A DNA stretch of 30,484 nucleotides from a virus: the IMG/VR virus record IMGVR_UViG_3300043399_000382, positions 1 to 30,484 of that record; one strand, given 5' to 3'. The notes under the pieces were generated by a model. The model searched no databases and was not told where the DNA came from. It saw nothing but the letters and a program-made list of their open reading frames with translations. Positions 1-30,484 of the stretch are shown piece by piece. The stretch's first letter is position 1; every line of letters begins with the position of its first letter. The position numbers were made by a program, and so were the translations under genes.

Positions 1-846
1 GTCGGCCCCCAGATCGGCCAGCGTGCCCTCTCGGCCCAGCTCCACCATCAGCTCGCGCGCCATGCTGTCGGCATCGGCGCGCGCCCCTAACGACAGGGGG
101 ACGAGAATGTCATAATCAGGCCCGCTGACAAAGGGCACGTCCACCGTCTCTTCGGGTGGGATTGTGACGGCCCACGTGTTCATCGTGTTGCGCAGGTACG
201 GCAGCGCGTCCTCGCGCACGGCCCACGTCCGCTGGTGGTAATCCAGCGGCGTGAAGTATCGCATCCGCCACGGGTCAAAGGTCAGCCCCCACGCGCGCCC
301 CTTGGACACGATCTGCAGGGGCATCCAAACATCTTCCCAGCTATTCGGGCGCGGTGTCCCTGTCAGCCCCCACACGCCCCCAAAGGCATCCGAAAACCTA
401 TTCAGCGCCTTGGCGCGCGTGCCGCGCGGCGATTTGAAGCGCGACATTTCATCGATAATAAGTTGGTCTAATCCCGCGTGCGCGGGCAGCTCTTTCAGCT
501 CGTCGATCAGCCACGTCAGATTGTCTATGCCGCACACGTACACGTCGTGCGCCTCGCGCAGGATCTTGGCGCGCTGGGCGGGCGTCCCCGCCATTACGCC
601 GATGCGCATGTGCTGCAGGTGTTCCCACTTGCGCACCTCGGCGGGCCACACTGTCAGGGCCACGCGCTTTGGCGCGATAACAATGGCCGCGCGGATGGTG
701 CGCGTCTCTTGCAGGTCGCGGACGGCGGTCAGGGCGCTGACGGTCTTGCCGCCCCCCATGCCCAGCACAATCAGCACGCCCTCGCTGGTCTTCATTTCCT
801 CGATCAGGCGCTGCTGCACCGATCTCAATTCGGATCTCGTACGCAT
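1..846 (-). CDS. SNF2-like superfamily 2 DNA helicase, 3' end missing
   Basis: The frame is open for 282 codons from an ATG at 846 to the left edge, so only the N-terminal part is present. Visible superfamily 2 motifs are a Walker A motif GMGGGKT near residue 34, a DEAH-like Walker B motif IIDEMS, and motif III LTGTP followed by an asparagine. Proteins of this type are ATP-driven DNA translocases or helicases. In phage replication cassettes they sit beside a DUF2800 nuclease, a VRR-NUC protein and a family A polymerase, as here. The start is supported by a GGGGGAGA Shine-Dalgarno just upstream. It is the last visible gene of the leftward operon, 54 bases after the previous stop, and that gap holds a GC hairpin. 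The helicase C-terminal motifs lie outside the window. The family call is firm; the exact role in replication or recombination is inferred. Confidence 0.9.
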   Translation of the reverse strand, partial: MRTRSELRSVQQRLIEEMKTSEGVLIVLGMGGGKTVSALTAVRDLQETRTIRAAIVIAPKRVALTVWPAEVRKWEHLQHMRIGVMAGTPAQRAKILREAHDVYVCGIDNLTWLIDELKELPAHAGLDQLIIDEMSRFKSPRGTRAKALNRFSDAFGGVWGLTGTPRPNSWEDVWMPLQIVSKGRAWGLTFDPWRMRYFTPLDYHQRTWAVREDALPYLRNTMNTWAVTIPPEETVDVPFVSGPDYDILVPLSLGARADADSMARELMVELGREGTLADLGAD

Positions 847-867
847 GTCTCTCCCCCGCGTAATAGC

Positions 868-891
868 GGCGGGCGGTGTTACCCGCCCGCC
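868..891 (-). other. GC-rich hairpin between two leftward replication genes
   Basis: A perfect 9-bp inverted repeat (868-876 with 883-891) with a 6-base loop lies between the stop at 901 and the helicase start at 846. No T-run follows on the minus strand, so it is not a textbook terminator. It could stabilise the upstream message or moderate helicase expression. Confidence 0.5.
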
Positions 892-900
892 CCCTGTCTG

Positions 901-1635
901 TTACACGCGGCGGCGGCGGCCCGCAGGCGCGTCGGCTGGCGCTTCGGCTCCCACGGTCTCTACCACCCTTGGCTCATCGGCCACGCGCGCTGGCGCGTCG
1001 CCCACGTCTTCCTCGTCGCCATTCATATCAGCCCAGCCCACGATCTCCATCACGGGCGTGTACGTCTTACCATAGCTTGAGTGCTGATAGCTGTCGCTGC
1101 CGATGCGGACGATTGGGAAGACGTGTGCCGACCCCGTGTCGAGCTTGCGCTCCAACTCGCTGAGAACGCCGTCGATGAGGCGAAGGCCGCCCACCGACGT
1201 TGCCGAGTACATCGCCTGTTGGCCCGCGTACTTGCCATCGATCATTTTCAGCTCGAAGGACATCTGATCCTTCCACGTGCAGGTTTTCTGGGTGCGTGGG
1301 TCAACCATTTCTGGAAGGTCATGCACGCCAAGTTTTGGCTGCGTGATCTTCCACATCTCTTCGCCGAGTTTCTCGTTCTTGCCTTCCTTCGGCCCACGGT
1401 CTGTCCAGCAGCTATAGCCGTGCTGGATCGACAGCGGGTTGATGATGGCCTCGGTTCCGTCCGCGATCTGGCTGTCTTGAGCGCCCATCGCCCACTTACC
1501 GTCACGCAGCAGGCGCAGGTACGGCGTGCCGCCTGCCAGTGCTGGCATCGATGCACGGGTCTGAGCCACGCCCGCGCGCAGTGTCTGGTATACGGCCAAG
1601 GTGGCAGCACTTGGTTTTTGGATTTCGGTCGTCAT
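901..1635 (-). CDS. Conserved phage protein, possible single-stranded DNA-binding role
   Basis: This encodes 244 residues starting at the ATG at 1635, preceded by GGAG at 7 bases. An upstream in-frame ATG at 1653 has no Shine-Dalgarno close to it. No catalytic motif is recognised. The middle has aromatic and polar beta-strand-like stretches (WAMGAQDSQ, GYSCWTD, TPVMEIVGWADMNG). The tail is Ala/Glu/Asp-rich and ends in a basic GRRRRV. It lies between the DUF2800 nuclease and the SNF2 helicase, the place usually held by a DUF2815 or gp2.5-like single-stranded DNA-binding protein in related cassettes. A DNA-binding function is therefore an inference from position only; the very C-terminus is basic rather than acidic, unlike gp2.5. 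The coding call is strong because of the start signal, length and operon fit. Confidence 0.85.
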   Translation of the reverse strand: MTTEIQKPSAATLAVYQTLRAGVAQTRASMPALAGGTPYLRLLRDGKWAMGAQDSQIADGTEAIINPLSIQHGYSCWTDRGPKEGKNEKLGEEMWKITQPKLGVHDLPEMVDPRTQKTCTWKDQMSFELKMIDGKYAGQQAMYSATSVGGLRLIDGVLSELERKLDTGSAHVFPIVRIGSDSYQHSSYGKTYTPVMEIVGWADMNGDEEDVGDAPARVADEPRVVETVGAEAPADAPAGRRRRV

Positions 1636-1701
1636 AGTCTTCTCCGTCTTCATAAGGGCGCAGCGCGCCGTACCTCACCACTGGGCAGGTGACACCATTG
1701 C

Positions 1702-2973
1702 CTAGCGCGTTTTCGCGCCAAGTAATTTCTCCGACAGCTCGGCCAGACGTTCTGGCACGCTGCGCGCTGGGCGCGTGATCTGCTCGGTACGCTTGAGCGT
1801 AGTACCGCTGGATGGCGCGCGCTCGACGTAGTGCTTCGGCAGTGCGATGTCGCGCGCCTTTAGCACCTTTTCGATCTGCGTGGGCGATTTCAGTTTGCGC
1901 TCGGCCCACTCGTCCATCCTGATGCGGTGGCGCTTGAAGAACAGCTTCAGCAGGCGCGGCTCCACCGCCCACTTGCGGTTGCCCTCTGGCTTCGCCTGCA
2001 GGCCCCAGCCCGCGATCTTGTTGCCCTGCTCGGCATATGCGTGGGCCTGCGCAAACACCTCATCGACCAGTGGCCCAACCAATTCGGCCATTTCCAGCAA
2101 CTCGGCATAACGCTGCGCCCAGTCAAGGCGATCCTCTGGCGATCCATTCGATGCCGCCTTGGCCTCGTTCAGCTTGGCCAGCTTTTTGCCCAGCTCACCG
2201 AAGGCGTTGATGTGCAGCGGGCAGACTGTCTTGCAGCGCGCAAACGTACACCAGCTCCCCTTGGCGCAGCGCGCATCGTCGGTCTGTGCCTCGGCCACGG
2301 CGGCGTGCAGCTCGGCCACGTAATCCTCGACCCGTGCCACGTCGGTCGTCCATGACTGCACGATGTCGCGCCCCTGCGCCTCATTGGCAGGCTGGATGAT
2401 CACCAGCGTGACTGGCGTGTCATACTGCACCTTACCCAGCCACGTCTTTTCAGTGTTCAGTGCGCCAGCGCCATAGAATAGCAACTGCTTGTTCTCGTCC
2501 GCCGCCACCAAGCCGTGCCCAAATTTCCAGTCGACCACGAAAATCTCATCGCCGCAGCGCCCGATAATGTCCGACGTGCCAAACGCTCCCTTGATCTGGG
2601 GAAACTCCACGCGGCGCTCGACCAGCAGCCGCATCAGCTCGCCGTTTTTGGCCTCTACCTTTGCCACGAAGGCATCAAACGCGGCCAGTGCAGGCTCGCC
2701 CTTCGCGTCCCACAGGGCTTGGTCAACCGTGAACGACCAGCCCTGCGGCGCGGTGAAGGTGTACGGCAGCATGTCAGTCGGCTCGATGCTGTCGCGCAGT
2801 GCCATCGCCATCAGCTCGTGCAAGGCCGTGCCCTCGCGGGCATATACACTGCCGACATCGTTGCGTGGCACAAGTTTTTCCAGCCTATAGCTGGCGGGGC
2901 AGCCAATGCGGCGCGCGGCGGTAGATCCGCCCACCACGTCGCTGTGTTCTTCGGGGGTGATGTGCTGGGTCAT
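1702..2973 (-). CDS. DUF2800-type PD-(D/E)XK nuclease
   Basis: This encodes 423 residues from the ATG at 2973, which has an AGAGGTGA Shine-Dalgarno and overlaps the preceding stop as ATGA. An in-frame GTG at 2991 is less likely. The nuclease core is visible: GTALHE (His52-Glu53), GTSDIIG with Asp135, and VVDWK with Asp148 and Lys150. Together these match the RecB/Cas4-like PD-(D/E)XK fold. A later cysteine group (Cys236, Cys242, Cys247, Cys251, around GSWCTFARC) resembles the metal or iron-sulfur site of Cas4/AddB-type nucleases. DUF2800 proteins recur in phage replication cassettes with family A polymerases and are thought to act as recombination exonucleases; no activity is shown here. Its neighbours are the putative DNA-binding protein downstream and the alpha-CTD-like protein upstream. 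Confidence 0.88.
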   Translation of the reverse strand: MTQHITPEEHSDVVGGSTAARRIGCPASYRLEKLVPRNDVGSVYAREGTALHELMAMALRDSIEPTDMLPYTFTAPQGWSFTVDQALWDAKGEPALAAFDAFVAKVEAKNGELMRLLVERRVEFPQIKGAFGTSDIIGRCGDEIFVVDWKFGHGLVAADENKQLLFYGAGALNTEKTWLGKVQYDTPVTLVIIQPANEAQGRDIVQSWTTDVARVEDYVAELHAAVAEAQTDDARCAKGSWCTFARCKTVCPLHINAFGELGKKLAKLNEAKAASNGSPEDRLDWAQRYAELLEMAELVGPLVDEVFAQAHAYAEQGNKIAGWGLQAKPEGNRKWAVEPRLLKLFFKRHRIRMDEWAERKLKSPTQIEKVLKARDIALPKHYVERAPSSGTTLKRTEQITRPARSVPERLAELSEKLLGAKTR

Positions 2974-3458
2974 AGTGTCACCTCTGGCCACTCGTACATC
3001 GTATTATGTCGCGGGCCAACGCTGCGCTGAAATGGTGTCTCAGTTGGGCTTACGCTCTCCAATGCCTGCCGCAACTCACGCATTCTTTGTGCATCCCTTG
3101 ACACCTTTTCCGCGTCTTCATCGGACAGCAGACTAAGCTGAATTGCCAGCTCACGAATGTATTCGGCCTTCACGCCCAACGACACCGTAGGGTCAGCGTA
3201 AGCGCCCCGTAAAATCTCCTCAATCACTTGGTTGAACCGCGCAAGAGTTTTTTTGCCCATAAAAGGCCACCCCAACATCGCCCGTCTATCTAAGCGCGCA
3301 AGGTCGTCGATGGTCACATTTTCCCACGATTTGATTTTGATCCTAGTCAACCCGTACTCATACGAACCGTCAAAATAATTCATTAAGCAATGTTTCAGCC
3401 GTGCCGAGACGCCGTCGCCCGCGCATCCCCAAACAATATCTTTCGCCATCATGGTCAT
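2970..3458 (-). CDS. Small protein with RNA polymerase alpha-CTD-like region
   Basis: This encodes 162 residues. The ATG at 3458 overlaps the preceding stop as ATGA and follows a GCGGGG stretch. Residues about 37-84 read like the helix-hairpin-helix C-terminal domain of the RNA polymerase alpha subunit: a short hydrophobic strand and helix (GLTRIKIKSWENVTIDDLARL, abbreviated here to its ends GLTRI and DDLARL), then a loop, MGKKTLARF and NQVIEEIL. The GKKTL element corresponds to the GKKSL of alpha-CTD. The rest is charged and helical with no other recognised motif. Base composition is less GC-rich than the neighbours. A host-transcription or DNA-contacting role is an inference from this resemblance. 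A plain DNA-binding HhH protein is the alternative. Confidence 0.8.
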   Translation of the reverse strand: MTMMAKDIVWGCAGDGVSARLKHCLMNYFDGSYEYGLTRIKIKSWENVTIDDLARLDRRAMLGWPFMGKKTLARFNQVIEEILRGAYADPTVSLGVKAEYIRELAIQLSLLSDEDAEKVSRDAQRMRELRQALESVSPTETPFQRSVGPRHNTMYEWPEVTL

Positions 3459-3655
3459 TTCGTAACCCCGCTGTTTTCGCCAACGGCGGGGCCAAGCGCG
3501 GCCATGATGGCCGCCTCGATGATCACGTACTCAGGGCGGCCCGTGAACGACGCGGCGGCCTTCACCCGTGCGCGCGCCTCTGGTGTCAGGAACGTCTTTA
3601 CAGCATCCCGCTGTTGGTCTGCCTCTGGCAGCCTCATTGCATTCAAGTCGATCAT
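3455..3655 (-). CDS. Ribbon-helix-helix (Arc/CopG-like) DNA-binding protein
   Basis: This encodes 66 residues. The ATG at 3655 has GGAG six bases upstream; an ATG at 3667 has no ribosome site. The pattern fits a ribbon-helix-helix protein: strand AVKTFLT (residues 18-24), helix from PEARARVKAAA, a Gly-Arg turn, then helix PEYVIIEAAIMAAL. Such proteins bind palindromic operators as dimers, usually in the major groove through the strand. It is the first gene of the leftward operon, and an 8-bp inverted repeat overlapping its promoter-like -10 lies immediately upstream (3658-3685). Autoregulation, and control of the divergent operon, is a reasonable inference. The family assignment is by pattern alone. 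Confidence 0.75.
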   Translation of the reverse strand: MIDLNAMRLPEADQQRDAVKTFLTPEARARVKAAASFTGRPEYVIIEAAIMAALGPAVGENSGVTK

Positions 3656-3657
3656 GG

Positions 3658-3685
3658 TGTACTCCATAGTGATGTGGGGAGTACA
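3658..3685. promoter_or_regulatory. Candidate operator palindrome at the divergent operon junction
   Basis: TGTACTCC (3658-3665) and GGAGTACA (3678-3685) form a perfect inverted repeat around a 12-base spacer. Each arm supplies the GGAG ribosome site of one of the two divergent first genes (starts at 3655 minus and 3689 plus). The right arm overlaps the -10-like element of the leftward promoter. A dimeric repressor such as the adjacent ribbon-helix-helix protein would fit. Binding is inferred. Confidence 0.6.
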
Positions 3686-3710
3686 TACATGGCACAGCGC
3701 GAAGCGTCAA
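3682..3710 (-). promoter_or_regulatory. Promoter-like sequence for the leftward operon
   Basis: On the minus strand, TTGACG (3710-3705) and TATGTA (3687-3682) are separated by exactly 17 bases. Initiation would fall near 3675, giving a leader of about 20 bases before the ATG at 3655. The element lies inside the start of the divergent VRR-NUC gene. It has the same TTGA-N17-TATG form as the candidates at 9970 and 12523. Confidence 0.5.
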
Positions 3711-3994
3711 TAGAGGAATATTTGCGGCAGCGTGTAGAGGTGCTGGGTGGGGTGTGCATAAAACTATCCCCAGTGGGGTTGCGTGGAGTACCTGATCGTC
3801 TTATAGTGCTGTCAGGGCCGCGCGTGGTGTTCGTCGAGTTAAAGCGACCAGCGGGCGGGGTCATATCAAAACTGCAGCACTGGTGGCGCGCGCGCCTATT
3901 GGCGCTGGGCTGTGAGCATCACTTTATCAAGACGCGGGCCGAGGTGGACGCGCTAATGGGAGGAACGCAAGATGAGAGACAACGACAGGATTGA
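3689..3994 (+). CDS. VRR-NUC domain nuclease
   Basis: This encodes 101 residues from the ATG at 3689, preceded by GGAG at 3678-3681. The small PD-(D/E)XK core of the VRR-NUC family is complete: GVPD with Asp36, VFVELKRP with Glu50 and Lys52, and Gln63 in SKLQHWW. Stand-alone phage VRR-NUC proteins are predicted structure-selective nucleases, for example for branched DNA made during recombination, with dimerisation suggested by their small size. It opens the rightward replication operon. It overlaps the next gene by 23 bases. The reading frame is open further upstream, but the ribosome site and the divergent gene make 3689 the best start. Confidence 0.92.
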   Translation: MAQREASIEEYLRQRVEVLGGVCIKLSPVGLRGVPDRLIVLSGPRVVFVELKRPAGGVISKLQHWWRARLLALGCEHHFIKTRAEVDALMGGTQDERQRQD

Positions 3995-4262
3995 CATAAG
4001 CCAAGATGCGTGGGGCGAAATTTTGACGACCGTCAAGGAGATGTCAGATCGCATTGCTGATTTAATTATCGAGCATGAGCTAGACCCGCGCGCCGCCGTT
4101 GCCTTGGCTGGCGCGATCGCGGGCATGGTTAACGATTTCGCGGAGCCTTGCACATGCAATGGCTGCCTGACCGCCACCATGATGCTAGTTGACGCATTCC
4201 TTACCGATCTGGGCCAGATTGATGTCGATCTAGACACCCTCATGTCGAAGGGACGCGCCTGA
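3972..4262 (+). CDS. Unknown small protein upstream of DNA polymerase
   Basis: This encodes 96 residues from the ATG at 3972, following GGAGGAACGCAAG, a strong ribosome site inside the end of the VRR-NUC gene. Its stop overlaps the polymerase start. The sequence is mostly helical, with an acidic N-terminus, a small Ala-rich hydrophobic helix (AAVALAGAIAGMV) and a CTCNGC cysteine cluster with two close cysteines. No family is recognised. Tight coupling on both sides suggests a replication-associated accessory role, which is inference only. Confidence 0.8.
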   Translation: MRDNDRIDISQDAWGEILTTVKEMSDRIADLIIEHELDPRAAVALAGAIAGMVNDFAEPCTCNGCLTATMMLVDAFLTDLGQIDVDLDTLMSKGRA

Positions 4263-6418
4263 TGTACGACATTGACAATCTGTGTTTCATCGACACCGAG
4301 ACGCTGTCGCGCGCTGACCTAAAGGCCACTGGCATCTACCCATATAGCAGCGACCCTGCCTTTCGGGTTATGATCGTCACATACGCAATAGGCGATGGGC
4401 CTGTGCAAATCTGGAAGCAGGATCGCGCGCACCTCGGCGCGTGGCTGGATTGGAACGACGCGCCCGATGACCTGCTGACGTTTCTGGAACGGGTCGAGGC
4501 GGGCGAGGCTCATTTCGTGGCGTGGAATGCGGCCTTCGACCGCCTCGCCCTGTCGCGCGGCATCAAGGGGTACAGCAACGCCAAGCCTGAGCATTTTATG
4601 GATGCGATGGTGCAGGCCGTGCGCTCGCACCTGCCGCCAGATCTGGCCAGTGCTGGCCGCGTCACGCACGCCGCAATTCAAAAACGGCCCGACGGCAAGC
4701 GCCTGATCCAAAAATTCTGCGTGCCGCCCTTCGCCGACCCTGCCGAGCATCCTGCGGAGTGGGACGCGTTCACGTTGTACGCGCTGGATGACGTCCCGCC
4801 CCTGCGGGCCGTCTGGCAGGCCACCCTGCCCCTGTCGGACTTGGCGTGGCAGCAGTACTGGGCCAGCGAGCATATCAACGACGCGGGCATGCCCGTGGAC
4901 GTGGAGTTTGCCGAGAAGGCGGGCGAGCTGGCCATCGAGAACGCGCGGCGCGCCGACTTCGATATCCACCGCCTCACTGGCGGTGCGATCAAGACCGTCA
5001 ACCAGCACGTGGCGCTGTGCGACTGGGTGGTGGCGCGCATCGGACATATGTCCGAGGCCGTGGCCATCCTGCTGCGCGATGTGGTCGAGGAGCAGGACGA
5101 GGCGGGCGATGGCATCACGCGCCTCGATACGTACTCGCTGGAGCGCAGCCGTGTCGAGGATCTGATCGCGTACATGGAGCGCATCGGCGGCGAGCGCGGC
5201 CTGACTGATGACGAGATCGCGGTGCTTGAGGTGCTGCGCGTCCGCGCCTTCGGCGCATCGGCAACGCCCAAGAAATTCGTCAAGCTGCTGCCGATGGTGT
5301 CCGAGGGCGACCGCCTGCGCGGCCAGTACGTGTACTACGGCGCGGCTGCCACGGGGCGTTTCTCGTCTCGCGGGCTGCAGATCCACAACTTGGCTCGCGC
5401 CACTGTGGGTAAGCAGGACGTGGAGCTGGCCGTCATCGATAAGATCTTGGACGGCGCGTCATACGACGACCTGACGCAATACGGCCCCGTGGGTCGCACC
5501 CTGTCGCGCCTGATCCGCCCCGTGTTCGTCGCCCCTGATGGGTACAAGATGCTGTGGGCGGACTATAGCGCCATCGAGGCGCGCGTCTTGCCGTGGCTCG
5601 GCGAGGCCTTCGGCGCTGGGCCTGTGCTGGATATCTTCCGCGAGAACGATGCCGACCCCTCGCTGCCTGATATCTACAAGCAGCAGGCTGGCTCGATCCT
5701 CAATAAGGATCCCAGAGAGGTGACCAAGGCCGAGCGCCAGAGCCACGGCAAGGTTCCCGTGCTGTCGCTGGGCTTCGGCGGCGGCAAGGGCGCGCTCTTT
5801 GCGATGGCGCGAAACTATGGCGCGTCGTTCACCGACGACGAGGCGGGCGACATCGTGGAAAAGTGGCGCGCGACAAACCCGTGGGCGCGCCGCTATTGGG
5901 ATGATACGTGGGAAGCCGCGATCTGGTGCATGCACAACCACAACCAACTGCGCCCCGTCGGCAGCCGCCTGCACTATGTGTACCTGCCCGACTATATGCA
6001 CGGCACGTTGGCCTGCATCCTGCCCAATGGCGAGCCGCTGCTGTACCCGATGCTGCGCTGGGAGATGCGCGAGCGTAAAGACAAGGCCACGGGCAAGGTC
6101 GAGGTGCGCGAGCAGCTCACCTATCGGCGCGGCTATGGGCGCGCGGCCCTGTGGTACGGAACGCTGGTCGAGAATGCGGTGCAGGCCGTCGCGGGCGCTA
6201 TCCTCAAGAATGCGCTCTTGTGCCTGCACCAGACCAACCCACAACTGGTGGTGGGTCACACTCACGATGAGGTCATCGCCCTGTGCCCGACACCAGATGT
6301 AGCGGATGGCCGCGCCGCGCTCGTGCGTGCTATGCTGGCCCTTCCCGACTGGGCTGGAGGGCTGCCGATGACGTGTGAGGCCAGCGAGAGCTTCTATTAT
6401 ACCAAAACAATCGACTGA
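4262..6418 (+). CDS. Family A DNA polymerase with 3'-5' exonuclease domain
   Basis: This encodes 718 residues, the usual size of phage polymerases that lack the 5' nuclease. The N-terminal proofreading domain shows Exo I IDTET (Asp11, Glu13), Exo II WNAAFD (Asp93) and Exo III YALDD (Tyr173, Asp176/177). The polymerase domain shows motif A ADYSAIEAR with Asp434, a motif B region RQSHGKVPVLSLGFGGG, and motif C HTHDEV with Asp669. All catalytic acids are present, so the enzyme should be active. It replicates the phage genome together with the primase-helicase encoded 11 bases downstream. The start at 4262 overlaps the preceding stop in TGATG. The motif B lysine spacing differs from Pol I, as is common in this phage subgroup. 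Confidence 0.96.
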   Translation: MYDIDNLCFIDTETLSRADLKATGIYPYSSDPAFRVMIVTYAIGDGPVQIWKQDRAHLGAWLDWNDAPDDLLTFLERVEAGEAHFVAWNAAFDRLALSRGIKGYSNAKPEHFMDAMVQAVRSHLPPDLASAGRVTHAAIQKRPDGKRLIQKFCVPPFADPAEHPAEWDAFTLYALDDVPPLRAVWQATLPLSDLAWQQYWASEHINDAGMPVDVEFAEKAGELAIENARRADFDIHRLTGGAIKTVNQHVALCDWVVARIGHMSEAVAILLRDVVEEQDEAGDGITRLDTYSLERSRVEDLIAYMERIGGERGLTDDEIAVLEVLRVRAFGASATPKKFVKLLPMVSEGDRLRGQYVYYGAAATGRFSSRGLQIHNLARATVGKQDVELAVIDKILDGASYDDLTQYGPVGRTLSRLIRPVFVAPDGYKMLWADYSAIEARVLPWLGEAFGAGPVLDIFRENDADPSLPDIYKQQAGSILNKDPREVTKAERQSHGKVPVLSLGFGGGKGALFAMARNYGASFTDDEAGDIVEKWRATNPWARRYWDDTWEAAIWCMHNHNQLRPVGSRLHYVYLPDYMHGTLACILPNGEPLLYPMLRWEMRERKDKATGKVEVREQLTYRRGYGRAALWYGTLVENAVQAVAGAILKNALLCLHQTNPQLVVGHTHDEVIALCPTPDVADGRAALVRAMLALPDWAGGLPMTCEASESFYYTKTID

Positions 6419-6429
6419 GGGGTGGAACC

Positions 6430-8925
6430 ATGGATCGTGATCAAGAAATACGGCAGCAGACGGCGTTGCGCCGCGCCATGCTGCGCAATGGGTATACCCC
6501 ATTGGCAAACAAGGATAAGGGATGCATCCTAAAAGGTTGGCCCAATCTGGCTGTCGACGAATACCAAATTGACGTGTGGTCTGACCAGCTCAGGTGGCGG
6601 GCCACGGGCGTGCGCATCGAGCGCGGGCTGGTGGCGATTGATTTGGATATCAACGACAACGCGGCCATCTGGGATATCATTGACGCGCTTCCTAACGACA
6701 TCTGGGAGCTGCTATCGAATGCGCCCGTGCGGCTGGGCAAGGGGGCCAAGGAGTGCTGGTTCTGCCGCCTCGCCGAGGGCGAGAGTAGCTTCTACCGCCT
6801 GACCTCGGCGGGGTATCGCATGCCCGACGACGCTGACGATGGTGTCGTCCACCGCGTCGAGATCTTCGCGGGCGAGACGGGGCGACAGTTTGGCGTGTAC
6901 GGCGCGCACACCATCGGCCACGATGGCGAGGTCGAGGTGGCCTACCGCTGGGTCGATGATCGCGGGCTGGCCGATGTGCCATTCGACGATCTGCCGCGCC
7001 TGACGCGCGCGCAGCTTGCCGTGGTGGCCGACACCGCGTCGCGTGTGATGGCCGATGCGGGCTGGGTCAATGATGCCCAGTCAAAGGCGGGCTTTACCTC
7101 ACCAAGCGTGGTGTATGATCTGGACGATCAGGTTTTTGATACGCGCGACCACGGCACTGTCGATCTAGAGCAGCTAGAGGTATTGGCTGCCGAGAATGAC
7201 AACGTGCGCCTGTCCGCATCGTGGCTGGAAGGGCCGAGCGCGGCCAACACCACGCGCTGCATCGCCTATATCAACCGCAGCGACAATCGCGTGGCGATCT
7301 TGGAGACGGCGGCGTACACGACGCACCGCCCAGTCTCGCTGCAGCCCAAGCCCCTGAACACTGGCGCGCTGGATCGCCTAGAAGCACTGGCGGGCGGTAG
7401 CACGCTGTTTGACAAGCCTGCGCCAGCGCCTGCCGCCGAGAGCGCGCAGGTGGGCATCGACATGCGCGACGACATGGAGCGCGTCGTCGATCACCTGATC
7501 GGCGAGGTGGCCTTTTGCGCCAATGAGCAGAAGTGTGTCATGCCGATTGATGGCGATGCCTCGCAGGCCATGACCATGGCCAACTTCCGCGTGCTGATGC
7601 AGCCCAGCGCCGTCGAGGTGCGCGGCCCGCGCGGCGGATCTCAGATCATACACCCCGTGTCTCTGTGGGCCAGCGACCCGCGCCGCATCGACGTGAATGG
7701 CCACCGCTTCCGCCCCGATCTGGCGGGGCAGCGGCTGTTTATCGAGGACGGCGCGCGGTACATCAACACGTACCGCCCCATCGATCACGTCCCCGTGAGC
7801 GATGCGCAGGTGGCGGCGGCTGGGCGTGCCTTCGAGGCGCTGCTGTCACACCTCGTGCCGCACGACGAGGCGCGTGCGTGGTTCCGCATGTGGCTGGCCA
7901 GCAAGATACAATACCCTGCCACGCCCAACTGCGGCGTGATCATGGTGGCCGAGATCCAAGGCACTGGCCGCGGCACGCTGTTCGATATGATGTCAGCGGC
8001 GCTGGGCCAGAAGTACGTGCGCAACATCAGCAGCACTGAGCTGATGGGCGGGCAGGGGCAGGGCCAGTACAACGACTGGATCGCCAACGCCCTGCTGGTG
8101 CTGTGCGAGGAAGTCATGGCGGGCGATGACGCGGGCGGCGCAATGGCGTGGAAGCGCCGCGAGGTGTACGAGCGCCTCAAGCAGCTTGTCGACCCGCGCC
8201 AGCGCGTCATGGAGATCCGCCGCAAGGGCCTGAGCAATTACTCGTCAGAGGTCTTCGCGTCGATCCTGATGGCCACCAACCACATGAACGCCCTGCCGCT
8301 GGACGAGACTGACCGCCGCATCGCCGTGCTGGTGCAGCCGAACATCAAGTTTGATGACGTGCCCGAATTGGTGCGCCTGATCAATCCGATGCGCGCCAGC
8401 GGGCGGTACGTGCCGTGGTTCGGCGCTGGGCTGGCCGCGTACCTGAGCGGCGTGGCCGTTGACACCTCGGCCCTGCGCATCGCGCCAGAACTGGGCGATG
8501 GCCGCGCATTGATGCGTGAGAGCAACCTCAGCGATCTGGATCACATCTTGGCCGAGGTGCTGGATGACATCCCCGCCGACTTCATTGGCAACGCGGCGCT
8601 CAAGCGCCGCCTCGCCAATGCCCTGACGGCGGCGGGCGAGATCGACAGCATGCGAAACTGGTGGATGCGCGCGCAGGACATCTTGAAGCGGCCAAACGGT
8701 ACGGGCTGGGCGCGCATGGGCACGCGACAAGTGACGGGCGGCAATGCCAACAAGCGAACCTTCGAGAATGTATTGTACCGAATCGATGGGGCGGGTCTGG
8801 ATAAGTGGGCGATGATGACGTGGGAAGAGCGGGCCGTGGTTATGGCGCGGGCCAATGACGCCAACGATATCGCCACGCGCATCGATCGCGGCCTGCGTGA
8901 CCACGGCATTCACGGCGTGACTTGA
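6430..8925 (+). CDS. Primase-polymerase fused to SF3 (DUF5906-type) helicase
   Basis: This encodes 831 residues with two modules. Residues about 10-200 resemble an AEP prim-pol domain: VAIDLDIND carries the metal-binding Asp71 and Asp73, and EIFAGETGRQFGVYGAH matches the conserved later strand with its histidine. The C-terminal half matches DUF5906-type superfamily 3 helicases: EIQGTGRGTLF (P-loop), LLVLCEEVM (Walker B), and ILMATNHMNALPL (sensor 1 asparagine), followed by RRIAVL. The P-loop lysine is replaced by Arg514, which is odd for an ATPase. The protein should prime and unwind at the fork beside the polymerase. GGGTGGAACC precedes the ATG. It is the last gene of the rightward replication operon, and a terminator follows at 9005-9040. 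Confidence 0.92.
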   Translation: MDRDQEIRQQTALRRAMLRNGYTPLANKDKGCILKGWPNLAVDEYQIDVWSDQLRWRATGVRIERGLVAIDLDINDNAAIWDIIDALPNDIWELLSNAPVRLGKGAKECWFCRLAEGESSFYRLTSAGYRMPDDADDGVVHRVEIFAGETGRQFGVYGAHTIGHDGEVEVAYRWVDDRGLADVPFDDLPRLTRAQLAVVADTASRVMADAGWVNDAQSKAGFTSPSVVYDLDDQVFDTRDHGTVDLEQLEVLAAENDNVRLSASWLEGPSAANTTRCIAYINRSDNRVAILETAAYTTHRPVSLQPKPLNTGALDRLEALAGGSTLFDKPAPAPAAESAQVGIDMRDDMERVVDHLIGEVAFCANEQKCVMPIDGDASQAMTMANFRVLMQPSAVEVRGPRGGSQIIHPVSLWASDPRRIDVNGHRFRPDLAGQRLFIEDGARYINTYRPIDHVPVSDAQVAAAGRAFEALLSHLVPHDEARAWFRMWLASKIQYPATPNCGVIMVAEIQGTGRGTLFDMMSAALGQKYVRNISSTELMGGQGQGQYNDWIANALLVLCEEVMAGDDAGGAMAWKRREVYERLKQLVDPRQRVMEIRRKGLSNYSSEVFASILMATNHMNALPLDETDRRIAVLVQPNIKFDDVPELVRLINPMRASGRYVPWFGAGLAAYLSGVAVDTSALRIAPELGDGRALMRESNLSDLDHILAEVLDDIPADFIGNAALKRRLANALTAAGEIDSMRNWWMRAQDILKRPNGTGWARMGTRQVTGGNANKRTFENVLYRIDGAGLDKWAMMTWEERAVVMARANDANDIATRIDRGLRDHGIHGVT

Positions 8926-9004
8926 CCGATTGCGGCGGGCGTGTCAGCCTGTCACCACGCTGCACTCTTGGCCTGCCGTCAAAGGGGGTGATCGTACATC
9001 TGGG

Positions 9005-9040
9005 AGGGTCGCACACGGGCGTGTGCGGCCCTTTCGTTTT
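9005..9040 (+). terminator. Rho-independent terminator after the replication operon
   Basis: A long stem is formed by AGGGTCGCACACG (9005-9017) and CGTGTGCGGCCCT (9020-9032), with one G-T pair and a tight G-rich loop. It is followed by TTCGTTTT. It lies 79 bases after the primase-helicase stop and would end rightward transcription before the origin region. Confidence 0.85.
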
Positions 9041-9041
9041 A

Positions 9042-9243
9042 CCGTAACACGTGCCTAATCTACGCCCCGTTTCCACATGGGCGGATGTTACGGCTGGGGC
9101 GCTAACATCGCGCCGCCAGAGGTCTTGCCGTAACATCGGTAACACGCGGTTGCGGTACATATTTGGTGCATGTTACGGCGCGTGTTACGGGGTTAAGTGC
9201 CTGATTTACATGGCTTAATCATTAGCCGTAACATCCGTAACAT
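9042..9243. repeat. Iteron cluster, seven exact CCGTAACA copies
   Basis: Exact copies of CCGTAACA lie at 9042-9049, 9128-9135, 9226-9233 and 9235-9242. Inverted copies (TGTTACGG) lie at 9086-9093, 9171-9178 and 9183-9190. Near-copies are visible at 9101-9109, 9137-9145 and 9339-9345. Several pairs are adjacent, which suggests cooperative binding by a replication initiator or regulator. The binding protein is unknown. Confidence 0.8.
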
Positions 9244-9320
9244 CAATATCTACTAACTATAGATAGGAGATATAGTATTAAATATATGTGTACTTATATG
9301 GTATACTGTATAGTTTATAT
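9244..9320. other. AT-rich tract beside the iterons, possible unwinding element
   Basis: This 77-base tract is mostly A and T (runs such as TATAGTATTAAATATATG), in sharp contrast to the GC-rich surroundings. It directly follows the last iteron pair. This is the position expected of a DNA unwinding element, although a strong AT-rich promoter zone is an alternative. Confidence 0.6.
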
Positions 9321-9490
9321 GGCGGTAGGGAATCGGCGTGTTACGTGTAACGGCTGATGCGGGTGACCCCGCGTGGCGCGCGGCGGTCTCGCAGCGCGGG
9401 CGGGGCCGACAACCGTGAGATCGCCAGCATCGAGAGCGCCGCGTGGTAAACTTGCCGTGTAACGCGACCACGTGGCATGATCACGCAGCG

Positions 9491-9577
9491 CGTGCCGACC
9501 TGATCGTGCCACGCGCCACGTGCCACGTGCCGACTTGATCGTGCCACGCAGCACGTTCCGACTTGATCGTGCCACGT
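9491..9577. repeat. Three 24-bp direct repeats with core TGATCGTGCCACG
   Basis: Units at 9491-9514, 9526-9549 and 9554-9577 differ from one another at only one to three positions. The starts are 35 and 28 bases apart. Each contains CCGACYTGATCGTGCCACG. Inverted near half-copies (GGCATGATCA at 9475-9484 and GGCACAATCA at 9648-9657) flank the array. These are likely protein-binding sites, separate from the CCGTAACA set. Confidence 0.75.
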
Positions 9578-9751
9578 ACCACGAAAACCTCTCTGCGAGG
9601 CACGCCGCCGCTCACGCGCGCGTGCGACGGCTCGATCGGTGCGTCAAGGCACAATCAACGTCTCGGTGTGCGTCCATGCACGTATCACGCAGCACGATGC
9701 ACCTGATCGGTAGCATGATATCGAGGGCTGTATCGTAAGCCATTGATATCA

Positions 9752-9779
9752 TTGACGTATGCAGCTTATCGCATATGAC
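9752..9779 (+). promoter_or_regulatory. Promoter-like sequence upstream of the late operon
   Basis: TTGACG (9752-9757) and TATGAC (9774-9779) are separated by 16 bases, with an alternative CATAAT immediately after. Transcription from here would cross the alternative hairpins at 9833-9863 before reaching the first late gene at 10032. Confidence 0.4.
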
Positions 9780-9832
9780 ATAATAGGGATTATCAGAACC
9801 CGACCCGCGTTTGCGCTGTTTTTCGGTGGAGA

Positions 9833-9863
9833 CCCCCCGCCCGTGGGGGGTTAAGGGCGGGGG
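9833..9863 (+). other. Mutually exclusive G/C hairpins in the late leader
   Basis: CCCCCC (9833-9838) can pair with GGGGGG (9845-9850). Alternatively CCCCCGCCC (9834-9842) can pair with GGGCGGGGG (9855-9863) as a 9-bp stem. The two cannot form together. A palindrome CTGCATATGCAG follows at 9865-9876. This resembles an attenuation or antitermination leader but has no adjacent T-run. Confidence 0.45.
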
Positions 9864-9969
9864 CCTGCATATGCAGCCCGACACGCATCTGACAGATAGA
9901 CCCCGAAAAAATTTTTTGCAACCCCGCACGGCACACCTGATACGAAAAAGGTGTCACCACCCACGCCGC

Positions 9970-9998
9970 TTGATTTACGCCCCGCGCCGCGCTATGTT
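9970..9998 (+). promoter_or_regulatory. Promoter-like sequence just before the late operon
   Basis: TTGATT (9970-9975) and TATGTT (9993-9998) have an exact 17-base spacer. Initiation would fall near 10005, giving a leader of under 30 bases that contains GGGAGGG at 10017-10023, well placed for the ATG at 10032. Confidence 0.5.
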
Positions 9999-10031
9999 GC
10001 ACCCCGATAGACACTTGGGAGGGTGTGGCAC

Positions 10032-10316
10032 ATGGCGGATAATGGTTTGGCGGCGGTTCACCACATGCATTGGCAGCCGATGGCGACCGCGCCAAAGGAT
10101 AAGCCTATTATAATCGCAGTCTGGGATCAGGATGGCCCGTACTATTACCACACGATCGGCTGGTGGGAGGATGGTTATTATGACACACCAGCCCACTGGT
10201 CGCACGAGTTGGCGGGAATAGGACGACGGGTTGAAATGTATTGGGCAGAACTGCCGCCACACCCGCCAGAGCCAGAAGACTTCGAGGTTTATGGCCATTC
10301 TTATGGGGTCGCTTGA
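10032..10316 (+). CDS. DUF551-like small protein
   Basis: This encodes 94 residues from the ATG at 10032, eight bases after GGGAGGG. The region HWQPMATAPKDKPIIIAVW followed by an aspartate/glycine turn matches the WxPxxTAPKDxxI pattern of DUF551-type proteins found in many phages and prophages. The rest is rich in tryptophan, tyrosine and histidine (TIGWWEDGYYDTPAHW). No function is known for the family. It is the first gene of the late operon and lies three bases before TerS, which suggests a co-transcribed small accessory gene. Confidence 0.85.
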   Translation: MADNGLAAVHHMHWQPMATAPKDKPIIIAVWDQDGPYYYHTIGWWEDGYYDTPAHWSHELAGIGRRVEMYWAELPPHPPEPEDFEVYGHSYGVA

Positions 10317-10319
10317 GGG

Positions 10320-10787
10320 ATGGCGGGCAAGGCCTTACGCAAGCGCCTCTTTGCAGAGATTGAGACGCGCGGCGGCGCGGAGTATCTGCGGGATTACATC
10401 GCCGAGGGCGGCACGGTCTTGGATTTGGCCGACGAGCTGGGCTGCAGCCGCACGTATCTGAGCCGCCACCTGAATGCAGACCCAGACTATAAGGCCGCGC
10501 TCGACGAGGCGCGACGTGAGAATGCCGACAAGTTGGCCGACGAGGCGCTGAAGATCGCGGACGCGCTGGCCGATGTCGCTGATATCACCAAGGAGGATAT
10601 CGCCGTCGCCAAGGAGCGCATCGACGTGCGCAAGTGGCTGGCGACGGTCAACCACCCAGATCGGTATCAGCAGAACAAGAACGGGCCGACGATCACGCTG
10701 AACATCAACGCCCTGCATTTGGACGCCCTGCGCAAGGTCAGCAGGGGTGGCGACGACGCAAAACTTATCGGGGGGACAGACGAGTGA
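10320..10787 (+). CDS. terS: Terminase small subunit
   Basis: This encodes 155 residues. It has an N-terminal helix-turn-helix (residues about 30-55, VLDLADELGCSRTYLSRHL) of the type that binds packaging sites. A charged helical middle (ENADKLADEALKIADAL) and the segment ERIDVRKWLATVNHPDRY follow, both typical of phage TerS proteins in which the middle helices oligomerise. Its position two genes before TerL supports the call. It recognises the viral DNA and hands it to TerL. Its stop overlaps the following GTG start (GTGA). No strong Shine-Dalgarno precedes it, so coupling with the upstream gene is likely. Confidence 0.88.
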   Translation: MAGKALRKRLFAEIETRGGAEYLRDYIAEGGTVLDLADELGCSRTYLSRHLNADPDYKAALDEARRENADKLADEALKIADALADVADITKEDIAVAKERIDVRKWLATVNHPDRYQQNKNGPTITLNINALHLDALRKVSRGGDDAKLIGGTDE

Positions 10788-11026
10788 GCAGTAACGTGAC
10801 AGAGTTTCCATACCCGCAGGAGCTGACCACGGTCGAGGCCGCCCTGCGCGAGGCCAGCGAGAGCGGCCTGACGGACGTGGTGATCCTAGGGTTTACGGGC
10901 GAAGGCCATAAGATGTACATCCGCAGCAGCGGCGGCGTGACAAATTCCGACACCCTGTTCATGCTGGAACACGCGCGCATGGCCGTACTGGGGCTGGGGA
11001 TATACGCCGAGGATGCGGGCAGATGA
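10784..11026 (+). CDS. Conserved small protein between the terminase genes
   Basis: This encodes 80 residues from a GTG at 10784 that overlaps the TerS stop. Its own stop overlaps the TerL ATG, so all three genes are translationally coupled. The pattern VVILGFTGEGHKMYIRSSGG then LFMLEHARMAVLGL matches small phage proteins with a beta-hairpin ending in SS followed by a helix. Such proteins are frequent near terminases, but I know of no function for them. The coding call rests on exact coupling and the conserved look of the sequence. Confidence 0.82.
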   Translation: MSSNVTEFPYPQELTTVEAALREASESGLTDVVILGFTGEGHKMYIRSSGGVTNSDTLFMLEHARMAVLGLGIYAEDAGR

Positions 11027-12432
11027 GCGCCGACAACCCATTCGTGGCGATGATCGCGCGCTACGCGTCCGACGAGAATGGCCCCGTGCTGTTCGTGCGC
11101 GAGATCTTGGGGGCAACCCCAGAGCAGTACCAAGAGGATCTGCTGCGCGCCGTGGGCCGCGGCGAGCGCAAGATCAGCGTGCGGTCGGGCCACGGCACGG
11201 GCAAGTCGACGACGCTGAGCTGGGCCATGATCTGGTTTGTACTGTTCCGCTTCCCCTGCAAGGTGGTGGTGACCGCGCCGACCACGGCCCAGCTCTACGA
11301 CGCGCTGTTTGCCGAGATGAAGCGGTGGCTGAACGAGCTGCCAGAGGCGCTGCAGGTTCTGCTGGAAACCAAAACTGACCGCGTGGAGCTGGTGGCCGCG
11401 CCGAGCGAGGCGTTTATCTCGGCGCGGACGAGCCGCGCGGAGCAGCCAGAGGCGCTGGCGGGCGTCCACAGCGACCACGTGTTGCTGGTGGTGGACGAGG
11501 CGAGCGGCGTGCCTGAGCAGGTGTTCGAGGCGGCGTCTGGCTCGATGTCGGGCCACAGCGCGATCACGATCTTGGCGGGCAACCCGACGCGGACGAGCGG
11601 CACGTTCTACGAGACGCACAACCGCCTGTCGAATAGCTGGTACACGCTGCACTGGTCGTGCATCGACAGCCCACGCGTGAGCGAGGCGTTTGTCGAGGAG
11701 ATGAAGCTGCGCTACGGCGAGGACAGCAACGCGTACCGCATCCGCGTGCTGGGCGAGTTTGCGCAGGGCGACGACGACACGATCATCCCGCTGCACTTGG
11801 CCGAGGCGGCCAAGACGCGCGACGTGCGGATGACGCCGAACACGCGGCCCATCTGGGGGCTGGACGTGGCGCGATTTGGCAGCGACCGCACGGCGCTGTG
11901 CAAGCGGTACGGCTCGGTCGTGACCGAGGTGGAGACGTGGAAGGGTCTGGATCTGATGCAGACCGTCGGGCGCGTAAAGGCGCAGTTTGACGGCCTGCTG
12001 CCCAGCGAGCGGCCCAGCGAGATCTTGGTGGACGTGATCGGGCTGGGGTCTGGCGTGTACGACCGCCTGCGCGAGCTGTCACTGCCAGTGCGCGCGATCA
12101 ACGTGAGCGAAGCGCCCGCATTCGGCGGCACGTACAACAACCTGCGCACCGAGCTGATCTTCCGCTTCCGCGGCTGGCTGGAGCAGCGCGGCTCGCGCCT
12201 GCCCGACGATGCGGAGCTGATTGCCGAGCTGACGTCGATCAGGTACAGCTTCGCCAGCACGGGCAAGATGAAGGCCGAGGGCAAGGACGATATGCGGCGG
12301 CGTGGGCTGAAATCGCCCGACAAGGCCGACGCGGTGTTCCTGACATTTGCGGGGGACGCGGCCACGTCGCTCGGATCGCCCACGTCCAACTGGTCGAAAC
12401 CAATTCGGCGAAACCTGAAGGGGATCGCCTGA
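11023..12432 (+). CDS. terL: Terminase large subunit, packaging ATPase and nuclease
   Basis: This encodes 469 residues. The ATPase domain has Walker A GHGTGKST (56-63), Walker B LLVVDE (Asp158, Glu159) and a coupling motif AGNPTR near 185. The RNase H-like nuclease domain shows WGLDVARFGSD with Asp281, ILVDVIG with Asp337, and DKADAV with a third acid at 433-436. These residues cut concatemers and drive DNA into the prohead through the portal. Length and all catalytic residues are normal. It starts by ATGA overlap with the small protein before it. A large hairpin follows 38 bases after the stop. Confidence 0.96.
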   Translation: MSADNPFVAMIARYASDENGPVLFVREILGATPEQYQEDLLRAVGRGERKISVRSGHGTGKSTTLSWAMIWFVLFRFPCKVVVTAPTTAQLYDALFAEMKRWLNELPEALQVLLETKTDRVELVAAPSEAFISARTSRAEQPEALAGVHSDHVLLVVDEASGVPEQVFEAASGSMSGHSAITILAGNPTRTSGTFYETHNRLSNSWYTLHWSCIDSPRVSEAFVEEMKLRYGEDSNAYRIRVLGEFAQGDDDTIIPLHLAEAAKTRDVRMTPNTRPIWGLDVARFGSDRTALCKRYGSVVTEVETWKGLDLMQTVGRVKAQFDGLLPSERPSEILVDVIGLGSGVYDRLRELSLPVRAINVSEAPAFGGTYNNLRTELIFRFRGWLEQRGSRLPDDAELIAELTSIRYSFASTGKMKAEGKDDMRRRGLKSPDKADAVFLTFAGDAATSLGSPTSNWSKPIRRNLKGIA

Positions 12433-12469
12433 TGAGATAGGCTCGCCGTTGTGCCACGGCTAGAGCCTA

Positions 12470-12505
12470 GGCGGCGCGCGGATGTCCTCCCTGACGCGCG
12501 CCGCC
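12470..12505 (+). other. Perfect 11-bp hairpin after terL
   Basis: GGCGGCGCGCG (12470-12480) and CGCGCGCCGCC (12495-12505) pair perfectly around a 14-base loop. No T-run follows, so termination would be Rho-assisted or absent. mRNA protection or a packaging-related structure are alternatives. Confidence 0.5.
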
Positions 12506-12522
12506 ACCCAGACACGGCAGGA

Positions 12523-12551
12523 TTGATGGGCCACGCGTGATCTGCTATGGT
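12523..12551 (+). promoter_or_regulatory. Promoter-like sequence after terL
   Basis: TTGATG (12523-12528) and TATGGT (12546-12551) are 17 bases apart and lie in the only sizeable gap of the late operon. The ATG at 12579 is 27 bases further on, with GGGGGA before it. The form closely resembles the candidate at 9970. Confidence 0.45.
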
Positions 12552-12578
12552 GCGCGTAACTCACGCGGGGGATTTGAC

Positions 12579-13811
12579 ATGGGCTGGATGGATGACGCTG
12601 CAAAACTGGTAGTCGAGGCGGCGAAACCTATAGTGAAAAAGGCCGCGCGCGCGGTCAAGGAGCGCATCACGGATAGTGAGATTGAAGACATACTCGCATC
12701 TGGCGGTCTTACGCGCGGCGATCTGGCGCGCAGATACCCAGAAGTGGCTGCGCCAGTACCAGCAGTGGATGCCAAGAGTGGGAAAGCGTATCTGGCCAAG
12801 GGCGTCAGCAGAGAGGCAGAGGCCACGGCGCGCGCCCGAAAACGTATACAGGAAGACATAAAGCGCGGCGATTACGAGCAGTACTTTGATGTGGGTGCGC
12901 GCTATAACGCAAACCCAAACAATTACGACAGGCCCGATTTAACGGCTGGCATTGTACCAAAGCGGGCAGACACGACGCAAAAGTATGAGGATTTGTATCG
13001 CGGGCCTGCAAGTATGCAGCGCCTAGATGACGCCATCGGTGCAGCCATAAACGACCCCAACGCGCACGGGTTTTACAAACTTGGGCAGCTAGAGGATGAG
13101 TTTATTAGATTACTTGGCCCAACCGAGGGGCCAAAAGCGTTTCAGGAGCGCATTATGGACGCGATGGCGGCAACGACGGGCGGAGCCGACCCCACGTCAA
13201 ATTTGCTGATGGCAACCTTGGGGAACTATATCAAAACGCAGCGCCTAAACCCGCCACGCGGCATTAACACGCCCCCGCCAGAGTTCCCACGCAGGGCGTA
13301 TGAAATGCCGTACCCCGTCGGTGGGCGTTTTGCCAGCGGCAACATGGAAATGTTTGAGAAAATGATCGGCGTGGATGAGGCGGGCACGGGCGTCACGGCA
13401 GCCAACCCAAAAAGGTACGACTTTAGCTCTGCATTTGGCGGGTACACGGATCGGCCTGTGATTGATGAGCAGATGATGAAAGCCATTGACCCAACGTCAT
13501 CTGGCGCGCCATCGTCAAACGCCTATGGTATTGCGCGGCAGGCGGTGTCGGATGCCGCAGCCAATCGCGGGTTGACAGGCATCGGCGGGCAAGAAGTGGG
13601 ATGGGCTGGCATCAAGGGCGTGGGCGGCAAGCCGATGATTTCCCATATCAATGAGGCCATATATCGCACATCGCGCCTGACGGGATTAACATTACAGCAG
13701 GTAGTCGAGGGGATGGCAAAGGGTACAATACCCATCTACGGCGTGGCGGGCGCGGGCCTTATGAGTTATGGGGATGAAGCGGACGCGCAAACCCCGATGA
13801 CAACCGATTAG
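12579..13811 (+). CDS. Phage protein with DUF7178-like polyvalent-protein domain
   Basis: This encodes 410 residues from the ATG at 12579, after GGGGGA. The N-terminus is a basic amphipathic helix (AAKPIVKKAARAVKERI). The C-terminal third has the pattern KRYDFSSAFGGY, PVIDEQMMKAI, then a YGIARQAVSDAA helix, QEVGWAGIKG, and PMISHINEAIY. This resembles the DUF7178-like domain that normally occurs inside very large polyvalent phage proteins injected with the DNA. The function of that domain is unknown to me. It is followed 11 bases later by another protein with a polyvalent-type domain. Composition is less GC-rich than TerL. The domain call is by memory of its pattern and is moderate. Confidence 0.8.
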   Translation: MGWMDDAAKLVVEAAKPIVKKAARAVKERITDSEIEDILASGGLTRGDLARRYPEVAAPVPAVDAKSGKAYLAKGVSREAEATARARKRIQEDIKRGDYEQYFDVGARYNANPNNYDRPDLTAGIVPKRADTTQKYEDLYRGPASMQRLDDAIGAAINDPNAHGFYKLGQLEDEFIRLLGPTEGPKAFQERIMDAMAATTGGADPTSNLLMATLGNYIKTQRLNPPRGINTPPPEFPRRAYEMPYPVGGRFASGNMEMFEKMIGVDEAGTGVTAANPKRYDFSSAFGGYTDRPVIDEQMMKAIDPTSSGAPSSNAYGIARQAVSDAAANRGLTGIGGQEVGWAGIKGVGGKPMISHINEAIYRTSRLTGLTLQQVVEGMAKGTIPIYGVAGAGLMSYGDEADAQTPMTTD

Positions 13812-13822
13812 GAACGCCGCTG

Positions 13823-14953
13823 ATGTCGATTGGCCCGACCATTGAAAACCTGCGCAAAAAGCGCGCCGAGGAAGCCGCGCTGTTGGAGATGCTCTATGCG
13901 CTGCCAACGCCAACGGGCGGTTTTGATGTCAACACGCCCGCCGAGCGTCGGCAGTTGGCCGAATACGGGCTGCGCGGCGGCGAGCCGTACTCTGACGGGC
14001 GCATGGACTATGGCCGACAGCGGCCCGTGCAGGAAACAATTGACGTGATGCCACAACAGCCCGCAGAGTTTTATGCGCGTCAGGTGTCGCGCGATCTCTT
14101 TGGCGAGCGCGCGACAAATGATCTGTTTGGCTATCCCCAAGGCACGGGTAATCTGGTCGGTGATATTTTGGCAGGCGGCGGGATGCTGGGCGCAATCGGG
14201 GCAACAGCGCCGCTGACGGCGTGGGATGCGGGCGCGGCGGCGGCGCGGGGCGATTACGGGGACGCTGCGCTAAAGAGCGCACTTTCACTGCTTGATGGCG
14301 CTGGGTTGATACCGATTGGCCCAAGCGCGCGCGCAATGAGTAAAGCGGGTGATATCGCAACGTACCTCGATGAAGGCATGTTTAATGTTGCCGACACGCC
14401 CGCCACACGGCAATATTTCGTTGATAAGATGCGAGCAGCCCAAGCATCGCAAGGCCCGATAGGTCGGTCTGTGGACGTTTACGAACCAGATGAGTACGCG
14501 GGAACGCGGATGGCCATGACACCCGCGGGGGATGCAGGATATGTGGTAAAACCTGACGGAGAAATTGCCAGTGTTGTGAAGGCGAAAGGGTCGCCTATTA
14601 AGGGTTTTGCAGGATCAGTGTTGCGGCGGGCCGAGGAACAGGGCGGTAACTGGTTGAACGCCTTTGACACGGCTTTGACTGATTTGTATGGTAAAGGTGG
14701 ATTTCAACCCGTGTCACGGTTACCATTTAGCGAAGAAATGGCTGCAGAGGGTTGGGGGCAAGAGGCGCTAGATGCGTTTATGCAGGCCAACGCAAAGTAT
14801 AACGAGGGTAGGCCAGATCTAGTGTTTATGGCGCGAAACCCTGCGGCTGGTGTACCAGATCGCGCGGCACGTGGCGGGCTGGCCACTGACGACTACGATC
14901 TGGCCGTACAGGAGCTGGACAGAGAGCTGCGACGGTTAGGGTATAGACGATGA
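13823..14953 (+). CDS. Phage protein with GNAT-like polyvalent-protein domain
   Basis: This encodes 376 residues with AGGAA upstream of the ATG. The N-terminal 60 residues are charged. A glycine/alanine-rich hydrophobic stretch (LVGDILAGGGMLGAIGATAPL) near residues 110-130 could interact with membrane. The C-terminal half shows GYVVKPDGEIASV, then EQGGNWLNAFDTAL, DLYGKGGFQPVSRLPF, GWGQEAL, and RPDLVFMARN. This order matches the small acetyltransferase-like domain seen in many large phage polyvalent proteins. No substrate is known. It ends by ATGA overlap with the next small gene. It may be a virion-borne effector or structural accessory; the sequence does not decide. Confidence 0.8.
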   Translation: MSIGPTIENLRKKRAEEAALLEMLYALPTPTGGFDVNTPAERRQLAEYGLRGGEPYSDGRMDYGRQRPVQETIDVMPQQPAEFYARQVSRDLFGERATNDLFGYPQGTGNLVGDILAGGGMLGAIGATAPLTAWDAGAAAARGDYGDAALKSALSLLDGAGLIPIGPSARAMSKAGDIATYLDEGMFNVADTPATRQYFVDKMRAAQASQGPIGRSVDVYEPDEYAGTRMAMTPAGDAGYVVKPDGEIASVVKAKGSPIKGFAGSVLRRAEEQGGNWLNAFDTALTDLYGKGGFQPVSRLPFSEEMAAEGWGQEALDAFMQANAKYNEGRPDLVFMARNPAAGVPDRAARGGLATDDYDLAVQELDRELRRLGYRR

Positions 14954-15138
14954 CCCGCACAGATTATCTGACCCAGTACAAAAACGCATACGCGGCGAAA
15001 TTTAGCCAGAAGGGCGACAATCGTGAAGAAACCAACCAAGGCATCGGCCAAAATCGCCAAGGTGATGGGCGAGTACAAGGCGGGGACGCTGCACGCGGGC
15101 GCGGATCCGAAGGGGCCAGCGAAAGCACCACTGGCTAA
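14950..15138 (+). CDS. Possible small protein, overlaps the next gene
   Basis: This would encode 62 residues from an ATG that overlaps the preceding stop as ATGA. The first 30 residues (MTRTDYLTQYKNAYAAKF and onward) look protein-like, but the second half is low-complexity Gly/Arg/Ser and lies antiphase to the better supported gene at 15023. It may only serve to couple translation. The call is uncertain. Confidence 0.4.
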   Translation: MTRTDYLTQYKNAYAAKFSQKGDNREETNQGIGQNRQGDGRVQGGDAARGRGSEGASESTTG

Positions 15139-15208
15139 GAGCCGCAAGCAGGCCATCGCCATCGCCCTGTCCGAGGCGGGCAAGACCAAGAAGGGGAAGA
15201 CCAAATGA
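15023..15208 (+). CDS. Small basic DUF6496 protein
   Basis: This encodes 61 residues from a GTG start with AGAAGGG upstream. The pattern KIAKVMGEYKAGTLHAG, then KSRKQAIAIALSEAG, then a lysine-rich end, is characteristic of DUF6496 proteins found in many bacteria and phages. No biochemical role is established. High lysine content and small size suggest nucleic-acid contact, which is inference. Its stop overlaps the next ATG. It is part of a run of tiny lysine-rich genes ahead of the adaptor. Confidence 0.85.
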   Translation: MKKPTKASAKIAKVMGEYKAGTLHAGADPKGPAKAPLAKSRKQAIAIALSEAGKTKKGKTK

Positions 15209-15306
15209 AGAAGCCAACCACCAAATTCACGCCCTGCAAGGGCTGCCCCAACCCCGCAAAGTGCAAGGCGATGGGCAAGTGCATGATGAAGGGCGCAAAG
15301 AAATGA
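15205..15306 (+). CDS. 33-residue cysteine-rich basic protein
   Basis: A start at 15205 overlaps the DUF6496 stop as ATGA, and the stop overlaps the following start in the same way. The product has four cysteines in the pattern CKGC-x7-C-x4-C among many lysines, a likely zinc knuckle. It is too small for a family call, but the perfect coupling on both sides argues that it is translated. Confidence 0.7.
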   Translation: MKKPTTKFTPCKGCPNPAKCKAMGKCMMKGAKK

Positions 15307-15458
15307 GCGACGGCCTGTACGCAAACATCGCCGCCAAGAAGGCGCGCATTAAGGCTGGATCTGGCGAGAAGATGCGCAAAGTCGGCTCGAAGGGCGCGCC
15401 CACTGCCGCCGCATTTAAGGCCGCCGCGAAGACGGTAAAACCAAAAAAGGGTAAGTGA
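15303..15458 (+). CDS. Small lysine-rich phage protein
   Basis: This encodes 51 residues from the ATG at 15303, overlapping the preceding stop. The motif GLYANIAAKKARIKAGSGEKM followed by RKVGSKGAPTAAAF is one I recognise from small phage proteins lying next to DUF6321-type genes. Its role is unknown. The pI must be very high. It overlaps the next ATG by one base (TGATG). Confidence 0.8.
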   Translation: MSDGLYANIAAKKARIKAGSGEKMRKVGSKGAPTAAAFKAAAKTVKPKKGK

Positions 15459-15760
15459 TGGCTAAGACGCCCGCGTGGACGCGCAAGGAAGGCAAAAACC
15501 CTGCGGGCGGGCTGAACGCCAAGGGGCGCGCCTCGGCCAAGGCCGAGGGCATGAACCTAAAGCCGCCCGTCAAGGCGGGCGACAACCCGCGCCGCGCGTC
15601 ATTCTTGGCGCGCATGGGCGGGATGGACGGCCCAGAGCGCGATAAGGATGGAAAACCAACGCGATTGCTGCTATCGCTAAAGGCGTGGGGCGCGGACAGT
15701 AAAGCCGATGCCAAGGCCAAGGCCAAGGCGATCTCGGCCCGAAACAAGGCGAAGAAATGA
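15458..15760 (+). CDS. DUF6321-like small basic protein
   Basis: This encodes 100 residues. The pattern AWTRKEGKNPAGGLNAKG at the N-terminus, then RRASFLARMGGMDGPERDKDG and RLLLSLKAWG, matches DUF6321 proteins seen in many phage structural regions. The C-terminal tail is an Ala/Lys repeat (KADAKAKAKAIS). No function is known to me; abundance near head-tail genes suggests a minor virion or DNA-associated protein. Its stop overlaps the adaptor start by ATGA. Confidence 0.85.
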   Translation: MAKTPAWTRKEGKNPAGGLNAKGRASAKAEGMNLKPPVKAGDNPRRASFLARMGGMDGPERDKDGKPTRLLLSLKAWGADSKADAKAKAKAISARNKAKK

Positions 15761-16383
15761 CCATTGCAACCTTTAGCGAACTCCAAGCCAGCATCGCGGA
15801 CTTCCTGCTGCGCGATGACTTGACTGCGGCCATCCCCAGTTTCATCAGGCTGGCCGAGGCGAGCATCGACCGCGATCTGCGCCACTGGCGGCAGGAAAAG
15901 CGCAGCGTGGCGCAGCTAGACGCGCAGTACAGCGCCATCCCCGCCGATTACCTGCGCCCGATCCGCCTGCAGATCACCGACGCGCCGACGGGCGAGGTGG
16001 CCCCGATCAGCAATTCGCAGATGCTGCAGCTCCGCGGCGACCGCAACGACCGCGTGGGACGCCCCACACATTACGCGCTGACGGCGGGCAGCCTTGAGCT
16101 GTACCCCACGCCCGACATCACGTACAACGCATCGCTGGTGTATTATGGCCGCATTGCGGCCCTGTCCAACACCAACACCACCAACTGGCTGCTGACCGAA
16201 GCGCCCGACGCGTACCTGTACGGCGCGCTGATGCACTCCGCGCCGTATCTCAAGGATGACGCGCGCGTCACCGTCTGGGGGTCGCTGTACGCGGCGGCCA
16301 TCCAAGCCCTAAACGTCACGTCCGATGACGCCAAATTTGGCGGCACGGGCCTTGTAATGAAAACCAAGCGAGGCGCGCCATGA
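15757..16383 (+). CDS. Head-tail adaptor protein (gp4/SU10-like)
   Basis: This encodes 208 residues. The N-terminus TFSELQASIADFLLRDDL followed by IPSFIRLAEASIDRDL and a helix with many charged residues matches the podoviral adaptor that sits below the portal. In the second part, YALTAGSLELYPTP and LVYYGRIAAL give the beta segment, and DAYLYGALMHSAPYLKD the late helix. This pattern is common to adaptors of SU10-like and related podoviruses. It bridges portal and nozzle and helps close the filled head. Start and stop both overlap neighbours by ATGA. Confidence 0.85.
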   Translation: MTIATFSELQASIADFLLRDDLTAAIPSFIRLAEASIDRDLRHWRQEKRSVAQLDAQYSAIPADYLRPIRLQITDAPTGEVAPISNSQMLQLRGDRNDRVGRPTHYALTAGSLELYPTPDITYNASLVYYGRIAALSNTNTTNWLLTEAPDAYLYGALMHSAPYLKDDARVTVWGSLYAAAIQALNVTSDDAKFGGTGLVMKTKRGAP

Positions 16384-16760
16384 GCTTTACCAACGACCTA
16401 GAGACACGTGTCCTGCAGTGGGCATTCACGACGGGGTCACCCACACGCCCGACGGCGTGGTACGTCGGCCTGTTCACGGCGGCCCCCAGCGACACGGGCG
16501 GCGGCACTGAGGTGTCGGGCGGGTCATACGCGCGGCAGACTGTCGCCCTGAGCGTCAGCGGCAACTTGGCCACCAACGGCTCGGCAGTCGAGTGGCCCAC
16601 GGCCACGGCAGACTGGGGCACGATCACGCACGTGGCGGTGTTCGACGCCCTGTCGGGCGGCAACATGCTGGTGTACGCGGCGCTGACGGCGTCCAAGACG
16701 ATCTCGACGGGCGACGTGTTGCGCATCCCTGCAAACGATCTCGATATCACGCTGGATTAA
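16380..16760 (+). CDS. Minor virion protein of the tail-associated Gp80 type
   Basis: This encodes 126 residues. The sequence has the order YVGLFTAAPSDTGGGTEVSGG, YARQTVAL, WPTATADWGTITHVAVFD, MLVYAALTASKTI, and DVLRIPANDLDITL. That arrangement is a familiar small all-beta phage structural domain annotated near tail-fibre genes, sometimes as Gp80-like. The WG-x-ITH-x-A-x-FD strand is its signature. It lies between the adaptor and the repeat protein and probably decorates the tail or fibre base. The exact location in the virion is unknown. Confidence 0.8.
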   Translation: MSFTNDLETRVLQWAFTTGSPTRPTAWYVGLFTAAPSDTGGGTEVSGGSYARQTVALSVSGNLATNGSAVEWPTATADWGTITHVAVFDALSGGNMLVYAALTASKTISTGDVLRIPANDLDITLD

Positions 16761-16763
16761 GGC

Positions 16764-17483
16764 ATGGCGCTGTACCGTGGCGCGTATGGATTAAAGGCAT
16801 ATGGCATCGAGGCGTACGGCCTCGATGGCACGATCTTTGATGCCGCAGCCACGGCTGTCGCCGCCAGCGCGGCCACGGGGGCCGCCCAGCGCGTCAGGAT
16901 TGCGGCAGCAGCGGCGGCGGCCACCAGCGCCGCGACCACTGCCGCCCAGCGCATAAAACTGGCCGCAGCCACGGCAGCGGCCACCAGCACCGCCAGCGCG
17001 GCTGTCGTCACTCTAATCAACGCAGCGGCGGCCACCACGGCCACCAGCGCGGCCACGGGGGCCGCCCAGCGCGTGCAGCAGCCCAGCGCGGCGGCGGCAT
17101 CGGTCAGCGCGGCCACGGGGGCCGCCCAGCGCGTGCAGCAGCCCAGCGCCAACACGACAGGCCAGAGCAGTGTCACATCCCGCGCCGAGGCGGTGTACGA
17201 GGACAGCGCCAGCGTTGCGGGGCAGAGCGCGGCTGACGCGCGCGTGGTGCGAGTTTTCTCCACTGGCGCGAATGCCTCGGCATCTGCTATAGTATCGATC
17301 AAGGCCATCCTGAAATGGGAGGGCGCGACACCGCAGGCCGAGAACTGGACAGCGCAGGGCGCTACAGCCGAGGACTGGATAGCCGAGACAGCCGACGGCG
17401 CGGCATGGTCGCCGCAGGCGGCGCAGGGCGAAACTTGGACAACCGAAACCGCGTCGAGTGAGACGTGGACGCGGGCAGCTTGA
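16764..17483 (+). CDS. Alanine-rich tandem-repeat virion protein with Trp-repeat tail
   Basis: This encodes 239 residues in three parts. The N-terminus has short AYGL/AYGI/AYGL repeats. Then come seven 20-residue units (bases 16860-17279), best seen as ATSAATGAAQRVQQ followed by PSAAAA; the last two units have diverged. The C-terminus has six tryptophans (residues 185 to 235) exactly ten residues apart. The composition suggests an extended fibrous or coiled structure. Its place between a minor virion protein and the tail fibre suggests a tail or fibre-linking part. I recognise no family for the whole. The start has only a weak AAGG upstream and probably relies on coupling. Confidence 0.8.
   Translation: MALYRGAYGLKAYGIEAYGLDGTIFDAAATAVAASAATGAAQRVRIAAAAAAATSAATTAAQRIKLAAATAAATSTASAAVVTLINAAAATTATSAATGAAQRVQQPSAAAASVSAATGAAQRVQQPSANTTGQSSVTSRAEAVYEDSASVAGQSAADARVVRVFSTGANASASAIVSIKAILKWEGATPQAENWTAQGATAEDWIAETADGAAWSPQAAQGETWTTETASSETWTRAA
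16860..17279 (+). repeat. Seven 60-bp in-frame tandem units
   Basis: The units start at 16860, 16920, 16980, 17040, 17100, 17160 and 17220. The fourth and fifth units share a 45-base identical block (17045-17089 and 17105-17149), and 30 bases of it recur at 16865-16894. This points to recent duplication within an older array. Confidence 0.85.
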
Positions 17484-17492
17484 GGGTAGAAC

Positions 17493-18407
17493 ATGGCCGA
17501 TACAACGACAACCAATTTCGGGTTAGTAAAGCCAGAGGTGGGTGCATCCGAAGACACGTGGGGCACTAAGCTCAACGCCGATCTGGACAGCATCGACACG
17601 CTGCTTGGTAACGGGTCGCCCATGAAGATTGACGCGACCAACGACCGCATCGGCATCAATACGTCGGCCCCGACCGTGGCGCTGGATGTCAACGGTGATG
17701 TAGCAATTACAGATAAAATTACCCATTCTGGTGATACCGATACCGCCATACGTTTTCCCGCTTCCGACACAATAGCCTTGGAGACCGCAGGCAGCGAAAG
17801 ATTTCGCATAGGAAGCGCAGGGCAGATTGGTATTGGGGGTGCAGTGTACGGCATCGCGGGGCAGGTATTAGCATCAAATGGAAGCGGAAGTGCGCCGAGC
17901 TGGGTTGATGTGTCAGCAATACCTGCAGGGGCAGTTAGCATGTTTGCCATGAGTACGGCCCCAACGGGGTGGCTTAAGGCAAATGGGGCGGCAATATCGA
18001 GGACAACATACGCAGCACTATTTTCCGCCATAGGAACAACTTTTGGTGCGGGAGACGGGAGCACCACATTTAACCTACCCGACTTACGCGGCGAGTTTAT
18101 GCGCGGTTGGGATGATGCACGCGGCGTCGATAGCGGGCGCGCATTCGGTTCAGCGCAGGATGGGCAGAACGCAGCTCATACTCACACTGGCACAACGAAC
18201 AGTGCAGGTGCGCACACGCATACGGTTGCAACAGCTGGTTCATCTGGCTCAGGCCAGAGTAACGTATCGTTTGACCCCAACAATGCTAGTGGAACACATA
18301 CGACCAGTAGTGCTGGAGCGCACACTCACACATTCACGACCGCTAGTAGCGGTGGAACAGAAGCGCGGCCCCGCAACATCGCCCTTTTGGCCTGCGTCAA
18401 ATTTTAA
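17493..18407 (+). CDS. Tail fibre with collar domain and HxH metal-site repeats
   Basis: This encodes 304 residues from an ATG after GAGGGTAGAAC. The N-terminus ([20 protein letters not shown]) is the attachment-type segment common to many phage fibres. Residues about 146-205 form a phage tail collar domain: [53 protein letters not shown]. Three HTHT clusters (229-232, 241-244, 277-280) match the HxH iron sites of T4 fibre tips. The end, [13 protein letters not shown], is the usual collar-fibre terminus. It should bind the host surface as a trimer. The second half is markedly less GC-rich than the upstream genes. The following gene is its likely chaperone. Confidence 0.93.
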
Positions 18408-18416
18408 GAGGTAGCA

Positions 18417-18854
18417 ATGAAAACTGTATACCAAACAGACGAAAATGGTATTTTCGTAGGCACAACGACCGCAGACCCATCACCACTTGAAGAAGGGGTG
18501 TGGCTGATCCCAAATGGGTGTGTTGAAGATCCCCCACCGAATTTTACGGAAGGTCAGTTTCTGCGCTGGGTTGGTCAGAAATGGCAAGTAGAAGAGATCC
18601 CAACGCCACAATCTGAAACAGTGGCGCAAGCGGAGCCAGAAGCGGAACCTGAGCCGCAACCATCCCCCGAAGAAGCGCACGAAATTAAAACATTGCGCCA
18701 CATAGAAGAAATCAAGCAGCTATTACAAAGCACTGATTATGTTGCGCTTCCTGATTACGATAAACAAAAGCCCGACGTACTAGCTCAAAGGCAACAGTGG
18801 AGAGATCAAATTCGTATGCTGGGCCAAACGCTAGCGCACGGTACAGAATACTGA
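18417..18854 (+). CDS. Tail fibre assembly-like chaperone
   Basis: This encodes 145 residues with a GAGGT ribosome site. The N-terminal half (VYQTDENGIFVGTTTADPSP, GVWLIPNGCVEDPPP, FLRWVGQKWQVEE) and the C-terminal LLQSTDYVALPDYD plus RQQWRDQIRML resemble tail fibre assembly proteins that follow fibre genes. The linker is a Glu/Pro run (EPEAEPEPQPSPEE). It lies ten bases after the fibre gene. It should help fold or mount the fibre. Composition is clearly AT-richer than surrounding late genes, so fibre and chaperone probably travelled together. Confidence 0.85.
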   Translation: MKTVYQTDENGIFVGTTTADPSPLEEGVWLIPNGCVEDPPPNFTEGQFLRWVGQKWQVEEIPTPQSETVAQAEPEAEPEPQPSPEEAHEIKTLRHIEEIKQLLQSTDYVALPDYDKQKPDVLAQRQQWRDQIRMLGQTLAHGTEY

Positions 18855-18881
18855 TTTTTACACTATACTGATAGGTGAGCA

Positions 18882-19112
18882 GTGGAAGGCGTTTTTGCAT
18901 ACTGGCCAGTCGGCGTCAGCTTTGTCGCGGTGGTCGTTTGGCTCGTCCGCCTAGAGGCGGGCAGCGCCGAGAACACGAAGGAGATCAAGCGGCTCTGGAA
19001 CCAGCGCCGCGAGGATCTAGAGGCAACGCAGCGGGCGCGCAGCGAGACGAACACGATGCTGGCCGAGATCCGCGACGACATCAAGGCACTCATAGCAAGG
19101 GTAGGAAAATGA
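18882..19112 (+). CDS. Membrane-anchored small protein, holin-like candidate
   Basis: This encodes 76 residues from a GTG at 18882, five bases after AGGTGA. One transmembrane helix is seen near the N-terminus (VGVSFVAVVVWLV), followed by a charged coiled-coil (NTKEIKRLWNQRREDLEATQ). It directly precedes the endolysin with an ATGA overlap. A holin or holin-regulator role, as in XhlA-like proteins, is likely from position. Only one clear membrane segment is visible, so other lysis roles are possible. Confidence 0.75.
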   Translation: MEGVFAYWPVGVSFVAVVVWLVRLEAGSAENTKEIKRLWNQRREDLEATQRARSETNTMLAEIRDDIKALIARVGK

Positions 19113-19732
19113 CACGTGAATTTGGGGCACGCAGCCTAAAGAACATGCAGGGCATCCACCCAGACCTTCGGCGCGTGCTTGACCGCGCGCTGCAGGACAG
19201 CCCGCTGGACTTCATCGTGATCGAGGGCCTGCGCACAAAAGAGCGCCAAGAGCAACTCGTGGCCAGCGGCGCATCTCGCCGCCTCGACAGCCGACACATC
19301 ACGGGCCACGCAGTCGATCTGCTGCCCATCGGCCCCAACGGCAAGCCCGCATTTGATTGGCCGCTGTACGACCAGCTCGGCCCCGCCGTAAAGGCGGCTG
19401 CGGTGGCTGAGGGCGTAGAATTGGATTGGGGCGGTGACTGGAAAAAATTCAAGGACGGCCCCCACTTTGAGCTGGATCGCGCTGCGTACCCAGAAACCGA
19501 ATGGACGACTGGCGATAAGCCACCAAAACCCCGCAAGAGCGCCGCGCAGTCGACCACTGTGCAGGCGTCTGCCGTGCAGATCGTATCTGGCGCTGGCGCG
19601 GGCGTGGCCGCTGTCGGCTCGCTGGATGGCACGGCCCAGATCGTGGCGCTTGCATTTGCGGGCATCGTCGTGTTGGCCGCTCTGTGGATCATGCGCGAGC
19701 GCATCAAAAAGTGGGCCGAGGGGGATCGCTGA
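19109..19732 (+). CDS. M15-family peptidase endolysin with C-terminal membrane segment
   Basis: This encodes 207 residues. The M15 zinc peptidase motif is complete: SRHITGHAVD gives His63 and Asp70, ELDWGGDW gives the catalytic acid near 106, and GPHFEL gives His119. Such enzymes cleave the L-alanyl-D-glutamate or D-Ala peptide bonds of peptidoglycan. After a Lys/Ser/Thr-rich linker, residues about 160-195 hold a hydrophobic helix (IVALAFAGIVVLAALWIM) ending in a basic RERIKKW. This suggests an inner-membrane anchor. It has a putative holin upstream and spanins downstream. The frame is also open upstream, but the ATGA junction sets the start. Confidence 0.92.
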   Translation: MTREFGARSLKNMQGIHPDLRRVLDRALQDSPLDFIVIEGLRTKERQEQLVASGASRRLDSRHITGHAVDLLPIGPNGKPAFDWPLYDQLGPAVKAAAVAEGVELDWGGDWKKFKDGPHFELDRAAYPETEWTTGDKPPKPRKSAAQSTTVQASAVQIVSGAGAGVAAVGSLDGTAQIVALAFAGIVVLAALWIMRERIKKWAEGDR

Positions 19733-19959
19733 TGCTGCGGCTCAAGCTGTATCTGGCCGCGCTGGGCGCGCTGATCGCAGCCTTTGTCGTGGCCTACTTT
19801 AAGGGTCGCAAGGATAGTGCTATAGTGGCGGAGAACCAGCACCTAAAGTCGGAGATTGACGCACATGAACGGATCAACGATGCGGACACTGGCGGCGGTG
19901 CTACTGATGCTGAGCGCATTAAGCGCCTGCAGCACATGGCAGACAAACTCGGCGGTTGA
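19732..19959 (+). CDS. Inner-membrane spanin (Rz-like)
   Basis: This encodes 75 residues from the ATG in TGATG, with GAGGGGGA upstream. It has one N-terminal transmembrane helix (LYLAALGALIAAFVVAYF), a short basic patch, then a charged helical region (NQHLKSEIDAHERIND). It is the expected i-spanin, linking to the outer-membrane lipoprotein to disrupt the outer membrane at lysis. The following o-spanin starts inside it in another frame, as in lambda Rz/Rz1. Confidence 0.85.
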   Translation: MLRLKLYLAALGALIAAFVVAYFKGRKDSAIVAENQHLKSEIDAHERINDADTGGGATDAERIKRLQHMADKLGG

Positions 19960-20083
19960 CCGCCTCAAGCCCGCCGCTGCCGCGCACGCCCGCGCCCTGT
20001 CTGGCGACAGCATGCCAGACGCGCGCGAGACGGGCCTAGCCCTCCTATCGCAACTTGCGGCGTATGCCGATTGGGGTATCTGA
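19865..20083 (+). CDS. Outer-membrane lipoprotein spanin (Rz1-like)
   Basis: This encodes 72 residues from the ATG at 19865, with GGAG ten bases upstream inside the i-spanin gene. A type II signal peptide with lipobox LSAC (TLAAVLLMLSALSAC) is clear. The rest is a short mature lipoprotein. It overlaps the i-spanin gene by 95 bases in the other frame. The pair completes the lysis cassette. An ATG at 19880 could be the real start. Confidence 0.85.
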   Translation: MNGSTMRTLAAVLLMLSALSACSTWQTNSAVDRLKPAAAAHARALSGDSMPDARETGLALLSQLAAYADWGI

Positions 20084-21558
20084 TGACACTTGTTCCGCTG
20101 CAACTGCCCGCAGGCGTGTATCGCAACGGGACAGAATTTCAGGCCAGCAACCGCTGGTATGACGCAAATCTGGTGCGCTGGATCGAGAACACGCTGCGGC
20201 CCGTCGGGGGCTGGCGGACGCGCAAGACTGTGGGGTCCACTGCGCCGCGCGCGGCGCTGGCATGGGCAGACCAAACCAACAACCGCTGGTACGCGGCAGG
20301 TTTCCATAACGCGTTGAAGGTTGTGAACGCACAAGGAACCCTGACCGACATCACACCGACTGACCTCGTGGCTGGGAGTGAATCTGGCGCAGAGAATATC
20401 GGGTACGGCGGAAACTTGTTCAATAAATACGCCTATGGCGTGGCTCGACCAGAGGTCGGAAATTTTCAAGAGGCGACAACGTGGAGTTTGGACAACTGGG
20501 GTGAATACCTAGTGGGCTGCTCGACGGCAGACGGACGTTTGCTGCAGTGGACGCTGAACACTGCCAACAAGGCCGCGGCAATCGCAAATGCGCCGATAAA
20601 CAACAGGGCGCTCGTCGTGACCGACGAGCGGTTTCTGTTTGCGCTGGGCGCGGGCGGCAATCGTCGCAAGGTGCAGTGGAGCGACCGCGAAGACAATACG
20701 ATCTGGACGCCAGACGTGACCAACGAGGCTGGAGATCTGGAACTGCAGAGTAATGGCCAGATCATGCTCGGCATCCGCACGCGGGGCCAGACGCTGATCA
20801 TCACAGATCAGGACGCGCATGCGGCCACGTATCAGGGGCCGCCATTCGTGTACGGCATCCAGCGCGTGGGATCGTCGTGCGGAGCAGTATCACGCCGCGC
20901 GGCAGCGGCGGTGGACGAGGGCGTGTTCTGGATGGGCACGCGCGGCTTCTATGTGTACGCGGGTGGGGCCGCGCAGGATCTGCCCTGCGAGGTGTCTGAC
21001 TACGTTTTCAGCAACATGAACAGCGGGCAATCATCCAAGGTTTACGCAGTCAGCAATCAAGATTTCAACGAAATCTGGTGGTTCTACCCATCCAGCGCGT
21101 CGACCGAAAATGATAGCTACGTTGCATATAATTACGCCGAACAGCACTGGTCTATCGGTACGATCACCCGCACGGCGGGCGTGGACGGGGGCGTGTTCAG
21201 CAAGCCAATCTGGTTTGATGCAACGGGCGTGGCCTATGACCACGAGACGGGGCTGTCGCACAATGGCGCGACGGTGTTCGCTGAGAGCGGCCCGATCAGC
21301 TTGGGTACTGGCGATAACGTCATGGCGGTGATGGAGCTGATACCAGACGAGAAAACGCAGGGCGATGTGCGCGCGTTTTTCAAGACGCGCTATTACCCAA
21401 ACGACACGCTGCGCCAATATGGGCCTTATACCATGGCCGCACCTACCAGCGTGCGGTTTAGCGGGCGGCAGGTGCAGATGCGCGTCGAGGGCGCGCAACT
21501 CGCCGATTGGCGCGTGGGCGTGATGCGGCTCGATCTGGCGACAGGCGGGCGGCGATGA
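20083..21558 (+). CDS. Tail nozzle / packaged DNA stabilisation protein
   Basis: This encodes 491 residues from the ATG at 20083. It is an all-beta protein with the pattern seen in P22 gp10-like and SU10-type nozzle proteins: WYDANLVRWIENTLRPVGG near the N-terminus, ERFLFALGAGGNRRKVQWS, WTPDVTNEAGDLEL, IITDQDAHAATYQGPPFVYG, VDEGVFWMGTRGFYVY, and a late AEQHWSIG. The repeats suggest a beta-propeller. It forms the tail tube below the adaptor and holds DNA in the capsid. The start lies inside the o-spanin stop, so a lysis cassette is inserted between fibre and tail genes. Confidence 0.87.
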   Translation: MTLVPLQLPAGVYRNGTEFQASNRWYDANLVRWIENTLRPVGGWRTRKTVGSTAPRAALAWADQTNNRWYAAGFHNALKVVNAQGTLTDITPTDLVAGSESGAENIGYGGNLFNKYAYGVARPEVGNFQEATTWSLDNWGEYLVGCSTADGRLLQWTLNTANKAAAIANAPINNRALVVTDERFLFALGAGGNRRKVQWSDREDNTIWTPDVTNEAGDLELQSNGQIMLGIRTRGQTLIITDQDAHAATYQGPPFVYGIQRVGSSCGAVSRRAAAAVDEGVFWMGTRGFYVYAGGAAQDLPCEVSDYVFSNMNSGQSSKVYAVSNQDFNEIWWFYPSSASTENDSYVAYNYAEQHWSIGTITRTAGVDGGVFSKPIWFDATGVAYDHETGLSHNGATVFAESGPISLGTGDNVMAVMELIPDEKTQGDVRAFFKTRYYPNDTLRQYGPYTMAAPTSVRFSGRQVQMRVEGAQLADWRVGVMRLDLATGGRR

Positions 21559-22214
21559 GTTACGGCGCGACACCACCACCAGTCACGGCCAACCTAAACC
21601 TCTGGGCGCAGAACATCGTGATGTATCTGCGCCGCAATCTGTCGCGCCTGCATTTTAAGCCATCCGACGCGTCGGCGGCGGATGACGGCACGATCCTGTG
21701 GGATGCCGTGGGCGGCTACCCCGTCGTCAGCAAGGGCGGCGCGTGGCGGCAGATCGTGCTGGCCGATGGCTACGCCATCTTCGGGCAGGACGCAGACGTA
21801 ACCGCAGCAGCGGCCAATACGGCGTATAAAGTGCCGCTCGATCTGGTGGCCGCAAACGGCATCACCCTGACTGGGTCACCACTGACCGAGATCACGTTTG
21901 TCGAGGGCGGGTTATACCTGCTCGCCTTCACGGCGCAGTGCAGCAGCACGTCCAGCAGCTCAGTCAATTTCCGCTTCTGGCCGCGCATAAACGGCGTGGA
22001 TGTCGGCGGCAGCACCATCGTGGCCAGCCTGCACAATAACGGCGCAACGATGGTCGCCACGCGCTCGGCGATCTTCTCAGTGGCCGCTGGTGACGTGCTG
22101 AACGTCATGTGGGCCGTGGATAGCACCAGCGGCACGCTAACGGCGCACGCAGCGACCGCCTACGCGCCCAGCGCGCCATCGGTGACACTGGCGATCACAC
22201 GGGTGCGCGCATGA
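21555..22214 (+). CDS. C1q-like jelly-roll virion protein
   Basis: This encodes 219 residues. The C-terminal 130 residues show a TNF/C1q-like beta sandwich: TEITFVEGGLYLLAFTAQC, then NFRFWPRINGVDVGG, TRSAIFSVAAGDVLNVMW, and SVTLAITRVRA at the end. The N-terminal part has a polar helix (NLWAQNIVMYLRRNL). Such jelly rolls in phages form trimeric tips or spikes that bind receptors. It follows the nozzle by ATGA overlap. A head-fibre role is equally possible. Confidence 0.8.
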   Translation: MSYGATPPPVTANLNLWAQNIVMYLRRNLSRLHFKPSDASAADDGTILWDAVGGYPVVSKGGAWRQIVLADGYAIFGQDADVTAAAANTAYKVPLDLVAANGITLTGSPLTEITFVEGGLYLLAFTAQCSSTSSSSVNFRFWPRINGVDVGGSTIVASLHNNGATMVATRSAIFSVAAGDVLNVMWAVDSTSGTLTAHAATAYAPSAPSVTLAITRVRA

Positions 22215-22567
22215 ACGTGATCGAGGCCAACCGCGCATATATCGAGGCCGCGCTGGAGTACAGCAACGGCACACATGATTTCGAGAGTGTGCGCGATGCG
22301 ATCTTGGCGGGCACGATGCAACTGTGGCCAGCATCAAAATCTGCAGCCGTGACAGAGGTTGTGGAGTATGCTAAAAAGAAGGTCATAAACGTATTTCTGG
22401 CGGGCGGCGACTTGGATGAGATCACACGCGGCATTGACAGCGTGGCGGCGTGGGCCAAGGAACAAGGCTGCGACAGCATGACGATAGCGGGCCGCAAGGG
22501 CTGGATCAGAGTTTTAGACAAGCACGGCTTCGCGCCCTCGTTTGTCGTAATGGAAAGGGCTATATGA
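22211..22567 (+). CDS. T7 gp13-like protein with GNAT-type fold
   Basis: This encodes 118 residues. The layout resembles phage T7 gp13 (DUF2833): a charged N-terminus, a middle beta stretch VINVFLAGGDLDEI, a helix, DSMTIAGRKGWIRVLDKHGF, and a final PSFVVMERAI. The fold is acetyltransferase-like, but conserved cofactor residues are not evident. T7 gp13 is needed for virion assembly of internal proteins. Position just before the ejection-type genes supports an internal-virion role. Start and stop overlap neighbours by ATGA. Confidence 0.75.
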   Translation: MNVIEANRAYIEAALEYSNGTHDFESVRDAILAGTMQLWPASKSAAVTEVVEYAKKKVINVFLAGGDLDEITRGIDSVAAWAKEQGCDSMTIAGRKGWIRVLDKHGFAPSFVVMERAI

Positions 22568-23148
22568 TGGCGGGCAGCTCCACATCGAAAACCACAGTAC
22601 CAGAGTGGCAAAATCGTGCCGCGCAGGATGCGCTGGCGGCGGCCAATCGAGTCGCTAACATTGGATACACGCCATACTACGGCCCCGACGTGGCCGCGCT
22701 GACCCCGATGCAAATGGCGGCGATGCAAGGTACAAATCAGGCTGCGCAAGCGTTTGGGATGCCAACCGCAGATCCGACGGCGGGCCTGCCACAGGCCACC
22801 AACTATGGCGGCATGCAGGCATACTCCAGCGGTGGATTGTACGATCAGGCGCTGGCCGAACTGAAGCGGCGCAACCCAGAACAATACGCGGCCCTGACCG
22901 CAGATATCGTACCGCAACCAGCGCCCGCGGCGTCTGTTCCTACGCCCGTGCAAGGGGGCGGCAATAATAAAAGGAACAAACCGAGGGAACTTAACCAAGC
23001 CCAAAGAGCTGCGGAAAAGGCAAGAGCGGCTGGCGCAAACACCGCGGCCCCCGTCGCAAACACCGCGGCCCCCGTCGCATCAGTGGGGACACGCCCAAAA
23101 CCACGCCCACCAATAACGCGACCACATTCGGAAAGGTTAGGGTTCTAA
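22564..23148 (+). CDS. Internal virion/ejection-type protein, N-terminal part of a split pair
   Basis: This encodes 194 residues. The beginning (PEWQNRAAQDALAAANRVANIG then YTPYYGPDVAALTPMQMAAM) is the familiar start of long internal proteins in related podoviruses. The end is a low-complexity Ala/Pro/Lys stretch with a 21-base tandem duplication at 23035-23076. The stop is only one base before the next ATG, whose protein looks like the rest of the same family. The pair may have arisen by splitting of a single gene. The protein probably takes part in DNA ejection. Confidence 0.8.
   Translation: MMAGSSTSKTTVPEWQNRAAQDALAAANRVANIGYTPYYGPDVAALTPMQMAAMQGTNQAAQAFGMPTADPTAGLPQATNYGGMQAYSSGGLYDQALAELKRRNPEQYAALTADIVPQPAPAASVPTPVQGGGNNKRNKPRELNQAQRAAEKARAAGANTAAPVANTAAPVASVGTRPKPRPPITRPHSERLGF
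23035..23076 (+). repeat. 21-bp exact tandem duplication
   Basis: Two identical 21-base copies (23035-23055 and 23056-23076) encode a repeated ANTAAPV in the tail of the first half of the split ejection-type pair. The duplication lies close to the gene break. Confidence 0.85.
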
Positions 23149-23149
23149 G

Positions 23150-23734
23150 ATGATCGGCCAAAACGTATTCGAAACATCGTCCAACCTCTTTAACGCAGCG
23201 GCGGGCGGGCCGAACATCGGTCAATTCTTCAACCCGTACACCACCGAGGTGATAAACCAGTCGCTGGCGGACTTGGAGCGGCAGCGCCAGACGCAGATCA
23301 ATGCGACGGGCGCGGCTGCATCGCGGGCGGGCGCTTTTGGTGGATCACGCCACGGTGTGGCCGAGGCGCAAACTAATCTGGGGTTTGGGCAGCAGGGCGC
23401 GCAGATGGCGAGTGGACTGCGGCAGCAGGGCTTCAACACAGCCCTGCAGGCGGCACAAAACCAGCAACTGACGCAGTCTCAGCTCGCGGGGCAGGGCTTC
23501 GGCTTCGGGCAGGCCATCAACAACCAGCAGGCCGCGCAGGGCGCGCAGGTGCAGGCGATGAACCAAGCCCTGATCGATGCGGCGCGAGGGCAATACGGCG
23601 GATTTACGGGCGCGCCCGCGAACTCGCTGCAGATGATCCTCAACGCACTTGGATCAATGCCGAACCAAAGCACGACAACACAGACACAAAACCCAGGGTT
23701 GTTTAATATCCTTGGTGCGCTATTTAGCATTTAG
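23150..23734 (+). CDS. Internal virion/ejection-type protein, C-terminal part of a split pair
   Basis: This encodes 194 residues. FFNPYTTEVINQSLADLERQRQ and then a long Ala/Gln/Gly helical region with AFGGSRHGVAEAQ match the middle and end of single-chain internal virion proteins known from podoviruses. The Gln-rich middle (QQGFNTALQAAQNQQ) is coiled and flexible. It is one base after the stop of the preceding gene. A hydrophobic C-terminal tail (GLFNILGALFSI) may contact membrane during ejection. Confidence 0.8.
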   Translation: MIGQNVFETSSNLFNAAAGGPNIGQFFNPYTTEVINQSLADLERQRQTQINATGAAASRAGAFGGSRHGVAEAQTNLGFGQQGAQMASGLRQQGFNTALQAAQNQQLTQSQLAGQGFGFGQAINNQQAAQGAQVQAMNQALIDAARGQYGGFTGAPANSLQMILNALGSMPNQSTTTQTQNPGLFNILGALFSI

Positions 23735-23746
23735 TGAGGGGTCGTC

Positions 23747-25138
23747 ATGGTTGATCTAGCGTACCTAAAAAGCAACGTGTTTCCAGGCGAGAGCGGTGGG
23801 GACTATAACGCGCTCTTCGGCTACGCAAACCGCGGCAGCGGCCCGTTTGGGGGCATCAAGCTGACCGACATGACGATCAACCAAGTGCTGGATTTCACCG
23901 ATCCGCGCGGCCCCTACGCCCAGTCGGTGAAGGGCCAGATCGGGCGTGTGGCTACGCCCACGGGAGCCTATCAAGTGGTTGGACGCACGCTGCGTGATGC
24001 GGTGCGCGGGCTGGGCCTGACGGGGAACGAAGTCTACGACGAGGGAACCCAAGATCGAATTGGGCAGTGGATATACGAGAACCAAGGCCCCAACGCATGG
24101 GAAGCGTGGGGTAAGGGCGGCAACGGCGACAGACTGGCGGGCGGGGGTGGCGATGTGTCCCTGCTTGGCGGCACGCAAGACTTTAGCGGAGATGCGAACA
24201 TGGAACCTGAGCGTAAGGGCCTTTTTGGGTTTCTGGGGGACGAAGAGAAACGGGCGCGCCTAGCGCTCGCGCTGTCGGGCCTGTCGATGTACCCCAACGA
24301 GGGCATCATGCAGTTGGCGCGCGACACGATCATGCAGGCGCAACAGCGGCGCGCAGATCGGGCCGCGCAATCTCAGGCGCAGGCGGCAGAAAATCGCACG
24401 CTGCGATATATCGCAAACTTGGGTACGCCGCAGGCCCAGCAGGCCCTGCAGTACGCGCAGGGCACTGGGGACGTGGCGGGCGCTCTAAAGATGGCGATGC
24501 AGACTGCAGACCCCATGGACGCTATCCAACTGGAAAAAGCGCAGATCGAACTTGACCGGCTCAAAAACCCGCCCGCCCAGCCCGCGATGACCGACGAAAT
24601 GTTCGGCAACCTAAACACGCTGCGCGACGATGTACGCACGGATTTGGCGACATTCGAGGTAGTAAAGCAAGGGTATAACAACATCACCACATTCTACTCT
24701 AACCCCAGCGGCACGAGCGATTATGCGCTGGCCGTGGCCTTCGCTAAGATCCTAGACCCCACATCTGTGGCGCGCGAGGGCGAGGTTACCGCAGTACAGA
24801 ATGCGGGCGCGCGCATCCCAGCCTTGGGGCAGGCATTGAAAAATGCGGTCACGGGCGAGGGCGCGCTCACGCCAGAAGTGCGGCAGCAAATTGCCGATCT
24901 GGCCACCGCGATCTATTCCGAGCGCGCAGCCGAAGCGCAGAAAAAGCTGGAGACGTACGGCTCACTGGCAGATCAGGTGGGTATACCGCGTCAATTCTTG
25001 TATGGCGGTGACATCCCAGCCGCACGGCCCGTGATCCCCGCCGTCGTACCGCCAAGCGCGGCAGAGCGGGGCGTACTGCAAGAAGATTGGGATGCCATGA
25101 CGCAGGATGAGCGTCGCGCCTTCATGGAGGTAAATTGA
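23747..25138 (+). CDS. Ejection-type protein with N-terminal lysozyme-like domain
   Basis: This encodes 463 residues. The first 130 residues look like a phage muramidase/transglycosylase domain: PGESGGDYNALFG with candidate catalytic Glu15, TDMTINQVLDF, GQIGRVATPTGAYQVVGRTLR, and NEVYDEGTQDRIGQWIY. The remainder is helical and Gln/Ala-rich (AQAAENRTLRYIANLG) with a Pro-rich end. A murein-degrading ejection protein would locally open the cell wall for DNA entry. It lies between the other ejection-type genes. GAGGGG precedes the ATG. Confidence 0.8.
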   Translation: MVDLAYLKSNVFPGESGGDYNALFGYANRGSGPFGGIKLTDMTINQVLDFTDPRGPYAQSVKGQIGRVATPTGAYQVVGRTLRDAVRGLGLTGNEVYDEGTQDRIGQWIYENQGPNAWEAWGKGGNGDRLAGGGGDVSLLGGTQDFSGDANMEPERKGLFGFLGDEEKRARLALALSGLSMYPNEGIMQLARDTIMQAQQRRADRAAQSQAQAAENRTLRYIANLGTPQAQQALQYAQGTGDVAGALKMAMQTADPMDAIQLEKAQIELDRLKNPPAQPAMTDEMFGNLNTLRDDVRTDLATFEVVKQGYNNITTFYSNPSGTSDYALAVAFAKILDPTSVAREGEVTAVQNAGARIPALGQALKNAVTGEGALTPEVRQQIADLATAIYSERAAEAQKKLETYGSLADQVGIPRQFLYGGDIPAARPVIPAVVPPSAAERGVLQEDWDAMTQDERRAFMEVN

Positions 25139-25139
25139 T

Positions 25140-27053
25140 ATGGTCGAGATGACAGAGGCGCAACGAAAGGCCCTACAGGCAGCACGGGAACGTCGAGCAA
25201 AGGCGGCAGCGACAAAGGCCGCGGCCCCGCGAGAGCGGGCGCGTACTGCAGCGCAGGGGTTGACGCTGGGGCTGGCCGACGAGGCCGAAGCGGGCGCGCG
25301 CAGCCTGACTAGCAACAGATCGTACCAAGAGCTGCTAGATGAAATTCGCGGCAGTCTTAAGAGCTATCAAGAGGCGTACCCACTAGAGGCTCTTGCATAT
25401 GAGGCTGGCGGTGCGGCCCTGCCTGCCGTGGGCAGCATAATGCTTGCCCCGTTTACGGGCGGCACGTCGACGGCGGCAGTCGCGCCTACGCTGGTACGTT
25501 TGGCAGGCATGGCCGCACTTGAGGGCGGGGCCTACGCGTTTAACACGGGCGAGGGCGGATTTAGGGAGCGCGCAGCGCGTGTACCACTGGGCGCAGTTGG
25601 CGGCGCAGTTGGCGGCGCAGTGGCGGGCGGCGCAATGCGTGCCGCAGGCGGGGCGCTCAATGCTCTGACAGACGCCGCGCGCCGCGTAATTGGGAAACGC
25701 GGCTCGACTGTGGTAGAGAATGAGATCCAGCGGTTGGTGGCCCAGACAGGGAAAAATGCCGACCAGATTGCAGATGATATCCTAAATGGCCGCATCTTGG
25801 CCGAGAACGAGTCAATAAAGGCAGCGGTACGGGCCTATCGCGCAAGCGGCGGTCAAGCCTCTACCATCCTGACGCAGGCCCTTACGCCCCGCCCCGCACA
25901 AACGCGCGCGGTGGCAATGGACGAGGTGCGAAAATACCTGTCTGATGTGGGCGCGCCCAGCGCGGTACAGGCCCAGCGCCGCAGCCAAGATATCGCGCGC
26001 ACGGCGGAAAAAGCCGCGTACAGCGCCTTTGACGATATGCCAGCGTCCGTACAGGTCACGCAAGCTCTCGGCGAAGCCCTGCGCCGCGTACCATCCGCCG
26101 CAGATGAAATTTCTATCGCGCTGCGCGCTGACACGGGGCAGACGCCGTTCTTTGAGATTTTGAAGGATAACAGCATAAAATTCACCCGCCCACCCACAGT
26201 CAAGGAAGCTGAAATGGTGCGCCGCGCGATAGCAAATCGCGGGTCGTCTCTGTACACGGGCGGCATGGGCGGCGCAGGCGAGGCCGTGAAAGGCGTTGAG
26301 GCAGGGCTGCGCGTCAGCCTAGATGAGGCTATCCCAGAACTCAGCGCCGTGCGCGCCACTGCCGCAAGTGTGCGCCAGCAAAATGACGCATTTGAGGCGG
26401 GCCGTCAGGCATTGGCGGGCGATGTGTTCCAGAACATCTACGACTTTGAGCGTCTAACCAACCCTGCAGCGATTGAGGCATATCGTGCTGGCCTTATGGC
26501 CGCGCTGGAGAAACAGGCCACGACAGGCGCGCGACAGAGCCTCATCCGCAACGTCACCAATCCCGAAACAAAGGAAGGCATCCTGCTTCGCGCAGTGTTG
26601 CCGCAGGACGCCCTCGACAGCGTGCTGAACAAATTTGAAACTGCCAGCATGTCGCAAAAGGCGACCGACTATATACTGGGCGGAAGCCCCACGTTTGATA
26701 CGGGCGCAGAGGCGGCACGGCGCGGCATGGGCGTATCAGCCGCCGACGCGGCTGGGGCGCTATCTGGCGATGCGGGGGCTTTGGTAAACGTCGTCTCTAA
26801 TATCTTGGCGCGCGTCACCCGCGACCTTACGGATGCCGAGCGGGCGCGCGTTGCGCGTATTCTCGTCTCGGACGATCCCGAATTGGTGCGACGCGCGATT
26901 ACCGACGAGAGCGCAATGGCAGCATTGCAGCAGCGTGTGCAACAGATTACTGTTGGCCTGACACGCGGCACTCGCCGTGCTGGGGCAACTGTTGGCGCAG
27001 GTTACGGCGGCGATACATCGCAAGAGATCGTTCAAGGACTGCTGGCTCAGTAA
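25140..27053 (+). CDS. Large ejection-type protein with glycine-rich membrane stretches
   Basis: This encodes 637 residues, with GGAGG before the ATG at 25140. After a basic N-terminus (RKALQAARERRAKAAA), residues about 95-175 hold Ala/Gly-rich hydrophobic segments (ALPAVGSIMLAPFTGG and ARVPLGAVGGAVGGAVAGGA) that could insert into membrane. The rest is a long Ala-rich helical body with charged residues, typical of internal proteins that leave the capsid before DNA. No enzyme motif is recognised. It is the last ejection-type gene before the portal. Its family is not certain. Confidence 0.78.
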   Translation: MVEMTEAQRKALQAARERRAKAAATKAAAPRERARTAAQGLTLGLADEAEAGARSLTSNRSYQELLDEIRGSLKSYQEAYPLEALAYEAGGAALPAVGSIMLAPFTGGTSTAAVAPTLVRLAGMAALEGGAYAFNTGEGGFRERAARVPLGAVGGAVGGAVAGGAMRAAGGALNALTDAARRVIGKRGSTVVENEIQRLVAQTGKNADQIADDILNGRILAENESIKAAVRAYRASGGQASTILTQALTPRPAQTRAVAMDEVRKYLSDVGAPSAVQAQRRSQDIARTAEKAAYSAFDDMPASVQVTQALGEALRRVPSAADEISIALRADTGQTPFFEILKDNSIKFTRPPTVKEAEMVRRAIANRGSSLYTGGMGGAGEAVKGVEAGLRVSLDEAIPELSAVRATAASVRQQNDAFEAGRQALAGDVFQNIYDFERLTNPAAIEAYRAGLMAALEKQATTGARQSLIRNVTNPETKEGILLRAVLPQDALDSVLNKFETASMSQKATDYILGGSPTFDTGAEAARRGMGVSAADAAGALSGDAGALVNVVSNILARVTRDLTDAERARVARILVSDDPELVRRAITDESAMAALQQRVQQITVGLTRGTRRAGATVGAGYGGDTSQEIVQGLLAQ

Positions 27054-27064
27054 GGACATAAAAG

Positions 27065-29395
27065 ATGGCAAAGCGCGAAAAATACGGCCCAGATGTTGAC
27101 TTGGCCAGCGAGGACGAGATGGCGATGGTCATGGTCGGCTTCGAGGCCGAGGATGAACAGCCCGACAGCGACGAGCCGTTCAAGCCGCTGAGCGACGATG
27201 AGATCGAGGGCATCGTGGGCCAAGCGGTCGATGACGCGGTCGATTTTATCGAGAGCGAGATCTCCGAGCGCCGCCTAAAGGCGACGCGCTACTTCAGCGG
27301 CAAGGTCGACATCGGCGAGGAAGAAGATCGCAGCACGGTCGTGGCGACAAAGTGCCGCGACGTGGTGCGCGGCGTGAAGCCGTCCATCCAACGCATCTTT
27401 ATGTCGTCGGATCGCCCCGTTGAGTTTATCCCGCAGGGGCCTGAGGATATCGCCTCGATGGAGCAGGCCAGCACCTATGCGGCGGCCAAGTTTCGCCAGA
27501 GCAATGGCTTCCAGATCCTGCGCGATGTCACGCACGACGCGCTGGTAAACATCACGGGCTTCACTAAGGCCCACTGGTCTGAGTATGAGCAGGCCAAGGT
27601 GTACAATTACGCCGATTTGGACGAGGCGCAGTATCAGGCGATCATCCAGTCGCCCGACGTGCAGGTGCTGTCAGAGACGGCGCGCACTGACGACGAGACC
27701 GTGCGGATGATGCAAGAGCAGATCGACGCGGCGCAGCAGGCGGCGCAGCAAGCGGCGGCTATGGGCCAGCAGATCGACCCCGCGCAACTGCCTCAGATGC
27801 CTGACCCACTGCCGCAGCTTTATGACTTGCGCATCCTGCGCCGCACCCCGCGCGGGCGCATGGTCATCGAGACGATCCCGCCAGAGGATTTCTTCATCGA
27901 CCGAAACGCGCGCTCGGATCAGGACTATTACGTCATCGGCCACCGCAGCGAGATGCGCGCGGCGGACATCATTGCCATGGGCATCGATGAGGATGACGTA
28001 CTGGGTCTGGACAGCGCCAAGACAGTGGACGTGCGCGACCAAGAGGACGAGGAGCGGCGCGGCTATACCATCAACCGCGACGAGACCGAGAACAGCGCCG
28101 ACCCCGCGATGCGGCTGGTGACCGTCACCGAGGCGTACATGCGCATCGATGTGGATGGCACGGGCGTGCCGCTGCTGCACAAGTTTATCTTGGGTGGATC
28201 GACCAACCGCCTGCTGGCCTATGAGCCAGTGGATGACCACCCATTTGCGAGCTGGCACATCGACCCAGAGCCGCACACATTCTTCGGGCGCAGCTTGGTC
28301 GAGATCGTCGAGCAAGATCAGGACGCGGCCACGGCAGTGATCCGCGGTATCTTGGACAACGTCCAGATGACCAACAACCCCCGCGTGGAAGCGGTCAAGG
28401 GCATGGTCGAGATTGACGACCTGCTGAACAACGAGATCGGGGCCATCATCCGCGTGACGCAGCCGAACGTGATCCGAGATCTGGCTGTACCATTCGTGGC
28501 GGGGCAGACGCTGCCCGCGCTGCAGTACATCGACAACATGGTCGAGGTGAAGACGGGCGTGACGCGGGCCAGCATGGGCCTCGACCCCGACGCGCTGCAA
28601 TCGTCGACCAAGGCCGCAGTGTCGGCGACCATCAGCGCGGGCGCTGGGCAGGTAGAGGTTATGGTGGCAAACCTAGCCTATACGGGCATGCGCCGCCTGT
28701 TCACGCAGATTCTTAAGCTGATGTCGCAACATTCGACGCGCGCCGAAATGCTGCGCATCAACGGGTCGTACGTGGCGCTCGACCCCCGCGTATGGGATAG
28801 CGAATTGGATGCCGAGGTGAATGTCGGTCTGGGGACGGCCAATCAGGAGCAAAAGGCGGCGATCTTGGGCCAAGTCTTGCAGTTGCAGATGCAGGCGGTG
28901 CAGGCCTACGGCCCCGATAACCCACTGGCTGGCCTGCCGCAGATACGCAGCACGCTGGGCGATCTCTTGGCGCTGAACGGCGTCGCCAACTCTGACCGAT
29001 ACTTCATGCCGACGCAGCCCGCACAACCGCCGCAGGCCCAGCCGCAGGGCGCGGGCCAGCCGCAGCAGGGCGACCCATCGCAGGCGCTGGTGCAGGCCGA
29101 GACGATCAAGGCGCAGGCCAAGATGGCATCCGACAGCGCGCGCCTGCAGCTTGACCTGTACAAGGCCCAGCTCGCCGACGACCGCGAGCGTGACCGCATG
29201 GCGCAGGACATGGAGCTGGCCATGGCGCAGATCGCGGGCAAGTACGGCATCGCCGTCGACACCGCGCGCATCAAGGCCGAGCAGGCGGCAACGCAGCCAG
29301 CCATGCCGATGGGCGCGCCCGCCGCGCCTCAAGGCATGCCTGCCGCGCCGCAGGGTGGCATGCCAATGCCGCCAAATAGCGGGGGCATGGCATGA
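27065..29395 (+). CDS. Portal protein (podovirus, P22/SU10-like)
   Basis: This encodes 776 residues, the large size of podoviral portals. The N-terminal part KATRYFSGKVDIGEEEDRST, VRGVKPSIQRIFMSSDRPVEF, and NITGFTKAHW matches the wing and stem of such portals. RTPRGRMVIETIPPEDFFI and MRAADIIAMGI, then FASWHIDPEPHTFFGRSL and TGVTRASMGLDPDAL, are conserved later segments. The C-terminus is a Gln/Pro/Ala-rich crown (QPAQPPQAQPQGAG, then MGAPAAPQGMPAAP). It forms the dodecameric ring for DNA entry and exit. It stands far from terL and next to the scaffold, an arrangement typical of some marine podoviruses. Confidence 0.92.
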   Translation: MAKREKYGPDVDLASEDEMAMVMVGFEAEDEQPDSDEPFKPLSDDEIEGIVGQAVDDAVDFIESEISERRLKATRYFSGKVDIGEEEDRSTVVATKCRDVVRGVKPSIQRIFMSSDRPVEFIPQGPEDIASMEQASTYAAAKFRQSNGFQILRDVTHDALVNITGFTKAHWSEYEQAKVYNYADLDEAQYQAIIQSPDVQVLSETARTDDETVRMMQEQIDAAQQAAQQAAAMGQQIDPAQLPQMPDPLPQLYDLRILRRTPRGRMVIETIPPEDFFIDRNARSDQDYYVIGHRSEMRAADIIAMGIDEDDVLGLDSAKTVDVRDQEDEERRGYTINRDETENSADPAMRLVTVTEAYMRIDVDGTGVPLLHKFILGGSTNRLLAYEPVDDHPFASWHIDPEPHTFFGRSLVEIVEQDQDAATAVIRGILDNVQMTNNPRVEAVKGMVEIDDLLNNEIGAIIRVTQPNVIRDLAVPFVAGQTLPALQYIDNMVEVKTGVTRASMGLDPDALQSSTKAAVSATISAGAGQVEVMVANLAYTGMRRLFTQILKLMSQHSTRAEMLRINGSYVALDPRVWDSELDAEVNVGLGTANQEQKAAILGQVLQLQMQAVQAYGPDNPLAGLPQIRSTLGDLLALNGVANSDRYFMPTQPAQPPQAQPQGAGQPQQGDPSQALVQAETIKAQAKMASDSARLQLDLYKAQLADDRERDRMAQDMELAMAQIAGKYGIAVDTARIKAEQAATQPAMPMGAPAAPQGMPAAPQGGMPMPPNSGGMA

Positions 29396-29640
29396 ACCTG
29401 AGCCAGCGGGCCGAGCGGGCCAAGGTACTAATTAACGACCCCCTTTTCAAAGAAGCCTTTGATGTGTTACATTCTGCACAGATCGGGGTTTTTACGAGCG
29501 ATACGTGCAGCCCTGAACAACTCGCAGAGGCGCACAGAATGGTTCTGGCGCTGCAAAAGCTGAAACAAGAATTTGAGAACGTGGTTACCACGGGCAAGCT
29601 CTTGGATCGGCAGCAACAGAAAGGGCAGCACCGTGGATGA
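29392..29640 (+). CDS. Small unknown protein between portal and scaffold
   Basis: This encodes 82 residues from an ATG that overlaps the portal stop (ATGA). It is helical: LSQRAERAKVLINDPLFKEAFDVL, then CSPEQLAEAHRMVLALQKLKQEF. Small proteins of this type occur between portal and scaffold genes in other podoviruses, with no known function to me. It overlaps the scaffold start by eight bases. Confidence 0.82.
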   Translation: MNLSQRAERAKVLINDPLFKEAFDVLHSAQIGVFTSDTCSPEQLAEAHRMVLALQKLKQEFENVVTTGKLLDRQQQKGQHRG

Positions 29641-30484
29641 CACGACTGCATTGAACGGAAGTATTGATGCCGTTGCGGCGAGCCTGATTGAAGGCCCCGC
29701 GCAGACGACCGATGACACGCCTGACGATGAGCTGGAGCAGTCCGCACAGGACGACGCGCAAGACCAGCCAGAGGGCGATGACACCGATGACGGGCAGGAC
29801 GAGGCCGACGACGGCGACAGTACTGCGGACGACAACGACGAAGGTTCTGACGACGAAGAGACCACAGCGGACGCTGACGATGAAGACGCGGCTGGCCAAC
29901 TGTTCACGGTAAACGTGGATGGGCGCACCCAGCAAGTGCCTCTCGCCGAGCTAATCCGTGGGTATTCGGGGCAAGCCTACATCCAAAAGGGCATGCGAGA
30001 GGTGGCTGAGGCTCGTAAGGAGACTGCCACGGTCTATCAGGCCCTGCAAACCGAGCGCCAACAGATTGCGCAGTTTATCGAGGCCGCACAGACGAACCAG
30101 ATTGATCTGCGTCCGCCCGTGCCGCCCGCTGATGAGCTGCTTTCCAGCGACCCCATCGGCTACATGGAGCAACGTCTGAAATATGACCGCGCCATGGAGA
30201 CATATCGGCAAACCCAAGCGGTGAAGCAGGCTATGGAAGCCAAGGCTGCCGAGGCACGGCGCGCGTCAGAGCGCGCCTATCTGGCCGAGCAGCACCAGCA
30301 GTTGACGCGGGTCATTCCTGCCTTCGCAAAGCCAGAGACGGCGGCGCGGGTAAAGCAGGAACTGATCAGCGCGGGGACGGGCTACTACGGCTACGCGCCA
30401 GAGGAACTGCAGGCGGTCACTGACCACCGCGCCCTCTTGGTGTTGCACGACGCCGCCCAGTATCGGCGGCTGATGTCGGGCAAG
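29633..30484 (+). CDS. Scaffold protein, 3' end missing
   Basis: This gives 284 codons from a GTG at 29633 with AAAGGG upstream, open to the right edge. The first 90 residues are extremely acidic (DDTPDDELEQSAQDDAQDQPEG and onward). They are followed by QLFTVNVDGRTQQVPLAELIRGY and a helical, charged region with IQKGMREVAEARKETATVY and DPIGYMEQRLKYDRAMETY. That combination is typical of podoviral scaffolds that guide capsid assembly and later leave the head. The major capsid gene is expected just downstream, beyond the window. Confidence 0.85.
   Translation, partial: MDDTTALNGSIDAVAASLIEGPAQTTDDTPDDELEQSAQDDAQDQPEGDDTDDGQDEADDGDSTADDNDEGSDDEETTADADDEDAAGQLFTVNVDGRTQQVPLAELIRGYSGQAYIQKGMREVAEARKETATVYQALQTERQQIAQFIEAAQTNQIDLRPPVPPADELLSSDPIGYMEQRLKYDRAMETYRQTQAVKQAMEAKAAEARRASERAYLAEQHQQLTRVIPAFAKPETAARVKQELISAGTGYYGYAPEELQAVTDHRALLVLHDAAQYRRLMSGK

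Follow-up and report, generated by a model that had tools for sequence, protein, structure and literature searches.

A predicted leftward promoter linked to a small regulator gene, and a possible face-to-face promoter switch, at a divergent gene junction of an environmental phage

Two gene sets diverge at start codons 3655 (minus strand) and 3689 (plus strand) of an IMG/VR virus record of 30,484 bases, the whole of which is referred to here as the window. The junction between them appears to be a compact variant of the known face-to-face promoter switch, with one well-supported promoter, one suggested promoter and a putative regulator of the ribbon-helix-helix (RHH) type. We place the probability at about 0.6 that two interlocked sigma-70-type promoters facing each other, together with an RHH regulator, jointly explain the arrangement. 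Comparison with relatives shows that the predicted leftward promoter is conserved and linked to the RHH gene, and polymerases would be expected to compete at the junction. The initial annotation of this DNA was partly confirmed, the promoter being its most informative part and the palindrome its least. Here, synonymous codon conservation appears to expose a promoter that is hidden in coding sequence and occurs where a small regulator gene is present. Should the two starts prove to coincide, the junction would also be a minimal natural system for measuring polymerase competition, and would likely control the timing of replication genes in a group of environmental phages.

Gene layout and the RHH-like protein

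The divergent layout described in the initial annotation was recovered, with every element that it named lying where it had been placed (Table 1). The gap between the start codons is 33 nt, and the RHH-like ORF starts at the ATG at 3655-3653, with an additional in-frame ATG at 3667. The leftward set also includes a frame with a helicase-like motif, recognised by eye, that runs off the left end of the window. For the first rightward gene, the VRR-NUC label is taken from the annotation of matching phage records, and a Pfam search of the 101-aa product gave no match above cut-off. The minimum of the cumulative GC skew lies at the divergent junction (window 3000-5000).

Table 1. Features at and around the divergent junction (window coordinates; promoters and start sites are predicted)
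Feature	Position	Strand	Basis or remark
phrog_9528 protein	901-1653	-	leftward set; the whole further leftward block spans 901..3458
DUF2800 / PD-(D/E)XK exonuclease-like protein	1702-2991	-	leftward set
162-aa protein	2970-3458	-	behind the RHH gene in the leftward set
First leftward gene, RHH-like protein, 66 aa	3455..3655	-	ORF; RHH families matched by the homologues at this position in L042 and L030, and weakly by profile and structure comparison
Candidate rightward promoter	3637..3665	+	TTGCAT 3637-3642, spacer 17, TACTCC 3660-3665, predicted start ~3672
8-bp inverted repeat, 12-nt core	3658..3685	.	includes the two ribosome sites and a part of each -10 element; not conserved
Ribosome site GGAG, leftward gene	3662..3665	-	6 nt before ATG 3655
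Ribosome site GGAG, rightward gene	3678..3681	+	7 nt before ATG 3689
Leftward promoter	3682..3710	-	TTGACG 3710-3705, 17-nt spacer, TATGTA 3687-3682, predicted start ~3675
First rightward gene, endonuclease, 101 aa	3689..3994	+	phrog_93, E 5e-20
96-aa protein	within 3972..8925	+	follows the 101-aa endonuclease
DNA polymerase A	4262-6418	+	rightward set
Primase	6430-8925	+	rightward set

The 66-aa product of the first leftward gene has no significant family match of its own, Pfam included. The description of this protein as RHH-like was nevertheless supported by its positional homologues and by weak profile and structure matches. The homologue at locus L042 matches RHH_1 with 26.6 bits (cut-off 20.5), and that at L030 falls below the cut-offs for ParG (21.1 against 21.4) and RHH_3 (20.7 against 21.6) and matches the Arc-like repressor family phrog_3180 with an E of 2.5e-4. 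A profile of seven sequences gives weak matches, along the same region, to the RHH domains of VapB26 (E 0.09) and PutA (E 0.31). In a monomer model with a mean pLDDT of 76, helices are assigned to residues 25-38 and 42-54 and no strand is assigned; the best-ranked PDB entries for this model are mostly RHH proteins, at values that are not significant (E 0.6-3, Z up to 5.0). Sequence and model together indicate that the 66-aa protein is likely to be an RHH protein. Its place as the first gene behind the promoter suggests that it may bind the junction and repress its own synthesis.

A predicted leftward promoter that accompanies the RHH gene

The sequence TTGACG-N17-TATGTA, which the initial annotation had proposed as a leftward promoter, is present on the minus strand, with its -10 element overlapping the right arm of the inverted repeat by 4 nt. 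It had been placed inside the opening codons of the rightward gene, which is correct for the -35 element and the spacer; the -10 element is sited in the leader. On the window alone this predicted promoter is not above chance, and it becomes significant only by comparison with relatives. For instance, a generic sigma-70 scan of the window found one site against 1.3 expected, and did not list the leftward promoter, which has 8 of 12 consensus matches and lacks the final T. The pattern TTGACG-N17-TATNT occurs once in the window where 0.02 occurrences are expected, although it was derived from that very site. The -10 element is likewise poor against the E. coli standard. More than 60% of alphaproteobacterial sigma-70 promoters are reported to lack the -7T (PMC8407463), and the leftward -10 element, without its final T, would fit promoters of this kind. 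An alphaproteobacterial host is only hinted at, by a terminase match to Sinorhizobium phage phiM5 (53.7%). Among named records, the nearest replication genes are those of Nostoc and Microcystis phages, where the same junction is found.

Across relatives, TTGAC-N17-TA is found at the same place in all nine loci with a divergent RHH-like gene, the window included, and these loci represent four lineages. The minus-strand sequence is TTGACG-17-TATGTA in the window, L002 and L014, TTGACG-17-TATGTT in L003 and L025, TTGACG-17-TATCCT in L016 and L017, TTGACT-17-TATGTC in L005 (on the same contig as L042), and TTGACA-17-TATATC in L030. Leftward, a TTG at -35, a TA at -12/-11 and a spacer of about 17 nt are present in 9/9 RHH loci, the final T being optional in the alphaproteobacterial form of the sigma-70 promoter (PMC8407463). 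The comparison supports the initial annotation in its account of a compact divergent junction with the leftward -35 element inside the first codons of the rightward gene.

The promoter goes with the RHH gene rather than with the nuclease. One collection search gave 80 loci, 79 of which entered the count of nuclease contexts, and merging of near-duplicates left 66 distinct contexts, six of them with an RHH gene. The promoter is found in 6/6 contexts with the RHH gene and in 0/60 without it. The window, L016 and L017 were assessed apart from these 66 contexts, and all three carry TTGAC-N17-TA; contig 3300035670_000550 (L022, L027), which is broken at the junction, was left out. L031, which is among the 60 without RHH, does carry a TTGAC-N18-TA, but in another part of the surveyed stretch and not at the site. 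When 865 upstream frames were searched with a profile, RHH proteins turned up only in the six RHH-bearing contexts. No promoter is present in L028, L029, L034, L038, L041 and L050, non-RHH loci in which a DUF2800-like gene, identified by eye from the start of its product, diverges beside the nuclease. In a nuclease tree of 43 rows, selected from the surveyed loci and not comprising all of them, the RHH-bearing loci occupy three separate positions. The well-supported branches require three or more changes in RHH presence, for which a single gain with two losses would be a possible history. At each change in presence, the promoter goes with the RHH gene.

Genome contigs were also scanned directly. 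An RHH alignment recovered no relative, a nuclease alignment recovered 8 loci, and a pattern scan for nucleases with TCAATAGA recovered 42 stretches. Besides RHH loci that already formed part of the count, the plausible nuclease frames from the pattern scan (L117, L128, L130, L131, L136, L138, L139 and L141) are without TTGAC-N17-TA.

The leftward -35 element coincides with nuclease codons 6-8 (xxG TCA ATA), and the codons TCA and ATA at positions 7 and 8 are invariant in 7/7 nucleases tested. Both are rare in these genomes, with a usage of 0% and 1.6%, respectively, in L016 and of 0% and 5.3% in L042. Only three of the 23 protein-invariant nuclease columns are also codon-invariant, the third, besides TCA and ATA, being the common codon CAG; in the four-lineage set, there is one further codon-invariant nuclease codon, Gly 91 (GGA). 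Naive probabilities for this codon conservation are about 1e-10 and 1e-9, but these are overstated and not to be taken literally, because the S-I-E residues are also conserved at the protein level and the relatives share descent. Invariance in 7/7 extends to the last base of codon 8 (the A of ATA, window 3712), which lies outside the -35 hexamer.

TCAATAGA was also considered as a binding site for the RHH protein, since it is quasi-symmetric, and was rejected. The presumed contact positions of the RHH strand, which we take to follow the Arc/CopG register, have residues that vary between lineages, whereas the element is constant; for this reason, sigma factor would be the likelier reader of TCAATAGA.

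The rightward promoter and competing readings of the junction

A rightward promoter is suggested by sequence comparison. In eight of the nine loci, the 85 nt ahead of the nuclease start contain a single TTG-N16..18-TA match, always as TTGC[ACG]T with a spacer of 17. By comparison, 1.7-9.6% of 81-nt segments taken from these contigs have a match of this kind. The -35 element of this candidate uses RHH codon 6, GCA, in the window's group and in L016 and L017; GCA is rare, and invariant in the five tested. In L030 the site is in non-coding DNA and has a good -10 element (TAGAAT). The case goes no further than suggestion because L042 has no such site in the corresponding 85 nt, and because the very poor -10 element of the window coincides with the leftward ribosome site. 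Of the face-to-face pair, then, the leftward member is well supported, and the rightward member is found in 8/9 loci with a poor -10 element.

According to the initial annotation, transcription to the right had to begin within the leftward gene. This does not follow, as a message that includes the ribosome site need only begin no later than about 3676, and the start of the best candidate, at about 3672, is in the gap. The antisense overlap of the two messages that it had envisaged is retained in a much reduced form, with an overlap of only about 4 nt predicted from the candidate starts at 3675 and 3672.

In the mechanism we propose, two sigma-70-type promoters would face each other and interlock across about 75 bp. 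Transcription of the RHH gene, and of the DNA-processing genes that follow, would come from the leftward promoter (3710-3682), whose -10 element adjoins the ribosome site of the VRR-NUC-like gene; the rightward promoter (3637-3665), with its -35 element in RHH codons ~5-7, would drive the nuclease, polymerase and primase. With predicted starts at ~3675 and ~3672, the open complexes would overlap and transcription in one direction would occlude the other; two polymerases could not occupy both promoters, resulting in mutual exclusion. The RHH protein would most likely bind at the junction, repress its own promoter and tune the balance. A more far-reaching form of this mechanism is put forward only tentatively, as less likely than not. 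It would treat the RHH gene, the leftward promoter and the opening codons of the nuclease as a single evolving unit with a reciprocal overlap, in which the opening codons of each gene serve as the -35 region of the other. Some 75 bp would then combine protein code, ribosome sites, both promoters and an RHH operator, in phages whose nucleases are as little as ~40% identical. Starts within a few bases of each other would form a polymerase-competition switch between DNA-processing and DNA-synthesis genes, and the operator would include the last base of nuclease codon 8.

The initial annotation had instead centred the switch on the palindrome, as the operator of the RHH protein. The perfect 8-bp inverted repeat with its 12-base core, and a GGAG ribosome site in each arm, is present as described: the arms, TGTACTCC (3658-3665) and GGAGTACA (3678-3685), are complementary at 8/8 positions. 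A perfect 8-bp repeat with a loop of at most 20 has a probability of 0.0045 in a random 33-nt gap, but this rises to 0.022 when both GGAG sites are fixed, since ribosome sites in divergent orientation are by default reverse complements of one another. The window has 33 start positions of such repeats, and the repeat is unusual, slightly above chance and not decisive. It is kept in L002, and its left part, GTACTCC, is kept in 5/5 members of the window's group, beyond what GGAG would need. However, the right arm is altered to GGGGAACA in L003, AAGGAACA in L025 and GGAGGTACA in L014, even though the RHH proteins of these loci are 66-74% identical to that of the window, and the word GGAGTAC is absent from the more distant junctions of L016, L017, L042 and L030. 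Thus the palindrome is not a conserved operator, and its role as the centre of a bidirectional switch is unlikely; it probably consists mostly of the two ribosome sites, packed together with portions of the -10 elements.

The word GGAGTAC itself is the only 7-mer repeated in all four junctions compared, but it was rejected as an operator since shared repeated 7-mers are equally found in 21 of 35 control windows from the polymerase gene. A third copy at 3785-3791, in the rare nuclease codons 33-34 (GGA GTA), is kept in all five group members, which could be read in favour of the palindrome and is not above the control. A second conserved block, GGGGTGTGTATAAAACTATCCCC, was dropped because it is broken in L025. 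No operator was found at the junction of the window and its relatives.

It is also conceivable, though quite improbable, that there is no leftward promoter, that TCA and ATA are kept for reasons of protein sequence or early-codon choice, and that both operons are read from elsewhere. A+T-rich early codons are a general tendency, S-I-E is conserved in the aligned relatives, and the invariance of the third base of codon 8 may mean that something besides the hexamer is kept. None of this accounts readily for the absence of TTGAC at the site from all 60 non-RHH contexts, or for the absence of TCA-ATA at the place of nuclease codons 7-8 among the non-RHH homologues. Moreover, codons vary at the other 20 of the 23 protein-invariant columns, and the TA is found at exactly 17 nt in 9/9 RHH loci, mostly beyond the coding sequence.

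Control at the RNA level, whereby a hairpin formed by the repeat in the rightward message would hide the ribosome site, was rejected as very improbable: the window gap does fold at -13.1 kcal/mol with GGAG in the stem, but against shuffles with fixed ribosome sites only the window stands out (P 0.036; 0.26 in L003, 0.59 in L025, 0.82 in L014, 0.84 in L016, 0.18 in L030, and no structure in L042), and a rightward start at ~3672 would leave the left arm outside the message.

Relation to known systems and other features of the window

The proposed interlocked promoter pair with an RHH regulator resembles several described systems in part. Arc/CopG-type RHH autorepressors share with it a small RHH-like protein, the model of which matches Arc and CopG at non-significant scores, encoded by the first gene behind a promoter that it probably controls. 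The differences are that no operator was found here, that Pfam does not recognise the window protein, and that its role as a regulator is a prediction from its place as first gene. The regulator of the scbA-scbR pair of Streptomyces coelicolor belongs to a family other than RHH. In that pair, convergent promoters are described for genes arranged head to head, the 5' ends of whose transcripts overlap, with a regulator on one side, as here, but the overlap is given as 53 bp (PMC3134472) against the ~4 nt predicted for the window.

The lytic and lysogenic promoters of P2-like phages and phage 186, with Apl/Cox, are likewise described as face to face, with a small DNA-binding regulator and directional interference (PMC7498355). 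In those phages the promoters are reported to be 40-60 bp apart with operators between them (PMC7498355), whereas the starts predicted here overlap by ~4 nt, each -35 element is in the other gene, and no lysogeny genes are implied. Overlapping opposite promoters, one of which drives the gene of the regulator itself, are also described for Pr/Pc of pLS20 (PMC4207663). There the -10 and -35 boxes coincide and the regulator, RcoLS20, is a tetrameric looping regulator of conjugation (PMC4207663), whereas the promoters here face each other and no second operator is known. In the symmetric bidirectional promoters of E. coli, as at this junction, one polymerase binding event would exclude the other (PMC12825309); those promoters are described as pseudo-symmetric and transcribe apart (PMC12825309), whereas the two separate promoters here point together. 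Novel here are predicted starts that nearly coincide and promoters that each draw on codons of the opposite gene. A literature search for this module returned no description, which does not prove that there is none.

Gene content behind the junction is not constant. In L003 (4286-4732) and L014 (5233-5694), the gene behind the RHH gene encodes an unrelated MFGxLK... protein, TerB-like by eye, in place of the window's 162-aa protein, an exchange of the second leftward gene that has left the RHH gene and the promoter in place.

Rfam and tRNA searches gave nothing relevant to the junction. Elsewhere in the window, ARAGORN reports a minus-strand tRNA-Ile (anticodon TAT) at 16916-16983, a call that is probably false and that falls within a long alanine-rich ORF of the plus strand. 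The 1.1-kb non-coding gap between the primase and terminase genes holds three head-to-tail units of 39 nt at 9482-9583, 82-87% alike and of the CACGCAGC-CGTGCCGAC-TGATCGTGCCACG type. In the same gap, the 8-mer CCGTAACA occurs seven times, all of its copies in the window being inside the 200 bases of 9042-9242, in both orientations and with many pairs ~43-44 bp apart. This cluster is iteron-like, and perhaps represents a replication origin or a set of regulator sites.

Follow-up and report, generated by a model that had tools for sequence, protein, structure and literature searches.

The locus examined here raises a simple question: what does a compact array of 8-base repeats do just downstream of a primase-helicase gene, and which protein reads it? 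The window, by which we mean the whole stretch of DNA analysed, is a linear fragment of viral DNA, 30,484 bases long (IMGVR_UViG_3300043399_000382), that carries terminase, portal and tail-type genes and is thus not a phage-inducible island. A preliminary description read the array as an iteron-type replication origin.

Repeat array and neighbouring features

The following features of the window enter the argument.

4262-6418, plus strand: family A DNA polymerase gene (Pfam DNA_pol_A, 4e-12; PHROG 17, 1e-69)
6430-8925, plus strand: primase-helicase gene, 831 aa, proposed initiator (Pfam DUF5906, 1.1e-15; PHROG 1156, DNA primase)
8497-8805, plus strand: C-terminal domain of the primase-helicase, residues 690-792, predicted winged helix and proposed iteron reader (AlphaFold2 topology)
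9005-9040, plus strand: hairpin (arms 9005-9017 and 9020-9032) followed by the T-rich run CCCTTTCGTTTT, probable terminator of the polymerase/primase operon
9042-9242, both orientations: left iteron cluster, seven exact copies of CCGTAACA plus the near-copy at 9137+
9243-9320, no strand assigned: AT-rich tract, 78 bp and 78% AT, proposed melting site
9339-9353, minus strand: right iteron pair, two one-mismatch copies, opposite in orientation to the inner left pair
10320-10787, plus strand: terminase small subunit (TerS) gene (Sf6_terminase, 2.9e-11)

A scan of the whole record located the exact copies of CCGTAACA at 9042+, 9086-, 9128+, 9171-, 9183-, 9226+ and 9235+. The remainder of the 30,484-bp record, outside 9042-9242, holds none; scattering of the motif at operators, which the preliminary description had named as evidence against an origin, is therefore not seen. 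Chance would supply 0.49 copies (s.d. 0.75; maximum of 3 among 100 shuffles), and the densest 8-mer of any word per 250 bp reached 3 in 29 and 4 in one of 30 whole-window dinucleotide shuffles, against the seven observed. Copies with one mismatch lie at 9137+ (CGGTAACA), 9339- and 9346-, and same-strand neighbouring sites include spacings of 9-12 bp. The count, the shuffles and the mismatch scan together bear out the original report of seven exact copies in both orientations and three near-copies; the cluster itself stands, while its end moves to 9353, slightly past the 9345 first given. The sole other 8-mer cluster of equal density in the window consists of Ala-rich coding repeats at 16.86-17.13 kb, within which ARAGORN places a minus-strand tRNA-Ile(tat) at 16916-16983, probably a false call.

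The AT-rich tract noted beside the repeats is confirmed and contains the record's AT-richest 70-bp stretch. The module of the window comprises eight left iterons, the AT tract and an opposed iteron pair on the right. The terminator proposed upstream of the array also fits the hairpin arms and T-rich run, although a generic terminator scan did not list the hairpin at 9005-9032 among its calls.

Two further elements were noticed downstream. A second repeat patch at 9468-9700 is built of 28-35 bp units rich in CGTGCCACG, and relatives carry other tandem repeats at the matching place, for example GCACCAGA seven times every 14 bp in L058 and CACGCACC five times in L016. At ~9769-9800 a CATATnACATAAT-N5/6-TTATCGGA-like motif, kept in relatives, looks, on visual inspection, like a Xer/dif recombination site.

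Selective conservation in close relatives

The word CCGTAACA is common to the window and three close relatives, L010 (100% protein identity across the matched part), L009 (85%) and L008 (83%). Comparison with related phages, a check proposed in the preliminary description, favoured a functional array: when the window was aligned with L009 and L008, 51 of 56 bases in exact iterons were invariant (91%), against 55 of 137 spacer bases (40%; Fisher, 1.4e-11). Drift is greater in the AT tract (56% invariant) and in the DNA downstream (29%) than in the iterons, and the order and orientation of the sites are preserved in both relatives. From this alignment we conclude that the repeats are under purifying selection.

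The upstream gene and its product

The array begins 117 bp past the end of the primase-helicase gene. An SF3/D5-type DUF5906 helicase occupies residues 509-630 of the 831-aa product, whose top fold match, and closest structural counterpart, is the C-terminal region of the NrS-1 primase-polymerase (6k9e, E 4.5e-12), followed by poxvirus D5/E5; the profile match to NrS-1 is 1.6e-19. The helicase is therefore of the DUF5906/SF3 kind found in NrS-1 and D5, and not the SF4 gp4-type helicase-primase of T7. Pfam Prim-Pol gave no significant match for the window protein and weak, below-cut-off N-terminal matches in the relatives L035 and L048; the N-terminal region is called PrimPol from relatives and sequence motifs.

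Two AlphaFold2 models give the C-terminal domain a helix-strand-helix-helix-strand-strand topology, with a mean pLDDT of 76.5 for the domain modelled alone and a moderate 66 for the full protein. A Foldseek search with this domain alone returned no significant matches; in a second look its structural neighbours were mostly winged-helix proteins, with middling Z scores of up to 7.8. We thus predict a winged helix, matched by topology only. Two small ORFs in the replication region (2970-3458 and 3972-4262), considered as alternative initiators, had no Pfam or PHROG match at the stated cut-offs.

These features alter two points of the preliminary description. It had seen no dedicated initiator nearby, whereas the gene ending 117 bp upstream encodes an SF3 primase-helicase with a predicted C-terminal winged helix. 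It had also held an iteron origin to be unusual for such a phage, on the assumption of a T7-type SF4 helicase-primase; because the replicase is not of that type, the surprise falls away. With an SF3 primase-helicase, known relatives would lead one to expect an iteron origin in just this place.

The same layout in other phages

An unbiased scan for clustered 8-mers was applied to the loci of relatives. In most of those examined, this gene is immediately followed by an iteron array, the AT-richest stretch of the contig, or both, and the repeat word is lineage-specific: GGTGTTGTG in L014 and L015; GGTGTTGAG in L016, L017 and L058; GACTACAC in L018; GGTACTCA in L035 and TGGTGACA in L036 (nine copies each); CTTGTGTC in L037 (ten) and GTACCTAC in L042 (eleven); CCCATCCC, TTGTTGCA and GGGACGCA in L040, L041 and L044; CCTACGCA in Serratia JS26; GACCCGGG in Nostoc and Microcystis phages; and AGGTGACG, seven times, in an Escherichia phage. 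The words of L034 and L045 were picked out visually, once the statistics had been done. A top-1% AT-richest region of the locus falls at most 580 bp from the gene end in 27 of 29 loci, not all of which are independent; the two exceptions, L016 and L059, have identical proteins and carry the AT tract and array ~500-800 bp past the gene. In L015 and L016 the array is retained despite a gene inserted between it and the helicase gene.

The inner arrangement also recurs, in that the last left pair has one orientation, the AT tract follows and the right pair has the opposite orientation. The commonest same-strand neighbour spacing across relatives is 9 bp, and the number and spacing of left-hand copies differ. 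An iteron array was not detectable in L020, L043, L047, L054 or L055, nor was one found within 580-700 bp in phages that encode a distant homologue of the primase (Vibrio K296, Alteromonas ZP6, Klebsiella RCIP0045 and Rhizobium RHph_X2_24).

Cumulative GC skew, in which the preliminary description had looked for a shift at the array, turns instead at ~3.6 kb, where operons diverge, and is unchanged at 9.0-9.4 kb; skew in the window follows gene direction and lends the origin reading no support. The skew minimum of Nostoc phage Nsp-JY18, at 6.4 kb, likewise falls at divergent operons and not at its array, which lies at 13.5 kb.

A nucleotide search of phage records gave short matches only, and searches for relatives with the L020 and Nostoc proteins yielded nothing new. 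Genome bins of Rhodobacter sp. and Natronohydrobacter sp. also contain primase relatives (L019 and L020, the L019 match covering the first 314 residues only), hinting at Rhodobacteraceae hosts. In L018, the family A polymerase ORF (806-2758) contains an intein-like-looking insertion (CLGADTLVATDGGW...IVHNC).

Which protein reads the repeats

Where primase and SF3 helicase are encoded by separate genes (L048, L049, L050 and L052), the array follows the helicase gene, and no array adjoins their PrimPol genes. In L052, eight copies of TACCGTCA surround the AT-richest stretch; L050, in which ORF position alone served to locate the helicase gene, has five copies, and L048/L049 have four.

The array also lies between the replication and packaging operons, and a single weak promoter-like match is found at 9205-9234, so it might be an operator array through which a phage or host transcription regulator controls the late operon or a leftward gene. 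However, the other promoters of the window have no copies and the promoter count is at chance level; an operator, which we consider very unlikely, would also leave unexplained both the layout around the AT tract and the link to the helicase gene across lineages, which holds even where neighbouring genes differ.

Small terminases are able to bind repeated sites, and terS lies nearby at 10320-10787. The repeats could accordingly be a packaging (pac/cos) site bound by the TerS encoded 1 kb downstream, an explanation that we regard as highly improbable. L014-L017 differ from the window in repeat word, and their helicases are only 41-43% identical to that of the window in the winged-helix domain, yet TerS is 69-75% identical and its recognition helix, ELGCSRTYLSRHLNA, is the same. 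Since this helix is unchanged where the repeat word has changed, TerS is unlikely to be the binder, and we rejected it as a candidate. No relative of the TerS of the window was found in the L018, L020 or Nostoc phage loci, and in L018 and the Nostoc phage the array nevertheless stays with the helicase gene. A more natural candidate for a terminase (pac/cos) site is an element at ~9585-9630 (AACCTCTCTGCGAGGCACGCCGCC...GCGCGTGCGA), which lies between the array and terS, is kept in L008, L009 and L014-L017, and is better conserved, with 38 of 45 bases invariant.

Taken together, these comparisons point to the helicase as the protein that reads the array. The repeat word and the C-terminal domain of the helicase appear to diverge together, which would make origin specificity particular to each phage.

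A structure-based origin, in which the feature that matters is a large stem-loop past the 3' end of the replicase gene (as proposed for plasmid pRN1 and phage BIP-1) and the repeats are by-products of the hairpin, is scarcely probable: although the strand folds better than shuffles (z -5.5), a long inverted repeat occupies the same place in L054/L055 and the pRN1 stem-loop is required for replication (PMC4234260), inverted copies of any iteron self-fold, the same-strand neighbours of the window and the varying number and spacing of left-hand copies among relatives argue against a hairpin, and the BPP-1 region has two direct iterons before an AT stretch and two inverted ones after it. The inverted repeat of L054/L055, which resembles the stem-loop described for pRN1 and BIP-1, lies 0-200 bases past position 7298, 3' of the replicase gene, with no obvious iterons.

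Comparison with known systems

Known precedents for an iteron origin beside its initiator gene are SaPI Rep, PICI rep-ori, P4 crr and SCCmec Cch2. The domain architecture predicted for the window protein is that of SaPI-type Rep, whose C-terminal domain binds iterons directly downstream of its own gene (PMC7581432, PMC6092414). The PICI/SaPI origins of SaPIbov1, SaPI5 and EcCICFT073 are likewise directly 3' of the Rep helicase gene (PMC6092414, PMC7581432). In layout and position the module of the window agrees with these published replicons, and it bears a resemblance to P4 crr. SaPI5 Rep also fuses primase and helicase, like the window protein, SaPI primases being of the AEP family. The window differs in being from a tailed phage that encodes a polymerase, terminase and portal of its own rather than from a satellite island, and in having its own iteron word.

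P4 crr similarly carries 8-bp iterons of both orientations immediately beyond the primase-helicase (alpha) gene and its terminator, and shares with the window direct pairs 9 bp apart and a TGTT core (TGTTCACC and TGTTACGG). P4 alpha, however, has a bacterial Toprim primase (PMC4234260), for which the window protein gave no match, and the P4 genome contains two iteron regions, ori and crr, against the one seen in the present fragment.

Among phages, BPP-1/BIP-1 is a podophage whose PrimPol-SF3 replicase gene is likewise followed by iteron pairs flanking an AT stretch: two TTGCCTCG-type iterons on either side, inverted. Unlike the window, BPP-1 has these two pairs only, and they are located after an inserted gene. 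Earlier work on replicases of this type proposed a stem-loop past the 3' end of the gene and dismissed iterons elsewhere (PMC4234260); in BPP-1, stem-loop and iterons may be two descriptions of one element. The NrS-1 genome carries an 8-nt priming site twice near its middle (PMC7102993) and, in contrast to the window, no described iteron array. The orf904 protein of pRN1 also combines primase, SF3 helicase and C-terminal winged helix, with an essential cis region directly downstream of its gene, but the pRN1 origin is a stem-loop without iterons.

Conclusions

We assign a probability of roughly 0.87 to 9042-9353 being the replication origin of this phage, or its main one. The occurrence of the same module 3' of the same gene in many distant relatives supports the iteron-type origin first proposed, very probably one of the self-loading-helicase type in a tailed phage, with the neighbouring primase-helicase as initiator. 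As the record is a fragment and P4 needs both ori and crr, a second origin elsewhere is possible. In the mechanism we propose, the C-terminal winged helix of the primase-helicase would bind the iterons; helicase rings would load at either end of the AT tract, open it and travel outwards; the primase region of the same protein would lay primers; and the phage family A polymerase would extend those made at the origin.

This layout has until now been best known from phage satellites and has been described as common to no other known replicon. Its broad spread in tailed phages is apparently unreported in the open-access literature covered here, although an earlier report may exist elsewhere, and such a fast-diverging distribution is more interesting than the single case. 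We see about even odds that many tailed phages with primase-SF3 replicases, most of them uncultured, use the satellite-type layout as their standard origin, and that word and C-terminal domain change together in them fast enough to have produced dozens of mutually distinct initiator-origin pairs, a possible source of satellite replicons. An unexplained repeat cluster thereby becomes a testable origin-initiator pair, and uncultured phages gain a rule for finding origins: inspect the DNA directly 3' of the SF3 helicase gene. The co-varying pairs of winged helix and iteron offer a natural series for the study of origin specificity and of competition between phages and their satellites.
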